DNA of 64,000 bases from SAR324 cluster bacterium (GTDB taxonomy: Bacteria > SAR324 > XYD2-FULL-50-16): positions 1 through 64,000 of the forward strand of contig JANQGX010000064.1 in NCBI GenBank assembly GCA_028282885.1. The letters run 5' to 3'. The first letter of the stretch is position 1, and each line of letters begins with the position of its first letter. The translations under genes were made by a program, and so were the position numbers. The notes below the pieces were generated by a model, which worked only from the letters and a program-made list of their open reading frames with translations, made no database searches and was not told where the DNA came from. This document shows positions 1-64,000 of the stretch, piece after piece.

Positions 1-2
1 TA

Positions 3-71
3 CTTGACGAACCGCCTCAAAAGCGCCGCAAGAGCGGCAGAAAGCGAAAAAAGAAAAAACGAAAACGTTAA
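3..71 (+). CDS. 3' end of a gene entering from upstream (basic tail)
   Basis: The window opens inside a reading frame that runs to a TAA at 69-71. Its last 22 codons are very rich in Lys and Arg (LDEPPQKRRKSGRKRKKKK then RKR). Such basic tails are common at the C-terminus of RNA-binding proteins, for example DEAD-box RNA helicases, but the fragment is too short to assign. The other two forward frames look less like coding sequence. Only the tail is visible, so this is a weak call. Confidence 0.35.
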   Translation, partial: LDEPPQKRRKSGRKRKKKKRKR

Positions 72-214
72 CTGCAATTCCCTAACCGGACATTGCTGAA
101 TCTAAATACTAGTATCCTGTCTTCATTCAACCGTCTCTTCGATCCCGCGGAAACGTGGGGACAAGTACTCCTTATGTGACCCTTCATTTCCGCTGATCCA
201 TAGTTGACACGACA

Positions 215-1585
215 TCAAGAAGCAAAAGAAACCTTCCCGGAAACTCCGGCCTCAGCTTTCAGAAGTTTGAGTTCCCCTGCCACCAAGTAAACTCCCATGA
301 TCGTCACCAGAACATCTCCCAGCGGGTAGGCAGCCCAAAGACCAATTTCTCCGAATAGACGAGGCAGTAGAAAAACCAGTGGGATAAAGAAGAATATCTG
401 ACGACCCAGTGTGGTCAGTGCCGCTTTTTTGGCTTTGCCCAGCGCTGTAAACAGCATGATTGAAACACTGACAAATCCATAAAGCAGAAAACTGCCCTGG
501 AATATTCTGAACCATTTTGTCCCTTCCGCAACAATAGTTTCATCAGTGATAAAGGCTGAGAGAATAAAGGGAGCGAAAATCTGGAACAATACCCAAAGGC
601 AGATAGCTATAATCGTAGCCACTTTGCCGAAATACCAGTATGCTTCGCTGACGCGTGAAAACTGCTTGGCACCATAATTCGCCCCCAGCACTGGCTGTAA
701 ACCGTAGGCAATTCCGAAAAGCGGAATGTAGAAGAAACTCATCACTCGAAAACTGGAACTCATGACAATATTACTCGCATCCCCGAAGGAGGAACTCAAA
801 GCCAGTAAAATTCCCAACTGGAGAGCCACTGCCAGTGACATGATCATAGCCGACGATCCGATTTTCATCATGTCCGGTACCAAATGCCAGGAGATCCTGA
901 AACTGCTCAGATTCAGGTTGATGATGCTTCTGCTGGAGCAGAAATGAAAGAAATTGGCAACGACAATCAATCCCTGGCCGATTATGGTCGCCACCGCAGC
1001 TCCTTTGATCCCCATCCCCAGAACCTGGATAAAAATCGGATCCAGCAGAATATTGGTAAAAATCCCGAGGGAGACGATTTTCATGGCGCTTTTCATCTGC
1101 CCTTCTCCTCGTATCAGAAAATTAAGGGCAGGACCCAGCGCCCCAAAGACAAAACCGAAAGCGAGAATCTGCAAATAATCGATTCCCAACCTCAGTATCT
1201 CTCCCGATGCACCGAAGAGTACCAGAATCTCCCTGGCGTAGGTATAGGTGAAAAAGGTCAGGATCAGCGAGCAGATGCCTACAAGCCAGAAGACATTTCC
1301 AAAGAGCGCATCCGTTGTCTTGTAGTCCTCGGCTCCCAGCGCCCTTGAAAACATGGACATGGCACCCGATCCGAAGAGGCTCAGAATCGCCTGGTTGACC
1401 AAAATCACAGCAAATCCCATGGTCACTGCTGAAACAGCAGCCGGACTGATAAACTGACCAACAAAGATGCTGTCGACCAGGTTGTACAAGCCGACCACCA
1501 TCATGCCGATCATACCGGGAATGGCCATTTTGAGAAAAAGCTTCCCCATACTTTCCTGTAATAATTCCTCTCTTTTGTTATCCAT
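215..1585 (-). CDS. MATE family efflux transporter
   Basis: This 456-residue protein has the length and the roughly twelve hydrophobic segments of MATE (NorM/DinF) cation-coupled drug exporters of the inner membrane. The N-terminal part reads as a typical first MATE repeat (GLYNLVDSIFVGQF near residues 32-45), and a second repeat starts near residue 230. An AAAGGAAA ribosome site lies just upstream of the chosen ATG. It is the last gene of the leftward run that starts at 10.5 kb and follows two ABC exporter genes by 12 bases, so it is probably co-transcribed with them. The substrate cannot be read from the sequence; other MATE proteins export drugs, flavins or siderophores. Confidence 0.88.
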   Translation of the reverse strand: MDNKREELLQESMGKLFLKMAIPGMIGMMVVGLYNLVDSIFVGQFISPAAVSAVTMGFAVILVNQAILSLFGSGAMSMFSRALGAEDYKTTDALFGNVFWLVGICSLILTFFTYTYAREILVLFGASGEILRLGIDYLQILAFGFVFGALGPALNFLIRGEGQMKSAMKIVSLGIFTNILLDPIFIQVLGMGIKGAAVATIIGQGLIVVANFFHFCSSRSIINLNLSSFRISWHLVPDMMKIGSSAMIMSLAVALQLGILLALSSSFGDASNIVMSSSFRVMSFFYIPLFGIAYGLQPVLGANYGAKQFSRVSEAYWYFGKVATIIAICLWVLFQIFAPFILSAFITDETIVAEGTKWFRIFQGSFLLYGFVSVSIMLFTALGKAKKAALTTLGRQIFFFIPLVFLLPRLFGEIGLWAAYPLGDVLVTIMGVYLVAGELKLLKAEAGVSGKVSFAS

Positions 1586-1597
1586 AATAAGTTTCCT

Positions 1598-3361
1598 TTA
1601 ATTCTTAACATCTACCGTATTTCTGATTTTCCAGCTCCCCGCTTTTTGCTGTTTGTCCCACAACATCTGGTATAACCCGCCGGTCCGGATCAGTTCGTCG
1701 TGAGTACCACTCTCGGCAATCCTCCCCTGGTCTACCACCAGAATCTGGTCCGCGTTCTGGATCGATTTGAAGCGATGGGCAATCACTACCAGGGTTTTTC
1801 CCTGGACCAGGTTTTCCAAGGCTTTCTGGATCTCTGCTTCGTTTTCCGGGTCCAGTGAAGCCGTTGCTTCGTCCAGTAAAATTATCGGGGCGTCTTTCAG
1901 GATGGCCCGTGCAATGGATATACGCTGCTTTTCCCCTCCCGAAAGCGATTCCCCGGATTCACTGACCAGCGTGTCATACCCCGCGGGGAAGGCTTCGATA
2001 AAATCATGGCAATTGGCAAGCCGGGCAGCCTCTTTAACCTCCTCATCGCTGGCATTGGGGTTACCGATACGAATATTGGCGGCAATGGTGTCGTTGAACA
2101 GATAGACATCCTGAAAAACCATGGCCATCTGCGAAAGCAGGTACTCCGGATTCAGCGTATTGATCGGGACACCCCCCAGCAGTATTTTTCCGTTTTGAAT
2201 TTCCCAGAATCGGGCAATGAGGTTGGTCATGGTTGTTTTGCCGGACCCGGATAAACCTACCAGGGCGGTCATCGACTTTTCAGGGATTGCACAATTGATC
2301 CCTTTCAACACCTGTTCCTGATAATATTTGAAATCAACCCTATCAAAAACGATATCGTTTCCTGCCGGAAGCTTCGGTTTTTCTTCATAGGGCAACTCCT
2401 CTTCCTCCATAATACTGCGGATGCGTCCGACGGACAGGCCCGCATGTCTTAGCAGAACCAGCTCGATTCCTAATTGCTTTACCGGGGCACAGAAATAGAA
2501 ACCCAACACGATGAAAGAAAAGAGTTCCGGAATGGCAAGTGAACCTGCAACCGCCATTTTGATCGCAAGGGCAAGCATCACCAGGTAACCGGTATCCATG
2601 ATGAAAAGGGCAATTTGTACGGGAATCCCGGCGAAAACCTCCGTGCGAAAACTCAGTTTTTTAAGCCGTAACATGCTCTCGTCCAGGGTTTTGAATTCCT
2701 TACCTGCCATATCATAGGCTTTCAACAGCTTGATGGACCTGGCATACTCCAAAATCCGCGACGAGGTCTCCGTAATTGTTGTGATGTGGTCCTTTCCCAG
2801 GGTCGCAATCACCTTTCTGGCAATAGCGAAGAATACCGAGGACATCAGCACTGTCAGCATTAAAATACCTCCCAGTTCGGGACTCATGAACAAAAGGAAA
2901 GCTCCCAGCATGACCGGCAGAAAGATGGCTGCTACGATATCCGGAAGGCTATGAGCAATAATATCCTCGGCTTTGTTGACATCGTGAAGCATGCGGGAGG
3001 TGACATCACCCGGGTCGTTCTGCTTGAAAAACCCGAGGGAGAGATTGCGAAGTTTCTCTCCCAGCTTAAGTCTCAAGTCAGTGGAAATGGTATAGGCCTG
3101 GCAGAAATTGTTTGTCAGACTCCAGCTCGACATAAGAATGAAGAGGAAAAAACCACCCAGGTACCAGTAGTAGATATTCCACAAATCTCCGAAATTATGA
3201 GGAGTATTGTTAATCAGCGGAACCGACAATTGCAGGATAACGAAGTATGTTAATCCCTGGAAAACGCCCCTGGGGATATTGGTCAGCACGTTGCTTCCCA
3301 GAATACCACCGATCTGTTTTTTATAATCTCCGAAATAGCTCCATTGGTTTTGTTTTCTCAT
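1598..3361 (-). CDS. ABC exporter half-transporter, fused permease and ATPase (second of pair)
   Basis: The protein (587 residues from the ATG at 3361) has a six-helix type-1 ABC exporter membrane domain followed by an ATPase domain with Walker A (GLSGSGKTT), the LSGGEKQR signature and Walker B (IILLDEATASLD). The ATG at 3361 is preferred over an upstream in-frame ATG at 3418 because it overlaps the previous stop codon by 4 bases and has GGAGG in front. It presumably forms a heterodimer with the product of the preceding gene. Tandem exporters of this shape include the iron-siderophore importers YbtPQ and IrtAB as well as drug exporters. The metal-rich surroundings make a siderophore role possible, but this is inference. 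Confidence 0.88.
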   Translation of the reverse strand: MRKQNQWSYFGDYKKQIGGILGSNVLTNIPRGVFQGLTYFVILQLSVPLINNTPHNFGDLWNIYYWYLGGFFLFILMSSWSLTNNFCQAYTISTDLRLKLGEKLRNLSLGFFKQNDPGDVTSRMLHDVNKAEDIIAHSLPDIVAAIFLPVMLGAFLLFMSPELGGILMLTVLMSSVFFAIARKVIATLGKDHITTITETSSRILEYARSIKLLKAYDMAGKEFKTLDESMLRLKKLSFRTEVFAGIPVQIALFIMDTGYLVMLALAIKMAVAGSLAIPELFSFIVLGFYFCAPVKQLGIELVLLRHAGLSVGRIRSIMEEEELPYEEKPKLPAGNDIVFDRVDFKYYQEQVLKGINCAIPEKSMTALVGLSGSGKTTMTNLIARFWEIQNGKILLGGVPINTLNPEYLLSQMAMVFQDVYLFNDTIAANIRIGNPNASDEEVKEAARLANCHDFIEAFPAGYDTLVSESGESLSGGEKQRISIARAILKDAPIILLDEATASLDPENEAEIQKALENLVQGKTLVVIAHRFKSIQNADQILVVDQGRIAESGTHDELIRTGGLYQMLWDKQQKAGSWKIRNTVDVKN

Positions 3362-5118
3362 GCGACTACCTCCTCCCTGTTCAGTTTCCAATGCCTGGCA
3401 AAAGTGTGGGCTCCCCACATGCGGCTGTATAATCCACCCTCTGCCAATAGCTGATCATGCGTTCCCTGTTCCTTGACCATCCCTTCATCGATAACCAGAA
3501 TATTGTCCGCCTGGACAATAGTTGAAAGCCGATGGGCGATTACAACCACGGTTTTCCCAATCATGGCCCTGGAGAAGGCGGTTTGCATTTTTTCTTCATT
3601 TTCCGCATCTGCATAAGAGCTGGCCTCATCCAGCAGAATGATGGGAGGATTCTTCAGGATCACACGGGCAAGCGCTATCCGCTGTTGCTCTCCACCACTG
3701 AGATGTACTTCCCCTCCATCGCCAATAATGGTTTGGTAGCCGTTGGGGAGGGAAAGGATGAAATCATGACAGGCCGCGGTTTCAGCCGCTTCCATCACCT
3801 CTTCATCGGAACACCCGCTTTTCCCCATGCGGATATTATTCGCCACACTGTCAGTCAACATGCGAACGTCCTGAAACACGGTTCCCACCATTTGGTTAAC
3901 ACCGGCGGTTCCCAATTGCTTGAGAGGAATTCCACCTATGCTGATCTCACCGTGGTCTACATCCCACATCCTGGCCATGAGGTGCACCAAGGTCGTTTTT
4001 CCGGCGCCGCTGGGTCCTACAATTGCGGTGAAGGAACCCTCCGGAAATTCCGCACTGACATTCTTCAAAACCAGCGGAGCTTCTTTATCATAGCTGAAAC
4101 TGACATCTTTTAACTCAATCGATTTTAAATCCGGAGTTTGGGGCAGGGTAGGCTCTACCAGGGATGCTTCCCCCATGATCTCTTCAATCCGCTTGGAACC
4201 TTCACTGATGATTTCCATATGGCTGATGATTCTGATCAGCTTGATGAATTCGAAAAAACATCCGGTACCCAGCAACATGAACATGATCAGGGTATCAACC
4301 GTAATCTCTCCAGCCTGCAGCAGGTAAAAACCCAGGGGCAGGATGAAGATACCACCACCCAGAATAATGCCTGTGAACACCGCCCAATACGGCGATTGCC
4401 GCTTGGAGATTAAATAGATAAACTCACGATAAGCCAACACCGAGTTCTTCAATTTTGCATAGGAATCGAGACTGACGTTGAAGGCTTTAACCACGGGCAT
4501 GCCTTCCACAAACTCGACTGCCCCGGAATGCATGTCCTCCAGGGCATCATGATACTGACGAAACCACTCGGTTCGGCGACTACCGGCGAACATAAAAAAC
4601 ACCACAATCATTCCCAGAAGCAGGGGGGCCACTGCGGACAGACCCATCCTTGGATCGATAGTAAACAGGAAAACAATAGTGGCAACCGGCAGCACCAATC
4701 CTGAAACCAGATCCGGGATATGGTGCGCCAGGAAATTCTCCAGGGTTTCCACATCCTCCTGCATCACCTTCCGGACCTTTCCTGAGTTATTTTTTGACCA
4801 ATAACCCATGGGAAGGGTTCCGAGATGCCTGGCCAATCGTGACCGGATGATATAAAGCAGATCAAAGGCTGCAATATGACTAAATACGAATGACGCGATC
4901 ACCAACACATAGCGACCGACCAGTGCCAGAAAAGCCCAGCCGATCAACTGCAAAAGATAACCGGTACTTATCACTGAACCTTTTGCCAACACGTGTTGAA
5001 TGATCAAAAAAATCAGCACATAAGGAACAATGGCCAGCAAAGCTCCCAACGCTGCCAGAATCGTGCAAAACGTAAACTCAAACTTCTTTTCCCCGGCGTA
5101 CTTAAACAGCAATTTCAT
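3358..5118 (-). CDS. ABC exporter half-transporter, fused permease and ATPase (first of pair)
   Basis: This 586-residue protein has six N-terminal membrane segments and then an ATPase domain with Walker A (GPSGAGKTT, about residue 367), the LSGGEQQR signature (about 474), Walker B (IILLDEASS) and the switch histidine in VIAHRLST. Its stop overlaps the start of the next gene as ATGA, so the two half-transporters are translationally coupled and probably act as a heterodimer. The Walker B is followed by YAD in place of the usual LD, a small deviation seen in many heterodimeric exporters. A 164-base gap separates it from the MMPL gene upstream, so it may have its own promoter. Substrate unknown. 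Confidence 0.88.
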   Translation of the reverse strand: MKLLFKYAGEKKFEFTFCTILAALGALLAIVPYVLIFLIIQHVLAKGSVISTGYLLQLIGWAFLALVGRYVLVIASFVFSHIAAFDLLYIIRSRLARHLGTLPMGYWSKNNSGKVRKVMQEDVETLENFLAHHIPDLVSGLVLPVATIVFLFTIDPRMGLSAVAPLLLGMIVVFFMFAGSRRTEWFRQYHDALEDMHSGAVEFVEGMPVVKAFNVSLDSYAKLKNSVLAYREFIYLISKRQSPYWAVFTGIILGGGIFILPLGFYLLQAGEITVDTLIMFMLLGTGCFFEFIKLIRIISHMEIISEGSKRIEEIMGEASLVEPTLPQTPDLKSIELKDVSFSYDKEAPLVLKNVSAEFPEGSFTAIVGPSGAGKTTLVHLMARMWDVDHGEISIGGIPLKQLGTAGVNQMVGTVFQDVRMLTDSVANNIRMGKSGCSDEEVMEAAETAACHDFILSLPNGYQTIIGDGGEVHLSGGEQQRIALARVILKNPPIILLDEASSYADAENEEKMQTAFSRAMIGKTVVVIAHRLSTIVQADNILVIDEGMVKEQGTHDQLLAEGGLYSRMWGAHTFARHWKLNREEVVA

Positions 5119-5282
5119 CGGATTGTCTCCACTTACAATTTAAATAGATCACTCATAATCCTAAAATGTTTTTCTATTGTGCCGAATTGCCCTTTACCTC
5201 TTTCGTTCGGAGCAAAGGACAACCCGACAGCATTCTCACGGTGACGTTCACAGTTTCCGTGTTCACCATCCGGACATTTCCC

Positions 5283-7679
5283 TTAAGCAACCTCGACCGG
5301 ACGTGATTGGACACCCGGGGTCGCAAGGTCTTTTTCTCCCCGTCCGAAGGGTCTGGACCATTTAATCAGGTTCGGTGCCAACAGATAGTTCGCCAACAGG
5401 GCCGAGGTAAGACCCAGAATCACCAGCGAACCCAGTACCACATAAAATCGCGTAATGGAGGTCAGGTACATGCTGAAGGTGGCGACCAGGATAAAAGACG
5501 TCATAAACAGAGCCTTTCCCACCGTTTTGAAGGTGTGAAGTACTCCTTCATGGTAACCCAACCCTTCAATCACCGAGAGCTTGATATGATTGACAAAATG
5601 GATGCTGTCATCAACCGCAATGCCCATCAGCATGGGAACAATCGTCATTGACATCATGTCCAGCGGAATCCCCAGGTGACCCATCACTCCGCCAATGAGA
5701 ACAACCGGAATAAGATTGGGGATCAGGGCAATCAATCCTGCTTTGACACTCCTGAAGACGATGATCATCAGCACTGCGATAACGCTCAGTGCAATCAAAA
5801 AAGAGGTGACCTGGCCCTTGGCAACATAGTTCTGGATTACCGCACCTTCGAAGAAGGTACCCACCATCCCGAATCCCGAATCCGGGAAAAGCTCTTTCAC
5901 GTTTTGCTCAATAAGCGCCATCTCCTCTTCAACTTCAGCGGCAATAAACCGCCTCACCGAAACGTTCAACCTCAGCATTTGATACCCATCCTCCACGTCC
6001 AGCCAGGTCTTTGCATCGCTACCTCCGGACATTTCATAGAGGAAGAGCAGTTGATTCACCAGATCACGACTCTCCGGAATCTTATAAAAAGACTCATCCC
6101 CGTTGTGCAGAGTTCGATTCATATCCTTGAGAATATCGAGAATAGAAGAGGTGCTTTTGGTAACCTCACGGCTTTTAAGTCGTCTTTCCAACTCTTCGAA
6201 AGCCCTCAATCTGGCAGGATCCTTGGCCATACCCTCTTCCGGGAGTTCGATAAGGATATTGTACGAGTACATTGAACCAATTGCACTTTGTGTGATATCC
6301 CACATACGCTTGACATACGGGATCTTCAATCCGTACCCCTTAAACACGTCGAAATCCACCTGCACCTTGGTCAGACCATATCCGAAGACAAGGGTCAATA
6401 CCGTAAAAAAAACCACGATCGCACGTCCCCTGCCCAAAATACGGATACCGAATCGCTCAAAAAACCGGTCTGTCCAGACCGGCTTATCGGATAGTTTTTT
6501 GCTGCCTTTCTTTAGATCACCACCGATACTGAGAAGTATAGGGGTCATAATCATGGCATAGAAATAAACAACCAGAATGATGGCTGCGGAGGAGTTTCCA
6601 ATCCAACGAATTGTGGTGATATCAACAAAATTAAAGGAAAGCATACTGCCAATGGTGGTCAGCGCCGTAAAAAAGAGCGGCCAGCCGGTATTCTCAACTG
6701 CATGGAGAATCGATTCCTGTCTTTGTCCACACTCCCGGAACTTCCTTCTAAAGAAATTAAAGATATGAATGGAATAGCCGATAGAGATGGCCAATCCAAG
6801 ATAGAGTGGTATGGAAACCGCCATGGCGTCAATCTTAATGCCGGTAAATCCCATAAACCCATAAGAGACCAGAATGGAACTGATCATGGTAAATATCGGA
6901 ACTACCACTCCCGTCACAGACCTCAGGGTGATAATCAGGAGGATCACCGCGGTCACCAGGGCTGCCACCAGTATCCTGAACATTTCACCCATGAAAAAAT
7001 CAGTTTTATCCACCGCAACAATGGGCATTCCGGTATCTTTCAAATCAAACTTTTGATACTTGTCCCGGGCCATTACATTTTTCAAAGCTTGTCCAATTAC
7101 ATAAAGCGGCTCCTTGCCGCTCTCTTTGGCAAAATCCTCCGGAATCTCCTGAAAAGAGATTGCCATCCAGGTCTGTTTACTGTCCCGGGTAAACAACCTG
7201 TCTACCAGGTTCTTCTTGGAGAATGCCAGGCGCCGGATCTCCTCTATCTCTGCAGGATCATCGGGAATTTCATCCGGAACCAGGTTTCCCACCAGCATTC
7301 CCGATTCGGTCCCCCTGGAAAACTCAAACTCCGAGAGAGTGGTCACCTTATCCACATAGGGAACCTCCTGCTCTATCTCGGTTCCAAGCTCACGCAGCAT
7401 TCTCAACACCTCCGGCGCAAAAACATCATCTGCCGTTACCAGGATAGCCGCATCGTTACTATTACCAAAATACTCCTCAAAGCGCTCCGTGTATCGCCTG
7501 ATAGGATCATCATCCAGAAACCAGGAGTCCCAGGAGGATTGCATCTGGACCTTCTGAATTCCGACGATGGCTACCCCATTCAATGCCACGAGCAGAACCA
7601 GCAAGATCCACCTTAGCTTTAAAATCGTGCGGCCCAGTTGCCTGAACCGCATATTTGTTCTTTTCAAATCGAAAACCAT
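5283..7679 (-). CDS. MMPL/RND family transporter
   Basis: At 798 residues this is a large inner-membrane protein with the two-fold RND/MMPL layout: one helix near residues 20-40, a periplasmic loop, a five-helix block around 230-390 that resembles a sterol-sensing domain, a second initial helix near 420, a second loop, and a final block at about 640-780. GIAVDDSIHF in the second block is typical of the family. It belongs to the proton-driven lipid or hopanoid exporter type rather than the trimeric drug exporter type. The gene order (MMPL, outer-membrane protein, LolA-like protein, TetR) suggests an envelope lipid or lipoprotein trafficking unit. The substrate is not evident. Confidence 0.85.
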   Translation of the reverse strand: MVFDLKRTNMRFRQLGRTILKLRWILLVLLVALNGVAIVGIQKVQMQSSWDSWFLDDDPIRRYTERFEEYFGNSNDAAILVTADDVFAPEVLRMLRELGTEIEQEVPYVDKVTTLSEFEFSRGTESGMLVGNLVPDEIPDDPAEIEEIRRLAFSKKNLVDRLFTRDSKQTWMAISFQEIPEDFAKESGKEPLYVIGQALKNVMARDKYQKFDLKDTGMPIVAVDKTDFFMGEMFRILVAALVTAVILLIITLRSVTGVVVPIFTMISSILVSYGFMGFTGIKIDAMAVSIPLYLGLAISIGYSIHIFNFFRRKFRECGQRQESILHAVENTGWPLFFTALTTIGSMLSFNFVDITTIRWIGNSSAAIILVVYFYAMIMTPILLSIGGDLKKGSKKLSDKPVWTDRFFERFGIRILGRGRAIVVFFTVLTLVFGYGLTKVQVDFDVFKGYGLKIPYVKRMWDITQSAIGSMYSYNILIELPEEGMAKDPARLRAFEELERRLKSREVTKSTSSILDILKDMNRTLHNGDESFYKIPESRDLVNQLLFLYEMSGGSDAKTWLDVEDGYQMLRLNVSVRRFIAAEVEEEMALIEQNVKELFPDSGFGMVGTFFEGAVIQNYVAKGQVTSFLIALSVIAVLMIIVFRSVKAGLIALIPNLIPVVLIGGVMGHLGIPLDMMSMTIVPMLMGIAVDDSIHFVNHIKLSVIEGLGYHEGVLHTFKTVGKALFMTSFILVATFSMYLTSITRFYVVLGSLVILGLTSALLANYLLAPNLIKWSRPFGRGEKDLATPGVQSRPVEVA

Positions 7680-7714
7680 AATTGTCTCCTGTTTTCTCTA
7701 TCTGCTTTTTCCAT

Positions 7715-8962
7715 CTAAAAACTGTATTTCATCTTGAACCAGACTTCATCGTTGTCGTCATATCGTCCGTAGTTGCCCGCTGCATCTCCGTCAAATACGT
7801 CAACTCCTCCCGACAGATGCAGCTCATCCGTCAGGGCGTAGTCAAAGGAGATCCGGCTGAAGCTGTCTTCAATATCCGGGTCTGCGTATGCCATGCATGC
7901 CAGCTCCAGTTTCTCCCGAAACAAGGATTTACTGATACTGAGAGAAACCACCTCCCTTTGTTCTTTGACCACCAGCCGCTCCTCATAATCCTGAATCACT
8001 GTCCACTTGGCCTGGGTTGATATCGACCAATTGCTGCCCGGACTCCAGTCCAGTCCCAACAAGGCTTCAGAATAGTCTTTCATGATAAAGGGATCGCCGC
8101 TGGTGTCGATTGTTTCAAAGTAACCACCGTGAAATCGAGCTCCCTCGCCCCTTATCACAACATCACCCAATGGGAGCGAAAACTCCACAGCGCCGAACGT
8201 TAGTCGGTGATATTCGGGGCTGATCACTGTCCCGCTGCCGGTTGTCATCCTGTGCATGGTTGGCAGGTCAGACCAGGTGTTGAAGAGAGAAAAAGCAATA
8301 TCGAACCCGGAAAGATAAAAGGAAAGTTTGATACCGATCTCGCTGTTCTGCAGGTTTTTTTCCGGTTTAATGGTTTCGTTATAGGTTATATCAGACGTCG
8401 CATCCTCGCTTCCCGAGGAAAGATACCAAGGGCTTTCATCCGTCGGCATGATCGCTTCCTTGAAAACGGGAATCCAGATCAGCTCCAGATCGGTTGATTC
8501 TCCCAATAGACGGATTTTCATCGCTTCCACAGCCAGTCTTGTATCATCAAAATCCCTGGCCAGAAACTCGGAATAATCACGTGGAGAAACAATATCCGTT
8601 ACCTGCAGACCATCACCCTTCCCCCAGATGATAATCTGACGACCTGCCCTGATATCCCAGAACTCTCCTGCATATTCCAGATAGGACTCCAGCAGGTTGA
8701 TACCATTTTCCGCTGTTACAATGTCATTCTGCACGGCATTAAAAGACACAAAAGCCCCGGCTTCCTCTTCGGAAAACCGGGTCTCCAAACGAATACGGGT
8801 GCGTGATCCTAGGTAATCATTCGGTGACTCCATACGAACTGCCCGATAGCTATCGGCAAAACCCTGTATCTCTACTTCACCATTAGCCATCGGCAGGAAG
8901 AAGAGAAGACTCGAAAGCAATCCCAAACCAATAACCAGTCCTCTTTTTAGCTCCTTCCTCAT
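7715..8962 (-). CDS. Outer-membrane beta-barrel protein, DUF1302-like
   Basis: The protein has 415 residues with an N-terminal signal peptide (basic start, Leu-rich core, MANGE cleavage region), alternating hydrophobic/polar segments typical of beta strands, and a C-terminal Phe (KMKYSF), the classical sorting signal for outer-membrane barrels. A WGKGDG segment with nearby VSPRDYSEF recalls DUF1302 proteins that accompany MMPL transporters and LolA-like proteins. It overlaps the upstream LolA-like gene by 4 bases (ATGA) and is followed at 35 bases by the MMPL gene, so the three probably form one trans-envelope unit. The family assignment is from memory of pattern and gene order. Confidence 0.72.
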   Translation of the reverse strand: MRKELKRGLVIGLGLLSSLLFFLPMANGEVEIQGFADSYRAVRMESPNDYLGSRTRIRLETRFSEEEAGAFVSFNAVQNDIVTAENGINLLESYLEYAGEFWDIRAGRQIIIWGKGDGLQVTDIVSPRDYSEFLARDFDDTRLAVEAMKIRLLGESTDLELIWIPVFKEAIMPTDESPWYLSSGSEDATSDITYNETIKPEKNLQNSEIGIKLSFYLSGFDIAFSLFNTWSDLPTMHRMTTGSGTVISPEYHRLTFGAVEFSLPLGDVVIRGEGARFHGGYFETIDTSGDPFIMKDYSEALLGLDWSPGSNWSISTQAKWTVIQDYEERLVVKEQREVVSLSISKSLFREKLELACMAYADPDIEDSFSRISFDYALTDELHLSGGVDVFDGDAAGNYGRYDDNDEVWFKMKYSF

Positions 8963-9783
8963 TTGATTCTCCCTCTTTCCAGGGTTGAAACCTTGAATAG
9001 TCGATCTTTCAATCCCGAATCGTATTTCATTTCATCTATCTCGATGATGGTCTTGTGCTTTTCCTGATAGTTTTCCATCTCCATGCGGAAGACCGTCCAG
9101 AATCCTCCGACCTGATTCACATCAGTAATCCTGAGTGTCTTGAGCGGTTTTCCCTGTCGATCAAAAAACTCCGCCTTCAAAACCACGGCCGAGTCTTTGG
9201 CAATCCACCGGTTCACTTTCGAATACATATATCCCTTGTCCCGGGGAACCGATTCAACCTTCCAACAGGCAGATCCATCCAGGGGTTCCTCACCCAGCAG
9301 GCGATGCGTATCCTCATCCACTGATCGTCCACCCATATCGTCATAGGTGAAATCCGATCCCATAAAATAATCATTCTTGGACGAACCACTGATTCTTCTC
9401 ACCTTCTTCAGGGCCGGAAGAAACAGCCAGCGATCATCATCCCGTTCAGGTTCGTCGTAATTGAAACTTAAAAATCCAACCCCTTTGACATCAGCCGGTT
9501 TTTTGAAAAAGAAAAGGCTGCGTGTCAATCCCTCGTAATCCTTGGCAAAGGTCAGCATGACCCTTTCCCGCGTGCGTCCGCGTTTGTTGACCAGAATCAT
9601 CCGGGAGACGGATTTTCGATCCTCGCCATCGGGCCTCTCATCCGCCTTCACCATAATGTCCCGGCCCGTCAAAGATTCTGCCGGGACATTTACAACAGGC
9701 ACCGCCAGAAATATGGAAAAGATCACCGTCATCATTCTTAGGTAATACCAATGCCAGGTTTTTGCTTTGTTTTCGTTTTTCAT
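8959..9783 (-). CDS. Outer-membrane lipoprotein-sorting (LolA-like) protein
   Basis: This 274-residue exported protein has a signal segment at about residues 12-35 and the body of the LolA-like fold seen in proteins annotated as outer membrane lipoprotein-sorting proteins: basic and acidic strands, DDDRWLFLPALKKVRRI near the middle, and GSDFTYDDMGGR shortly after. These partner MMPL transporters and carry a lipophilic cargo across the periplasm. It is the first structural gene after the TetR regulator and overlaps the barrel gene by 4 bases. No lipobox cysteine is obvious. The actual ligand is not known. Confidence 0.82.
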   Translation of the reverse strand: MKNENKAKTWHWYYLRMMTVIFSIFLAVPVVNVPAESLTGRDIMVKADERPDGEDRKSVSRMILVNKRGRTRERVMLTFAKDYEGLTRSLFFFKKPADVKGVGFLSFNYDEPERDDDRWLFLPALKKVRRISGSSKNDYFMGSDFTYDDMGGRSVDEDTHRLLGEEPLDGSACWKVESVPRDKGYMYSKVNRWIAKDSAVVLKAEFFDRQGKPLKTLRITDVNQVGGFWTVFRMEMENYQEKHKTIIEIDEMKYDSGLKDRLFKVSTLERGRIK

Positions 9784-9801
9784 AACTCCTCTTATTGATT
9801 T

Positions 9802-10536
9802 TCAACCCCACCCTGCGGAATCGCTGTTGTCATGACAAGACTCCGGTAAAGGTTTTTTCAAAAAAGAACGCTGTTCATTTTTGTTCAAAAAAAACCGCTT
9901 TTCATCCAATTGCTTAACGAATCGATAATCTCCCATCAACGGGCTGAAACCGTAATGTTGAAAGATAATCAACTCCTCAAAACATGCGGTCATCTCTTTT
10001 AACGGCACCGCATGCATCAGCATCTCAGCCACCACATTGACTTTGAAACAGACAAAATTATGCATAAGGAAATCCGACACCGTAATATCTTCATCCGGAA
10101 ATCTTCTCCTGACCTCGTTGATCAGTTCGAGAAAATATCCGGTGACTTTGTTGATAAAATGCTCCTTGTAGCCTTCCAGCGTAGATCCCTGGGACTTGAA
10201 GTAAAGCAGTTCCAGGTTTTTTCTGTTCACTTCGATAAACTCGGCGGTCAGAACGATCATATCCTGATGTCCCTGTAATCCCCAGTGATAACCGGACTTA
10301 AAATAGTCGTACTCCGCCAAAAGCTGAAGGTAGTGTTCCAACCTGTCTACCGTTGGCTTGACAACCGATTGAAATAAACCGTCCTTGCTGTCGAAATAGA
10401 CATAAATATTTCCGATCGAAGAGCCGGATTTATCGGCAACATCCCTGATCCTGGCATCATAAAACCCCTTGCTGAGAAACTCGGCGCGGGCAACCTCCAG
10501 AATCTGATTTCTGATGTTGATCTTCTTTTTCTGCAC
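9802..10536 (-). CDS. TetR/AcrR family transcriptional regulator
   Basis: The protein is 244 residues long with an N-terminal helix-turn-helix of TetR type: ILEVARAEFLSKGFYDARI, then VADKSGSSIGNIYVYFDSKDGLF at about residues 35-57. The rest is the variable ligand-binding domain. It is the first gene of the leftward cluster (LolA-like, barrel, MMPL, ABC pair, MATE), and such regulators normally repress the transporter genes next to them until an inducer binds. It is divergent from the ArsR gene, with 252 bases between the start codons that hold the promoters of both. The C-terminal tail is basic and polar and probably disordered. Confidence 0.88.
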   Translation of the reverse strand: MQKKKINIRNQILEVARAEFLSKGFYDARIRDVADKSGSSIGNIYVYFDSKDGLFQSVVKPTVDRLEHYLQLLAEYDYFKSGYHWGLQGHQDMIVLTAEFIEVNRKNLELLYFKSQGSTLEGYKEHFINKVTGYFLELINEVRRRFPDEDITVSDFLMHNFVCFKVNVVAEMLMHAVPLKEMTACFEELIIFQHYGFSPLMGDYRFVKQLDEKRFFLNKNEQRSFLKKPLPESCHDNSDSAGWG

Positions 10537-10635
10537 TCTTTAACCTTCAAAATCTGTTATAAATAAAAATTGAACCCATAGTTACTTTGTTAAAGCATAA
10601 ATATTTTTTAGTCAATATTGTTTTCTTTTTTTGTG

Positions 10636-10649
10636 TTTACGAAATTTAT
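10636..10649. promoter_or_regulatory. Candidate DtxR-type operator TTTACGAAATTTAT
   Basis: The 14-base string TTTACGAAATTTAT occurs here, 100 bases upstream of the TetR start and 140 bases upstream of the ArsR start, and again exactly at 15801-15814. Related strings containing TACGAA or TGCGAA lie upstream of several metal genes in the window. I interpret it as a binding site for one of the two DtxR-family regulators. This rests on recurrence only. Confidence 0.4.
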
Positions 10650-10727
10650 CTAGCGCGCAGTTTCAGCGCATATTCAATCCATCATCTCCAACTTTACGAT
10701 CCCGATACGCTTTTTCAGCCTTTGTCC

Positions 10728-10778
10728 TTGACAAGATCATTATAAAAAATCAATATATGAGCATGCATTCATATATTG
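10728..10778 (+). promoter_or_regulatory. ArsR gene promoter and SmtB-type operator
   Basis: TTGACA at 10728-10733 is a consensus -35 box. A 17-base spacer puts the -10 region at about 10751 (CAATAT). That -10 region lies in a perfect inverted repeat with 10-base arms, CAATATATGA (10751-10760) and TCATATATTG (10769-10778), around an 8-base centre. The ATATGA...TCATAT core matches the operators bound by SmtB/ZiaR-type ArsR repressors. Its overlap with the -10 box and the short distance to the ATG at 10789 fit autorepression of the ArsR-permease operon. Confidence 0.75.
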
Positions 10779-10788
10779 ACGAGCCGTT

Positions 10789-11148
10789 ATGGAAAAACCC
10801 GAAATCTGTCTCGAAAAATGCGTACACAGCGAAGCGGTGGAAAAGGTCAGGGCAAAGCAAGCCCCTTTGGACCGGATGTTTGATCTGGCGGATCTATTCA
10901 AAGCCCTGGGTGACAGCACACGGATCAGAATCCTGCTCTCCCTCATGCATGCCGAACTTTGCGTTTGTGACCTGGTACAGCTAATCGGGATGACCCAGTC
11001 CGCTATTTCCCATCAGTTGCGGGTTTTGCGAGCAGGCAAAATAGTGAAACACCGTAAGGAAGGGAAAAACGTGTTCTACAGTCTTGATGATGATCATATT
11101 CGTCAACTGCTGAGCGACGGCCTGGAACATGTCAACGAACCCGGATAG
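10789..11148 (+). CDS. ArsR/SmtB family metal-sensing repressor (ZiaR/CadC-like)
   Basis: This is a 119-residue winged-helix repressor with the recognition region GMTQSAISHQLRVLRAG (about residues 67-83). Two known metal sites of the family can be seen. The alpha3N site is CVC at 58-60 in ELCVCD, with extra cysteines at 7 and 11. The alpha5 site has exactly the SmtB spacing DxH-x10-HxxE (Asp101, His103, His114, Glu117). Having both sites resembles ZiaR and CadC, which sense Zn(II) or Cd(II)/Pb(II). It is followed after 58 bases by a Cu/Zn permease gene that it very likely derepresses when metal is in excess. Confidence 0.9.
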   Translation: MEKPEICLEKCVHSEAVEKVRAKQAPLDRMFDLADLFKALGDSTRIRILLSLMHAELCVCDLVQLIGMTQSAISHQLRVLRAGKIVKHRKEGKNVFYSLDDDHIRQLLSDGLEHVNEPG

Positions 11149-11206
11149 AGCGTTTCTTTTAGCCACAAGACAACAAACTTTACCTATTACATGAACAATT
11201 CATCAT

Positions 11207-12319
11207 ATGATCAATTGTTATCTTATGAAACCAATCTTTGATTTTCTTATTCAAGTTCTCTATTCGTCCTGGGATGTTCTGCTGGACTCCTCCCCGTTTA
11301 TTATTTTCGGGTTTCTGGTGGCAGGACTCCTAAAGGCTTTTGTCCCCAATGATATGATAAGTCGGCATCTGGGGGGAGGTCGTTTCTCCAGCGTGGTTAA
11401 ATCCTCCCTGGTGGGAATTCCCCTCCCTCTCTGCAGTTGTGGAGTGTTACCGGCGGCAGCCGGTATGAAGGAACAGGGAGCGGGCAAGGGGGCAGTTGCC
11501 TCGTTTATGATTTCAACACCGGAGACTGGGGTGGATTCTATCGCTATTACATACGCCCTCCTGGATCCGCTGATGACGGTTATGAGACCTGTCAGTGCCT
11601 TTGTCACGTCAATCACAACCGGCTTTTTCGTCAACCTGACGGACAAGAACTCTGCAGCCGGGCCCCCTCCTGAGAGTTGTTGAAGCAAATCTTCCTCCTG
11701 CGGGTCAGGAGCTCTTCAACAAAAACCTTCTGCCAAGGATCGGGTGATCAGCGGCATGAAGTTTTCATTCGGGGATCTGCTGCAGGATATCGGCGGCTGG
11801 CTACTGATCGGAATCCTCCTGGCAGGGATTATCGATATTTCCCTTTCACCGGGGTTGATCACCGAGTATTTGGGCAATGATTTGCTGTCGATGCTGGTCA
11901 TGGTGGTTCTGGCTACCCCGCTTTATGTCTGTGCAACCGCATCCACTCCCATCGCAGCCGCACTTGTGTTAAAGGGGCTTTCTCCCGGGGCCGCCCTCGT
12001 TTTTCTGATGGCGGGACCGGCTACCAACATAGCCACGATTACTGTTGTCGCCAAGGTAATCGGGAAAAAAGCAGCCACGATTTATGTCTCTTCCATTCTC
12101 ATCTGCTCGCTGGCCATGGGAGGATTGGCAAACCTGTTTTACAGGTTTTTTGAGCTTGATATTCACACCTGGATTACAAGCAATGAAGGAGAATTAAGGG
12201 GAGTCGTAGCTTACGCATCGGCGATTTTGCTGCTTCTGCTGATTGGATACGGGTTTGTGAAGAAACTGGATCCGGCAACCGGTGGATTGCCCGGAAGATC
12301 TCATCCTCACTCCCGTTAA
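11207..12319 (+). CDS. SO_0444-type Cu/Zn efflux permease, putative selenoprotein (in-frame UGA)
   Basis: Two open stretches, 11207-11683 and 11744-12319, are in the same frame and together make one 370-residue permease of the COG0701/DUF318 type. The first half carries PLCSCGVLPAA and STPETGVDS; the second carries PLYVCATASTPIAAAL and FLMAGPATN, the paired motifs of the SO_0444 family. They are separated only by a UGA at 11681-11683 (codon 159) in a linker reading PPPESC-UGA-SKSSSCGSG, where family members have adjacent cysteines. No frame change is needed. A SECIS-like hairpin begins at the UGA, so I read it as selenocysteine. The alternative is a nonsense mutation. An ATG at 11225 is a second possible start. 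Confidence 0.75.
11677..11722 (+). promoter_or_regulatory. SECIS-like RNA hairpin at the in-frame UGA
   Basis: A 9-base stem (TTGTTGAAG at 11677-11685 with CTTCAACAA at 11714-11722) contains the UGA in its 5' arm. An inner 6-base stem (CTCCTG 11695-11700, CAGGAG 11706-11711) closes the 5-base loop CGGGT. Counting the U of UGA as 1, the loop G residues are at 22-24 and the U at 25. In the E. coli fdhF SECIS the key loop G and U are at 23 and 24. Bacterial SECIS elements have a small apical loop with a G among its first two bases about 16-37 bases downstream, which this satisfies. Folding was judged by eye. Confidence 0.7.
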
Positions 12320-12356
12320 GGTCGCGCCATCTGTTATAAACTCCTGGCAGAGCCTT

Positions 12357-12397
12357 GGAAACCGGGGACCTGATGTTGTTTCAAGCTCCCGGTTTCC
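12357..12397. terminator. Inverted repeat between convergent genes
   Basis: GGAAACCGGG at 12357-12366 and CCCGGTTTCC at 12388-12397 form a perfect 10-base stem with a 21-base loop, between the end of the permease gene and the end of the leftward binding-protein gene. No long T tract follows on either strand, so it is a plausible but not canonical bidirectional terminator. Confidence 0.45.
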
Positions 12398-12431
12398 GAA
12401 TCACTGATACATTGTCATTGGTAGTCAATCC

Positions 12432-13439
12432 TTATCTGCTCAGTGCCACTTTCCATTTTTTCAAGACGGCAGGATATTCGATCACACCTGAGTCCACATA
12501 TAAGGGCAGGGCAAAAACCGCCATGTTTTTGATCGCTTTGACTTCGGACAGTTGCGGATGAGACTTTCCGTAATCTGCCAAGGCTTTCTGCACTGCAAAT
12601 GCATCACCGGTGACGATGATCACATCCGGATTCGCTTTTAGCAGCGGATCCAGAACCATGCCTTTTCTGGTCTTTTTAACCGGATAGTGGCCCTTGGCAG
12701 GTTTGGCCTTCCCCCTTCTAAAGCTGTCCCCGATATTCGTATATCCCAGGGGTTCCAACAAAAAACGATCCGAATAACCTCCCGGGGCCTCCACTCTCAA
12801 CATTGCTTTGCCCGTGCTGGGCTGATAGGTGCCGCTAAAAATTACCACCGTTCTACCCGATTTTTCCAGGGGAAGATTCTTACGGGCTCCGGTCAGGGCT
12901 TTATTATATTTTTTGATGAGGGCACTTGCCTTAGCCTCCCTGTTGACCAGTTTCGCGGTCTGGCGGATGGCGGACTCGATACCCTGACTGAAATCAACAT
13001 ATTCTATTTTTACATTCAAACCGGTTAACAGATCAGCCACCTTTTCCGGTTTGACCTGAGGCTTGTAAATACAGTATGGGGTACTTTTTTCAATAATAAT
13101 TGTTTTGATACCAAACTGTTTAATCGCATCCGGCACAATATTCTCATTCTTGATAACACAATTAGGGCAACCCAGTATCTGTGATGAAGTCTTGATCTGT
13201 TTTGACATGGGCCACATCGACCCCCTTACAGACATGGCAGCAGGAACCACTCCCAGATGATAGGCGATATCCACTACCCGATCCCCGATGATGATCGCTT
13301 TGATTTTCTCGGGGGGTGGGGATTTCATTGCTGCCTCCACCGGACTCGTGCCTGCCGTCAAGAACACACTCACTAAAATCACTGCTATAATTCCGCACGT
13401 GAACCACTCCCTTATCTCAACACCTGATTTTCTAATCAT
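12432..13439 (-). CDS. Periplasmic binding protein of the iron/cobalamin (Peri_BP_2) type
   Basis: From the ATG at 13439, which has GGAG seven bases in front, the protein has 335 residues: an N-terminal signal or anchor helix (about 14-33), then a two-lobed binding-protein fold with KAIIIGDRVVDIAYHLG near the start and ANPDVIIVTG near residue 275, as in the BtuF/FhuD-like class III binding proteins. GCPNC supplies a CxxC pair near residue 90, unusual for this fold and possibly a metal-ligand or redox pair. It has no permease or ATPase next to it; the FecCD/FecE genes at 54.8-56.7 kb lack a binding protein and could be its partners. A TTTACGAA motif lies about 124 bases upstream. Confidence 0.72.
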   Translation of the reverse strand: MIRKSGVEIREWFTCGIIAVILVSVFLTAGTSPVEAAMKSPPPEKIKAIIIGDRVVDIAYHLGVVPAAMSVRGSMWPMSKQIKTSSQILGCPNCVIKNENIVPDAIKQFGIKTIIIEKSTPYCIYKPQVKPEKVADLLTGLNVKIEYVDFSQGIESAIRQTAKLVNREAKASALIKKYNKALTGARKNLPLEKSGRTVVIFSGTYQPSTGKAMLRVEAPGGYSDRFLLEPLGYTNIGDSFRRGKAKPAKGHYPVKKTRKGMVLDPLLKANPDVIIVTGDAFAVQKALADYGKSHPQLSEVKAIKNMAVFALPLYVDSGVIEYPAVLKKWKVALSR

Positions 13440-13562
13440 TTTTTTCTCCAATAGAAAAGGATCCAACGGGATAAACCCTGGTAAAATCCGTAGAATGCTA
13501 AATCTGAATTATCTAATAACATTTTAGGTGCAGAATTTTTATTTCGTCAACATGTCTATATT

Positions 13563-13580
13563 TTTTCGCTTTTACGAAAA
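13563..13580. promoter_or_regulatory. Candidate operator, inverted repeat TTTTCG-N6-CGAAAA
   Basis: TTTTCG, CTTTTA, CGAAAA form a perfect 6-base inverted repeat that also contains TTTACGAAAA. Fifteen bases of it (TTTCGCTTTTACGAA) recur identically at 58872-58886 upstream of a DUF4198 gene. It lies about 124 bases upstream of the binding-protein start at 13439. I read it as a metal-regulator site. Confidence 0.5.
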
Positions 13581-13753
13581 TCAGTAATTTTAATTATTGA
13601 ATAAATTATTAAAGAAGTTACAATTTATTTATGATTGCAAAATAGAGATTGTTTTCGGACGATCTCCTGTTGGTAAATTCGACAAAGAATAATTTAGATT
13701 GGATTGACATTTGCCGTTCTTCATGTAATTTGTTATCGTCAATGAAAACCATA

Positions 13754-13773
13754 ACGAATTTCCATTCGTAAAA
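13754..13773. promoter_or_regulatory. Candidate operator, ACGAAT-TTCC-ATTCGT with TTTTACGAAT
   Basis: ACGAAT and ATTCGT form a perfect inverted repeat around TTCC, and the reverse strand reads TTTTACGAAT, the same string as at 58879-58888. It is about 60-80 bases upstream of the DtxR start at 13833, so autoregulation is the simplest reading. Confidence 0.45.
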
Positions 13774-13832
13774 TTCGGATGGTGATAAAGCTAAAATTTG
13801 AATTTCGTTTTTAAATTCAGTTTGGGACATAT

Positions 13833-14501
13833 ATGAAAGAAAGAGCTTCGGTTGTTGTCGAGGAATATTTACAGGCTATTTTAGCCTTACAGGCTGAAGA
13901 AGGCCCCTTGAAAGCAGTCACCCTTACCAAATGGTTGAAAAGCAGCCCGTCAACAGTTCATGCAACATTGTCGCGCCTGCAGCGAGACAAGCTGGTCAAA
14001 GTCTCGGACAAAAAAGTAATTCAGCTCACGAAAAAAGGGCAGAACATGGCTGAATCATTGGCGAAACGCCATCGACTGGTGGAATGGTTTCTCTGTGACA
14101 AGCTGGGGATTTCCTGGCATGAGGTTCACAAACATGCCCATGTATTGGAACATGGTTTAACACCCGTGGTTGAGGAGAAACTCGCCGAATTCCTGGGGTT
14201 TCCCAAATCCTGCCCGCACGGGACACCGCTCCCCGGGGAATCGGGACACCTTCCCAAAAACACCAAAAGCCTGGACCAGTTCAAGAACGGGGACATCATA
14301 GAGATCGTCAATATCGGGGAAATTCTTGAAGAGTCTATCGATCTCATGAAATTCTTTCTGGACAAAAACATCAAACCGGGTGTGAGACATGAGGTTCAGG
14401 AGAAGACAGACATCACCAAAACCATCATTCTCAAGTCCGAAACCGGCACTGCCACCCTCAATTATGACATCGCGGCAAAAATAGGCGCCGTGAAAGTCTA
14501 A
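13833..14501 (+). CDS. DtxR/MntR family metal-dependent regulator
   Basis: The protein has 222 residues. Residues 1-70 form the winged helix (VVEEYLQAILAL, then SSPSTVHATLSRLQRDKLV with the recognition helix). The metal-binding dimerisation domain follows, with RHRLVEWFL (about 79-87), WHEVHKHAHVLEHGL (95-109) and a conserved FPKSCPHGTPLP. The C-terminal 65 residues resemble the FeoA/SH3-like domain of DtxR proteins. In DtxR and MntR relatives, His and Glu in these segments bind Fe(II) or Mn(II) and allow DNA binding. A close paralogue lies at 47.4 kb. TACGAA-type sites flank both genes, so cross- or autoregulation is likely. Confidence 0.9.
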   Translation: MKERASVVVEEYLQAILALQAEEGPLKAVTLTKWLKSSPSTVHATLSRLQRDKLVKVSDKKVIQLTKKGQNMAESLAKRHRLVEWFLCDKLGISWHEVHKHAHVLEHGLTPVVEEKLAEFLGFPKSCPHGTPLPGESGHLPKNTKSLDQFKNGDIIEIVNIGEILEESIDLMKFFLDKNIKPGVRHEVQEKTDITKTIILKSETGTATLNYDIAAKIGAVKV

Positions 14502-14524
14502 TTTTAATCAAATGATCCTTCAAA

Positions 14525-14546
14525 CACGGACACTCGGCTGTCCGTG
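14525..14546. terminator. Hairpin between convergent DtxR and DUF2325 genes
   Basis: CACGGACA (14525-14532) and TGTCCGTG (14539-14546) form a perfect 8-base stem with a 6-base loop, between two convergent stop codons. No strong T tract follows, so this is a probable bidirectional terminator rather than a certain one. Confidence 0.55.
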
Positions 14547-14551
14547 ATCTG

Positions 14552-15775
14552 TCAGAGTCGGGATGCATTGAGATTCGCCTGTTGATTAAACAGGGCGGTT
14601 GAAATACTGCTGACACTGGCATTTTGTAGTATCTTGAGCGGCTTTTTGTGTTTCTGACACAGTTTTTTCACTTTGGAACAGGCATTGTGGCTGTTGCAAT
14701 TGACAGGGCAGATAATGATATCGGACCGACTGACTTTGGCTGCCAGGTTGCTGTTTCCGTTTTTGGAATAGCCGTCATGATACTCAAAGCTGCCACCGTT
14801 TGCTTCCACAACATGCTGGTATAGATGCTTGATCTTGGTCATCCCCCCCACAATCAATACCCTTTTTGAATCCAGATCCCGGCTGATTTCGGTGTCTGTA
14901 GTTTTTTCCTCTTGGTCGGAAAACTGTTTAAAATGGGAAATCAGCTCTTCGATATCTCCTTGAAGGTGATCATTCAGGGTTTTGTATTCTTCCGTTTGAT
15001 TCTGCAACTCAGCAATCGTTTTCCGTGCATCCCGCAATTCTTCCATCAAACGTCGGTTTTCCTTCTTTAACTCGGCATTCTCACTAAAGTCGATTGAGGT
15101 ATCTCTTTCCCGGTTTTGACAGGATACTGCTGCCAGGGCTCCGGAAGCTTCATCGGCGCTCCTTTTCATTCCGGATTCCTTAAGATTTTGCTGTAGCAGG
15201 CGATTTTCCTTTTTCAGATCCCGGATACATTGCTTCTGGTTTTTCGAACGCTCTTCCAATATATCTGTCTGTTTTTTCTGTTGGTCCAGATCCCGCTTGA
15301 ATTGCGCAGCGGAGTTCACCCCGGCATGGGACATCATATGGATTTCACCAAACATATCATCCAGCAGGTCATTTGAAATATCCCTGCGAATACAGGCAAT
15401 GTAGAATAGTTCCTCGAAACCTCCCCATTCCAATCGCTTGGTCCACTCTCTCTCCAACTCCACCTCGGAAATACAACCATAGCACTCAATCGCCTTTTGA
15501 TATTTATGCCTCAGGTAACTATCAATCTTCGATGAAACCCTGTTTTTATCATGCAGGTGCTGCATAATCACCCCGTGAACCGTATAAAGCTTCATCCCCT
15601 TTATCCGGATTCCGCCTTTCTTTAGGAGTCTTTTATGCTCCTCACCGTTCAGACAGGATCCGATCAAAGGGCATCTGTATCCGCTGGAGACCTCCCATAT
15701 TGATCGGAACTCAGTTCCAACCTCAATAATTTCAACCTGTTCAGGAAAAAACGAATCCAAATTAATTTGACTCAC
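14552..15775 (-). CDS. DUF2325 domain protein with long coiled coil
   Basis: The 407-residue protein has an N-terminal domain with several cysteines (GYRCPLIGSC near residue 33, CYGC near 98), a long charged coiled coil (about 165-290) and a C-terminal DUF2325 domain starting with KRVLIVGGMTKIKHLYQHV and containing SDIIICPVNCNSHNAC. The family is widespread but without established function; the conserved cysteines and the Rossmann-like start suggest a dinucleotide- or metal-responsive role. There is no signal peptide, so it is cytoplasmic. Its promoter region carries two TTTACGAA/TTTGCGAA-type sites, which places it with the metal-regulated genes. Confidence 0.8.
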   Translation of the reverse strand: MSQINLDSFFPEQVEIIEVGTEFRSIWEVSSGYRCPLIGSCLNGEEHKRLLKKGGIRIKGMKLYTVHGVIMQHLHDKNRVSSKIDSYLRHKYQKAIECYGCISEVELEREWTKRLEWGGFEELFYIACIRRDISNDLLDDMFGEIHMMSHAGVNSAAQFKRDLDQQKKQTDILEERSKNQKQCIRDLKKENRLLQQNLKESGMKRSADEASGALAAVSCQNRERDTSIDFSENAELKKENRRLMEELRDARKTIAELQNQTEEYKTLNDHLQGDIEELISHFKQFSDQEEKTTDTEISRDLDSKRVLIVGGMTKIKHLYQHVVEANGGSFEYHDGYSKNGNSNLAAKVSRSDIIICPVNCNSHNACSKVKKLCQKHKKPLKILQNASVSSISTALFNQQANLNASRL

Positions 15776-15800
15776 AATGTCGCTCCTTATTAGTTTCTCA

Positions 15801-15836
15801 TTTACGAAATTTATTTTTACGTATTTGCGAATTTCA
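15801..15836. promoter_or_regulatory. Two candidate DtxR-type sites upstream of the DUF2325 gene
   Basis: TTTACGAAATTTAT at 15801-15814 is identical to 10636-10649. A second related copy, TTTGCGAATTTC, starts at 15825. The first copy ends 26 bases upstream of the DUF2325 start codon, a good place for repressor binding. Confidence 0.45.
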
Positions 15837-16021
15837 TGTCAATACCTAATATTTACTAGTTCATCAACACTTTCATCATCAGTTTTTTAGCCTTGAATTT
15901 CAGTATTCTAAGAATTGTTATCGGCTAATATGTTAATTTCTTATATACAAATATTATAATTTCACATATGATAGTAGCATCTCCGATGTAATAAAATGAT
16001 AAATCCACAATCCTCGCGCCT

Positions 16022-18292
16022 ATGAGAATCCGCATCAAATTTCGCATTTTGATCCTTATTTATGGGGCTCTTCCATTGCTAACGGTTGTGGTAGCCAGTC
16101 ACTATTTTCATTTTTATAATCTGGAGGGATTTCAAACCGGGCTGGCTCTGGGATGGCTCGTGTTTATTCTCATTCTGGTGATTCCTTTGCTGGGATTGGA
16201 TTGGCTCTTTTTCAAGCAGTTTCGAACCATTACCAGGCACTGCAACGACATCAAAAACGGGGATTACACCTATTTTGAGCTGCCCAATCAGCCAGCGGAT
16301 GAGATGGAAGAGAACGAGTTGACATTTTTGATGCGCCAGATGAACTGGATGACTAAGAAGATAGCAGACCGAGAGAATGAGCTGGAAAGAAGAGTGGAAA
16401 GGCGAACCGCGGAGTTACGCAACGCTAACCGAGAATTGTTAGCCGCCAAGGAGGCAGCGGACGCCTCCGCCAAAACCAAGGGGGAGTTTCTGGCCACCAT
16501 GAGTCACGAAATCAGAACCCCAATGAATGCCATCATCGGGCTCGGGGACCTGCTAATCAAATCCGGCCTCAACGATAAGCAAAAGGAATATATGGAGATC
16601 ATTCGCAACTCCTCCCGGTCCCTGATGCGTATTATAGACGACGTTCTGGACTACTCCAAAATCGATGCCGGTAAGATTGAACTGGAGGAAGTTCCGTTCT
16701 CTCCCAGGGAGCTCATCAGGGAAGTGGTGGAGTTATTCCAGGTTAAAGCCGGCGAAAAAGGCATTGGTCTGACCATGGAATTAAACCCGGCCGTTCCGGC
16801 CAGGGTAAGAGGAGACATCCTGAGAGTTCGGCAGATTCTGCACAACTTTACCTCAAATGCCGTGAAATTCACCTCACAGGGTGAGGTCCGTATATCGGTC
16901 AGCACCTTTTCAGAAGGTGAAAATGAAACCGGACTCTCTTTTTGCGTCAGGGATACCGGTATCGGAATGAGCGATGAAACGCAGAAGAAGATTTTCAATG
17001 CTTTTATCCAGGCTGACAGTTCAACCACAAGACAATATGGCGGTTCCGGATTGGGGATGTCTATCTGCCGTCAACTGGCCCATTTGATGAACGGCAAGGT
17101 CTACGTCAGAAGTAGGGAAGGTACCGGCAGCCAGTTCTTTTTCGACATTGTGCTGCAACGGTGCGGTTGTGATCGACTTAAGGAATCCGCGCAACTGAAG
17201 GTTCCGGATTGCCAGACCTGTAATTTGAAAATGAAAGAGATTTTGGTGGTGGATGACAATCTGATTAATCGAAAAGTATCTGCCGAACTGCTCAGGGATC
17301 TCGGTTTGACCCCTCATCTTGCCGTCAGTGGGGAAGAGGCCATCAGGATTGTTGGTGAAAGGAGCTTCGATATGGTGTTAATGGATATCCGCATGGAGAA
17401 TATGGATGGTTTCGAAGCGGCCCGTCGCATTAAAGCCTTGCCCGATATGAAAGAGAGACCCATTGTAGCCCTGACCGGGAATATTACTGTCAGGGAGCAG
17501 ATAACCACCGGGGAATCCGACATTGATGACTACCTGCTTAAACCCCTGGACTCGAAAAGGCTTCACGCCATGATCCACAAATGGGCAAAATGCGTCGAAT
17601 ACCTGACCCCGCAAGTCACCTCACCCTACTATTCCAAATCCGGAGATCCTGAAATCGAACCTGAACTTCGGGATCTTGAAGGCATTGATATCAAGAAGGG
17701 ACTTGTCCGCTGGAGGGGGAAAAAGAAGGCGTATTATGATATGATTGTTCATTTCAGCCGGGAGTTCAGATCGGTGATGGATCAGATCGAATCCGCCATC
17801 GTAGACGACGACCCGGAACAGGCCGAGTTTCTTGTACACAAAGCCAAAGGAGCTGCCGGTACTATTTCCGCAAACAAACTGTTTTGTGATCTGGAACAGC
17901 TGGAAACTTCGATTCTATCGAATCGAAGTGGCGCCAAGTCACTTTCCCTGGAATCCGGACGCCGTTCGCTTGCCATCGTTCTGATGTCTGCCGATAAAGT
18001 CAATGACCTCCTATCGCAAAAAAAAACATCCAAAAAGGCTGCCGATCGACTCGCAAATCGCAAACTGGCCCCGACCCTGCAAAAGCTGGATCAGTCCCTC
18101 GCACAATGCAACCTCTCGTCTCGCAGGTATTTTGACGAGGCCAGGGAACTGTTGAACGGCAATGAATTGGAAGGAGAACTGAAACAACTGGAGCAACTGA
18201 CCCGTAATTTTGAATTCGATGAAGCAAGGCAGGTTCTGACCATTATTAAAAAGAAACTAGCGGTTGAAACCAATCGAACAGGTGATATTTGA
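16022..18292 (+). CDS. Hybrid sensor histidine kinase (HK-REC-HPt)
   Basis: This 756-residue inner-membrane kinase has two N-terminal helices (about 8-27 and 41-64), a HAMP-like linker and coiled coil (to about 150), a HisKA domain with SHEIRTPMN (phosphoacceptor His162), an ATPase domain (N box near HNFTSNAVKFT, DTGIGMS, GGSGLGMSIC), a receiver domain starting near residue 407 (ILVVDDNLINRK, phosphoacceptor in VLMDIRM) and a C-terminal HPt-like domain with VHKAKGAAGTIS. The periplasmic part is only about 13 residues, so it probably senses an internal or membrane signal. The next gene, an REC-GGDEF-EAL protein, starts one base after its stop and is the likely phosphorelay output. Confidence 0.92.
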   Translation: MRIRIKFRILILIYGALPLLTVVVASHYFHFYNLEGFQTGLALGWLVFILILVIPLLGLDWLFFKQFRTITRHCNDIKNGDYTYFELPNQPADEMEENELTFLMRQMNWMTKKIADRENELERRVERRTAELRNANRELLAAKEAADASAKTKGEFLATMSHEIRTPMNAIIGLGDLLIKSGLNDKQKEYMEIIRNSSRSLMRIIDDVLDYSKIDAGKIELEEVPFSPRELIREVVELFQVKAGEKGIGLTMELNPAVPARVRGDILRVRQILHNFTSNAVKFTSQGEVRISVSTFSEGENETGLSFCVRDTGIGMSDETQKKIFNAFIQADSSTTRQYGGSGLGMSICRQLAHLMNGKVYVRSREGTGSQFFFDIVLQRCGCDRLKESAQLKVPDCQTCNLKMKEILVVDDNLINRKVSAELLRDLGLTPHLAVSGEEAIRIVGERSFDMVLMDIRMENMDGFEAARRIKALPDMKERPIVALTGNITVREQITTGESDIDDYLLKPLDSKRLHAMIHKWAKCVEYLTPQVTSPYYSKSGDPEIEPELRDLEGIDIKKGLVRWRGKKKAYYDMIVHFSREFRSVMDQIESAIVDDDPEQAEFLVHKAKGAAGTISANKLFCDLEQLETSILSNRSGAKSLSLESGRRSLAIVLMSADKVNDLLSQKKTSKKAADRLANRKLAPTLQKLDQSLAQCNLSSRRYFDEARELLNGNELEGELKQLEQLTRNFEFDEARQVLTIIKKKLAVETNRTGDI

Positions 18293-18293
18293 C

Positions 18294-20396
18294 ATGAATA
18301 GACAAAGCATCTTGATCGTCGATGACAACCCGATAAATATCGAAGTTCTGGGAAGTGCCCTGGAAGACGAATTTGAGGTAATTGTGGCCACCAGTGGTAA
18401 AAAGGCACTGGATATCACAAACTCAACCAACCCACCGGACCTGATTCTGCTTGATATAATGATGCCGGAAATGGACGGTTACGAGGTCTGTAAAAGAATC
18501 AAAAGCAACGTCAAAACCCAATCCATTCCGGTGATCTTTGTCTCGGCAAAAGGAGAGGTCGAAGACGAGGCATATGGTCTGGAGATCGGCGGAGTCGATT
18601 ACCTGAGAAAACCCTTCAACCCTGCCATCGCCCTGGCGCGAATTAAAACCCAGATCGAGTTGAAAGGTTACCAGAATCGACTGGAAAAACGCCTGGCAAA
18701 AAGCGAACTTGCCAGGGAAAGGCATCAGAAATACTTCCACAACCTTTTCAACAACTCTCCCCAGGCTATCGCCTTCGTTGATCAGGAAAATAAAATCATC
18801 AACATCAATCCCAGGTTTGAGATTCTCTTCGGCTATAAATCCACCGAAGCAATCGCCGACAAGCTGGACGATCTGGTGGTTCCGCAGGAAAACTTTAACG
18901 AGAACTCGCATTTTTTCCGCAGTGTGCTGCAGGGAGAACCATTAACTGTCGAAACAACCAGCAGGAATAAAAAAGGTGAACGGATACCGGTTTCCATGAT
19001 GGGTTATCCGGTGCGGATCGATGAAGACTACCGGGGTGTTTTTGTCATTTTCGAAGACATATCGGAACGCAAGGCCTTTGAAGAACAACTCCGCTACCAG
19101 GCATTTCATGACGCACTGACGGGTATCCCCAACCGGGTGCTGCTGATGGAACGGATCGATCGTGCACTGGCACGATCCAAGCGGATCGCCTCCTATCAAT
19201 TTGCAGTACTGTTGATAGACCTGGACCGGTTTAAAAGCATCAATGACAGTCTCGGGCATCTGGCAGGAGATGAGCTTCTGAAAACGATTTCCAACAGAAT
19301 CGTCAACAGCATCAGGGATATGGACACAGTTGCCAGGCTTGGTGGTGATGAATTTGCGGTTCTTATCGAAGATCTCAATGATACTGATGAACTCACAGTC
19401 ATCATCAAGCGGGTCCAGAAGAATATCGAACGCCCGGTACAAATCGGAGAAAACACGGTTCATATCTCCTCCAGCATCGGGGTTGTAATCAAAACCGATC
19501 GCTATGATTCCACCGTGGAAGTTCTAAGGGATGCGGATCTGGCTATGTACCATGCCAAGGAACAAGGCAAGGCCAATTTCAAGTTTTTTGATGACCAGCT
19601 TTACACCCAGGCACTGGTCTCCCACAGGCTGGAATCGGATCTGAGGACCGCTATTGCAAAAGGTGAACTGTACCTGCTTTACCAACCCATTGTTTCAGTG
19701 AGAACAGGAGATCTGGAAGGTTTCGAAGCCCTGGTTCGCTGGCACCATCCCTACTACGGCCTAATCTCTCCGGACCGCTTTATCCCTCTGGCGGAGGAAA
19801 CAGGGCTCATCGTAACCATTGGCCAGTGGATCTTCAACCAGGCCTGCCGGCAACTCAAGCAGTGGCAAAATGAGTACCCCGGGTTTTCGGACATGAAGAT
19901 GAATATCAATATCTCTGTCAAACAGTTCCTGAACGACGACTTCGTCTCCGACATCGACAGGATACTTAAAAACCTGGATCTGAGGCCCGAAACCATTAAA
20001 CTGGAACTCACCGAAAGCCTGCTGATGGAACATTCGGAATTTGCAGCGGAAAAAATCAGCGAGTTGAAGGCACTGGGTATTCAATTCGTTATCGATGATT
20101 TCGGGACCGGATACTCTTCGCTTTCCTATATACACCAGTTCCCGGTTGACGTGCTTAAAATCGACCGCTCCTTTATCCACAATATGGAAACAGGAAGCGA
20201 AAGCATCGAAATCGTCAAAACCATTCTGGCGCTCTCCACCAGCCTCAACCTCACCGTAGTGGCAGAAGGAGTGGAAAACGACTTTCAGTTAAATTCATTG
20301 AAAGCAATGAACTGCCACAAAGCGCAGGGATACCTCTTCTCCAAACCCCTCTCTGTTGACCAGGCGAGCCAGATCCTGCTGAAAGACGTCAATTGA
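18294..20396 (+). CDS. Response regulator with PAS, GGDEF and EAL domains
   Basis: From the ATG at 18294, one base after the kinase stop, the protein has 700 residues: receiver domain (SILIVDDNPINIEVL, phosphoacceptor in LILLDIMMPEMDG), a PAS domain at about 145-260, a diguanylate cyclase domain with intact GGDEF (RLGGDEFAVLI) and a phosphodiesterase domain with EAL (FEALVRWHHP) and DDFGTGYSSLSYIHQFP. Both c-di-GMP active-site motifs look complete, so it may make or degrade c-di-GMP depending on phosphorylation. An in-frame ATG at 18264 would overlap the kinase and displace the normal receiver start. The pair separates two metal-gene blocks and may be unrelated to them. Confidence 0.92.
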   Translation: MNRQSILIVDDNPINIEVLGSALEDEFEVIVATSGKKALDITNSTNPPDLILLDIMMPEMDGYEVCKRIKSNVKTQSIPVIFVSAKGEVEDEAYGLEIGGVDYLRKPFNPAIALARIKTQIELKGYQNRLEKRLAKSELARERHQKYFHNLFNNSPQAIAFVDQENKIININPRFEILFGYKSTEAIADKLDDLVVPQENFNENSHFFRSVLQGEPLTVETTSRNKKGERIPVSMMGYPVRIDEDYRGVFVIFEDISERKAFEEQLRYQAFHDALTGIPNRVLLMERIDRALARSKRIASYQFAVLLIDLDRFKSINDSLGHLAGDELLKTISNRIVNSIRDMDTVARLGGDEFAVLIEDLNDTDELTVIIKRVQKNIERPVQIGENTVHISSSIGVVIKTDRYDSTVEVLRDADLAMYHAKEQGKANFKFFDDQLYTQALVSHRLESDLRTAIAKGELYLLYQPIVSVRTGDLEGFEALVRWHHPYYGLISPDRFIPLAEETGLIVTIGQWIFNQACRQLKQWQNEYPGFSDMKMNINISVKQFLNDDFVSDIDRILKNLDLRPETIKLELTESLLMEHSEFAAEKISELKALGIQFVIDDFGTGYSSLSYIHQFPVDVLKIDRSFIHNMETGSESIEIVKTILALSTSLNLTVVAEGVENDFQLNSLKAMNCHKAQGYLFSKPLSVDQASQILLKDVN

Positions 20397-20406
20397 AAAA
20401 GCCGGC

Positions 20407-20604
20407 CTAAATCACCAGCCGTTGATTGCCTGAAACACCTCTACTCAACAGAGAAAGTCCATCCATTTTGAAGTACGTTTTGACAAGGGGAACAGACCAA
20501 ATCTCCTCTCCTGCTTTGTCCAGCTCTTCTTTGGGTCCTTTCCAGCTAAGTCGCACCAGAAATCGAATCCATCTCAGGTAGATCAGGAATAAAAGATTCT
20601 CCAT
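20407..20604 (-). CDS. Possible small hydrophobic-start protein
   Basis: A 65-codon frame follows the His-rich mini-gene on the same strand after 41 bases. It has a Leu/Ile-rich first 20 residues and a polar remainder (KGPKEELDKAGEEIW), which is protein-like, but there is no ribosome site before the ATG and no family I recognise. It could be the last gene of the nickel operon or chance. Confidence 0.25.
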   Translation of the reverse strand: MENLLFLIYLRWIRFLVRLSWKGPKEELDKAGEEIWSVPLVKTYFKMDGLSLLSRGVSGNQRLVI

Positions 20605-20645
20605 AGTTTATTGAATATATTGGATTAACCACACTGCTTATTAAT

Positions 20646-20855
20646 TCATTCTCCCGGCGAAGAATTGTGCGGGAACATTTTTGAGAGTATCTTTTGCAGG
20701 ATGTGGGTGATTTCCCCGGAGTGCTCAATGATCTTTGCCAGGTCGGCAGAGTATTGACCTGCCTGATCGATCCGTTTCCGGTATTCCCCGGTATGTTGTT
20801 CATTATGATCTAACCAGTGCTGCACGAGCACCCGGAGCTTTTCCTGTGCATCCAT
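20646..20855 (-). CDS. His-rich mini-protein downstream of CooT, probably metal-binding
   Basis: This 69-residue soluble protein starts right after the CooT stop codon, with AAGGAG eight bases in front of the ATG, so it is translationally linked to CooT. Near the N-terminus it has HWLDHNEQH (His13, His17, His21), then further histidines at 45, 51 and 63. Small proteins of the form HWxxHNxxH are known beside CooT and nickel transport genes; NCBI groups them, to my recollection, under a DUF name only. I infer a nickel-binding or nickel-delivery role from the His spacing and the neighbours. Confidence 0.65.
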   Translation of the reverse strand: MDAQEKLRVLVQHWLDHNEQHTGEYRKRIDQAGQYSADLAKIIEHSGEITHILQKILSKMFPHNSSPGE

Positions 20856-21041
20856 TTACGATCTCCTTGTTGAATCCAGTTTTACCCTGCCTTTCAGCAG
20901 ATCTATACTCTTTATATCCGCTTCCAGTATCGTCGGTGCCTCAAACAGGGTAGCAATTTTAATTGTTTTTTGGATGAACTCGATATGAACGACATTTTCC
21001 AGGATAAGTTCATCATCGAGATAAACAGCCGTTTGGCACAT
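20856..21041 (-). CDS. cooT: CooT-family nickel-binding protein
   Basis: The 61-residue product begins Met-Cys (MCQTAVYL), the hallmark of CooT-like proteins, whose Cys2 binds Ni(II) in the dimer. The pattern of short strands (ELILENVVHIEFI, then LEADIKSIDLL) and the length match the family. CooT was found as a small protein of the carbon monoxide dehydrogenase (CODH) nickel-maturation genes. An AAAGGAA ribosome site precedes the ATG. Here it sits in the leftward operon with CooC, NicO and a NikA-like binding protein, but no CODH gene is present in the window, so the nickel acceptor is elsewhere or different. Confidence 0.85.
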   Translation of the reverse strand: MCQTAVYLDDELILENVVHIEFIQKTIKIATLFEAPTILEADIKSIDLLKGRVKLDSTRRS

Positions 21042-21228
21042 AAGATTCCTTTGATTGAGTATCCCCGATCCGGGCTTGCGGGCAGGATTGATTTAGGTTT
21101 TACCAACACTGTTTCAAATGTCAGATACGGTTTTCCAAAGGGCAAAATTGAAAACGGGTTCGTTGAAATGCGGCAATCTATTCACCCGGCAAATCAACGA
21201 ACCAAAGGTTCTTTAAAATTTCAAGTCA

Positions 21229-22863
21229 CTAAGGATTGACTACGGTTTTTCCCCTGATGTTTTGCGGCAGGAAAGACCATTTATGGAAAATGCCATATCC
21301 GGGTGAGACCTGGTAGTTGTCATAGCTTTGCCAACGAAATGCCCAGAGACCTTTTGGATACCAAAGCGGAATCCTGTGGGGATAACGGTTCAGATACTCC
21401 TGGTACTCCCCGGCCACGTCAAATCTTTTCTCCCTTGTATCAGCATCAAACCAGCGGGCGATGATAGCCTCTCTTTCAGCGTCATGTCTCAGTTCTCTTT
21501 TATAATCTCCTTTATAGAGAATAATCAGCATATCCTGGTCTGCTATCCCGTGGGGAGTGATATCGCTGATAGACATATCGAATTCCCCGGTTCGCCACAT
21601 GGTGCTGGAATGGGTAGCCGGATCCAATACCTTGATGTGAAATTTCAATCCCACCTCTGCCATCTGCTTGATTATCATCTCACCTGCCCTTACATAGAGG
21701 GGTTGGTTTGATGAGATGATGATATTCCAGTCTATTTTGCTGCCATCGGGCATTTCCCGATATCCGTCTCCATCGCGGTCTTTGAAGCCAAGGGCCTCCA
21801 GCATTGTTTTTGATTTTTCGGCATCATATGGCTGCTGGAGCCCCGGTTTTGTCCAATACGCATCCGGATGCGGCCAGCCGTGGGTGCCTGTCTTCCCCTT
21901 GCCCAGCATGATCAGTTCCAACAGGGGATCGGGATTCACGGCATATCCAATAGCTGTTCTGACGTCACGATTGATAAAGGGTTCTCTTCCCAGGTTCAGG
22001 TTTGCCCAGACTCCCCAGAGGCTGGGAGATTCCATTACTTTTATGTTGGGATCCTGAATCCATTGATCCAATAGTTCGGGAGAGAGATGTCTGGCAGCTC
22101 CGTCAATCTGGCCACTCTTCAGCGCGGTAAACATAACGGACGGATCCTTGATCATCACCAATTCCAACTCATCCACCAGGGGCTTTCCCATGAAATAATC
22201 CGGATTGGCTTCAAATCGATAAAATTCGTCGGGTTTAAATTCAACAAGTTTGTACGGTCCCGTTCCAATTGGTAAGTCCATGAACTTGCGTGGTTGCTTA
22301 ACCCCTTCCCATTGTTTCTTCTGAATAATCGCCAGGTCCGCTGCTGTCACTTTGTCGAAATTGGGCATGGGTTTGGCGGATTTCACACGAACCGTCAGCC
22401 GGTCAACAACATCCACCTTCTCCATTCGGGGCACGGCACTGCAGTGGTGAGTCCAGCGATTGGAAGGTCCCTCACGATAATAGATATAGGTGAAAGCAAG
22501 ATCTTCGGCGGTCAGCGGGGTTCCGTCGTGCCATTTAACCCCGTCGACCAGCTTGATCTCCCATTCGGTATTATCGCTGCTGATCGGTTTAACGTATTCT
22601 GCCAGCCAATTTTCCCTTTCATCAACGTAGGGAGAAGGCTCCCTTAACTTGTCATGAACCAGCCAGAGCATCCAATCGTTCCACGAGTTTCCCACCGAAT
22701 AGGTCGTTACATTGGCCGCCTTGTTATAAATGCCGATGGTCAGCTTTTTTGCCTTTTGAGGTCCTTTGCTGACCTCACCGCCCTCTTCTCCTTGTTTCAG
22801 TGAATAGTAGGTCATCCCGAAAATGGCGATGATTACAAGTAGAAACAGAATTCCTTTTTTCAT
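21229..22863 (-). CDS. NikA/DppA-type substrate-binding protein of an ABC importer
   Basis: A 544-residue exported protein with one N-terminal hydrophobic segment (about 3-21) and the class C binding-protein fold (SBP_bac_5), including VKWHDGTPLTAEDLAFTY near residue 110 and GTGPYKLVEFKP near 200. The N-terminal segment is not followed by a clear lipobox, so it may be a membrane anchor or a cleaved signal. It should feed the NikB-like permease and the NikC-NikD-NikE fusion encoded upstream in the same operon. Relatives bind dipeptides, Ni chelates or opine metallophores; the CooC/CooT/NicO neighbours favour a nickel complex. Confidence 0.85.
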   Translation of the reverse strand: MKKGILFLLVIIAIFGMTYYSLKQGEEGGEVSKGPQKAKKLTIGIYNKAANVTTYSVGNSWNDWMLWLVHDKLREPSPYVDERENWLAEYVKPISSDNTEWEIKLVDGVKWHDGTPLTAEDLAFTYIYYREGPSNRWTHHCSAVPRMEKVDVVDRLTVRVKSAKPMPNFDKVTAADLAIIQKKQWEGVKQPRKFMDLPIGTGPYKLVEFKPDEFYRFEANPDYFMGKPLVDELELVMIKDPSVMFTALKSGQIDGAARHLSPELLDQWIQDPNIKVMESPSLWGVWANLNLGREPFINRDVRTAIGYAVNPDPLLELIMLGKGKTGTHGWPHPDAYWTKPGLQQPYDAEKSKTMLEALGFKDRDGDGYREMPDGSKIDWNIIISSNQPLYVRAGEMIIKQMAEVGLKFHIKVLDPATHSSTMWRTGEFDMSISDITPHGIADQDMLIILYKGDYKRELRHDAEREAIIARWFDADTREKRFDVAGEYQEYLNRYPHRIPLWYPKGLWAFRWQSYDNYQVSPGYGIFHKWSFLPQNIRGKTVVNP

Positions 22864-22996
22864 CTCTTCTCCTTAAAATCGGATTAATATTTGGTCGATT
22901 CGAATGACCCGGCAATGTGGATCGGAAACCCGAAATCTTGCCCGAACCTCCCGCTATTCGAATCATGAGCAAAAAAGTATACCGGCCGAAACTGAT

Positions 22997-23776
22997 TTAT
23001 CTCACTCCAATCCTTTCCAGAATACGAGATACCTCCTCCCTGTATTCCGAATCGCTGTCATAGATGGCGATTCCCCCCCTTTCTCCCTCTATGATACTAT
23101 CCGAATAGGGAAGAGATCCCACCAGATCCAAACCGAGCATCTGTTTTTTAATAAACAGCTCATCTTTCTCACTGCGAACCTTGTTGGCAACAAAACAGAT
23201 TTTTGAGATCGCCAGGTCTCTGGCAAATCGGTGAAACTGCTTAGCGGCTTTAATACTGCGAGTCCCCGGCTCAACTACGATTAACATGACATCAACAGAG
23301 GCGGCGGTTCCCCGCCCCATATGTTCGGTACCGGCCACCATATCCAAAACAACTGTCTCTTTCTCCTTAACTATCAGATATGACATTAAGGCTTTGATCA
23401 TTGTGTTTTCAGGACAGGCACATCCCTGCCCGGCTTTTTTGGTAGCCCCCATCATCAGGAAATGAATATCTCGATAACGGATCGCATACCGGTCGGGGAT
23501 ATCTTTGACCCTGGGATTGAGCTTAAAAAAGCTGCCATATTCTCCCGGACGGGCCCCGGTTCTTTCGGCAATCAACTCTGTCATTTCGGCAATGGGTGTG
23601 ATATCAGCCAAAATATGGTCGGGAATCCCCAAGGCCTCGGCCAGGGTTGGGTTGGGGTCTGCGTCAATAGCAAAAACTTCCCGACCTTTCCTGGCAAGTA
23701 CATATGAGAGAACAGAGGAAAAGGTGGTCTTGCCAACCCCTCCTTTTCCACATACGGCAAGTTTCTTGATCTCCAT
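22997..23776 (-). CDS. cooC: CooC-type nickel-insertion ATPase
   Basis: From the ATG at 23776 the protein has 259 residues. It starts MEIKKLAVCGKGGVGKTT (deviant Walker A of the MinD/CooC class) and has GQGCACPENT with the CxC pair (Cys119, Cys121) that binds Ni(II) in CooC dimers. CooC and AcsF use ATP to insert nickel into carbon monoxide dehydrogenase or acetyl-CoA synthase. The in-frame ATG at 23806 would overlap the NicO gene and lacks a ribosome site. No CODH gene is visible nearby; the operon partner is instead a nitrogenase-like enzyme, which makes its target an open question. Confidence 0.85.
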   Translation of the reverse strand: MEIKKLAVCGKGGVGKTTFSSVLSYVLARKGREVFAIDADPNPTLAEALGIPDHILADITPIAEMTELIAERTGARPGEYGSFFKLNPRVKDIPDRYAIRYRDIHFLMMGATKKAGQGCACPENTMIKALMSYLIVKEKETVVLDMVAGTEHMGRGTAASVDVMLIVVEPGTRSIKAAKQFHRFARDLAISKICFVANKVRSEKDELFIKKQMLGLDLVGSLPYSDSIIEGERGGIAIYDSDSEYREEVSRILERIGVR

Positions 23777-23786
23777 CTTTAACTCG

Positions 23787-25574
23787 TCAAAAAGCGTTGA
23801 AAACAATGTAGCATCCCAAACCGGTGAGAAACAGTGATGTCAGATAGGGAACAACAGTGGTTATTTTCCCGGCGGCCCGTGAATAAATCGTCAGATTTCC
23901 CATTGAGACGACCAAAACTCCTGTCAGCATCAATGCCAGTGACAAACCGACACTGAAAGCAAATACGACCATCAGTCCCGACAGGATCTGAGCCATGCTG
24001 ACTGCGATCAGCAGGATCGCCAGGGCATCCGGACAGGGTACAACCCCTCCCGCGAATCCCAATGAGAAAAGATGGCGCCAGGTCATCTCGTTACCCGGAA
24101 GATTTACAGTCCGCTTTCTGTTGAACCGACCCACGATTTTAACCAACAGTCTTTCTGCTGAATCAGTCTCCATCGGTGGCTGAAAGACTTCACCACCTTT
24201 TTTCCTGAGCAGATCCCCGATTTTTTCCCTTCTGGATCGATCCCTACTAACAAACGCATCCACGGCACCGGTTCTGACGGCTTTTTTTAACATCCCCAGT
24301 TGTTGATTTTCATCCAGGATACGTAACCAATGCTTATGATGGGTATCACATCCGGTCGAGCAGATGGTGATATCCTCTGCCCCGGCTGCGGCCAGGGAAT
24401 ATAAAACCGATTCGGATTCTGCTGCCAGGCTGAAATACTCCGTGGCTTCGGCAGCATTACCGTCGATCAGAATATTGACATTCCCCTTGCCAAAAACCTG
24501 AAAATTGGGAAGCAGATGGGCGTGATCAACCTCCAGCTTTAATCCTCTTCTAATCAAACTGTAGAGCCCAATGGCGATAACCAGCAATCCGGAAGCAACC
24601 GTTAATACCGGGATTACCCTGGAAGGCAGGAAGAGATAAGTAGCGGTCAAAGAAAGCCCGCCAAACAAGTAAATGCTGGCCGTATGGGTGAGGGTAACAA
24701 TCAAACCCAGTTGTACCGCCTGCACAACACTACCCCTGTTGGCAACCAGGTAGGCACCGACCAGCGCCTTACCATGCCCGGGTGTAAAAGCATGCAGAAA
24801 CCCTGCTGCCGCGGCCAAAACCAGAAGGAGCGCCATCTCTGCCGGACTGAATCGATCCATTTTCAGAATGCGAAGCAGTGACTTCATTCCGGCCAGATCG
24901 GATATCCTGTCCCCCAATGAATTGGAAACCGGACTTTGAGAGGACAACAGGTCTGCTTGCCAGACATGACCAACATCTCCGGGTTCGAAACCGTGCTTCA
25001 CACTGAACCTGATGCTGTCCTGGGTAATTTCATCCCTCTCTTCTTCTGTAATGAATACCTGATTTTCCCGATCACTGCTGATGTGAAGCGAATAAAGCGC
25101 AACACCGCTTTCCAGGCTGTTCCGGTACTCGAAATCATAACCGGCATGTTTCGGGATCGGACCATCTATCCTGCAATCCAGATAGATGGTCCCCACCCCG
25201 GTGATCAGTTCCGAGATCGCCGGAATCTCTGTAAAACCGCAATCAGGGCTAACTTCGTTATGATTGACGAGCACAACCATATGTCGAATGACATGGTTCA
25301 GAAAAGCCGATCTGCCCGATTCTGAAATCTCTTTTGTCTGGCGAGGATCCAGAATTTTCAGAAAGGGTTCTGCAATGAGAACACCCGGGGCGAGTTCCAG
25401 CTTGAAATCAATACCTTCCTGTTTTACAAACAGGCGTGTTTTCACAGACAGCTCATCCAGGACATGCGCATTCAGGGCGAGTGTATTAAAGACCAGGCAG
25501 ATAACCAGGATCCAGATTCTGGTTCCTTTGATCCGGCTGAATTTGGAACAGCTTCGATCCACAACTTCAACCAT
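23787..25574 (-). CDS. NicO-family nickel/cobalt permease with periplasmic N-domain and Cys/His insert
   Basis: About 595 residues. An N-terminal signal helix (near 18-35) is followed by a roughly 170-residue extracytoplasmic domain reminiscent of DUF1007, then membrane segments with HAFTPGHGKALVGAYL, the NicO/RcnA signature, and the second signature GGVVPCPDALAILLIAVS. Between the two membrane halves lies an insert of about 150 residues holding CSTGCDTHHKHW, a possible metal-binding loop. NicO proteins move Ni(II) or Co(II) across the inner membrane, as importers or exporters. The start is uncertain: the ATG at 25574 overlaps the preceding gene by 8 bases, and an earlier in-frame ATG exists at 25661. 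Confidence 0.82.
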   Translation of the reverse strand: MVEVVDRSCSKFSRIKGTRIWILVICLVFNTLALNAHVLDELSVKTRLFVKQEGIDFKLELAPGVLIAEPFLKILDPRQTKEISESGRSAFLNHVIRHMVVLVNHNEVSPDCGFTEIPAISELITGVGTIYLDCRIDGPIPKHAGYDFEYRNSLESGVALYSLHISSDRENQVFITEEERDEITQDSIRFSVKHGFEPGDVGHVWQADLLSSQSPVSNSLGDRISDLAGMKSLLRILKMDRFSPAEMALLLVLAAAAGFLHAFTPGHGKALVGAYLVANRGSVVQAVQLGLIVTLTHTASIYLFGGLSLTATYLFLPSRVIPVLTVASGLLVIAIGLYSLIRRGLKLEVDHAHLLPNFQVFGKGNVNILIDGNAAEATEYFSLAAESESVLYSLAAAGAEDITICSTGCDTHHKHWLRILDENQQLGMLKKAVRTGAVDAFVSRDRSRREKIGDLLRKKGGEVFQPPMETDSAERLLVKIVGRFNRKRTVNLPGNEMTWRHLFSLGFAGGVVPCPDALAILLIAVSMAQILSGLMVVFAFSVGLSLALMLTGVLVVSMGNLTIYSRAAGKITTVVPYLTSLFLTGLGCYIVFNAF

Positions 25575-26253
25575 GGTTGAAGTTTTTGTCGATTCGAACC
25601 TGTACCTGCTCCCGATAGTTTCCAAAAAACTGAAAGTCGCAATAATTAACCTCGGTAACATTGGCGAGTAGTTGATTAAAACCCGGAATATTGGCCAGGT
25701 GTTGGGAGACCATTCGCTCTTGCTCCGTTGTCAGAATGGTTACCGCTGTCGCCAGGTGTATGCCATAGACCGCAACTTCGTTATACTCCAAATCGGGAGG
25801 CACCAGCATATTGTAAAAAACAATGGCGTTGTCATCACCGCTGTAATAACCGTTGATAATACCGTCTTCCGTTTTCAGTCGGGCCGGAATTATCATATGA
25901 CCCACCAGAAAACTGGCGTTGTCCTTCACCACAAACGGATTGATATTATCTTTGAAATTATTGAAGTGATAACCCGTGCAACTGTATCGTATCGTATCGT
26001 TATGGGTGATGATAAAAGCACCCAGGTCATCCTTGGAGTGGGAACAAAAATCTGCCAGCAGATGCAGGGGGGTTCTTTGGGGGTTCCTGTCGGCTATCTC
26101 AAGAAAAATCCCGTAATCAATCAATTCCTGATTCTTCACCTGGTGGTAGGCTTTGAAAATGGCAAGCTCTACCTGTTCCTCCACGGGGCATTTGCAGCTC
26201 AAAAGGGTATTTAAAATTGTTTCCAGTCCTCTCTTTTCAATCTGTATCTTCAT
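25567..26253 (-). CDS. Unknown soluble protein in the nickel operon
   Basis: I do not recognise this 228-residue protein. It begins MKIQIEKRG after AAGGAA, preferred over an ATG at 26277. It has no signal peptide or membrane helix. Visible features are a CKCP near residue 21, a His-containing HLLADFCSHSKDD near 66, long beta-like stretches in the middle (NGYYSGDDNAIVFYNML) and an aromatic C-terminus with YCDFQFFGNYREQ. Its position between the Nik transporter fusion and NicO, overlapping the latter by 8 bases, suggests it works with the transported metal complex. The Cys and His residues could bind metal, but that is speculation. Confidence 0.7.
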   Translation of the reverse strand: MKIQIEKRGLETILNTLLSCKCPVEEQVELAIFKAYHQVKNQELIDYGIFLEIADRNPQRTPLHLLADFCSHSKDDLGAFIITHNDTIRYSCTGYHFNNFKDNINPFVVKDNASFLVGHMIIPARLKTEDGIINGYYSGDDNAIVFYNMLVPPDLEYNEVAVYGIHLATAVTILTTEQERMVSQHLANIPGFNQLLANVTEVNYCDFQFFGNYREQVQVRIDKNFNHG

Positions 26254-26343
26254 CTTGATATTATTCCTTGAATTCAATCCGGACCGGTCTACCCGGGCGA
26301 ATTATTAATAATTTGGGGTTTGATCGACCGACCAATCCCTGTT

Positions 26344-28878
26344 TCAGGCGCTTTTCCTGCCATTTTTGTCGGGATCCAACAAATCCGGCTCTCTTACAGC
26401 ATCAACCAACGCCCGGGTGTATGGGTGAACGGGATTGTTGATGACGGTGTCCGATTCCCCTTCCTCAACTTGTACACCGTCTTTTAATACCAGCAGACGG
26501 TCACAAAAATGTCTGGCCAGTGCCAGATCATGAGTGATAAATAGGAATCCGACCTGGTATTTCGCCCTGATGGATTCCATCAGCCCCAGCATGCCCTGCC
26601 TCAGGGAGACATCCAGCATGGAAGTGGGTTCATCGGCAATGATGAATTTTGGTTTGTTGACGATGGCGCGTGCAAAGGATATCCGCTGACGCTGACCACC
26701 CGAAAGTTCCGAAGGGTTGCGATTCAGAAAATCATCCCCGGTTGGCAGATTAACCTCGTCCAAGGCTTCTCGAACCCGATTTTTGATGTTAGCAGTATGG
26801 GCCATTCCACTGATTTTTAGCGGTTCGCTGATCACATCCAGGATTCTCATACCATTGCGAATGGACTGGTAGGGATCTTGGAATATCAGGTGTAAATCCC
26901 GGAGTATGGCTTGTCTTTTAAAACTGCCAAGGGTGTGAAGGTGGGTACTATTAAAAATGATTTCACCTTGATCGGGTTGTTCCAACCCCATCATCAGCTT
27001 GGCCAGCGTTGTTTTGCCCGATCCGCTTTTCCCGATGAGTCCGACTATTTCTCCCTTGCGGATTTCGAAACTGACCGCACGGAGTGCCTTCACCTCTCTC
27101 TTTTGCCTGCCCGGAAAGCGACGACTCGCTCGGTATGTTTTGGATACATTGATCACCTGCATGAGAGGATCTGTTTTGTTGCCAACCAGCGGTCTCCGCC
27201 ACCTTTTTTCTTCCTTGAGACGGGGAAAACTCGCCAGGAGTCCTTTTGTGTAAGCATGTCGGGGGGCTTTCAACAGATTTTCCATACGCCCCTGTTCCAC
27301 CAGGCGACTCCTATACATTACAGCCAGACGATCAGCAAAACTGACTACCAGCGGCAGATCATGCGTGATAAAAACAACAGACAGGCTGAAGCTTTCCTTC
27401 AGTTTCACCAGCAAGTTGATGATCTCTTTTTGTATTAACACGTCCAGGCCGGTTGTTGGCTCGTCAGCAATCAACACTTCCGGATCGTTGGCAAGCGCCA
27501 TGGCCAGGACAATTCGCTGACGCATCCCGCCCGAGATTTCATGACTGTACGAATCAGCCCTTTCCCTGGGGATCTCAACCATGTCCAACAGCTCCAATGC
27601 CCGCTCTCCAGCCCTTTCGCTTGTTAAATCCTGATGGGTTTGAATCGCTTCCACAATCTGGTTTTTTATTGAAACCACCGGATTAAGCACACTCATTGCG
27701 TTCTGCGGAATAAACGCCAATCGTTTGCCCCTGAGCCGGTAAAATTCATCGGACGGGATCTTCAGCAAATCCTTCTCACCAAGGTAAACCGTCCCACTGG
27801 TGATTTCGCTGGGTGCTTTCAACAGGGAAAGGATTGCCATGGCAATCGTGGATTTGCCACAACCCGATTCACCGACAACCCCGATAATCTCATTTCTGTT
27901 CAAGGACAGGTTGACATTCTTGGCTGCAGCCAGGTGTTTTCCCTGCGAGTGATAAACCACACTCAGGTTATCAACCACCATGGCCTTGCCCTTGGGGTGT
28001 TGTCCGCCTTTTTTCCTCAACTTTCTGATGAATGACCCGTAAGGCTTGTATTCCATTCCCGCTTTCCCGCCCAGGGAGAAGCCGATGAAAGCAAACGAGA
28101 GTACTGCCAGTGCGATGCAGAATCCCGGGGGTAACACCCAGTAAAGCCAGGCGCCTGTCAGAAAAGCGGTTCTGGTATTGGCAAAAAAGAGAATGCTGCC
28201 CCAGCTTTTGATAATAGGATTTCCCAGACCCAGAAAGCTCAGGGAGGATTCAATCAAAATGGCACTCTGGGCAATGCGAATAAACTGGGGGATCACCAGG
28301 GGCATCAATTCGGGAAGGACATGCCTGAAGATTACCGATACCGATGAACTCCCCATGCAGATAGAAGCATCTATGTAATCCGTCTCCCTGATCTTCAACA
28401 CCTGGGATCTCAACTCCCTGGCAGATGGAGCCCACATCACCAGGGCAATTACAAAAATCTGGGTACCGATCCCCGGTCCGATGAACACTCCCAGGACAAT
28501 GACCAGGGGCAAAAAGGGCAAAGCCATCACCACGTCCACAATTCGCATCAGAATCGTATCCACCCTACCTCCAATATATCCTGAAAACAGGGCGACAGCA
28601 GTGGCCACCAGCGTGGCATAGAAGGCTGCGAACAGACCGACAAAAAGCGATGTCCTGCCCCCATAAAGCAGCTCGCTGAAGAGATCCTGTCCCATGTCAT
28701 TGCATCCCAGCCAGTGTGCGCTACTCGGCCTGGCAAACGGCGTGCAGGTTTGGGCATAGGGGTCAAACGGGGCTATCAGCGGGGCGAAAGCGCTTGACAG
28801 CAGCAACAATCCCAGGATAATCGTTCCGGCGATTAGAAATCGTTTGTCGGAGGTATATCTCTGTAAGAACCTTTTCAT
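26344..28878 (-). CDS. Triple fusion: NikC-like permease, NikD-like ATPase, NikE-like ATPase
   Basis: A single 844-residue frame encodes what is normally three genes. Residues 1 to about 285 are a DppC/NikC-type permease (SAHWLGCNDMGQDLFSELLYG, then five or six helices). The first ATPase follows (GESGCGKST, EISGGMRQRI, VLIADEPTTGLD), then a linker and the second ATPase (GKSGSGKTT, ELSGGQRQRI, FIIADEPTSMLD). All Walker and signature motifs look intact, so both sites should hydrolyse ATP. With the NikB-like permease upstream (stop codon two bases before this ATG) and the NikA-like protein downstream, the operon has a complete importer. Such triple fusions are unusual. Confidence 0.9.
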   Translation of the reverse strand: MKRFLQRYTSDKRFLIAGTIILGLLLLSSAFAPLIAPFDPYAQTCTPFARPSSAHWLGCNDMGQDLFSELLYGGRTSLFVGLFAAFYATLVATAVALFSGYIGGRVDTILMRIVDVVMALPFLPLVIVLGVFIGPGIGTQIFVIALVMWAPSARELRSQVLKIRETDYIDASICMGSSSVSVIFRHVLPELMPLVIPQFIRIAQSAILIESSLSFLGLGNPIIKSWGSILFFANTRTAFLTGAWLYWVLPPGFCIALAVLSFAFIGFSLGGKAGMEYKPYGSFIRKLRKKGGQHPKGKAMVVDNLSVVYHSQGKHLAAAKNVNLSLNRNEIIGVVGESGCGKSTIAMAILSLLKAPSEITSGTVYLGEKDLLKIPSDEFYRLRGKRLAFIPQNAMSVLNPVVSIKNQIVEAIQTHQDLTSERAGERALELLDMVEIPRERADSYSHEISGGMRQRIVLAMALANDPEVLIADEPTTGLDVLIQKEIINLLVKLKESFSLSVVFITHDLPLVVSFADRLAVMYRSRLVEQGRMENLLKAPRHAYTKGLLASFPRLKEEKRWRRPLVGNKTDPLMQVINVSKTYRASRRFPGRQKREVKALRAVSFEIRKGEIVGLIGKSGSGKTTLAKLMMGLEQPDQGEIIFNSTHLHTLGSFKRQAILRDLHLIFQDPYQSIRNGMRILDVISEPLKISGMAHTANIKNRVREALDEVNLPTGDDFLNRNPSELSGGQRQRISFARAIVNKPKFIIADEPTSMLDVSLRQGMLGLMESIRAKYQVGFLFITHDLALARHFCDRLLVLKDGVQVEEGESDTVINNPVHPYTRALVDAVREPDLLDPDKNGRKSA

Positions 28879-28880
28879 TT

Positions 28881-29858
28881 TTATCCCACAGTCACGCTTC
28901 GCCTTACCCGGGGATCAAGCAGGGGATATCCCAGATCGGCTATGAAGTTGGCCAACAGGATACTAATGGAGATGATCAGGAAACACCCCTGCAACAAGCT
29001 GTAGTCCCTTGCGATTACACTCTCGTAAATGGTATTTCCGATGCCCGGATAGGAAAAAACAGTCTCGATGATGGCTGCTCCCGCTATTAATTGACCCATT
29101 TCCAATACCGTATAGGTGTAAACCGGAAGCAAGGCATTCCGAAAGGCATGCTTAAAAACAACTGCTATCTCTTTGAGTCCCTTGGCGTGGGCCATCATTA
29201 CATAATCTTCTTCCATGGCCATGATCATGGAAGAGCGGGTGGTTAAAAACATTCTACCTGCATTTACCAATGTCAGGGTTAATACCGGAAGAAACAGGCG
29301 ATCCAAGACGCTGACAAAAAACTCAAATGATCCGGGTTCCGCTGAAATGGCGTAGGCGCCAAAGGAGGGGAACCACTCCAGGGTTGCCGAAAACAGGGTA
29401 ATCAGTAGCATGGCTATCCAGAAGGGTGGCAAAGATCCCATGAACATCACCGTTATCAGCGATCCAACGTCCTTGTTTCCTCCTCTTTTCCATGCGGCGA
29501 CAATCCCGAGCACCATACCGATCAGAACCGTGATGACCAGCGAAACGCCCATCACCAGCAGTGTCCAGGGCAGCCGACTGAGAACCACAGACCAGACAGG
29601 AAGTCCGTATATCAGGGACGTTCCCAGGTCTCCGTTAAAAATACCGGCGATGTAATGTTTAAACTGGGTAAGGACCGGCCGATCCAGTTTAAACTCAGCC
29701 AAAACATTGTTTCTCTCTTCATCGCTCATATTCTGGATATCCTCGCCCACCAGGTAAATGGCTGGATCACCGGGTGCAATCCTGGGCAGGGCAAAATTAA
29801 TACAGAGAATAATGAAAAAGATGAAAAGGTATTGTCCTACGGTTTTAAGATAGATCAT
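28881..29858 (-). CDS. DppB/NikB-type ABC permease
   Basis: This 325-residue inner-membrane protein has the family N-terminus (FFIILCINFALPRIAPGDPAI, about 14-34), six helices, and the EAA-like coupling segment HAKGLKEIAVVFKHAFRNAL near residue 232. It pairs with the permease part of the adjacent fusion protein to form the channel of a peptide/nickel/metallophore importer. Its start overlaps the end of the component-1-like gene by 14 bases, which ties the transporter to the nitrogenase-like genes in one transcript. Confidence 0.88.
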   Translation of the reverse strand: MIYLKTVGQYLFIFFIILCINFALPRIAPGDPAIYLVGEDIQNMSDEERNNVLAEFKLDRPVLTQFKHYIAGIFNGDLGTSLIYGLPVWSVVLSRLPWTLLVMGVSLVITVLIGMVLGIVAAWKRGGNKDVGSLITVMFMGSLPPFWIAMLLITLFSATLEWFPSFGAYAISAEPGSFEFFVSVLDRLFLPVLTLTLVNAGRMFLTTRSSMIMAMEEDYVMMAHAKGLKEIAVVFKHAFRNALLPVYTYTVLEMGQLIAGAAIIETVFSYPGIGNTIYESVIARDYSLLQGCFLIISISILLANFIADLGYPLLDPRVRRSVTVG

Positions 29859-31068
29859 GCAACCCTGTTTCCTTCAAATCTTCGTAGATAGGTTCTTCAA
29901 CCAGGAGTCCCGGATTCAAATACTCACTTCGCTTCAGTTTTTCAATCCAGTTTCCGTCTATCAGTGAGAAATCGTGTTTCCAGAACAGCCTGCTGGAAAC
30001 CGCCACATGGGGAATCGACAGATAATATAACCGTTCGATTTTATTGAAAAAACGCCTGTAAAGAGGATCGCCAAACACGACTTCAAATGAGTTATCCCGA
30101 ACCAACCTTCGCAGGTCGGACTCGGACTCAAGTCTGACATCCCCATCCTGCATGAAGTCTTCATCCATGGCAAAAAAAGAGGCCACCTTGATATTGGAAT
30201 AATCGGAATCAAAGTGAAGGGCTTCTCTCATGGAGTTAGCTTGCACCTGCTCCCCCAGGATCAAAATGGATTTGTCGTTTGCGTAGCCGGAAGCCGGTGT
30301 TACCGATTTCTTACCCAAAACCCTGCTGATGAATGCGGTGGATTGGCTTTCTCCAGCGGGAAGTCCCACGACATAAGGAATACCATGTTCCTGCTCCATC
30401 AGCCTTGCTGCTGCCAGACCGGACCAGGAGACAACTATATTCAAAGAAGCTGACAACGAACCGGAAACCTCCTCCAACCCTGAGCCCATGCCCCAGGTCG
30501 AGTTGATCCTGCATCCGTTAACTTCAAGCAGGTCTTTCAGATCTTTCAAAATCCGGCCGTTTCCGAAGTCCAGTGGTGTAGCTCCCAGGATGTTGACTCC
30601 GGACCGTTCGCCATCAAGATTCGGAATCAGCAGATTATTGGCAATAGCCAGGTTTGCCATGGAAATTCCGATTTCATAAGTTTCGATTCCGTTTGCATCG
30701 AAATAAAGGGTTGGCAGTTCCGTTTTTCGGGCTATTATTCCGGCGACGGCCTTATAGTCTGTCCCAATCACCATGGGTGCCGGACTCCCGATTATGGCAA
30801 TGAACTTCCGGTTCAGCTTCAGGGCTGCTTCCCTGACACGATTAATAAACTTGTCATCATCACCCAGGATGGCATCCATTTCCCTCAGTTCAGAGCTGAA
30901 GACAGCGCTGGAACTTCCGAACCAGCGGGGCTCATCATAGCAGGTAAAATTCCCTGTACATCCTCCTGCATCCTGAATCACGACCAATCCGTCCAGTTCA
31001 AACAAGACTGAACAAATACCGGAATAATCCGGTGCAAAGGGTGGCAGAATTTTCAAGAGACCTTTCAT
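29845..31068 (-). CDS. Nitrogenase component-1-like protein, small (NifK/BchB-like position)
   Basis: The 407-residue protein has the opening typical of component-1 beta-type subunits: YSGICSVLFELDGLVVIQDAGGC, with Cys19 and Cys37 where P-cluster or [4Fe-4S] ligands occur, and a further Cys43. The third position, occupied by cysteine in the partner protein, here reads GSPAPMVIGTDY without cysteine. No FeMo-cofactor ligand pattern is evident. The fold, gene order and lengths resemble the catalytic pairs of protochlorophyllide reductase, CfbD or NifEN rather than true nitrogenase. It probably forms a heterocomplex with the product of the preceding gene. The substrate is unknown. Confidence 0.82.
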   Translation of the reverse strand: MKGLLKILPPFAPDYSGICSVLFELDGLVVIQDAGGCTGNFTCYDEPRWFGSSSAVFSSELREMDAILGDDDKFINRVREAALKLNRKFIAIIGSPAPMVIGTDYKAVAGIIARKTELPTLYFDANGIETYEIGISMANLAIANNLLIPNLDGERSGVNILGATPLDFGNGRILKDLKDLLEVNGCRINSTWGMGSGLEEVSGSLSASLNIVVSWSGLAAARLMEQEHGIPYVVGLPAGESQSTAFISRVLGKKSVTPASGYANDKSILILGEQVQANSMREALHFDSDYSNIKVASFFAMDEDFMQDGDVRLESESDLRRLVRDNSFEVVFGDPLYRRFFNKIERLYYLSIPHVAVSSRLFWKHDFSLIDGNWIEKLKRSEYLNPGLLVEEPIYEDLKETGLHDLS

Positions 31069-31075
31069 CGTTTTC

Positions 31076-32386
31076 CTATATTACCAGCCCGGAGGCATAC
31101 ATTTTTCCCTTAAGGCAGCTCTTGTCTTCCAGCGCCTTTTCGATTTCTGACATCAGGTACTCGGTGGATTGAAATCCAAAGGGTTGGATTCCCATATCAA
31201 GGGGTACCGATTTCGTTCCCGAACAATAGTAAGCCGCATCAAATCCAATGGCCAAATCCGCTTCCAGTCCAATCTCCTGGAAATCGACCATCGAGGTATG
31301 GGCATTGGTATAAACCAGCAGGTTTGGTGCATGCTCTTTTAACCAGACGACATGTTTGCGATCGGCATCGATCACCATGTCGGCAAATACATAGGGAACT
31401 TCAAAACCGAACTCGGTCAGGGCACGCGCCACCTCAAAACTGCCACCATTAATCGATTGTCCGACTGCAATCCTCAACCGGCCATGCTGCCTGATCACTG
31501 CATTCACAGCTTCGAGGGCACTCTCCCGGAAATTGTCAATTGGCAGTTGCATTCCCAGTACGCTTTCCAGCTCCTTGTAAAGGGAGGTTACCGTCTCGAT
31601 ACCATAGGAATGGGGCATGGAATGACAGGGTATTCTCAGGTTCTTTTCCATCTCTGCGGCAGCCAATCTTCCGCCCGGTCTGATCAGCAGGTTCAGCGTC
31701 GAACCGGCCATTTCCAGGTATTCTTCGAATGTTCGACAGGTGGTCACATGCTTGACCTCCCCCATCCCGGACTTACGCATAAGCCAATGAAACTCGCTCT
31801 CTTTCATGACACCACCATAACTACCGATGATGTTGACAGCCTCACTTTTTTTACTGATGGGAGTCAAAAAACCGTATACCGCCTGTTGCACGGTAAATGG
31901 CGGTGGTGCTTTCCCATCCATGGTGATGGGATTCATATGACAGATTTTCACCGGAATCCCTGTTTCGTCTGACAGATCTTCAGCCAGACTCTCATAATCG
32001 GATGCCAGTAAAGTGTCGATACAGGTCGCACAAATCAGCAGTGATTTGATTTGGTCTCCACCTTCCCTGAAAATCTCCCTGGCCGCCTCGGGAATCTTGT
32101 CCAGATGCTGCCCGTTCACAATCTCCGATTCACTGATACAAAGAAAAAAGAGATTCTCCATGAAACCGTTCAGAATACCGGCAATGGCTCCATGTCTCCC
32201 GCAACCGCTGGGTGAAACAAACAGCATGGCGGATTCCGGCACCAGCAATCCAACCCTGATTATCCCCCAGTCTCCTGCACTGGCAGGGCAATAGCGCAGA
32301 CTATCTTCGGGCATTGTTCTCATTTTCCAACCGATCCCGGAACTCCCCAATTCCCCAATAGGTAATGAATAAGGTTCGTTATGCAC
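31076..32386 (-). CDS. Nitrogenase component-1-like protein (NifD/BchN-like position)
   Basis: This 436-residue component-1 homologue has candidate cluster ligands at Cys33 (RYCPAS), Cys62 (SPSGCGRHG, the usual HGPxGC position) and Cys119/Cys122 (ICATC), spaced much as in NifD and BchN. Between them is the usual alpha/beta domain. The residues that bind FeMo-cofactor in NifD cannot be recognised. It follows the Fe-protein gene with an 8-base overlap, so the order is H, D-like, K-like. The three proteins should form an ATP-driven two-component reductase. The nickel genes downstream suggest a metal chelate or tetrapyrrole as substrate, but this is inference. Confidence 0.84.
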
Positions 32387-33161
32387 TTTTCACTCTCTCT
32401 TTTTCGTTGGTTTCTGCCAGAGAGGCTGCCAACATCTTGAAAATATTGGAAATGGAAGAGTCTATGTCACCCTCTATGACAGTCTTATTCTCTGTTTCCC
32501 AAGTTTGAATTTGCCCGTCCCGAGGTATATCACCAATCAACTCAACCCCGGCAGTTTCTGTAAAGGAGCGGACCAGTAGTTCCTCGTTCTCTATACCGCG
32601 CCGGTTGAGAATAACTCCCCTCAGACCGGCATATCCCCGCTCACGGAAATTGTCGATTGCTGTCATGATGTTGTTGGCCGCAATCAGGGACATCTTCTCG
32701 CCGGAGGTAACAATGATCGCCTCATCCGCATACCCACTTCGAAGAGGCATGGCAAAACCGCCGCAAACGACATCACCCAGCACATCAAAAAAAACAAAAT
32801 CGGGACGATATATTTCGTATGCTTTCAGGTCCTCCAGCAGGTCGAACATGGTAACAATTCCCCTCCCGGCACACCCAAGACCCGGTGTCGGTCCACCAGC
32901 TTCGATGCAAACGATACCGTTGTACCCCTCCACTGTGATCTCCTCCAGAGAGGCATGGCCCTTGTTCTCCTGCAATTTGGTCAAAACGGGGGGAACCGGT
33001 CTTCCACCGGTTAAATTGATAGTGGAATCGGCTTTGGGATCACATCCGATCTGCATCACCCTGTATCCCATTGTGGAAAGAGCGGCAGAGATCGAACTGG
33101 TGATCGTGCTCTTGCCAATCCCTCCCTTCCCGTACACTGCTATTTTTTTCATATCTGACAT
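32379..33161 (-). CDS. Nitrogenase Fe-protein-like (NifH/BchL/CfbC family) reductase
   Basis: The 260-residue ATPase has GKGGIGKST at 11-19, switch and cluster motifs GLGCAGRG (Cys97) and [10 protein letters not shown] (Cys133). These two cysteines per subunit hold the bridging [4Fe-4S] cluster of the dimer, so it is a working electron donor, not merely a ParA-like ATPase. It is slightly shorter than NifH. As first gene of the roughly 12.5-kb leftward operon it feeds electrons to the two component-1-like proteins that follow. No nif assembly genes (nifB, nifE, nifN, nifV) are in the window, which argues against nitrogen fixation. A TATACGAA motif lies about 97 bases upstream. Confidence 0.88.
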
Positions 33162-33256
33162 CCCATCGCTGTCTAATTACAAATCAGCACCCGTCTTTTT
33201 GGTACCGATGTCATTTGAATGAAGATAATTTCATATATTGATATTTTTATCTTTTA

Positions 33257-33270
33257 TTATACGAATTTTT
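33257..33270. promoter_or_regulatory. Candidate DtxR-type site TTATACGAATTTTT
   Basis: TTATACGAATTTTT, related to the TTTACGAAWTT motif found at other metal genes in the window, lies 96 bases upstream of the Fe-protein start. It would make the nickel/nitrogenase-like operon part of the same regulon. Confidence 0.35.
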
Positions 33271-33522
33271 AAATCTGTCAATGCCATATAAATAGCAAAA
33301 ACTTATGCCTTAAATAGAAATGAATTCATTGTACTGTTTTTTATGCCTATTATGTCAAAACACCAGGGTTTGGACATCTCCGAATGTATTGATGGCGAAC
33401 AATAGAGCACCATTTCAAAATAAGAAGGTTCCGCCACAGGTATTCGGAATATTAAGTATGATATTTCGCATATGGTAAACTACGACTAAGCTAAATCACC
33501 CTTTCTACTTCTACATATCTAG

Positions 33523-33672
33523 GACAAACAGGGCTCAAGGTGCGATTTTGCTCACTGTTTTCCGGAATGGTTACAATCGTCGTTCTTTTTTTACCCTGAA
33601 TCGTTAGATTTCATTCCCGAACATTACCTCGATATTGATGGCAAGGCTCCAATCAAGGGATATCGGAATTGA
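33523..33672 (+). pseudogene. Possible coding remnant, 49 codons, no start codon
   Basis: Between a TAG at 33520 and a TGA at 33670 one frame reads as protein-like sequence, including CDFAHCFPEW and YLDIDGKAPIKGYRN, in an otherwise AT-rich region. There is no ATG, GTG or TTG at its start. It may be the tail of a lost gene or transposase, or simply chance. I do not recognise the family. Confidence 0.2.
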
Positions 33673-33739
33673 CAAATATTGAGCAAATAAAAGATAGTGA
33701 GTTCAAAAAAGAAAAAACTATCCCCCAAAAAGCTAGTTT

Positions 33740-35536
33740 ATGAATCAAGCTGCTGATTCCGAAAAATCATCTGCCAGTCCCCAATCGCCAACTCCTGACT
33801 ACCGGCGATACTCCAATCTGGTTCGAGCCTCGCTGCTGGCGATACTGGTCGATCTGGCATTGATTCTTTTTAAATACACCCTGGCGGGTTTTTCGGGTAA
33901 TGACGTCCTGCTCGCTGATGCCCTGCATTCCGGGGGGGATTTGGCTGTCAGTCTTACCGTTCTTATTTCCGTCATTGTTCATCACAGTTTCCATGACAGT
34001 CCGGCTGCGAAACGGTTTGAAGCGGTAGCCGCCCTGATTATCTCAATTGCTCTCATCTTTGGTGCCATTCGAATGTTGAATGAGGTTTGGCAAAACAAAG
34101 CCTTCAGCAGTGCTTTTACTGCCGGTCCCAGCCCGACCCTGGTCATCACCCTGGCAGGGGTTTCGGTCATTATGGTGGTCACCTTAATGATGGCAAACTA
34201 CAAAAAAGAGGTGGGCAGAACCAACGATTCAATTGCGTTCAAAGCGGAGGGATTACATACCTATTCCGATTTCCTGACCTCGCTGGGGGTATGGCTAACC
34301 TTGTTTATCGCCTATTTTGATGTGCAGATCGGGCGTTTCACCAGTTTTATAATAGCTCTTGCTGTTCTTCAGATCGGATTAAAACTATTCATCGGGTCTG
34401 TCCGGGCTCTGCCGATAGGCTTCAAGGTACCCGGGCGGATTTCGATTCTTGTACCTCCCGGTTTTAAAGCAAATGTCAAAAAACAGTCGGGTCGTGTCGT
34501 CGGATCATTAGCCGAAGTAAACCGAATTACCTCCACAACCCTCCAGTACCCGGCAATATGGATTGTCAGAAATAAAGGCAGGATTCTGCCAACCCATGTC
34601 ATTCTTCTCGCTCTTCTCTACATTGGGACCGGCTTCTACCAGGTAAGGCCATACCAAACCGGGTTGGAGGTTTTTCTTGGCAGGGTAGAGGGTCAACGCA
34701 CTCCGGGTCTGCATTATCACCTTCCCAGACCGTTTGGCGATGTCGTCCTGGTTGACACGGGTGTGCCTATTCGGCTCGAAAGCGGATTCCGGACACGCGT
34801 CACCCCCCTGAGCAAAGAGCCGGCCGTTTATCTTTGGGAATACAGCCATCAACAGGGACGTTACCTGAAGGTTCTGGACGAAGCATTGGCCATAACCGGA
34901 GACGAAAACCTGGTAGATGCCAATTTTCTTTGCTATTATCGCATCACCGATCCCCTTCAGTATGCTCTTGGAAACAAAGACTCCCATGAAATCCTGAGAA
35001 GCCTTCTTGTGCAACAGGCAAGAATGGTCCTTGCCCGTTACCGTCTGGATGATCTGCTGGCTGCAGATCGCTCTACAGTACAGGAAGAGTTGCTGGGCGA
35101 GTTGAAATCAGCCGTAGCCGGATTTCCCCTGGGGGTGGAAATCAAAAATGTCTATATGCAGGAGGCCCACCCTCCCATTGAGGTTATTCCCCAATACAGG
35201 GCTGTCGGCTCGGCACGGGAAAAACGCGACTATATTGTCCAGAAAGCGGAAGCCTATGCGAATACCCTGATTCCCCGCACCAAGGGAAAGGCATCGATCA
35301 TCACCTTGAATGCCGATGCGGCAGCAAAAACAACGCTTTTGAAATCGGAAGGGGAGAGCCGGCGATTTCTCCTGAACCAGTCTCTCTTCGATCGTCATAA
35401 AGAAACACATAAACAGAGACTCTGGTGGGACCTGATTGAAAAGACACTGGCGCGACGCCCCCTCTATGTTTTACCGAGCCAGACCAAACGCCGTATTACT
35501 ATTGACAGATCCGACCCGGGAGAAATCCGTGAATAA
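33740..35536 (+). CDS. Fusion of a CDF metal transporter and an SPFH (HflK-like) domain
   Basis: The 598-residue protein has two parts. Residues about 20-240 are a cation diffusion facilitator membrane domain with the metal-site motifs LADALHSGGD and AEGLHTYSD (His and Asp in helices 2 and 5, as in Zn/Co/Fe exporters). After a linker and a further helix (about 285-302) comes an SPFH/prohibitin domain (VRPYQTGLEVFLGRV, later REKRDYIVQKAEAYANTLIPRTKGKA). SPFH proteins form large membrane rings and HflK/HflC modulate the FtsH protease; no ftsH gene is here. Two further SPFH genes follow with overlaps. The fusion suggests metal export tied to a membrane microdomain or protease assembly. Confidence 0.88.
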   Translation: MNQAADSEKSSASPQSPTPDYRRYSNLVRASLLAILVDLALILFKYTLAGFSGNDVLLADALHSGGDLAVSLTVLISVIVHHSFHDSPAAKRFEAVAALIISIALIFGAIRMLNEVWQNKAFSSAFTAGPSPTLVITLAGVSVIMVVTLMMANYKKEVGRTNDSIAFKAEGLHTYSDFLTSLGVWLTLFIAYFDVQIGRFTSFIIALAVLQIGLKLFIGSVRALPIGFKVPGRISILVPPGFKANVKKQSGRVVGSLAEVNRITSTTLQYPAIWIVRNKGRILPTHVILLALLYIGTGFYQVRPYQTGLEVFLGRVEGQRTPGLHYHLPRPFGDVVLVDTGVPIRLESGFRTRVTPLSKEPAVYLWEYSHQQGRYLKVLDEALAITGDENLVDANFLCYYRITDPLQYALGNKDSHEILRSLLVQQARMVLARYRLDDLLAADRSTVQEELLGELKSAVAGFPLGVEIKNVYMQEAHPPIEVIPQYRAVGSAREKRDYIVQKAEAYANTLIPRTKGKASIITLNADAAAKTTLLKSEGESRRFLLNQSLFDRHKETHKQRLWWDLIEKTLARRPLYVLPSQTKRRITIDRSDPGEIRE

Positions 35537-36410
35537 AAAAACCATTTCCGTTTCAGCCCTTGCCTTACTGGTCATCATATTTGTGACCACCTGTACATCG
35601 ATTGTTTATCATGGTGAAATAGGTGTCCTGCTCAATTTTGGGAAGCCGGTCAGGATAATCACCCGGCCCGGGCTGGTGTTTCGGTATCCATACCCTTTCC
35701 ACAGCATGCAGATTCTTGATGCCCGTATGACGATTCTTGAGCCCAAACCTTCGGAGTTTTTAACCGCCGATAAAAAGAATCTCATTTTGGAGAATAGTCT
35801 CTGTTATAAAATCAACGACCCGATCCTGTTTATGAAAACGGTGCGTGACAAGATCGGATTGGAGATCAGGCTTACCGACCTGTTATCGTCGCACACAGGT
35901 CTGTTGCTGGGGCAGTTTGAGCTTTCGGATCTGGTGAATGTTGATCCGCAGAAGATCAGATACCGGGAAATCAACCGACAGCTCACGATGCTCATGCAAC
36001 GGGACACGGACGGATTAGGGATCGAGATAAAGGAGGTTTTTATTCGGAGAATCATGCTACCGGAAATGAATCGTTATTCTGTCTTTCAAAGAATGCGGGC
36101 TGAGCGGGATCGAATAGCCAAAAAATATATCGCTGAAGGTAACGAGCAGGGGCAGAAAATCCGGGCGGAGGCGGATAAAACATCACGTGTTATGATCGCT
36201 GAAGCGGAAAGCCGGGCACTGGTCATCAAAGGCGAGGCAGAAGCAAAAGCCATGAAACTTTACGGTGACACCTATAGTAAAAACCCGGAGTTTTTTCAGT
36301 TCTACCGATCCATGGAAGCCTATCAAAAGGTTTTCGGCGATAAGTCCACGCTGATTCTCGACTCGGATGCTCCGATATTAAAATCCCTGCTCAAGGAACC
36401 GCAACCATGA
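35529..36410 (+). CDS. SPFH/prohibitin-family protein, HflC-like
   Basis: A GTG at 35529, overlapping the preceding stop by 8 bases, gives 293 residues with one N-terminal membrane helix (about 5-25) and an SPFH domain (GEIGVLLNFGKPVRIITRPG near residue 33). A charged helix follows with RIAKKYIAEGNEQGQKIRAEA and repeated Ala/Glu heptads, the typical HflC coiled coil. An ATG at 35436 in frame would lie deep inside the upstream gene and is unlikely. It probably assembles with the neighbouring HflK-like protein and the CDF-SPFH fusion into one membrane complex. Confidence 0.85.
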   Translation: MNKKTISVSALALLVIIFVTTCTSIVYHGEIGVLLNFGKPVRIITRPGLVFRYPYPFHSMQILDARMTILEPKPSEFLTADKKNLILENSLCYKINDPILFMKTVRDKIGLEIRLTDLLSSHTGLLLGQFELSDLVNVDPQKIRYREINRQLTMLMQRDTDGLGIEIKEVFIRRIMLPEMNRYSVFQRMRAERDRIAKKYIAEGNEQGQKIRAEADKTSRVMIAEAESRALVIKGEAEAKAMKLYGDTYSKNPEFFQFYRSMEAYQKVFGDKSTLILDSDAPILKSLLKEPQP

Positions 36411-37360
36411 AAAGCAGAGTTGGTTTTGGGATTATAGTGTGCCTGTTGGTGGGTTTAGGCTACCTGTCCAGCGGGATCTACACACTTGAAAGCGGTGAGC
36501 ATGCCATTGTCTTACGTTTCGGCAGAATTGTGGAAAAAGTGTCGAACCCCGGAATTCATTATCGCTTACCGTTTCCGATTGAGTCAACTCGTAGGGTTCA
36601 CGTCAGCAAAGTACAAACGGTATCTATCAGAAGCATTTATGAAAGGGGATTGGAGTGCTTTACCGGTGACGAGAATCTGGTCAACATCCAGGCAAACATC
36701 AGCTATGATATAAAGGATGCCGGACAATACCTCTATTCCTTCAATGACATTAACCGACTGATCCAGTCAACCGCCCAGATGATCCTCAGCCGGGAGCTGG
36801 CCAGGATGAAAGTGGATGAGGTGATGACTTCGGGAAAATCAGTTCTCCGGCTGACCAGCCGCGATCAATTGCAGAAACTGCTGGACCAGCTAGGTGTGGG
36901 GATTCGCATTATTACAGTGGAGTTAACCGACATTTCACCCCCGCAACAGGTAAACTCCGCTTTTAAGGATGTTTCCAATGCCAGGGTCAAAAAACAGGAG
37001 ATCATTCGGGACGCGGAGGGATATGCCAATTCCACTATTCCTGAATCGAGAGGCATAGCTGCAAAAAAGCTGCTGGAAGCAAACGCCTATGCCCGTGAAC
37101 TGGTCAGCAGGGCTGATGCCGAGACAGCGGCATTTTCAGCCATCCTGGACGAGTACAGGGAGAACCCGGAAATACTGAAAAAACAGAAGTACTATCAGGT
37201 TTTGGCCAGCATATCCGAAAAGGCGACAATAGCTGTTCACAGCAGCCCGTCTCAAAACACCTACTACCTGTTTGGGATAGATTCTCCTGTTGAAATCAAA
37301 CCAACCATCAAACTCCCCTCCGAAGACCAGCCGGAAATCGAGGTCATTGAAGTAGATTAA
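36407..37360 (+). CDS. SPFH/prohibitin-family protein, HflK-like
   Basis: This 317-residue protein overlaps the previous gene by 4 bases (ATGA). It has one N-terminal helix (about 5-22), then the HflK-type SPFH start (YTLESGEHAIVLRFGRIV), the conserved PGIHYRLPFP, and later a coiled coil with RDAEGYANSTIPESRGIA, a sequence shared with the SPFH part of the CDF fusion. HflK and HflC normally surround the FtsH protease. It completes a three-gene SPFH operon whose first member carries a metal transporter domain. Confidence 0.87.
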   Translation: MKSRVGFGIIVCLLVGLGYLSSGIYTLESGEHAIVLRFGRIVEKVSNPGIHYRLPFPIESTRRVHVSKVQTVSIRSIYERGLECFTGDENLVNIQANISYDIKDAGQYLYSFNDINRLIQSTAQMILSRELARMKVDEVMTSGKSVLRLTSRDQLQKLLDQLGVGIRIITVELTDISPPQQVNSAFKDVSNARVKKQEIIRDAEGYANSTIPESRGIAAKKLLEANAYARELVSRADAETAAFSAILDEYRENPEILKKQKYYQVLASISEKATIAVHSSPSQNTYYLFGIDSPVEIKPTIKLPSEDQPEIEVIEVD

Positions 37361-37465
37361 AAGCCGAATCTGTGCGGGACAGTCCGGATTACCTTGCCCC
37401 CGGGATTACTGATTGGAACTCAGAATCGTTTCGGATCTCTTGATAGCCGACCACCTGCATCATTT

Positions 37466-38458
37466 TCAGTTATCTTCTTTTAGTCCCTGATAGAGGGCCT
37501 CCAGATTTTTCCGCATCAGATTGGCGTAATCTTCGGGTTCCGGTTGTGCCTTTTTTCCCGGAATCTGATCAATAGGATTGAGGATGATGAGCCTGGCCCC
37601 AGCCTTACGAATAACCTCCATGATACCGTCATCGGGTTGCCAGGTATGGATGACACCCTTGATCTCGTTTTCAACCAGGATTTTCTCCAGTGTCTCCAGA
37701 TCTATGTCCTGCCAATGAATTTCAGGCTTGAGCAGGTAATCAATGACTTCGATATTGAGGTTCTCGGTAAAATAGACAAACAGATCGGTGAGGGCAACCA
37801 CCTCGAAAGAGTCCAATTCCGAAAGTCTGGACTCATATTCCGCTTTCAATTTGAACAGTTTTCGTTTCAATGCAGTCAGATTTTCAGCGATTCTGATCGC
37901 CGACTCGGGAAACAATCTCTGCAGATCGGAAGCAATAAGATCAGCCGATTTCAGGGCATTGCTCAGGCTGAGCCAGATATAGGGTGAGACACCGCCGCCG
38001 TCCTCCTTTGCCATGGGTTTTCTCTGGAGCGCCACACCGGATTGCAGGGGATCAAAGGGTTGTGTGGCATCGATTTCCAATACCCGTATATTGTGCTTTC
38101 GCGCAAAGGGATAGATCGGGTCACCGGGCCAGGCATAACGGATGGAGATAACCGCATCGGCTCCGGTGACCAAACTTAATTTCTCTTTCTCATGTTTTTT
38201 CAGGAAACTTTCCTGCCGGGTCATGGATATGCGGGAAGGAAAGAGATTAACAACCTCGATGCCTGTTCCCACTGTCAAGGCTTTGGCCAGGGAATAGGTA
38301 TATTGCAATGAAGTGACGACTCTGTTTTCACCCCGAAGACCGGAATCGCCTGTTGAAACCGTCTCGGCCCGATTCCCTATCAGTGTTGCCAGAACAGCCC
38401 CTGCCAGAAAAAATAAGATGGCTATCAAGATTGTGGTTTTGTTGATGAATTTCTTCAT
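37466..38458 (-). CDS. Second, atypical ZnuA-like metal-binding protein
   Basis: The 330-residue exported protein (signal or anchor helix at about 8-27) has the cluster A-I (ZnuA-type) binding-protein layout of two domains joined by a long helix (LTALKRKLFKLKAEYESRLSEL, about 195-216). It lacks the usual NPHxYxP metal-ligand segment of ZnuA proteins, so its metal site, if any, is different. It is the last gene of the ZnuBC-type importer operon and follows the permease by one base. It may bind another metal or a chelate, or be an accessory protein. Confidence 0.7.
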   Translation of the reverse strand: MKKFINKTTILIAILFFLAGAVLATLIGNRAETVSTGDSGLRGENRVVTSLQYTYSLAKALTVGTGIEVVNLFPSRISMTRQESFLKKHEKEKLSLVTGADAVISIRYAWPGDPIYPFARKHNIRVLEIDATQPFDPLQSGVALQRKPMAKEDGGGVSPYIWLSLSNALKSADLIASDLQRLFPESAIRIAENLTALKRKLFKLKAEYESRLSELDSFEVVALTDLFVYFTENLNIEVIDYLLKPEIHWQDIDLETLEKILVENEIKGVIHTWQPDDGIMEVIRKAGARLIILNPIDQIPGKKAQPEPEDYANLMRKNLEALYQGLKEDN

Positions 38459-38459
38459 T

Positions 38460-39365
38460 TCAGAGTGTCCCTTCGCTGTAACGTTTGCCGGTGATACGGA
38501 CGACAGCCGTGATCAGAAAAAAGAAAGATGCTACAAGAATAATCGCACCTCCGGACGGAACAGCGATATTAAATTCCAATGGAATCACCACTCCCAAAAG
38601 ACAGGCCAGGGTTGAAAACAGGATGCTGAAAGCAGTAAAAGACCTGATTGATTTGCTGATGTTCCTGGCAGCCGCAGCCGGTATAATAAACAGGGCTTCC
38701 ACAAGAACCGCCCCCACGATTTTCAGGGAGGCAACGGTAATCACAGTGATCATCAAAACAAACATATACTCCATCAGCACGACCTTTACCCCGCGAACAT
38801 GTGCCAGGCTGGAATTGAAACTTCCCAACAGCAGTCGATTGTAGAAGGGGATGCTGACCATGGTACAAATAACCGCCACAACCAACAAAACATTCATATC
38901 GATGTCGCTGACCGTGAGAATGGAACCGAACAGGATGCTTTCCAGAATATGGATATTAACCCCGGCAGTCACATAGAGTAGAATACAGGCTCCCACCGCC
39001 AGGGAAATGGAGAGAAAAACTCCGATGACCGTATCCGACGACATCTTGGTACGCCCCCGGGTGAAGTTCATGAGCAGACCAAACAGGATACAAAATCCAA
39101 AGAGTGAAGCATATGGAGAGGTATAGGGCTCTCCCAGCAATATTCCCAGGGCAACTCCCGTCATGGCTGCTTGCCCCACGGCTTGCGAGAAAAAAGCCAG
39201 GCGTTTGGTAACCACCATGGTTCCAATCCCTCCCAACAGCGGCCCGATCAGGAAAGCACAAAAAAAGGCGTTGGCCACAAAGGCATATTTGAAGGACTCC
39301 GGAAGAAATCCGGCTTCGGCCCATTGCAGGAGTAGGTTTCTGAAGAGTTCATAAACTGCTGTCAT
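38460..39365 (-). CDS. ZnuB/MntB-type metal ABC permease
   Basis: A 301-residue inner-membrane protein of the ABC-3 family with eight or so helices. Early it reads FLIGPLLGGIGTMVVTKRLAFFSQAVGQAAMTGVALG (a conserved segment of about 40 residues, about 34-70), and the coupling region is near ARNISKSIRSF (about 230). Proteins of this type import Zn(II), Mn(II) or Fe(II) with a ZnuA-type binding protein. Its start overlaps the ATPase gene by 4 bases, so it is translated from the same message. The metal is not determined by the sequence; the operon lies downstream of DUF4198, NikL-like and Feo genes. Confidence 0.85.
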   Translation of the reverse strand: MTAVYELFRNLLLQWAEAGFLPESFKYAFVANAFFCAFLIGPLLGGIGTMVVTKRLAFFSQAVGQAAMTGVALGILLGEPYTSPYASLFGFCILFGLLMNFTRGRTKMSSDTVIGVFLSISLAVGACILLYVTAGVNIHILESILFGSILTVSDIDMNVLLVVAVICTMVSIPFYNRLLLGSFNSSLAHVRGVKVVLMEYMFVLMITVITVASLKIVGAVLVEALFIIPAAAARNISKSIRSFTAFSILFSTLACLLGVVIPLEFNIAVPSGGAIILVASFFFLITAVVRITGKRYSEGTL

Positions 39366-40117
39366 GGCATCGTCCCTGTATTCTGGTAACTCCTTGCGGA
39401 AAAAGCGGAAAGAATCTGTTCATTATTTAACACTTCCACGGGTCGCCCGGAAAAGATCACCCTCCTGTTGATACAGGTGACAAAATCCGCCATTTCGCGA
39501 ACCTCCTGCAGATCATGGTGAATCCAGAAAATAGTCACACCCTGCGTCTTGAGTTCCCGGAGCAGGTTGCGAAGTATGGTAGCCCCTTTTTCGTCCAATC
39601 CGGTCGCGGGCTCATCCAGAACCAGCAGATTCGGAGCGGGAAGCAGGGCCTGGGCCAATAGCAATCGTTGCATCTCCCCTCCCGACAACTGTCCCAGGAT
39701 ACGATATCTTTTTTCAGCTAATCCTACTTTATCCAGAATCCTGCCAATAGGAATCCGGAATTCGGAACCGATCCCAAAGAAGGCCGGTCGGGTTTGACAG
39801 GTCATTGCCATGAAGTCATCCACCGTAATCGGGAGTGTTCGATCAAAATCCAACATTTGGGGAACATACCCGATCACTTCTCCATCACTCCAGCCAAGCT
39901 TAATGGTCCCTGAATGGGGCATCTGCCCGAGAAGGGATCTAAGCAGGGAGGTTTTGCCCCCGCCATTTGGACCGATCAGGCAATGTATGGAACCAGGCTC
40001 CACCACAAAGTCGACCTCATCCAGAATCGAATTACCTCCCAACATCAGACAAACTTTTTCAAACTGAATCCGGGGACCGTTTCCCGCTGATTCAATAAAC
40101 AAGTTGGTGCTGTTCAT
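39362..40117 (-). CDS. ZnuC/MntA-type metal ABC ATPase
   Basis: This 251-residue soluble ATPase has Walker A GPNGGGKTS, signature QLSGGEMQR, Walker B LLVLDEPATGLD and switch His in FWIHHDLQEV. It energises the ABC-3 permease encoded immediately downstream. Such importers are usually controlled by Zur, MntR or DtxR proteins; the two DtxR-type regulators in this window are candidates. The 97 bases between it and the preceding ZnuA gene hold no other gene. Confidence 0.87.
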   Translation of the reverse strand: MNSTNLFIESAGNGPRIQFEKVCLMLGGNSILDEVDFVVEPGSIHCLIGPNGGGKTSLLRSLLGQMPHSGTIKLGWSDGEVIGYVPQMLDFDRTLPITVDDFMAMTCQTRPAFFGIGSEFRIPIGRILDKVGLAEKRYRILGQLSGGEMQRLLLAQALLPAPNLLVLDEPATGLDEKGATILRNLLRELKTQGVTIFWIHHDLQEVREMADFVTCINRRVIFSGRPVEVLNNEQILSAFSARSYQNTGTMP

Positions 40118-40214
40118 GATTTAACTCCTGTCAATTACTTAAGACCGGGTAACCGACTTCACAGCCTGGTGGAGCGAAAGCAGAAACCATGAAGCCGGCC
40201 GGAGGGATTTGTGA

Positions 40215-41156
40215 TTATTTTTTGTTTGATCTGTCATGTGCCTCAATAAGGGCGGTCGTCAATGCCTCCATATTGGCTTTCAATCCTTTTTCAAATCCTT
40301 CAGCGGAATACTCCCCGGTCGTCAGGTGGGAGAGATAACGGATACGAATTCCGGTCTCCTTTTGAATGGTGTCAATGTACTTATCGGCGAGGTTCATTTC
40401 AGTGAAGATTACATCGACATTGAGCTGGAGGATTCTGTCTATGGTTCGTGCCAATTGTGACGCAGTCGGCTTCAACCCATGCGCTGGCTCAATTACGGCA
40501 GTCACCTGCAACCCAAACTCCTGCAGCAGATAATCATATCCGCCGTGAATCGTTGCACAACGAAAGTCCAGGTTTTTCAGATCTGACAACCTTTTCATAT
40601 AACCGGCTTTCATTTTACGCAACCGACGTACGTATGCTGAGGCGTTTTTTCTGTATACCTTTGTATTTGCGGGATCCAGTTGCGACAGTTTTTTGCGGAT
40701 GTTATAGATCTGCTGAATAGACGCTGTTACAGAGATAAAGGTGTGCGGGTTGACCGTTTTTCTATCCGTGTCGGTACCCGTAACCGGTATCAGGGAGACG
40801 CCTTCGTTGGCGTAGATCAGGGGAATTTTGCCCTTCATTTTGGATGCCTCAAGAATCTCGAAAGCAAACTCATCATGTCCGATTCCGTTCAAGACGAGCG
40901 CATCCAGTTTTGTAACCTTTTTGATGTCCGCAGGTTGCGGCTTATAAGCATGAGGATTAAATCCCTCTCCAATAAGAGGAACCACCTCTGCCCTGTCACC
41001 AACAATATTTTTGACGTAACTAAAGTAGGGATGAAGTGTTATGCCAATTCGTAGTTTTTTTTCCGCGGCAAACGCCTGTTTGCCTTTAACCAGACCGGGT
41101 ACCCCTGCTAACAGACCAACCATCAGCAGGATCAAACCCGCTTTGCTAATCCTCAT
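40215..41156 (-). CDS. ZnuA-type zinc/manganese/nickel binding protein
   Basis: The 313-residue exported protein has a signal peptide (about 1-30), then GITLHPYFSYVKNI with His42 and GEGFNPHAYKPQPADI with His69 in the conserved ligand position, VNPHTFIS near residue 136, and the long backbone helix around 150-190. These histidines are the metal ligands of ZnuA-type proteins. It is the main binding protein of the importer encoded by the following two genes. It starts immediately after the stop of the upstream membrane-anchored protein. Confidence 0.87.
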   Translation of the reverse strand: MRISKAGLILLMVGLLAGVPGLVKGKQAFAAEKKLRIGITLHPYFSYVKNIVGDRAEVVPLIGEGFNPHAYKPQPADIKKVTKLDALVLNGIGHDEFAFEILEASKMKGKIPLIYANEGVSLIPVTGTDTDRKTVNPHTFISVTASIQQIYNIRKKLSQLDPANTKVYRKNASAYVRRLRKMKAGYMKRLSDLKNLDFRCATIHGGYDYLLQEFGLQVTAVIEPAHGLKPTASQLARTIDRILQLNVDVIFTEMNLADKYIDTIQKETGIRIRYLSHLTTGEYSAEGFEKGLKANMEALTTALIEAHDRSNKK

Positions 41157-41792
41157 TTAAAGATACTCCTTTCCTTTCAGGCGAATCACTTCATCTTCGC
41201 CTTTGTAAGCAACAACCTCTTTCCAGCCGCCGGTAATCAGAAGCTGATCACTGAAAAACTGCGGCAGATCAACATCCGTACTCTTATGGTACCAGATCTC
41301 GAAAGGTGCGTGTTCCTTCTCCCTGGTTTGGGCACCGGCTTTTCGATGTTCATGGAGGCAAACCAGCAAAAAGGAACCTGTTCCTCCCCGAACGGAAGGT
41401 TTTCCCATGTAGAGAACCGTATGCTTGGTTTCGCTGTTCAAGTTCTTTTTGTGCCAGGAAATCCGGCCTCTTTTTTTCCATGCCAGATCATGCACGAAAG
41501 GGGAAATGTAATCCGATTCCAACTGTTTGACGGCAATCCACTCATCTTCATCGGTTTCGTGCGCCTCGATAATCTCCAGCGCTGCTGCATATAAATCGTT
41601 AAAAACACCCTGGTCAGCTACCCCCAACTCTTCAAACACACTGATCTGGTGCCGCTCAAGGGAAACCTTTTGCTCGGTTCTCAACCTAACTGTAATCATG
41701 ACACCTGACAGGGAGATCACGACCAGGGCTGTAAGGCAGACGAATAAAAGCTCATTGAGTGCGTTATTGGAAGTAACGGTGGTTGTTTTCAC
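41157..41792 (-). CDS. Membrane-anchored protein upstream of the ZnuA-type importer
   Basis: From a GTG at 41792 (GGAG five bases before) the protein has 211 residues: one helix (NELLFVCLTALVVISLSG, about 13-30) and a soluble domain with SVFEELGVADQGVFNDLYAAA and several His residues. The longer frame to 42020 adds 76 residues of unusual composition and is probably not translated. It is the first gene of the importer operon. The layout recalls a DUF family (possibly DUF6162) seen beside metal ABC importers, but I am unsure of the name. The soluble domain probably lies outside the inner membrane. Confidence 0.6.
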   Translation of the reverse strand: MKTTTVTSNNALNELLFVCLTALVVISLSGVMITVRLRTEQKVSLERHQISVFEELGVADQGVFNDLYAAALEIIEAHETDEDEWIAVKQLESDYISPFVHDLAWKKRGRISWHKKNLNSETKHTVLYMGKPSVRGGTGSFLLVCLHEHRKAGAQTREKEHAPFEIWYHKSTDVDLPQFFSDQLLITGGWKEVVAYKGEDEVIRLKGKEYL

Positions 41793-42126
41793 ACAGTCTC
41801 CAGCGGTTAGTTCGTTCAGGCCAGTTGTCCGGTCAAACGGAGAGCCTACAACACAGTGCCGTGTCAAATGTGGATCAGCGAAAATTTGGGGCCATGTAGT
41901 CGTTACATGTCCCTTCATTACCGCTGGATCAAAGCAAAGATTGGGCGTTGACAGGACACCAGGTAAATGCTTCCTTGTCTGACTGACAAGGGGGGGATAA
42001 TCCATTCTGAAACCGGACAAAACCTTAGCAGACAGGCTTCGCCGGATTCAATTCAATGTGACATAGAGCGTTTGTAGAGGAATTACGGCAATATGAAAAA
42101 AAGCGGATTATCCCCCGCCGTTCGAA
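41793..42126. other. Intergenic region between DUF4198 gene and the importer operon
   Basis: This 334-base stretch has an open leftward frame joined to the downstream gene but of non-protein-like composition. It holds a hairpin CCTTGTC/GACAAGG at 41973-41991. I looked for a cobalamin or NiCo riboswitch and did not see the conserved boxes. A promoter for the importer genes is expected here but none is clear. Confidence 0.4.
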
Positions 42127-42963
42127 TTACTTCATATCCACAGCCTGAACCCAGATAACGGCGTCTTTCGACAGCTCTTTACCCTTATGAGTGGCTTCCC
42201 CACCGGAACCAAGGGCGCAGAAACCCCACCATCCCGCCCTGGGGATGCCATAGGAGAACTCACCATCTTTATCGGCGAGAATTCCCTGGGTCACAAAGGA
42301 GTCCTGGGGAGCTTCTGCAATGGCTTTCTTGACAAATGCATTACCCTTGACGGGATGGTTCAAAAATTCAACTTCAATCTCGGCGTTTGGAACCGGGACA
42401 TATTTATCACCAACGCGTTTCACCACAATGCCCCTGAAGACGTTACCGGTCCAGAGAGCATATGGTTTATCCAGCGGCAGAATCTCGGTTGGAAGGCCAG
42501 CCGGTTCATTCCAGTCTGTTGAAGCACCGCCGCGATTGACAATCACCTTGGTGTATTGCTGGATATAGATGTCTTCCGCTCCCTCGTAATAAGGTCCCGG
42601 ATCCAGGGCGAATACGAAATCACCCATTCCCTTCAGACGAAGGTTTTTCAGTTCATATCCCGTTCCGGAGTTGGTAATACTGGTAAAGGTAATGGCTTTG
42701 AGTTTTTTCAACAGATCGACCGATTTTCCCTTGTTAATCATGACAAAGGATTTTGGGGGATAAACCTTACCACCCTTGTCCATTCCCATGCTCATGGTGT
42801 GACCTGCTTCGAAAGGATGGGTGAACACCAGTTTAAAGCTGATTTTACTGCTATCATCCGGTGTCAGGATGGTGTTGGGGGTATGGACGACTTGAAAATG
42901 ACCGAAGGCTGTCGAAACACCTGCGAAAATCATAACCGCCAAAAGCGCAAACACTTTTTTCAT
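42127..42963 (-). CDS. DUF4198 (NikK-like) periplasmic protein
   Basis: The 278-residue protein starts at the second ATG (GGAG seven bases before) with a signal peptide (KKVFALLAVMIFAGVSTAFGHF). The mature chain begins GHFQVVHTPNTIL, an N-terminal His as often in DUF4198 proteins, which are nickel- or cobalt-linked periplasmic components such as NikK of ECF nickel importers. Later it has HPFEAGHTMSMG and a C-terminal strand domain with RAGWWGFCALG. Its paralogue is at 58.0-58.9 kb. Neither is accompanied by the CbiM/CbiQ/CbiO core in this window. Confidence 0.8.
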   Translation of the reverse strand: MKKVFALLAVMIFAGVSTAFGHFQVVHTPNTILTPDDSSKISFKLVFTHPFEAGHTMSMGMDKGGKVYPPKSFVMINKGKSVDLLKKLKAITFTSITNSGTGYELKNLRLKGMGDFVFALDPGPYYEGAEDIYIQQYTKVIVNRGGASTDWNEPAGLPTEILPLDKPYALWTGNVFRGIVVKRVGDKYVPVPNAEIEVEFLNHPVKGNAFVKKAIAEAPQDSFVTQGILADKDGEFSYGIPRAGWWGFCALGSGGEATHKGKELSKDAVIWVQAVDMK

Positions 42964-42982
42964 TTTTTTTCTCCTCATTTAG

Positions 42983-43243
42983 TTAAATTTTGGTGCCCTC
43001 AACATCGGCGAAGACCTCTTCATCAACCCTGGGCACGTCCAATGTGTCAAGTATGAAGCGTGGGGGATGTCCGGCTTCCCGGGGATCTTCTGCAGATATC
43101 CGGTCCATCACCGGCATAAATCTCCCCACGTTCAGCAAACGACATGACACTGCAATAAAAGACTCAACATCCGGTGTGCAGATCCATATCCGTTTTTCAA
43201 ATCTGACACCACCATTACTGTCTCCAATAGTGGCGACACACAT
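42983..43243 (-). CDS. Small hypothetical protein in the metal operon
   Basis: An 86-residue frame between the NikL-like and DUF4198 genes, starting MCVATIGDSNGG and ending DEEVFADVEGTKI. A longer version beginning at 43297 would overlap the upstream gene by 41 bases. There is no signal peptide or helix. The three cysteines and the tight fit between genes on the same strand suggest it is real. I do not recognise a family. The ribosome site is weak. Confidence 0.45.
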   Translation of the reverse strand: MCVATIGDSNGGVRFEKRIWICTPDVESFIAVSCRLLNVGRFMPVMDRISAEDPREAGHPPRFILDTLDVPRVDEEVFADVEGTKI

Positions 43244-43256
43244 TGAGTCTGAAGCA

Positions 43257-43847
43257 CTAATGACGCCCGGATCGTCCCCTTTCCCATCTCTGGCCAAAGA
43301 GGAACATCAGGACGCCGAAAATCAGAAAAATCCCCACAGACATAAAAATCTGTGATCCCACCATCATCTGGTAGGCAGCACCTGCACCCGGTCCAACCTG
43401 GACAGGCTGGTATGCAACCGGAGTAGCCTGTACTGACGGCTCAGCCGGAGATGGTGCCGGTGCGTTTACAACCGGAGCCGGAGCTGAACCGGAAACCTCT
43501 TCTTCTGTCGGTTCATCTGCGGTCACCTCGTTTCCGGATGAAAATGGCCCTTCCTTTTCCACCATATGGCCTTCTCCGGCATTAAAAACAACGATGTAGG
43601 GAGCTTGTGGCATATCCAGTTCCAATGATCCATCTTCCGGAATCTTGGTTTCGCTAAGCAGTTTGCCGGTAGCAACATCTTTCAGCATAATTGTGTGGCC
43701 TGCTCCGGAGGATCCGTCGGAAAAGCCTGTTTCGATATAGATCGTTCCGTCCCCGTTATCATCCACCATCAATAACGGTTTATGCGCCAGGACTGCCACA
43801 GGTAAAATAAACAACAACAATACAAAGATTCCCAAACCTTTTTTCAT
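43257..43847 (-). CDS. NikL-like protein with signal peptide and C-terminal membrane helix
   Basis: The 196-residue protein has a signal peptide, a mature N-terminus starting with His (AHKPLLMVDDNGDG), a small strand domain with GFSDGSSGAGH and FNAGEGHMVEKEG, a Pro/Ala/Glu-rich linker (about 100-150) and a C-terminal helix (SQIFMSVGIFLIFGVLMFLF). NikL of nickel ECF importers has this layout and acts with the DUF4198 protein NikK to deliver nickel. The homologous gene at 57.6 kb shares the GFSDGSS and GEGH motifs. The start is set by AAGAGG upstream; an earlier ATG lies inside FeoB. Confidence 0.75.
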   Translation of the reverse strand: MKKGLGIFVLLLFILPVAVLAHKPLLMVDDNGDGTIYIETGFSDGSSGAGHTIMLKDVATGKLLSETKIPEDGSLELDMPQAPYIVVFNAGEGHMVEKEGPFSSGNEVTADEPTEEEVSGSAPAPVVNAPAPSPAEPSVQATPVAYQPVQVGPGAGAAYQMMVGSQIFMSVGIFLIFGVLMFLFGQRWERGRSGRH

Positions 43848-43879
43848 TATAAAACCTCTTGTTAAGTGATATGCGTTTT

Positions 43880-46300
43880 TTAAAACAAATGTATGCCAAA
43901 CTGGAATACGATAGCTGCAAGAATAAATCCTAGTACAATGGGGTAGGTGGCCGCGAAAATTGCCCACTTATAACTGTTGGATTCCGTTTTAATCATGATC
44001 AGCGTCGCCAGACAGGGCGGAAACAAAGCCACCAGAATCAGGATGGATATGGCATGCCAGACGGTCCAACCCGATTCCATGCTTTTCATGGTCTTACCGA
44101 GATTATTTCCCTCTTCATTATCAACACTGTAGATCATTCCCAGTGTCCCCACGAGACTCTCTTTAGCAGCAAAAGTACTGATCACGGCCACATTGATTTT
44201 CCAGTTGAATCCGGCCCAAAGCGTGACCGGTTCGAGAGATTTACCGACCATGGCAGCATAACTGCTGTCAATAAGCTCCTTCTTTCGTTCCCGTTTCAGT
44301 TTCTTCAACTTTTTCTGGAAAACTTTCAATGCGTTTGCCGCTTTCTTGGCATCACCGTATTTGGCACCTTCCGTATCTTTCCCGCCGTTGACGATGAGGA
44401 AAAAATCTCTGTTTTCCGCTTCGAAATCTTTTTTCAGTGATGCCAAAGCTTCCTTATCACCTGCATTACGACTTCGCGAGCGCTTAAAGCGGTCGGAAAA
44501 CTCCATTAACCGAACCAGGCTGTCATTCTCAAAATAAGCCGAAAAACGATTTCCCTGACCGGCGGTCTGTACCATATTCCTGATTTCCGTATTCATCATG
44601 GTGTCGTAGACCGCTTCACGCTCAAATCCAATGCCGGGAAAAAGAACAAAGAACCAAACCAGAACCATAACAGCCAGGATAATGGTGATGACCTTTTTGA
44701 TGAACAACCAGGTCCTCTCTATTGTTCTGCGCAAAACACCACCTACAGTCGGAAGGTGATACGCGGGAAGTTCCATCACAAAAGGGGCACTCTCGCCTTT
44801 TACCAGGTACCTGCTAAAAGCTTTGGCGACCAACAATGCCGTAATAAACGTAAATATGGAAATACTGAACAGGATTAATCCCTGGTTGGCTGCGAAAAAC
44901 ATTCCCACGATCAGGATATAGAAGGGGATCTTAGCCAGACAGTTCATCAAGGGCATAATCAGAATGGTGATCAGCCGCGCTTTCTCATCTTTCATCGCCC
45001 GGGTAGCCATTACACCGGGAACAGCACAACCACCCACAATTACACCCCCCAGGATGAGAGGCAGGGTGGACTGCCCGTGCAGCCCAAAACCACGCAGCAC
45101 CCTGTCCATAATAAAAGCGACACGGGTCATGTAGCCCGAATCCTCCAATATGGCTATCAGGGCAAAGAGAACCAGAAAGATGGGAACATAGTAGAGGATG
45201 GACAATACCCCGGTGACGACTCCCTGGCTCACCATGGAGTGCAGCAGGTTGTCCCGCAACAAATCGGGAGACGCACCAAACAGCATATCCACCGGCTCTT
45301 TGAGGCGACTCAGGAAGGGGAAGAACCAGTCTGCAAGCCGCGTTCCCAGGTTCATGGTCAGTTCATAAAAAGAGAAGAGAACACCCAGCAAAATCAACGG
45401 TCCTGCAACCCGGTGTAAAACCAGGGAATCAATCTTATCCGTCAACGTCCTGGAAACCTCCTGTTCTTTGTTCACACTGGCTTCAATCACATCGGCCGCA
45501 GCTTGATATCTTTTCGAAGCAATTATTTTGGCAGGCGATTTCTTATGAGTCCTGCGAAAGTTCTCAATCGTCTTGTCAACATAGGAAAGAATCCCCGAAT
45601 CCTTGGAACTATCCAGCTTCGCAAAGCGTTTTTGGATCTCTTCGTCCTTCTCCAGCAACTTGATCGCGGCCCAACGGGCTGGAACGTCATATCTGCCATT
45701 GGTCACAGCGCCAATTTCAGCTTCCAGAGTCTCCAGAATCGGTTCCAGCATTTCTCCGTAATCGATGCGCCTTGTCCTGTTTAGATCCGATCTGCCTTCG
45801 ACCACATCATCGATCATCTGCTTGAGCTCCTGTGATCCTCTTCCCTTGTTTCCTATCGTCTCCACCACGGGAATCCCCAGCTCCTTCTCCAGCTTATCGG
45901 GATCAATCCTGATCCCCCGGTTTCTGGCAACATCCATCATATTGAGGACCAGGCCCGAAGGTCTTTCCATCTCCATGACCTGGAACACCAGGTACAGGTT
46001 TCGCTCCAGGTTCGATGCATCGACTGTGGTCAGGATGATATCCGGTTTCTCACGCAGGATAAAATCCCTTGAAACACGTTCCTCAAGCGAGTAGGAAGTC
46101 AGACTGTAAGTTCCGGGAAGGTCAACTACCTGAAACCGTTTTCCGTTCAATCCATACCGCCCCTCTTTTTTCTCAACTGTAACCCCCGGAAAATTGGCAA
46201 TATGCTGACGGGATCCCGTCAGCATGTTAAATATTGTGGATTTTCCCACATTTGGTTGGCCTGCCAGACCGACCGTATAAAAATCCGTTTGCTGTTTCAT
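43880..46300 (-). CDS. feoB: Ferrous iron transporter FeoB
   Basis: At 806 residues this is a full-length FeoB: an N-terminal G domain (GQPNVGKST, the G3 motif DLPGTYSL and G4 NMMD), a helical spacer, and a membrane domain with the paired Gate segments (LILGGVIVGGCAVPG and later FAAKESLVGTLG). FeoB imports Fe(II) across the inner membrane in anoxic habitats. A loop of about 120 residues between membrane segments (about 575-695) is charged and longer than in E. coli FeoB. Its start overlaps the FeoA gene as ATGA. Two FeoA genes precede it. Confidence 0.95.
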   Translation of the reverse strand: MKQQTDFYTVGLAGQPNVGKSTIFNMLTGSRQHIANFPGVTVEKKEGRYGLNGKRFQVVDLPGTYSLTSYSLEERVSRDFILREKPDIILTTVDASNLERNLYLVFQVMEMERPSGLVLNMMDVARNRGIRIDPDKLEKELGIPVVETIGNKGRGSQELKQMIDDVVEGRSDLNRTRRIDYGEMLEPILETLEAEIGAVTNGRYDVPARWAAIKLLEKDEEIQKRFAKLDSSKDSGILSYVDKTIENFRRTHKKSPAKIIASKRYQAAADVIEASVNKEQEVSRTLTDKIDSLVLHRVAGPLILLGVLFSFYELTMNLGTRLADWFFPFLSRLKEPVDMLFGASPDLLRDNLLHSMVSQGVVTGVLSILYYVPIFLVLFALIAILEDSGYMTRVAFIMDRVLRGFGLHGQSTLPLILGGVIVGGCAVPGVMATRAMKDEKARLITILIMPLMNCLAKIPFYILIVGMFFAANQGLILFSISIFTFITALLVAKAFSRYLVKGESAPFVMELPAYHLPTVGGVLRRTIERTWLFIKKVITIILAVMVLVWFFVLFPGIGFEREAVYDTMMNTEIRNMVQTAGQGNRFSAYFENDSLVRLMEFSDRFKRSRSRNAGDKEALASLKKDFEAENRDFFLIVNGGKDTEGAKYGDAKKAANALKVFQKKLKKLKRERKKELIDSSYAAMVGKSLEPVTLWAGFNWKINVAVISTFAAKESLVGTLGMIYSVDNEEGNNLGKTMKSMESGWTVWHAISILILVALFPPCLATLIMIKTESNSYKWAIFAATYPIVLGFILAAIVFQFGIHLF

Positions 46301-46524
46301 ATCATCTCGACTTCGATGTGTTGCGCTTCGGACCTGCGAATTGCCGCCTTATAGCCCCTGACTTCAATATCCAACGGATCCAGCAGGGGGGCATTGCGAA
46401 TCATCTTGACAATCGTATTCTCAATGAATCCCATATCCATCAATCGCTGAAGTTCAACTCCTTCCAAGTCCACATCAATTATACGGGCGCTCTGCCCCGG
46501 TTTTAAATTGTTTAAGGTGGTCAC
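46297..46524 (-). CDS. feoA: FeoA-type SH3-like protein (second copy)
   Basis: A GTG at 46524 preceded by GAGGGAAA gives a 75-residue protein of normal FeoA length: VTTLNNLKPGQSARI, then LQRLMDMGFIENT and an IEVRGYKAAIRRSEA strand. The longer frame to 46614 adds 30 residues with no counterpart in the family. FeoA is a small cytoplasmic partner of FeoB. Its stop overlaps the FeoB start, which ensures coupled translation. Confidence 0.88.
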   Translation of the reverse strand: MTTLNNLKPGQSARIIDVDLEGVELQRLMDMGFIENTIVKMIRNAPLLDPLDIEVRGYKAAIRRSEAQHIEVEMI

Positions 46525-46653
46525 TTTCCCTCTCTTCCAATTGGTTTTGCTCCGTTGGACGAGCACAATCCGAAAATCGAAAACTTCGCCCAAAAATTCC
46601 AGGTTTTCATCCACTCACCAGCTTGAAATCCCTTTTCATCTGCAACTTTCGAC

Positions 46654-46902
46654 TCAATCCACCTCAACCAGAATTTTCTGGGTCATGCCATGCCCCACCA
46701 TGATTCGTGAACTGCCTATAGCCGTTAACACCGGACCTTTAGCCCGGTTTCCGTTCTTGAGAACCTCTATTTCGCATCCGGGGAAAATCCCCATACTGAT
46801 AATACGACTCTGAAATTCCTGCCCTCCGCCCAGGGACATAACAATGCCCTTCTGTCCATCCTGCATCAGGCTGAGTGGTTTCAACTCGTCTTCCATTTTC
46901 AT
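46654..46902 (-). CDS. feoA: FeoA-type SH3-like protein (first copy)
   Basis: The 82-residue protein has the FeoA pattern: LSLMQDGQKGIVMSLGGGQEF, SRIISMGIFPGCEIEV and a closing VGHGMTQKILVEV strand. It is the first gene of the leftward feo operon, 130 bases before the second feoA. Two feoA genes with one feoB are common in anaerobes. The promoter region to the right holds a TATGCGAAAAA site resembling the regulator motif. Confidence 0.88.
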   Translation of the reverse strand: MKMEDELKPLSLMQDGQKGIVMSLGGGQEFQSRIISMGIFPGCEIEVLKNGNRAKGPVLTAIGSSRIMVGHGMTQKILVEVD

Positions 46903-47396
46903 TCCTTGGTTTGATCAAAACATTCGAGATGTTTCACCTCAGGCAGTTTGCCTGTTTTCTGAGAAACCATCTCTCTATATTCTTAATTTATTATATGCGA
47001 AAAACGGATTTGTCAATATAGAATTAGTACTTAGCCCCACATTAACTCCCATTCAATTCTTCAGGAACTGAGTGCTTTCTTCTATTTATCTTTAATTTAT
47101 GACGAATAAATGAAGCTATTCTATCGATAAGGTATTTTTCAATTGATACTTCAGGGCTTGCTTTACATCAATCCGATTCAAAATATTCCAAAAATATGCA
47201 AATTGTTTTCATTAGAGTTCCTTTAATAATTGAAGTAGATCAATTTAATTGAAATCTATTTTTCGTATATATTAACTTTATATGTACAATACCAGCAATT
47301 TTCAATCAATGTTCAACACTACCCAATACCGGACATCAAATGATCGACCTGAAAAAAAACAGGGTAAAAAGGCGATTACCTACTCAGGATGTTGTA
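46903..47396. other. Divergent promoter region between feo and the second DtxR gene
   Basis: The 494 bases are AT-rich without a convincing gene. Two motif-like strings are present: TATGCGAAAAAC near 46995, about 90 bases from the FeoA start, and ATTTTTCGTATA (reverse TATACGAAAAAT) at 47258-47269, about 128 bases from the DtxR start. Both fit sites for the DtxR-type regulators. Confidence 0.4.
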
Positions 47397-48086
47397 ATGA
47401 ACAAACGAGTTTCACCAGTCATCGAGCAGTATTTACAGACGATATATTCACTGGCATTTCACTCTCCGTTGGAAAAGGTTAAATCCGTTCATCTCAAGGA
47501 GAGATTCGGATCCAGCCCTTCCACTGTACATGCTACCCTTTCCCGCATGAAGCGGGACGGATTGATTACCTTTGAGGAGCACAAACAAATCATGCTGACA
47601 TCGGTTGGGAAAAAGATGGCGGAAGAGATCACCCGACGGCACAGGTTGGTTGAGACCTTTCTCTACAAGACCCTTGGAATACCCTGGCATGAAGTACATC
47701 TCCACGCTTCCTCCTGGGCTCATGGGATCAGTCCGTTGGTGGAGGAAAAACTGACCCGGTTTCTGGGATTTCCCAAATCCTGTCCGCACGGCTCACCTTT
47801 TCCCGGGTTGGAGCAGGAGTTTCCTCCCGAGGACATGTTTTATCTGAACGAGGCAGCAGTTGGCGATCGTTTGCAGGTAATTGTTATCGGCGAGCAATTG
47901 GAAGAACAGATTGATACCTTGGAATTACTGAATCGCAAAAATCTTGTCCCCGGCTCCGTTCACCAAATCAGGGAGAAGTTTTACCAGGGAGATACCGTCA
48001 GTTTTCAAACTTCCGAGACTCAGATCACATTAACCCTGCTCATCGCATCACAGATCGGTGTTCGAAAAATTGGTACCAACTCGTAA
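47397..48086 (+). CDS. DtxR/MntR family metal-dependent regulator (second copy)
   Basis: From the ATG at 47397 (AGGA upstream) the protein has 229 residues and aligns end to end with the regulator at 13.8 kb: helix-turn-helix with SSPSTVHATLSRMKRDGL, RHRLVETFLY, WHEVHLHASSWAHGISPLVEEKL, FPKSCPHGSPFPG, and a C-terminal FeoA-like domain. It is divergent from feoAAB and probably represses it when Fe(II) is sufficient, as DtxR/IdeR-type proteins do. A start at 47340 would add 19 basic residues absent from the paralogue. Confidence 0.9.
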   Translation: MNKRVSPVIEQYLQTIYSLAFHSPLEKVKSVHLKERFGSSPSTVHATLSRMKRDGLITFEEHKQIMLTSVGKKMAEEITRRHRLVETFLYKTLGIPWHEVHLHASSWAHGISPLVEEKLTRFLGFPKSCPHGSPFPGLEQEFPPEDMFYLNEAAVGDRLQVIVIGEQLEEQIDTLELLNRKNLVPGSVHQIREKFYQGDTVSFQTSETQITLTLLIASQIGVRKIGTNS

Positions 48087-48118
48087 GACTTCGCGGACCG
48101 GTGAGACATTTTCGCTGA

Positions 48119-48146
48119 CATCCCGGATTTTATCAAACCCGGGATG
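48119..48146 (+). terminator. Hairpin after the second DtxR gene
   Basis: CATCCCGG (48119-48126) and CCGGGATG (48139-48146) form a perfect 8-base stem with a 12-base AT-rich loop, 33 bases after the stop codon. The T tract is weak, so terminator function is likely but not certain. Confidence 0.5.
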
Positions 48147-48695
48147 AGTTATCGGTAAACGCTTTCCAGCTATTTGGGGCGTACCGGTAATATTTCCCCG
48201 ATGTCCTTTCTCGAAAAATACCTCAGTATTAAGTGTCCTCCAACAGATTCTTCATTATTCTCGTACAGGCTAATTTAATACTCTTATGATAGCTGACGAT
48301 TGACGAAAATCGTTTAGCGACTAATGAATCGGGTTTTAGGGAGATTCAGGAGTCGATTTGCCTATAGGCAGTAAATTCCATGAATCGAGGGTTTAATCTA
48401 AACCACCGTTACCCGAAGTTTTTAATTAAATATGGAAGATTTAACTACAGGTACTAGGTTCCCAAGCTCGTGATAGAAGTCGATGTAAAGCCGACGCAGG
48501 TGGTTTTTTATACACTAAACTAAATAATATGCATTGACTAAAAATCTGGTTTTATGACAGAAATATTCTAGTTAAACCATTGCCTTTTACAATTAATTTC
48601 CCAACCGCGCATTTCGGTCAATCCTGAACAATAATCCACAATGGTCAAGAAAGACGGAGAACCTGCGGATTGGATAAAAAGAAAAGCATTATCTC
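48147..48695. other. Long leader region before the TonB operon
   Basis: These 549 bases contain no gene I can support. Part of them (48306-48510) resembles the leader of the methyltransferase gene at 59.3 kb and is listed separately. The rest is AT-rich. A start codon for DUF3450 follows at 48696. Confidence 0.4.
48306..48510 (+). repeat. Intergenic element shared with 59011-59256 (possible structured RNA)
   Basis: AAAATCG, AGCGAC and TGAATC occur in the same order here and at 59011, followed by CCATGAATC 53 bases after TGAATC here and 52 bases there. Both copies end in the identical 12-mer GGTGGTTTTTTA. In this copy AAACCACC (48400-48407) can pair with GGTGGTTT (48499-48506). The T6 run at the end could be a terminator, so a small RNA or leader RNA is possible. 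It matches no riboswitch I can recall. Confidence 0.4.
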
Positions 48696-49511
48696 ATGAA
48701 ATCTTCAACCGATCCGCTAGTATTTTCAGGTAAGTCTAGCATCCGGACATCTCTGTTGTTGATCTGTTTTTTTAGTTGCCTGGTGTTTCTCCATATCACC
48801 AATGGGGCCATGGCATTAACCGCTGGCAATGCGAGCAAGGTAATCGAAGGACAAATAGACCATGCGAAGCAGGCACAGAAAACATTTGAAAACTGGGAGG
48901 GGGAAAAGGCGGTTTTGCTCTCGGAGATTCGGGATGCAAAAATTCGCTCCCTCTGGCTGGAATTTCAACGCCAGAAGTACCAGAACTACCTCGGCAAGCA
49001 ACAGAAAGTCATCGAAGAGTTGAAACAGAAAAAAATCGACGCCAAAAAGATCCGGATGGAATTGGAGCCTTTCCTGGAGCAACTCGTAATGACTCTGGAG
49101 AAGCGGGTCGCAAACGATCTTCCTTTTTTACTGAAAGAGCGCCGGGAACGAATCGCCTTTCTGAAGGAATCCCTCGCGGATTACCATATCGATTTGAGTG
49201 AAAAGCTGAGAAGAATACTTGAAGCCCTGCGAGTCGAAGCCGAATATGGTAAGACCGTGGAGAGTACCGAGGAGATGCTGAAACTTAACGGTGAACCAAC
49301 CAAGGTAGTGGTAGTTAGAATCGGACGTATCGGACTTTTCTTTCGCTCTTTGGAGGGTAATTACATCGGCAGATGGAATCAGAACAAAAGAGCGTGGGAA
49401 ATGCTCTCTTCGACATATGCTCCTGTTATTGCAGACGCTTCGGAAATGGCATCGGGAAAGAGGGCTGTCGAGCTTCTGGATTTGCCACTCGGACCGATCA
49501 AGCAGCAATAA
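48696..49511 (+). CDS. DUF3450-type periplasmic coiled-coil protein
   Basis: The 271-residue exported protein has a signal helix (about 16-40), then a long coiled coil (about 45-180, rich in Glu, Lys and Gln) and a C-terminal globular part with EPTKVVVVRIGRIGLFFRS and NYIGRWNQNKRAWEML. This architecture and the following ExbB-ExbB-ExbD-TonB-TPR order match the TonB2/TtpC-type systems in which a DUF3450 protein is the first gene. It is expected in the periplasm, helping energy transfer to TonB-dependent receptors. Confidence 0.82.
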   Translation: MKSSTDPLVFSGKSSIRTSLLLICFFSCLVFLHITNGAMALTAGNASKVIEGQIDHAKQAQKTFENWEGEKAVLLSEIRDAKIRSLWLEFQRQKYQNYLGKQQKVIEELKQKKIDAKKIRMELEPFLEQLVMTLEKRVANDLPFLLKERRERIAFLKESLADYHIDLSEKLRRILEALRVEAEYGKTVESTEEMLKLNGEPTKVVVVRIGRIGLFFRSLEGNYIGRWNQNKRAWEMLSSTYAPVIADASEMASGKRAVELLDLPLGPIKQQ

Positions 49512-49624
49512 TCTGCTCCATTACTCTTGTTTTTTTATGTTTATCAATATGAACTGCCGCTTCCAAGATTTTTCGCTGTTTCCAAAAGCGGTCGGACTTT
49601 TAACCATACAACCCTGTTGGATAC

Positions 49625-51286
49625 GTGAAATCTAAATACAATCCGTGCCGCATTCATCTCCGGAGAAGAATCAGCAGGCTGACGACCTTACCGGTTTTGC
49701 TCACTGTTTTCTCTTTCTTATGTCTTTCGGAAACCGTTTGCGCCAGTGATGGGAAAAAGGCATCCAAATCGCCGACAAAAACATGGACAGAAGCGGTTGC
49801 CCAGATTGAACGCGAAAACAATGCATTTCGTAAAACCACCAGCCGCACCCTGAGTAAGGTCAGAAAAGAGAAACTGAAACTCGATACCATAAAAAAGGAT
49901 TTGGCGCTGAAGACAGATCACCAGGAGAAAACGCTGGAACGCCAAAGAGAGACCTTTAACAAGATGTTGAAAACGGAGGAGAAACTGATTGAAGAAATTG
50001 CCGCCGAGAATGAGGAGTTGAAAACGCTGGAAGGAACCATCCGGGCTGCGGCAAAAGAAGCTGATGCGTTGATTCGTGAGAATCCCACCTCTTTTGAGGT
50101 AAAAGGTCGTGAAGCCTTGGTGGCGACGCTACTGACACCCGATCATTACCCAACTCTGGATGAAATCAGGGCTCTGAGCGAGCTGTTCTTTAAGGAGGCA
50201 GATCTGTCAGCCCAGGTTCGAATGAGGCAGGGCGAGTTTATCGGGATTGGTGGAGGAATTGCCAAGGGGGATATCATTAGACTCGGAACTTTCACAACTT
50301 ATTACCGCCTGGTGAACGAAAAGACCGCACCGGCTGAGGACGCCGAAACAGCACCGGACAAAAGCGGTTATCGCCAATATATTGGCAAAGCCAGGAAGCT
50401 TTATGAACAGGGAACACAGGAGGTATTACGTTTTTGGAACCCCGATCTGGTTGAACGCTCAAATACCCTGGGTTTCCTGAAACCCGACACAACTTCAAAC
50501 TACATGGTGGCTGTCCCTCAACGACCGCCCAGAAAAACAGAAGCCACAATGCTTGCCTGGTTGGAAGGCAAAAGTGAGGATATTCCACTGGATGTCTCAA
50601 GGGGTGCAATTTTCAGGCTGCTGAATACTGAAAAAGGATTGGAGGAGACAGTAGCCAAGGGAGGAATCATCGCCTGGATTATTCTCGGTATCGGCCTTCT
50701 GGCCACATTAATCGGTTTGGAACGATTGTTTGTCCTGGTCCGTGCTAGAAAAGCCGGGGACAGGCTCTTCACCAGGCTTTTGGAACATGCGAACGCTGAT
50801 CGTATGGAAGAATGCCAGACCATCCTCCACAAAAAACGACAGGTTCCCACTTACAGGGTTCTGAAACGTATTATGGAATTTTCCAATTCAGACAAGGAAG
50901 TGCTGGAAAATGCTGCCGAAGAGGCCGTGATGAAGGAGATGCCTCGCCTCGAACGCTTCCTGCCCACGTTGGGCGTGTTGTACGCCATTGCTCCATTACT
51001 GGGCTTATTGGGTACGGTAACAGGAATGATCAACACCTTCCAGGTTATCAGCGCCTTCGGGACAGGAGATCCAAAAATGATGTCCGGTGGTATTTCCGAG
51101 GCGTTGATTACGACCCAATTGGGTCTGGCAGTAGCGGTTCCCATCATGCTGTTTCATCACTACCTGGAACGAAAGGTGGACAAGGTGCTGGCAAACATGG
51201 AGGAAAAAGCGGCCAGTCTCACAGTTGTCCTGATGGAAAAAAACGAAACCGAAACGGAGTTAACCCATGTGGACCATGCCGCCTGA
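49625..51286 (+). CDS. TtpC-like MotA/TolQ/ExbB protein with large periplasmic domain
   Basis: The GTG start gives 553 residues: signal helix (about 15-38), coiled coil (about 55-150), a globular periplasmic domain, then ExbB-type helices from about 345 (GGIIAWIILGIGLLATLIGL) and the proton-channel signature APLLGLLGTVTGMINTF (about 451-467) with ISEALITTQLGLAVAVP. It combines a DUF3450-like N-terminus with an ExbB core, as in Vibrio TtpC. It probably acts with the second, ordinary ExbB encoded next. The next gene starts 20 bases before its stop. Confidence 0.88.
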   Translation: MKSKYNPCRIHLRRRISRLTTLPVLLTVFSFLCLSETVCASDGKKASKSPTKTWTEAVAQIERENNAFRKTTSRTLSKVRKEKLKLDTIKKDLALKTDHQEKTLERQRETFNKMLKTEEKLIEEIAAENEELKTLEGTIRAAAKEADALIRENPTSFEVKGREALVATLLTPDHYPTLDEIRALSELFFKEADLSAQVRMRQGEFIGIGGGIAKGDIIRLGTFTTYYRLVNEKTAPAEDAETAPDKSGYRQYIGKARKLYEQGTQEVLRFWNPDLVERSNTLGFLKPDTTSNYMVAVPQRPPRKTEATMLAWLEGKSEDIPLDVSRGAIFRLLNTEKGLEETVAKGGIIAWIILGIGLLATLIGLERLFVLVRARKAGDRLFTRLLEHANADRMEECQTILHKKRQVPTYRVLKRIMEFSNSDKEVLENAAEEAVMKEMPRLERFLPTLGVLYAIAPLLGLLGTVTGMINTFQVISAFGTGDPKMMSGGISEALITTQLGLAVAVPIMLFHHYLERKVDKVLANMEEKAASLTVVLMEKNETETELTHVDHAA

Positions 51287-52118
51287 CCTGCTTTCCAAGA
51301 TGGGTGAACATTTTCAAAAGGGAGGCAACGTCATGCCTCCGCTTTTGTTTATCTCCATCGTCATGTGGCTTTTAATCCTGAGGGTTGGCTGGCAACTACT
51401 GTTTGTCAGAAGAACACGTTCGTTGGAACACTGCCTGGTAGCAGCAGAACAAGGCAAATTTAAGGGTGCCGGGTGGCAGAGACAGTTGCTAAAGACTTTT
51501 CTCAAAAGACGTAGCCGTTCCAATGCCATCAATCATCGTCTGATTGATGGGCTGATGCTGACATTCCGCGACCGGACGCGGAAGTATATCGATACAGTGC
51601 TGGTTCTGGCAGCGGTTGCCCCGCTTCTGGGCCTGCTGGGAACAGTCATGGGGATGGTTGCCACCTTTGATACCATTGGTAAATTCGGAACCGGGAATGC
51701 CAGGGCGCTGGCTGCAGGAATTTCAGAGGCTTTGATCACCACCCAGACCGGATTGATCATTTCCATTCCCGGATTACTTATTGGTACTTTGTTAAAACGA
51801 AAACTGGATGGATTGGAAGACGCGATCCGACGCTTCGGTCTCGGAATTGTCAATCATTTTAACCGAATTGCTCCGAAGGCGCAGGGGAGCAGTGAACTCA
51901 AGGGAAATGACACCGAGGTTAAAACTCCAACGGCAGAGCCGCCAGCACTAATGGATTCAAAAACGGAAGAGGACGAACAACCAGAGGCCGGACCTGAGGG
52001 GAATGGCATTGAAACAGAAGCTCAAGAAACGGATCCGCCAGTGGAATTAAAAGCAGAAGCAGACGAACAACCGGATCATGAACTGGAAACCGAACAAGAA
52101 AAGGAGACTGAAAGTTGA
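51267..52118 (+). CDS. exbB: ExbB/TolQ-type proton channel with acidic tail
   Basis: This 283-residue inner-membrane protein has a first helix at about 25-43, then VAPLLGLLGTVMGMVATF (signature) and ISEALITTQTGLIISIPGLLIG. The last 65 residues are very acidic (Glu/Asp-rich) and probably disordered, an extension absent from E. coli ExbB. With ExbD it forms the proton channel that drives TonB. Its end overlaps the ExbD start, a TTG, by 4 bases. Confidence 0.88.
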   Translation: MWTMPPDLLSKMGEHFQKGGNVMPPLLFISIVMWLLILRVGWQLLFVRRTRSLEHCLVAAEQGKFKGAGWQRQLLKTFLKRRSRSNAINHRLIDGLMLTFRDRTRKYIDTVLVLAAVAPLLGLLGTVMGMVATFDTIGKFGTGNARALAAGISEALITTQTGLIISIPGLLIGTLLKRKLDGLEDAIRRFGLGIVNHFNRIAPKAQGSSELKGNDTEVKTPTAEPPALMDSKTEEDEQPEAGPEGNGIETEAQETDPPVELKAEADEQPDHELETEQEKETES

Positions 52119-52531
52119 GAAGTGTTCGACATGGTGCCCGTAAAAACAGGAAGGCACCCGGGCTTGATATGGCCCCGTTGATGGACATGATATTTATTCT
52201 ATTGATCTTTTTTATTGTCACAACCAGCTTTGTGAAAGAGTCAGGGGTAACCATCAACAGGCCCATTGCACAATCCGCAGTTACCCATGAAAAAACCAAT
52301 ATGGTCATTGGTGTAACCAAAGCCGGACATATTTATATCGAGGGACAAGTGGTTGACGTGAGATCAGTCAGGGCCCGCATGGAACGATTTCTGGCGGAAA
52401 TTCCCAACGGTTCTGTCGTGATTGCCGCCGACACCCAGAGTTACTCGGGAAAAGTTATTCAAGTGTTGGATGCCTGCCGTCTGGCCGGAATCAAAAACCT
52501 TAGCGTAGCTACACGAAAGAAAGATGATTAG
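52115..52531 (+). CDS. exbD: ExbD-type biopolymer transport protein
   Basis: The 138-residue protein has a short basic N-terminus and one helix with the essential acid in DMAPLMDMIFILLIFFIVTT (about 19-38), then a periplasmic domain ending LAGIKNLSVATRKKDD. The start is TTG, with AAGGAG before it, overlapping the ExbB stop. The Asp in LMDM is the conserved proton-carrying residue of ExbD and TolR. Confidence 0.92.
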   Translation: MRSVRHGARKNRKAPGLDMAPLMDMIFILLIFFIVTTSFVKESGVTINRPIAQSAVTHEKTNMVIGVTKAGHIYIEGQVVDVRSVRARMERFLAEIPNGSVVIAADTQSYSGKVIQVLDACRLAGIKNLSVATRKKDD

Positions 52532-53183
52532 ACAAGCCTTAAGTTCGACAGCCTGGCTACCGATCCTGGTCATAGCCCTGGCGGTTAATCTGGCTCTTTA
52601 CGGGGCTATGACCAAGCTTTCGCATCGCCGAGAGGGTGGTCTGCAAAAGCAGTATGAGAAACCGATTCTGTTGACGCTGCCTGAAAAAAAACCACTCCCG
52701 GAAAAGAAAAAGCGCAAACCTTTGAAAAAGAAAGCGCTTAAAGTGAAAAAAATGCAAACACTGACCTTGAAGCGCCCCAAAACGCCACCACCCCCCAGTT
52801 TCGAATTCAGTAAACCTTCGGGAGGCATGGCTGTGGTGCCTGTTTTTACCACCGAGATAACACAACAGCTTCCTTCGTTTGAAGCACCGCGCACCCTTTT
52901 TGATCTTTCGGAACTGGATCAGAAACCCCGCCTGTTGTATCGGGTTAACCCCATCTATCCGTACACGGCAAAGCGGCGTAATATGTCCGGCGAACTGATG
53001 CTGCAGTTTATTGTGGATAACGAGGGCAATGTCAAACAGATTGAAGTGATCAAGGCTCAACCCCAGGGAATATTTGATGAGAGTGCTATTAGCGCTGTCC
53101 AGAAATGGCGATTCAAACCCGGTTACATCCAGGGTGAAGCAGTATCAACTCGTGTTGTAGTGCCCATTAATTTCAAGATTTAA
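52524..53183 (+). CDS. tonB: TonB family protein
   Basis: The 219-residue protein has an N-terminal helix (about 8-30), a Lys/Pro-rich spacer (PLPEKKKRKPLKKK, then PKTPPPP at about 90-96) and the C-terminal TonB domain (about 130-219) with NPIYPYTAKRRNMSGELMLQF and VQKWRFKPGYIQGEAVSTRV. It couples ExbBD to outer-membrane receptors. No TonB-dependent receptor is encoded in the window, so the partners lie elsewhere. It overlaps exbD by 8 bases. Confidence 0.93.
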   Translation: MIRQALSSTAWLPILVIALAVNLALYGAMTKLSHRREGGLQKQYEKPILLTLPEKKPLPEKKKRKPLKKKALKVKKMQTLTLKRPKTPPPPSFEFSKPSGGMAVVPVFTTEITQQLPSFEAPRTLFDLSELDQKPRLLYRVNPIYPYTAKRRNMSGELMLQFIVDNEGNVKQIEVIKAQPQGIFDESAISAVQKWRFKPGYIQGEAVSTRVVVPINFKI

Positions 53184-53191
53184 GGGATAGC

Positions 53192-54433
53192 GTGACCGTG
53201 TTGACTGTTTTAAGGTCCCAAAGGGAATTCAAAGGTTGGCGAAAGCTGGTGATGATTCTGTTGTTGGTCTTTTTCACCGCCACCACAATCCCCTTGTCGG
53301 CGGAGCAGAAAAAGATGCCACGCAAACTGCAGAGGGCTCTTTACAATGCTCAGGAAGCCAATAAAAAAGGCGAGCCTGAAGAAGCCATCCGTTTTTTGGA
53401 AACCTACCTGGAAAAGTACCCGGAAGAGCCGCCTTTGATCCTTTTTACTTTTGTCGGAAGTCTCTATTTTCAAACCGATCAATATGAAAAAGCATTTGAC
53501 GCTTTTCTGAGGGCGTTCAACATGGATCCGACTAATGCTTCCATGTGCCGCAATCTAGCCGTTTTATCCTACCAAATGAACAATCTGAATCAAGCGGCTT
53601 ACTACTTCGAGAAAACCTACGATCTCTCTCCCGAAAAGGATATTGAGTTACTCTATCAGGCAGCAACGACACTATTCTCCGATAAACGATATGACAAGAC
53701 CATCCGCGTCATTAACCGATATTTGGGAATTGTTGATGAACCGAAACAGCGCTGGCTCAAACTGTTGATCTACTGTCACATGGAGAAAAAATCATGGCCG
53801 GAGGCAAAAAAAGAGATCAAGAGCTACCTGGAACGGTTTCCCGACGATGCCGAGTACTGGAATATTCTGGCAAACCTGTATCTCGAAGCGGAAGACTACC
53901 ATCAGGGCGCGGCAGCGCTTGAAATCTTCTACACTTTGTCGTCACCTGACGACAAGGCCTGGCTGGAATTGGCGGACATTTATCTCTACCTGAATGCCCC
54001 CTTGAAAGCCATTGCCTGCTATGAACGTGTCAGGGATCGATTTTTAGAACCCGTTCTGGAAAAAATCGTTTCGGCTTATTTGACCACCTGCCAATATGAT
54101 AAAGCCGTTGAGATCCTGACAGCAGCTCTGGCCGATCAGGAGACTGCCGAACGATACAAGACAAGAGGCAGGGTTTACTATGACAGCGGGTTCTATCGCG
54201 AGTCAATCGCTTCATTGAACAGAAGTCTGGAAATAGAGCCGGTCCAGGATGAAACCTATCTGCTGATCGGATACGCGGCATTGGAACTGGATGAACTGGA
54301 AAAAGCAAAAGAGGCATTTTCCAGCATCACGTCTGATCCGTACTGGAGATCCCAGGCCGATGCAGGACTGCAAATAGTCAACACTCTGCTGACAGCCAAG
54401 CGGGAAGCAGAGGAAGTGGCGGACGGCATGTAA
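53192..54433 (+). CDS. TPR-repeat protein of the TonB operon
   Basis: From a GTG start the 413-residue protein has a signal helix (about 17-36) and about nine or ten tetratricopeptide-like repeats, for example PEEAIRFLETYLEKYPEEPP and AEDYHQGAAALEIFYTLSSP. TPR proteins occur as the last gene of DUF3450-ExbB-ExbB-ExbD-TonB operons and are proposed to bind the other components in the periplasm (TtpX-like). No enzymatic motif is seen. Confidence 0.87.
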   Translation: MTVLTVLRSQREFKGWRKLVMILLLVFFTATTIPLSAEQKKMPRKLQRALYNAQEANKKGEPEEAIRFLETYLEKYPEEPPLILFTFVGSLYFQTDQYEKAFDAFLRAFNMDPTNASMCRNLAVLSYQMNNLNQAAYYFEKTYDLSPEKDIELLYQAATTLFSDKRYDKTIRVINRYLGIVDEPKQRWLKLLIYCHMEKKSWPEAKKEIKSYLERFPDDAEYWNILANLYLEAEDYHQGAAALEIFYTLSSPDDKAWLELADIYLYLNAPLKAIACYERVRDRFLEPVLEKIVSAYLTTCQYDKAVEILTAALADQETAERYKTRGRVYYDSGFYRESIASLNRSLEIEPVQDETYLLIGYAALELDELEKAKEAFSSITSDPYWRSQADAGLQIVNTLLTAKREAEEVADGM

Positions 54434-54460
54434 ACCCGGGGAACCGCTTCCCGGGTTTTC
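54434..54460 (+). terminator. Rho-independent terminator after the TonB operon
   Basis: ACCCGGG and CCCGGGT form a GC-rich stem immediately after the TPR stop codon, with loop GAACCGCTT, followed by TTTTCC. This is the clearest intrinsic terminator of the window. Confidence 0.75.
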
Positions 54461-54588
54461 CATTGAATGCCGGATCATAAAAGCTATCCGGTTTAGTCGG
54501 TTTTCTACTCAGATTTAACAAACAAGGTATTTCGGATTGCAAAGGAAACGGTGATCCCTTTGAATGCTTCAGCTACACGGATTTAAAG

Positions 54589-54798
54589 TCAAATCCAGAT
54601 TCCCGCTATGCTGTCAGAGGTGTTGCCAGCCGAGAATGCCTTTGACAGACCTACCTCATCTTCACTAACATTTAAAATTTGTAATATAGAACTCTCCATT
54701 TCGTTTGCACGAACTTCATTTGGATTTTCCGGTTGACTTTGAAGATGTTTAGAAAACTGTTCTGCAGCTTTTCTGAAATTATCTGTTTTTACAGGATT
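54589..54798 (-). pseudogene. Coding-like remnant of 69 codons without a start
   Basis: On the minus strand a frame bounded by TAA (54799-54801) and TGA (54589-54591) reads like a real protein: KAAEQFSKHLQSQPENPNE, then ILQILNVSEDEVGLSKAF, ending DSIAGIWI. There is no ATG, GTG or TTG near its beginning; the only Met is in ANEMESS. It may be the C-terminal relic of a lost gene. Unrecognised. It fills much of the 369-base gap between the TPR and FecCD genes. Confidence 0.35.
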
Positions 54799-54802
54799 TT
54801 AA

Positions 54803-55894
54803 ATGTCAAATGTAGATGCATTGAGGAATCAGAATCTTCATCTCAAGGAGATGTACAAAAGGCACCGGTTTAAGAAAAAGCTCTTTGTGATCGTCCTGAT
54901 TCCGGCTGTCATATCACTAATTGGATCGGCCATCGCATTCGGATCTGCGGATATTTCGTTTGTGGATGTTTATTTGACCATATTCCGGAAGCTGATTCCG
55001 GGATTAAACTCTCTTTCCATGGAGAGTCCGGGTCATACCCATATCATCATCTGGAAACTCAGGCTGCCGCGCATACTAATGGGATTGCTGGCGGGTATCG
55101 CCCTGGGTTCTACGGGAGCTGTTATGCAGGTTGTACTGCGCAATCCGCTTGCAGATCCTTATATGCTCGGAATTGCGTCCGCAGCCGGGTTTGGTGCATC
55201 TCTCGCCATTGTGCTTGGAGTGGGGGTTTTCGCAGGTTCTTACCTGATTATCGGCAACGCGTTTTTGTTTTCACTGATTTCATCTGCTTTGATTCTGGCC
55301 TTATCAGGAAGAAAAGGAGCTTCCCCCGAATCCATGATTCTAACCGGGCTGGCGCTGTTGTTTTTCTTTCAGGCCATGACGACAATGGTCCAGTATTTCG
55401 GTGATTCTGAAGCAGTTAAAGCCGCTGTTTTTTGGACAGTGGGCGATCTTGGCAAATCCGATTGGAATAAACTGGGAATGACCCTGCCCCTTGTTGTGAT
55501 CGGCGAAGCGATTCTGATCTGGAAATCGGGGGAACTGAACATTATGAACACGGGAGATGCCAGTGCAAAAAGCCTGGGGATTAATGTCCAGGGAACCCGT
55601 ATTTTGATGATGGTTGTCTGCTCCATTATGGTGGCCGGTGTGGTTAGTTTTACCGGAACCATCGGTTTTATCGGATTGGTGGCCCCTCACCTGGTACGAA
55701 TGATTATCGGTGCCGATAACCGAATCCTGGTTCCCGCTTCAGGACTGGTTGGAGCGGTTCTCCTGGTACTGGCAGATACCATTGCCCGTACCATCATCTC
55801 ACCCGTAATCCTCCCGGTGGGAGCGGTCACCGCTTTTCTCGGGGTGCCATTGTTTATCTATTTGATCATCAAGAAAAAGGGGGGATTTGCATGA
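54803..55894 (+). CDS. FecCD/BtuC-type ABC permease
   Basis: The 363-residue inner-membrane protein has about ten helices and the family signatures RLPRILMGLLAGIALGSTGAVMQ (over 20 residues, about 90-112), NPLADPYMLGIASAAGFGA and GTIGFIGLVAPHLVRMIIG. Such permeases take up Fe-siderophores, heme, cobalamin or, in some anaerobes, molybdate. The next gene, its ATPase, overlaps by 4 bases. No binding protein is in this operon; the lone one at 12.4 kb is a candidate. Confidence 0.9.
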   Translation: MSNVDALRNQNLHLKEMYKRHRFKKKLFVIVLIPAVISLIGSAIAFGSADISFVDVYLTIFRKLIPGLNSLSMESPGHTHIIIWKLRLPRILMGLLAGIALGSTGAVMQVVLRNPLADPYMLGIASAAGFGASLAIVLGVGVFAGSYLIIGNAFLFSLISSALILALSGRKGASPESMILTGLALLFFFQAMTTMVQYFGDSEAVKAAVFWTVGDLGKSDWNKLGMTLPLVVIGEAILIWKSGELNIMNTGDASAKSLGINVQGTRILMMVVCSIMVAGVVSFTGTIGFIGLVAPHLVRMIIGADNRILVPASGLVGAVLLVLADTIARTIISPVILPVGAVTAFLGVPLFIYLIIKKKGGFA

Positions 55895-56679
55895 AGGTAA
55901 TCGTGGAAGATCTCTATTACTCCTACCCGGGAAAAGATGTCCTGAAAGGAGTAAACCTCAACCTGAGTGAAACCGAAATCATGTGTATTGTCGGGCCTAA
56001 CGGAAGCGGTAAAAGTACTTTGGTAAAGTGCGTAGAGGGGCTGCAGAAAGCCAGATCAGGCAAGATTATGTTTGACGGGAAGGATGCTTCGGGATTCAGC
56101 CGGCCCGAGATTGCCCGGCTGATTGGTTATGTTCCCCAAAGCAGCAGTCAATTGTTCTCGTCCTCGGTATTCGATACGGTATTAATGGGTAGAAAGCCCT
56201 ACTATTCCTGGCGTTGCAGTGATGAGGACATCGATATCGTTGCAAATATCCTGCAACTGATGGAACTCGACGATCTGGCCATGGACGATTTCAACAACCT
56301 CTCAGGAGGACAGCAACAACGCGTCCTCATTGCCAGGGCGCTTGCCCAGATGCCCAAACTGCTTTTGCTTGATGAACCCACCTCCGCCCTGGATATATCC
56401 CACCAGTTGGAAGTCATGGAGATTATCTATGATCTGGTTCACTCCAGGCAGATTGGTGTGATGATGGTTATCCATGATCTCAACCTGGCCTCCCGTTATG
56501 CTGACAGTATTGTGATGCTGTATGAAGGTCGCGTCTTCGCGGACGGCTGCGCCAGGGATACATTGACTAAGTCCAACATTGAAGAGGTCTATGGTGTGGA
56601 AGCCAGCATACACGACTTGGAAGGAACTTTATCGGTAACGCCTGTCAGGCGGGTGAAGAAAGAATGGAGGCGGAATTAA
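55891..56679 (+). CDS. FecE/BtuD-type ABC ATPase
   Basis: The 262-residue ATPase has GPNGSGKST, IGYVPQSSSQ (Q-loop), NLSGGQQQRVLIARAL and LLLLDEPTSALD with the switch His in VIHDLNLASRYAD, all typical of iron-chelate and cobalamin importers. It pairs with the permease just before it. A methyltransferase gene follows after 111 bases on the same strand and may be part of the same transcript. Confidence 0.9.
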   Translation: MKVIVEDLYYSYPGKDVLKGVNLNLSETEIMCIVGPNGSGKSTLVKCVEGLQKARSGKIMFDGKDASGFSRPEIARLIGYVPQSSSQLFSSSVFDTVLMGRKPYYSWRCSDEDIDIVANILQLMELDDLAMDDFNNLSGGQQQRVLIARALAQMPKLLLLDEPTSALDISHQLEVMEIIYDLVHSRQIGVMMVIHDLNLASRYADSIVMLYEGRVFADGCARDTLTKSNIEEVYGVEASIHDLEGTLSVTPVRRVKKEWRRN

Positions 56680-56790
56680 AAAACGACAACAAAAGCAAGT
56701 GACCAGGGAAACACTTACAGTCATCGGTGCTTCTTTCATATAGACTTATCCTTAATATCTGTTCATGCGATTTATACCATTAAACGAACC

Positions 56791-57420
56791 ATGAAAATTT
56801 CAGAAAGATATCGCAATTACATTGATGAAACCGCACGAAAACCCTCGGGAAAGCGCGGAATAGGATTGTACAATGACCCAAAATCACATTACCAGGGTTT
56901 CGACATAATTGTACGCGACTTGGCATTCCGGGATCGTGATCAGTACGTGGAAATCGGCTGTGGAGGGGGTATTCTTCTGAACATGGCATTGAAAAAAGTA
57001 GAATCTGCTGCTGCCCTGGATCACAGCTCGGACATGGTGGCTTTATCCAAAAAAAACAATGCTGAAGCTGTTACCGCAGGCAGGGTTGAAATTCTCCAGG
57101 GAGATGCAACCGCCCTCCCATGGCAGGACAATAGTTTTACAACCGCCGCCAACGCCAATATGTTTTTCTTTATCACGCAACCGGAAAAGGTTCTATCCGA
57201 GATTCATCGGGTACTCAAACCCGGTGGCAGGTTCTCCATGGTTACCATGAGCAATAACCTCCTGGGAAAAATCGCTTTTGGCCTTCTATATCGCATGCGT
57301 ACCTATTCCAACCGACGGATGAAAGTCCTTCTCAAAGACGCGGGATTTACAAATATAGAGATCAGGAGTACCTTCCCTTTCTCTCAAATTTGTTACGCGG
57401 TCAAACCGGAAAAGCCGTAA
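56791..57420 (+). CDS. Class I SAM-dependent methyltransferase (first of three)
   Basis: The 209-residue cytoplasmic protein has the SAM-binding motif I VEIGCGGGILL (about 52-62), ALDHSSDMV at the motif II acid, GDATALPW (motif III) and LKPGGRFSMVTM, the Methyltransf_11 pattern. The acceptor is unknown. It follows the FecCD/FecE genes; two more unrelated class I methyltransferases lie downstream before a Nik-type importer. Together they could modify a metallophore or metalloid, but nothing in the sequence fixes this. Confidence 0.85.
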   Translation: MKISERYRNYIDETARKPSGKRGIGLYNDPKSHYQGFDIIVRDLAFRDRDQYVEIGCGGGILLNMALKKVESAAALDHSSDMVALSKKNNAEAVTAGRVEILQGDATALPWQDNSFTTAANANMFFFITQPEKVLSEIHRVLKPGGRFSMVTMSNNLLGKIAFGLLYRMRTYSNRRMKVLLKDAGFTNIEIRSTFPFSQICYAVKPEKP

Positions 57421-57424
57421 TCGA

Positions 57425-57619
57425 TTAGGGAAGAGACCTGTGCCTGTAAACATACACAGATCCTTTACCAATGGTGAGTACAGAGGATATTCCGGCGAGA
57501 TATACAACTCCCACGGCGAATTGGGTGATGCTTTGTAGTTGGTGACAGGCCCGATCCCTGAAACGGTTGGTTGAATCCCGCATCTCCGATTCGTAACAGC
57601 CCAGTTGGATCAAGCCCAT
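57425..57619 (-). CDS. Downstream membrane-helix part of an interrupted NikL-like gene
   Basis: This 64-codon frame is in the same reading frame as the NikL-like gene at 57632-57952; the TAG at 57632-57634 and four sense codons separate them. It encodes a polar stretch and one helix (QFAVGVVYLAGISSVLTI), the same layout as the C-terminal part of the intact paralogue at 43.3-43.8 kb. The simplest view is that the parent gene is split by an amber codon. Independent translation from its own ATG is possible but the ribosome site is weak. Confidence 0.45.
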   Translation of the reverse strand: MGLIQLGCYESEMRDSTNRFRDRACHQLQSITQFAVGVVYLAGISSVLTIGKGSVYVYRHRSLP

Positions 57620-57631
57620 CAGGTCACTACA

Positions 57632-57952
57632 CTACAGCAAACTGTCCCCTTCAATGGTTTTGGTATGGCCTTCACCGGCATCAAAGATAACAATAAACGG
57701 TACCGAAGGCGTCTTGAAAGTAAACTCGCTGATCTCATCCATGGTTCCCTTGACCAGAATGCGACCGGCGGTGTTTTCCACACGTATTTCCACACCTTCC
57801 GCGGAAGAGCCGTCGGAAAATCCACCTTCGCAGGTGATAGTTCCGTCTTCATTGTCGAAGCAACTGCACATAGGTGTATGGGCCAAAAGTTGCCCCAGTG
57901 GTATCAGTCCCGACAGGAGAAGACCCGTTAGGATTCTTTTCAGTTTTCTCAT
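57632..57952 (-). CDS. NikL-like periplasmic protein, truncated by an amber codon
   Basis: This 106-residue protein has a signal peptide (about 1-24), AHTPMCSCFDNEDG at the mature start, GFSDGSSAEGVEIRV and FDAGEGHTKTIEGD near the end, closely following the paralogue at 43.3 kb (MVDDNGDG, GFSDGSSGAGH, FNAGEGH). It stops where the paralogue has its linker and membrane helix. The CSC after the signal peptide is an extra possible metal ligand. GGGGGAA precedes the ATG. It pairs with the upstream DUF4198 gene as in the other copy. Confidence 0.72.
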   Translation of the reverse strand: MRKLKRILTGLLLSGLIPLGQLLAHTPMCSCFDNEDGTITCEGGFSDGSSAEGVEIRVENTAGRILVKGTMDEISEFTFKTPSVPFIVIFDAGEGHTKTIEGDSLL

Positions 57953-57965
57953 TGTTCCCCCTTAA

Positions 57966-58850
57966 CTATTTTACAGTAAATGTCAGACTGGCACCGTGAT
58001 AGACCTGTTCCGCTTTGCCATGAAGGTCCTTGAGAGGCCCATCTGGGGTGACATCATCCTTGTGATCAGTGGTAATTGCCCATTGTCCGGCACTCTGCAC
58101 CCTGAACTGTGCCTTTCCCTCAATGATATAAGACATCAGCGAGAAACCGTCACTTTGCCCGAAACCATTGCTTCTGGCCGTAATGTACTCTATGCTCTTT
58201 GCCGAAGCTGTCAGGGGTTTCCCATAAAACAGGACTGTTACTTCGACCAGATCGCCAACCCGAACATTACTCAGATCGGTTCTGGGGATTATTTCCAGGC
58301 CATGGCCGATCGGTTCGGGATTGGTCCACTTCCCAAGCGTCATAAAGGATTTGGCAAAGGCCTGGTATTTAACACTCATCAGTACTTTTTTGATACCCTT
58401 GATCTGATCTTTAGGCTTGAGTTTCAGCCGCGTGTTCCCTTTTTTATCAATGTACTGTGTATAAAAGGCCGCCTTGGAAACTGCACTGAACTGGTAAACG
58501 CCTTTGGCGCTGTCCTTTTTAAATGCCACTTTCTGAGTAGCGAGATCGCCTGCATATAAATCAAAATTGGCTGTCTCTAGGTGCGGTTTGCTTAGCTTGA
58601 AAACCGGTTTGATAAGATCGACTTTTTTTAGATTCGGATCCAGCACCTCTAAACGCTCGATGGCAACCCTTCCGTTGGGTGAGGTCAGAATATCATCCAT
58701 GGGCAATGAATGGCCCCAGCCCAGTGAAATTATGGCATGAGGCGGTTGGTGTACGTGGGACTCAAAAACATTCAACCACACGGAATGAGCACTCGCTGTT
58801 GATGTGAAGGCAAAAAAGGCAAGGGCAATCAGGATTCCTATTTTTTTCAT
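57966..58850 (-). CDS. DUF4198 (NikK-like) periplasmic protein, second copy
   Basis: From the ATG at 58850 (GGAG six bases before) the protein has 294 residues with a signal peptide ending TASAHSVWLN, so the mature chain begins with His as in other DUF4198 proteins. It has HVHQPPHAIISLGWGHSLP and YHGASLTFTVK near the end, and further His in between. It probably binds Ni(II) or Co(II), or delivers it, in the periplasm. A 15-base motif shared with 13564-13578 lies just upstream, so expression is probably metal-regulated. Confidence 0.8.
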   Translation of the reverse strand: MKKIGILIALAFFAFTSTASAHSVWLNVFESHVHQPPHAIISLGWGHSLPMDDILTSPNGRVAIERLEVLDPNLKKVDLIKPVFKLSKPHLETANFDLYAGDLATQKVAFKKDSAKGVYQFSAVSKAAFYTQYIDKKGNTRLKLKPKDQIKGIKKVLMSVKYQAFAKSFMTLGKWTNPEPIGHGLEIIPRTDLSNVRVGDLVEVTVLFYGKPLTASAKSIEYITARSNGFGQSDGFSLMSYIIEGKAQFRVQSAGQWAITTDHKDDVTPDGPLKDLHGKAEQVYHGASLTFTVK

Positions 58851-58870
58851 ATTCATCTCCGGGAAAAGTT

Positions 58871-58888
58871 ATTTCGCTTTTACGAATT
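58871..58888. promoter_or_regulatory. Candidate operator ATTTCG-CTTTTA-CGAATT
   Basis: The 15-mer TTTCGCTTTTACGAA at 58872-58886 is identical to 13564-13578. It lies about 20 bases upstream of the DUF4198 start at 58850, where a bound repressor would block transcription or initiation. Confidence 0.5.
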
Positions 58889-59010
58889 TTATATTTGGTA
58901 TATAATGATTAAATTGTAAAAACACTAACGCTGAAATGTCAACAGACAAAATTAATGTGAAAGCCGATAATTTCGGGACAAAGTGATTTTACCTGTATTA
59001 TCGAGTCATC

Positions 59011-59256
59011 AAAATCGAAGCGACGAGTGAATCACGGATTTTTGGAGAGTTTGGAACAGACGACAACCAAATATTTTTACCATGAATCCATCTTAGAGTT
59101 TTTTTGGCTTTTTCTGTAACTCTATTGGCTATGATCCATGGGGATACGTAGACAACCGGTTGTTAGCCTGCACGAGTTAAAATAATATCGCGCTGCAATC
59201 GGTAACAACAGGTGTTCTGCTGAACAGGCGATTAAAACAGGTGTGGTGGTTTTTTA
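59011..59256 (+). repeat. Intergenic element shared with 48306-48510 (possible structured RNA)
   Basis: AAAATCG, AGCGAC and TGAATC at the 5' end, CCATGAATC at 59080-59088 and GGTGGTTTTTTA at 59245-59256 follow the same order as in the copy at 48.3 kb; the middle part is about 44 bases longer here. It ends 52 bases before the methyltransferase start. The final T6 run could act as an intrinsic terminator or attenuator. Confidence 0.4.
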
Positions 59257-59307
59257 AATCATCTAAATTTTCAACTATTTATAATTATTGTATATTGTGG
59301 GCTTATC

Positions 59308-59955
59308 ATGGACAGTAACAGACAGCAACGAGAGAGAAAGTTCTGGGATCGATTTGCAGCGAAGTATGACCCCTTTGCGAAGTCGGTAGAAAACACCTAC
59401 GAAAAGATCATTACCAATATCCGACCACGTTTGGACAAATCCAGCCGAATATTGGAGATAGGAGCCGGAACAGGAATTATATCTTTTCAATTGGCGCCAG
59501 ATGTAAGTGAAGTACACGGCTGTGATATCTCTCCCGGTATGATTGAAGTGGCCAAGACCAAGCTGAAAGCCTCCGATCTGACCAATGTCGTATTGTCAGT
59601 ACAGGACGGCTACAACCTTAACTACGATCAGGGATCATTCGATCTGGTGATCATCTCCAATGTTCTCCATGTAATGGAGTCTCCGGAAAAAGCACTTGTT
59701 TCGGTCAAAAGGGTCTTGAAAAGCGATGGCTTTCTGATTTGCCCGACGTACTGCCACGGAGCCAGTCTGAAAGCCCGGTGTATCTCGTTCCTCATGTCCC
59801 TGACAGGATTCAGGGCCCATCATAAATGGACTGTTGAAGGTTTCCGCCGGTTTTTGGAAGAACATCAGTTCCACCTTGAGCAATACGATGTCATTGCCGA
59901 CAAGATTCCAGTTGCTTTCGCTGTTGCCAATTGTAAAGGGATTGCTGATAGCTAA
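59308..59955 (+). CDS. Class I SAM-dependent methyltransferase (second of three)
   Basis: This 215-residue protein has RQQRERKFWDRFAAKYDPFA at its start, motif I ILEIGAGTGIIS (about 48-59), GCDISPGMIEVAK (motif II) and VLKSDGFLICPTYCHG, typical of ubiquinone/arsenite-type small methyltransferases. Two cysteines follow (YCHG, RCIS). The substrate is unknown. It is preceded by the shared leader element at 59.0-59.3 kb and followed by a 414-base gap. Confidence 0.85.
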   Translation: MDSNRQQRERKFWDRFAAKYDPFAKSVENTYEKIITNIRPRLDKSSRILEIGAGTGIISFQLAPDVSEVHGCDISPGMIEVAKTKLKASDLTNVVLSVQDGYNLNYDQGSFDLVIISNVLHVMESPEKALVSVKRVLKSDGFLICPTYCHGASLKARCISFLMSLTGFRAHHKWTVEGFRRFLEEHQFHLEQYDVIADKIPVAFAVANCKGIADS

Positions 59956-60369
59956 TGTTGATAATACGTTTCAACATTCTCATGTTAAGAGCAACCTTTA
60001 GTGAAACAACATGAAATCATGAATTTTCGTTTTCAACTTTGTATTACCAGAGTACAGAGTCTCGGAGCATAATAATGCCTGAAAAGTTTATTGGAAATCT
60101 GTTTTAATAATCTGCTTGGGTGTTTTTCAATCGAAATCATTTAATGGAAGGAGTCATTTATTGCGATGTCCGGTGATTCTCATAATCAATTCTCGTTCCT
60201 AACCAATATAAACCAATGGCCTGAAACCAGTCTGTGAGCCCGAAGGTAAATTTTGTATTGACGAATAGATTTTTTTCCGTTAGAAAATTTAATATATAAA
60301 TTTTAGATATTATTTACTTATTTTATTTATAAATGACATGCAAATTCAAAAGGTGGATTCGGGGATCAA
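59956..60369. other. AT-rich intergenic region with a possible promoter
   Basis: These 414 bases contain no gene I can support. TTGACG at 60258-60263 with TAGAAA 17 bases later could be a promoter for the next gene. A perfect inverted repeat, AAAATTTA/TAAATTTT around ATATA at 60284-60304, immediately follows and might be an operator. Confidence 0.35.
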
Positions 60370-61050
60370 ATGAAGGAAGAAAAACTATATAACAATTGGT
60401 GGAACATGCCGGATGAGGATGAGCAGACCATGGAAGAGGGGCACCAGCGATTCTGGCGCAAGGTGTTGAAGATGATTGACGAAACAGGACTTGAACAGTC
60501 CGTGATTCTGGATTTTGGTTGCAACCAGGGTGGATTTTTAAGGTTCATGTATCATCATCGTCCTTTCAGACTGGGAATTGGAGTTGACCTGGCGAGAGAT
60601 GCGATACAGGTCGCCAATGAACGCAAAGCCAATCTGCCCCTTCAATACATGGCAACATCAGATTTATCGGATTTGAACCAACAAGTCGATATGGTGGTCA
60701 GCACTTCGGTTCTGTACTTAATCGCCGATCTAGCCGACCATGCCTTTCAAATCAAGCAGGTTCTGAAGCCGGGGGGAGTTTACTACGCTTCTTATACCGA
60801 TTATGCCGACAATCCGAGTCTGCCTGGCATTCGGCAGAGAATCAATGAACATGGCGCTGTTAAAATGCAGGAGTACAAGCTGACGGAGATTGCTTCGGCC
60901 TTTGCTTCCCGGGGATTCAAAGTGGGTGTCAGACGGCTGTTGGTGGATGATTTTATCCCGGTAGAGGCAGATGATCCTTTTTTCGCTGCTATCGATGACC
61001 GCTTGTTATACGAATATGAACAATCATATCTGTTTCGTTTTTCTTTATAA
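60370..61050 (+). CDS. Class I SAM-dependent methyltransferase (third of three)
   Basis: The 226-residue protein has motif I VILDFGCNQGGFLRFM (about 45-60), GVDLARDAIQVANE (motif II) and VLKPGGVYYASYTDY. The start is supported by GGGGAT upstream. It precedes the genes of a Nik/Dpp-type importer by 69 bases on the same strand, so it may act on the imported molecule or on the carrier that is exported first. The substrate is not evident. Confidence 0.83.
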   Translation: MKEEKLYNNWWNMPDEDEQTMEEGHQRFWRKVLKMIDETGLEQSVILDFGCNQGGFLRFMYHHRPFRLGIGVDLARDAIQVANERKANLPLQYMATSDLSDLNQQVDMVVSTSVLYLIADLADHAFQIKQVLKPGGVYYASYTDYADNPSLPGIRQRINEHGAVKMQEYKLTEIASAFASRGFKVGVRRLLVDDFIPVEADDPFFAAIDDRLLYEYEQSYLFRFSL

Positions 61051-61119
61051 GGCAAGAGTCGGTGAAGTATCCATCTTAATTTTTTTTGGTTCGATTCAAA
61101 CAACTGCAATGGAGATCTC

Positions 61120-62658
61120 ATGAAACATTTCAACTATCTCGCCGCAATCCTTATTCTGGCCTGCGGAATTTTTCTGGCTGATAATGTCATGGCCGCAAAA
61201 CCGTCTTCAAAACCGCTGGTCGTTGCCAGCCCAATGCTGACTCATACCCTGGATCCCGCAGGATTTGAAAGTGCTTCCTTTATGCGTGGGATGGGACTGG
61301 CGGAGGGACTGATGCGAATTACCAAGGAAGGGAAAATCGTCCCGGAACTGGCTGAATCCCTCACCAGGATTTCACCAACCCGCTGGGAAATCAAAATCCG
61401 ACCTCATGTTCGTTTCTGGAGTGGCAAAGCAGTTGATGCAAAAGCCGTTTATAACTCCCTGGAACGAACCCGTGCGCTCAATACCCATGCTACCCCGATA
61501 ATCCAAAAACTGAGTTTCAGGATCAAGGACAAGATGAGCTTGATCGTTGAAACAGAGGTCCCTAATCCGGCCGTCCCCTTTCTTCTAGCTTATTTTGACC
61601 TGGTCATTCACAATGCTGAATCCTACGGTCCGGAGCTTAATCTATTCGATATGAAGGCTATGGATCTGACCGGAATGTTCAAAATGAAGGAGTTCAAAGC
61701 AAATGAAACCGCCACGCTGGAAGCAAATCCCGACTATTGGGGCGAAAAACCGTTAACCCGGAAGATTACTTGGATTGAGATCGCTGACAGTCAGGCCAGG
61801 GCCATGGCTCTGCAAAGCGGTCAGGTTGATATTGCCACCAAGATTTCTCCCGAATCTGCTATCGGTCTGGAACGACTGCCTCATATCCGGTTGATAAAAC
61901 GACCACCGGCTAATACCAGGACCATTTACCTCAACCTGAAGCAACCCTATTTTAAGGAACAGAAAGTTCGCCAGGCCCTTGCCTGGGCTGTTGATCGACA
62001 GGCAGTTGTCGACCTTGCCTGCGAAGGTCTGACCCGGCCGGCAACCACCTGGCTTTCGTCCAATCCTGCCTACCCTGAAACACAGAGTCACGGTTATACC
62101 CATTATGATCCCCGCAAGGCTTCAAGTCTGCTTGATGAAGCAGGATGGCTTCAGAAGAGTGGGGGCGTTCGCAGTAAAAACGGAATACCTCTCCGATTCA
62201 CATTGATGTCATGGGGCTCCGCAAAACCAGTAGCAGAGGTTCTGCAATCCCAGTGGCGGAAAATAGGGATTGATGCCAGGGTATTGCATGTCGATTACGG
62301 CATTATCTCCGCCAAACGAAAAAAAGGGGACTGGGATGCGTCCATGGAAGCCTGGAGTACCTTTGGGGATGCAGCAGCGCTCCTGGCAGGTCAGTTTTCT
62401 CCCAATGGGCCCGGTAATTACGGTGGTTACAACAATGTGGAAACCAACAGGCTGTTTGAGCAACTTTCCCAGGAACAAGACCTGCAAAAAAGACGTGAGC
62501 TGATCCTTAGACTTGATCGCCAGATAATTGAGCAGACACCCACCATTCCCCTGCATCCGCGTCCATACCTGACTGCTATCAACAGGAAAGTGGTGGGCTT
62601 CGAACCTCATTTTCGGCAGTTTGACAGGATTATCACACCGGGATTGTATAAAAAATAG
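61120..62658 (+). CDS. NikA/DppA-type substrate-binding protein (second importer)
   Basis: The 512-residue exported protein has a signal peptide (about 1-26, ending NVMAAKP) and the class C binding-protein fold, with SPMLTHTLDPAGFES early, LAESLTRISPTRWEIKIRPHVRF (about 75-97) and LEANPDYWGEKPLTRKITW near 198. NikA-like proteins of this size bind Ni chelates or metallophores. The permease gene starts directly after its stop codon. It shares only general family similarity with the binding protein at 21.2 kb. Confidence 0.87.
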   Translation: MKHFNYLAAILILACGIFLADNVMAAKPSSKPLVVASPMLTHTLDPAGFESASFMRGMGLAEGLMRITKEGKIVPELAESLTRISPTRWEIKIRPHVRFWSGKAVDAKAVYNSLERTRALNTHATPIIQKLSFRIKDKMSLIVETEVPNPAVPFLLAYFDLVIHNAESYGPELNLFDMKAMDLTGMFKMKEFKANETATLEANPDYWGEKPLTRKITWIEIADSQARAMALQSGQVDIATKISPESAIGLERLPHIRLIKRPPANTRTIYLNLKQPYFKEQKVRQALAWAVDRQAVVDLACEGLTRPATTWLSSNPAYPETQSHGYTHYDPRKASSLLDEAGWLQKSGGVRSKNGIPLRFTLMSWGSAKPVAEVLQSQWRKIGIDARVLHVDYGIISAKRKKGDWDASMEAWSTFGDAAALLAGQFSPNGPGNYGGYNNVETNRLFEQLSQEQDLQKRRELILRLDRQIIEQTPTIPLHPRPYLTAINRKVVGFEPHFRQFDRIITPGLYKK

Positions 62659-63624
62659 ATGATCGTTCTTAAACTGCTGATATACAGACTCATCCGGGCA
62701 ATGGTACTGCTCTGGATTGTTTCACTTATGATTTTCACCTTGATACGCCTGGCCCCGGGGGACCCGGTCGATTATATCCTTGGGGCAAACGATCTCGCTA
62801 TCGGGGATACCGGTACGATTGAACTCCAGAAAAAGCAGGTCCGGAAGAACCTGGGATTGGATGTTACAGCAACACAACAATATCTGAACTGGATAAAACG
62901 CCTGGCGCTTTTTGATCTCGGCAATTCCTATCGCTCGGGGAAATCAATCGTCTCCGAGCTGGCAGATCGTCTACCCGCAACCCTATACCTGGCCGGAGCT
63001 GCATTTCTGGTACAGGTGTCTATTGCCCTGGGTTTCGGTATAATAGCCTCGCTCAATGAAGATCGGTGGGCGGATCACCTGATTCGATTGATAGGCGTTT
63101 TATTTGTTGCCTTGCCGAGTTTTTTGCTGGGATTGATTCTATTGGAGATTTTCGCCATACGATACCCGGTTTATGATATGATCGGCCAAGTCAGCTTCAA
63201 ACGAATGTGGCTGCCGGCCCTGACCCTGGGTGTTTTGACCTCGCCACCGGTAATGCGTTTGATTCGGGTAAACCTGATCCGGGAATACAGCCGGCAATAT
63301 ATTGTATTCGGACGTTCGAAAGGACTTGGAAAAAAGCGGTTGGTTGGAATTCACGCATTAGGTAACGGCTTGCTTCCCATACTTTCCGTATTTGGAGTCA
63401 ATCTGGCAGGGTTGTTCTCCGGATCGGTAATTATCGAATCCATCTTCGTTTTACCCGGGATTGGCCGCTATGCGGTGGAAAGTATTTTTGCCCGGGACTA
63501 TCCGGCCATCACCGGCTATGTCCTGCTGATCACCTTTATCGTCATTTTGCTGAACCTGTTTGTCGGCCTAAGCTATGCTTTCATCGATCCCCGGGTCAGA
63601 AACACGGGATATATAACCAAATGA
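62659..63624 (+). CDS. DppB/NikB-type ABC permease (second importer)
   Basis: The 321-residue protein has MIFTLIRLAPGDPVDYILG near the start, six helices, a coupling segment FGRSKGLGKKRLVGIHALGNGLLP (about 215-238) and SYAFIDPRVRN near the end. Together with the next permease it forms the channel for the ligand delivered by the preceding binding protein. It begins with no gap after that gene and overlaps the next by 4 bases. Confidence 0.9.
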   Translation: MIVLKLLIYRLIRAMVLLWIVSLMIFTLIRLAPGDPVDYILGANDLAIGDTGTIELQKKQVRKNLGLDVTATQQYLNWIKRLALFDLGNSYRSGKSIVSELADRLPATLYLAGAAFLVQVSIALGFGIIASLNEDRWADHLIRLIGVLFVALPSFLLGLILLEIFAIRYPVYDMIGQVSFKRMWLPALTLGVLTSPPVMRLIRVNLIREYSRQYIVFGRSKGLGKKRLVGIHALGNGLLPILSVFGVNLAGLFSGSVIIESIFVLPGIGRYAVESIFARDYPAITGYVLLITFIVILLNLFVGLSYAFIDPRVRNTGYITK

Positions 63625-64000
63625 AATTGAAGACTCACCTGCCGGACACCGTGCGTTCTCCCATGGTTGTATCCGGCTTTTTATTGCTGTTGGCCATTAT
63701 ACTTTCCATTAGTACCTTCCAGTTCACTTCCGACTATGATCCTGCAATTTTTGATGCCGGGAACCGGTTTAACCCCCCCTCCGTCTCCAATCCTTTAGGA
63801 ACCGACCGTTACGGACGGGATGTGCTGTCCCAGGTTCTTCTGGGGGGACGTATTACCCTGGCAACCTGTAGTATGGCCATGATTACCGTTATGTTTATCG
63901 GGATCACCTTTGGTATCGTCGCCGGATATTCCGGTGGGATTGTCGACAGGATATTGCTTTCCCTGATCGATGTCTTATTATCGTTTCCGTCAACCGTTCT
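63621..64000 (+). CDS. DppC/NikC-type ABC permease, cut by the window end
   Basis: The first 126 or so residues are visible: a helix near 17-33, then NPLGTDRYGRDVLSQVLLGG, the conserved DppC/NikC segment before the permease core, and two further helices up to the end of the window. It overlaps the NikB-like gene as ATGA. The ATPase gene or genes of this importer are expected just beyond the window; whether they are fused, as in the first importer, cannot be seen. Confidence 0.9.
   Translation, partial: MKLKTHLPDTVRSPMVVSGFLLLLAIILSISTFQFTSDYDPAIFDAGNRFNPPSVSNPLGTDRYGRDVLSQVLLGGRITLATCSMAMITVMFIGITFGIVAGYSGGIVDRILLSLIDVLLSFPSTV

Follow-up and report, generated by a model that had tools for sequence, protein, structure and literature searches.

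The 64,000-nucleotide stretch of SAR324 cluster bacterium DNA analyzed here (hereafter, the window) contains a gene for an SO_0444-type permease whose frame is interrupted by one UGA, which raises the question of whether this codon ends the protein or is decoded as selenocysteine (Sec), and what a selenolate might do in a metal efflux permease. The relevant features are as follows.

10789 to 11148, plus strand: ArsR/SmtB-family metalloregulator gene, 119 aa, with C7, C11, H13, C58, and C60 (NCBIfam NF033788, 101 bits; Pfam HTH_5).
11207 to 12319, plus strand: SO_0444-family (ArsP_1) permease gene with one UGA read through (NF033936, 416.5 bits), the likely start, judged from homologue starts, being ATG 11225.
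11681 to 11683, plus strand: UGA, very likely decoded as Sec, in ESC-U-SKSSSCG of the Cys-rich linker (same-column TGA in 5/5 phylum homologues; TGA elsewhere a stop).
11695 to 11711, plus strand: predicted SECIS-type upper hairpin, stem CUCCUG/CAGGAG, apical loop CGGGU (folding and covariation).
11677 to 11722, plus strand: predicted lower helix UUGUUGAAG/CUUCAACAA (11677−11685 with 11714−11722) enclosing the UGA (folding; no counterpart seen in relatives).

The Permease and Its Reading Frame

Apart from the single TGA at 11681−11683, the frame from 11207 to 12319 is open over both permease halves. With the UGA read through, the product scores 416.5 bits in an NCBIfam profile search against NF033936 (SO_0444 family Cu/Zn efflux transporter), over the curated cutoff of 300, and 150 bits against Pfam ArsP_1, which bears out the description, given in an earlier note on this DNA, of an SO_0444-type permease in one frame with a single UGA. 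The same note placed the UGA at codon 159, which is correct when counted from ATG 11207; the N-termini of four homologues, however, match ATG 11225 better, so that the true start is probably the latter and the UGA becomes codon 153.

The core motifs of both halves (PLCSCG, P-Y-CAT/P-A, and GPATNI) are kept in the window permease, and C76, C78, C242, and G270−I275 are among the columns that are invariant over the 50 homologues compared. The AlphaFold2 model (pLDDT 88.5) consists of two well-predicted helical halves, with poor prediction at the linker around residues 150−170. A PDB sequence search with the permease gave no match, and Foldseek with the AlphaFold model (P0001) gave no PDB match at E ≤ 0.001. 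The model weakly resembles the membrane subunits of TRAP transporters (TM 0.40, probability 0.99), which perhaps reflects a distant fold relation.

Conservation of the UGA in the Host Phylum

Members of NF033936 scoring over the cutoff occur in 5 of 52 genomes of the host phylum, each with exactly one TGA, and the UGA falls in one alignment column across all five linkers (ESC-U-SKSSSCG, APT-U-GCDSSCV, VAS-U-SGKSCCG, VPC-U-SSQSSCV, and VSC-U-SNKGSCG). Amino-acid identity among the five is 62−78% before the UGA and 57−76% after it (for L025, which ends at a contig edge, only the first 81 codons downstream of the UGA were counted), with third codon positions being 49−68% different. Such protein identity on both sides of the UGA, combined with this degree of third-position change, points to purifying selection and not decay. 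Together with the presence of the invariant C242 and G270−I275, this agrees with the earlier view that the second half of the permease keeps its conserved motifs, and the alignment of homologues across the codon, which had been proposed as a check, finds the same-column UGA followed by a hairpin in all five.

Three further sequences with in-frame stops were encountered. An ArsP_1 fragment (L006, G000:C76:16680−17228; 43 bits) has one TGA and one TAA inside and is probably a decayed copy; a related permease (L027, G023:C18:59608−60540) scores 112 bits, below the NF033936 cutoff, and carries one in-frame TGA; and a sequence from a Marinilabiliales MAG (L129) has an in-frame TGA at a helix glycine position (LLI-U-LAF), which looks like sequencing error or decay rather than Sec.

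The Hairpin Downstream of the UGA

In the upper hairpin of the window gene, positions 11695−11700 pair with 11706−11711 and close the loop CGGGU at 11701−11705, the G residues of which fall at +22 to +24 and the U at +25 when the U of UGA is taken as +1; this numbering agrees exactly with the earlier note. The two-part hairpin holding the UGA that was proposed there is present in the window gene, both helices jointly reaching −15.1 kcal/mol. In relatives of this gene, no counterpart of the lower helix was seen. In the published model of the bacterial SECIS (bSECIS), the loop is 3−9 nt long, the stem 4−16 bp, a G lies within the first two loop positions, the spacing is 16−37 nt, and the MFE is ≤−7.5 (PMC13188914, Fig. 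2). A fit to such a model had also been suggested, and here the geometry agrees (loop CGGGU, 6-bp stem, G at loop position 2, spacing of 17 nt), while the energy of the upper hairpin is only borderline, from −6.8 kcal/mol for the bare stem to −7.5 kcal/mol for a 48-nt fold; a 50-nt fold that takes in the lower helix reaches −9.0 kcal/mol. The hairpins of two homologues, L025 and L146, are weaker than the −7.5 kcal/mol guideline.

At a relaxed threshold of −5 kcal/mol, a SECIS-like hairpin follows 9 of the 10 linker UGAs tested; the background is 4.6% for the other codons of these genes and 4.4% for the linker Cys codons of Cys homologues. At −7.5 kcal/mol the corresponding values are 6 of 10, 2.2%, and 3.9%. 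Covariation was assessed by an ungapped comparison counted from the UGA, which covered 20 of the 21 linker-UGA homologues in two groups. Among the 15 Desulfobacterota sequences 93% of stem cells are paired (36−63% in shifted registers), with both-sided changes at 5 of 7 pairs, and among the five window-family sequences 91% are paired (29−54% shifted), with both-sided changes at 2 of 7 pairs, namely C-G to U-A at 14−30 and C-G to G-C at 16−28. The hairpin centers of the two groups lie 1 nucleotide apart, and in 24 Cys homologues only 28−40% of stem cells are paired in any register. It has to be noted that the linker-UGA sequences are related to each other, so the compensatory changes counted here are not independent events. 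The frequency of the hairpin after linker UGAs relative to other codons and the covariation of its upper stem show that the window hairpin is more than a chance structure.

Two Candidate Sec Sites in the Wider Family

A first survey took the phylum to which a Desulfosarcinaceae MAG belongs (Thermodesulfobacteriota), and 81 of the 395 genomes covered have an NF033936 member over the cutoff. Fifteen of the 81 carry an in-frame TGA (one of them two), and in none of the over-cutoff matches of these 81 genomes is there an internal TAA or TAG. In ten of the 15 the motif is PL-U-SCG, where Sec would replace the first Cys of the transmembrane PLCSCG, in four it is a linker GCG-U-P, and one protein (L165, genome G125, G125:C25:114952−115935) has both kinds of site, PL-U-SCG and a linker ST-U-ADNHCSCG, with a predicted hairpin downstream of each, its own linker hairpin folding at −11.3 kcal/mol. 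A second survey, of the order to which one linker-Sec genome belongs, added 11 further linker sites with GCG-U followed by P or G, which brings the totals read to 21 linker sites (5 in the window family and 16 in Desulfobacterota) and 11 core sites.

Several of these proteins have features of their own. Ten core-Sec homologues from Desulfobacterota (L152, L163, and L174−L181) have strong predicted hairpins of variable geometry after the UGA, and one of them (L180, G156:C8:127850−128857) has a linker without Cys. A second SO_0444 copy in a genome that also has a linker-Sec copy (L247, G548:C1:3104788−3105756) has neither Cys nor Sec in its linker.

Close relatives of the GCG-U forms carry Cys forms of the linker (NCGC, SCGC, and GCGCP), and in Desulfobacterota the alignment of the in-frame UGA with Cys is clear (GCG-U-P versus GCGCP/NCGC). 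In the window clade the U sits in a cluster of linker Cys residues; at this place Gammaproteobacteria show SCC, and the Desulfobacterota nearest to this clade in the tree (L217, L218, and L241) show SSCC, SSCCC, and CVC, the linker alignment being loose in both comparisons. The earlier statement that family members carry adjacent Cys in the linker thus holds, as Cys homologues do carry Cys within this linker, albeit with this loose alignment for the window clade.

On a first tree, 3 or more changes are required to explain linker Sec and 6 to explain core Sec, with a single linker-Sec clade not being rejected by the AU test (p 0.87); on a larger tree, to which the order was added, the linker site takes about 10 gains or losses and the core site 7, both trees coming from quick searches and having weak deep branches. 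Some Cys forms, for instance L240 (GCGCP), fall among Sec forms. Judged from these sequences, repeated exchange of Cys and Sec within the Desulfobacterota order is likely.

Decoding of the UGA

The search for selA, selB, selC, and selD that the earlier note had recommended found all four in the host genome (7.8 Mb, 95 contigs): SelA at C93:106219−107490 (528 bits), SelB at C84:12645−14534 (368 bits), SelD at C17:35052−35969 (374 bits), and a tRNA-Sec with anticodon TCA at C91:166305−166399 (62 bits). Across the family, selB is present in 19/19 further linker-Sec genomes and also in 18/20 Cys-form genomes of the compared order, so that its presence hardly discriminates between the two forms. 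The host SelD gene (L139 in G000) itself carries one in-frame TGA, and the protein is therefore probably a selenoprotein. A scan of the window for further frames with UGA read-through yielded no other convincing candidate. The scan is insensitive, given that the permease gene itself did not pass its codon filter.

Sec is very likely inserted at UGA 11681, and other readings of the codon fare poorly against the same evidence. None of the circumstances that the earlier note named as refuting Sec was encountered. A premature in-frame stop, had it been seen in one genome, might well have pointed to a pseudogene or a sequencing error, but the codon occupies the same column in five independent genomes, the proteins being 57−78% identical both before and after it, and Desulfobacterota supply 16 more linker UGAs; the conserved UGA and hairpin refute this reading, which retains practically no probability. 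The permease might instead be split into two polypeptides that assemble together, the second being made from GTG 11744, a possible start codon in the second half. However, the stop inside over-cutoff matches is always TGA and never TAA or TAG, the hairpin covaries, and a single continuous protein is encoded in close relatives, so this arrangement, too, was rejected as very improbable. As for a general reassignment of TGA, or its reading as Trp or another amino acid without a SECIS, no supporting point was found, and this scarcely credible option was rejected because TGA is used as a normal stop in the window, where it ends 18 of the 46 long open frames (stop-to-stop, at least 200 codons from a Met), and because the genome has the Sec machinery and the gene has the hairpin.

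Proposed Role of the Linker Sec in Metal Efflux

A gap of 58 bp separates the end of the ArsR/SmtB-type gene from ATG 11207, and in 5/5 loci a homologue of the regulator is located directly upstream of the permease. Cys7, His13, Cys58, and Cys60 of the regulator (window numbering) do not vary among the five, and four of them also have Cys11. Cys7, 11, 58, and 60 are the metal ligands of the α3N site of Staphylococcus aureus CadC. In a PDB search with the regulator, SmtB ranked first and CadC (1u2w) fourth. The regulator is probably the repressor of the permease gene. Two other metal-related genes lie near the permease, one for a periplasmic binding protein (Peripla_BP_2) with a GCPNC motif (12432−13466, minus strand) and one for a DtxR-type metal repressor with an FeoA domain (13833−14501, plus strand). 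Experimentally, SO_0444 of Shewanella oneidensis is needed for growth under Zn or Cu stress, as concluded from mutant fitness and complementation (PMC3219624), and Cd and Cu induce a homologue in Nitratiruptor (PMC10092412). Within the family, Cu/Zn efflux activity is known only for SO_0444.

The metalloregulator neighbor, the role of SO_0444 in Zn and Cu stress, and the Cys residues of linker and core lead to a model of metal delivery from the linker to the core. In this model, SelB and Sec-tRNA-Sec would bind the hairpin 14 nt after UGA 11681, upon which Sec would enter the flexible Cys-rich linker joining the two transmembrane halves. The Cys-Sec...Cys cluster of the linker would then capture a soft metal, which might be Cu(I), Zn, Cd, or Hg, and hand it to the invariant core cysteines (C76/C78 of PLCSCG, and C242) for export, with the adjacent SmtB/CadC-like repressor turning the gene pair on in the presence of metal. 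What the sequences show directly is an open frame, a UGA and a covarying hairpin that are both conserved, the Sec machinery, Cys/Sec replacement, and an arsR neighbor; from these we infer the actual Sec insertion, the identity of the metal, the direction of its transfer, the side of the membrane, and the regulation. The linker is disordered in the predicted model and its Cys pattern is variable, so that a specific metal site would be putative.

Taken as a whole, the gene very probably encodes a Sec-containing SO_0444-type soft-metal efflux permease with Sec in the linker, for which the hand-over of metal and the regulation described above are proposed. Capture of a soft metal by the linker selenolate for the core CxC is itself the somewhat favored role. 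Alternatively, Sec might be inserted for a regulatory or redox purpose and not for metal binding, either making the full-length permease dependent on selenium or acting with Cys as a redox switch in the linker. Its position in a flexible linker outside the invariant transport motifs would suit this, as would the repeated gain and loss of linker Sec, which is expected for a modulating residue. Nonetheless, the residue that replaces Sec in relatives is a Cys inside clusters typical of metal-binding linkers, in other members a second Sec site takes the place of a core Cys in the invariant PLCSCG, and the neighboring gene is a metalloregulator, so that a regulatory or redox role appears rather unlikely.

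Returning to metal capture as the preferred reading, selenium seems to have been recruited repeatedly by this pump family for toxic-metal handling. On a cautiously positive estimate, one permease family took up Sec repeatedly at the transmembrane CxC and in the Cys-rich linker, sometimes at both places in one protein, as two stations of a single soft-metal path, the linker site being previously undescribed. Automatic annotation splits or drops such genes, and a metal-tolerance pump is therefore likely missed in these genomes. The repeated Cys/Sec swaps at two defined places of a transporter also offer a clean test of what a selenolate gains in metal binding or transport, a question that is usually put only to redox enzymes.

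Comparison with Known Systems

An SO_0444-family selenoprotein already has an entry in a review from 2026 (NF033936, motif UxC, one Sec, WP_014809615.1, with GenBank annotation as the source; PMC13188914), so this kind of protein is not new. Going by the sequences, the listed motif fits the transmembrane PL-U-SCG site seen in 11 Desulfobacterota proteins, and the linker U-G-C of one relative (L023) would also match it. The window protein shares with the listed one the family and the recoding principle but differs from its motif in that PLCSCG is intact and Sec is in the linker (C-U-S-K-S-S-S-C). A literature search, which excluded the sequence of WP_014809615.1, found no description of a linker Sec distinct from UxC.

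Like the founding member, SO_0444 of Shewanella oneidensis (PMC3219624), the window permease is in an operon with a metal-responsive regulator, which is a putative ZntR (MerR-type) ortholog there and of the ArsR/SmtB type here. The SaoE efflux transporter (NF040736) is related and gives the second-best NCBIfam match, the score of 207.6 bits being under the curated cutoff of 325, so that the window permease is not a SaoE. Other predicted selenoprotein components of transport systems, tabulated in the same review (PMC13188914), comprise a mercuric transport protein, a cation ATPase, YeeE/YedE, and SaoB/SaoX/SaoP; in these, Sec is likewise found at metal- or sulfur-handling positions, whereas the protein families are unrelated to that of the window permease.
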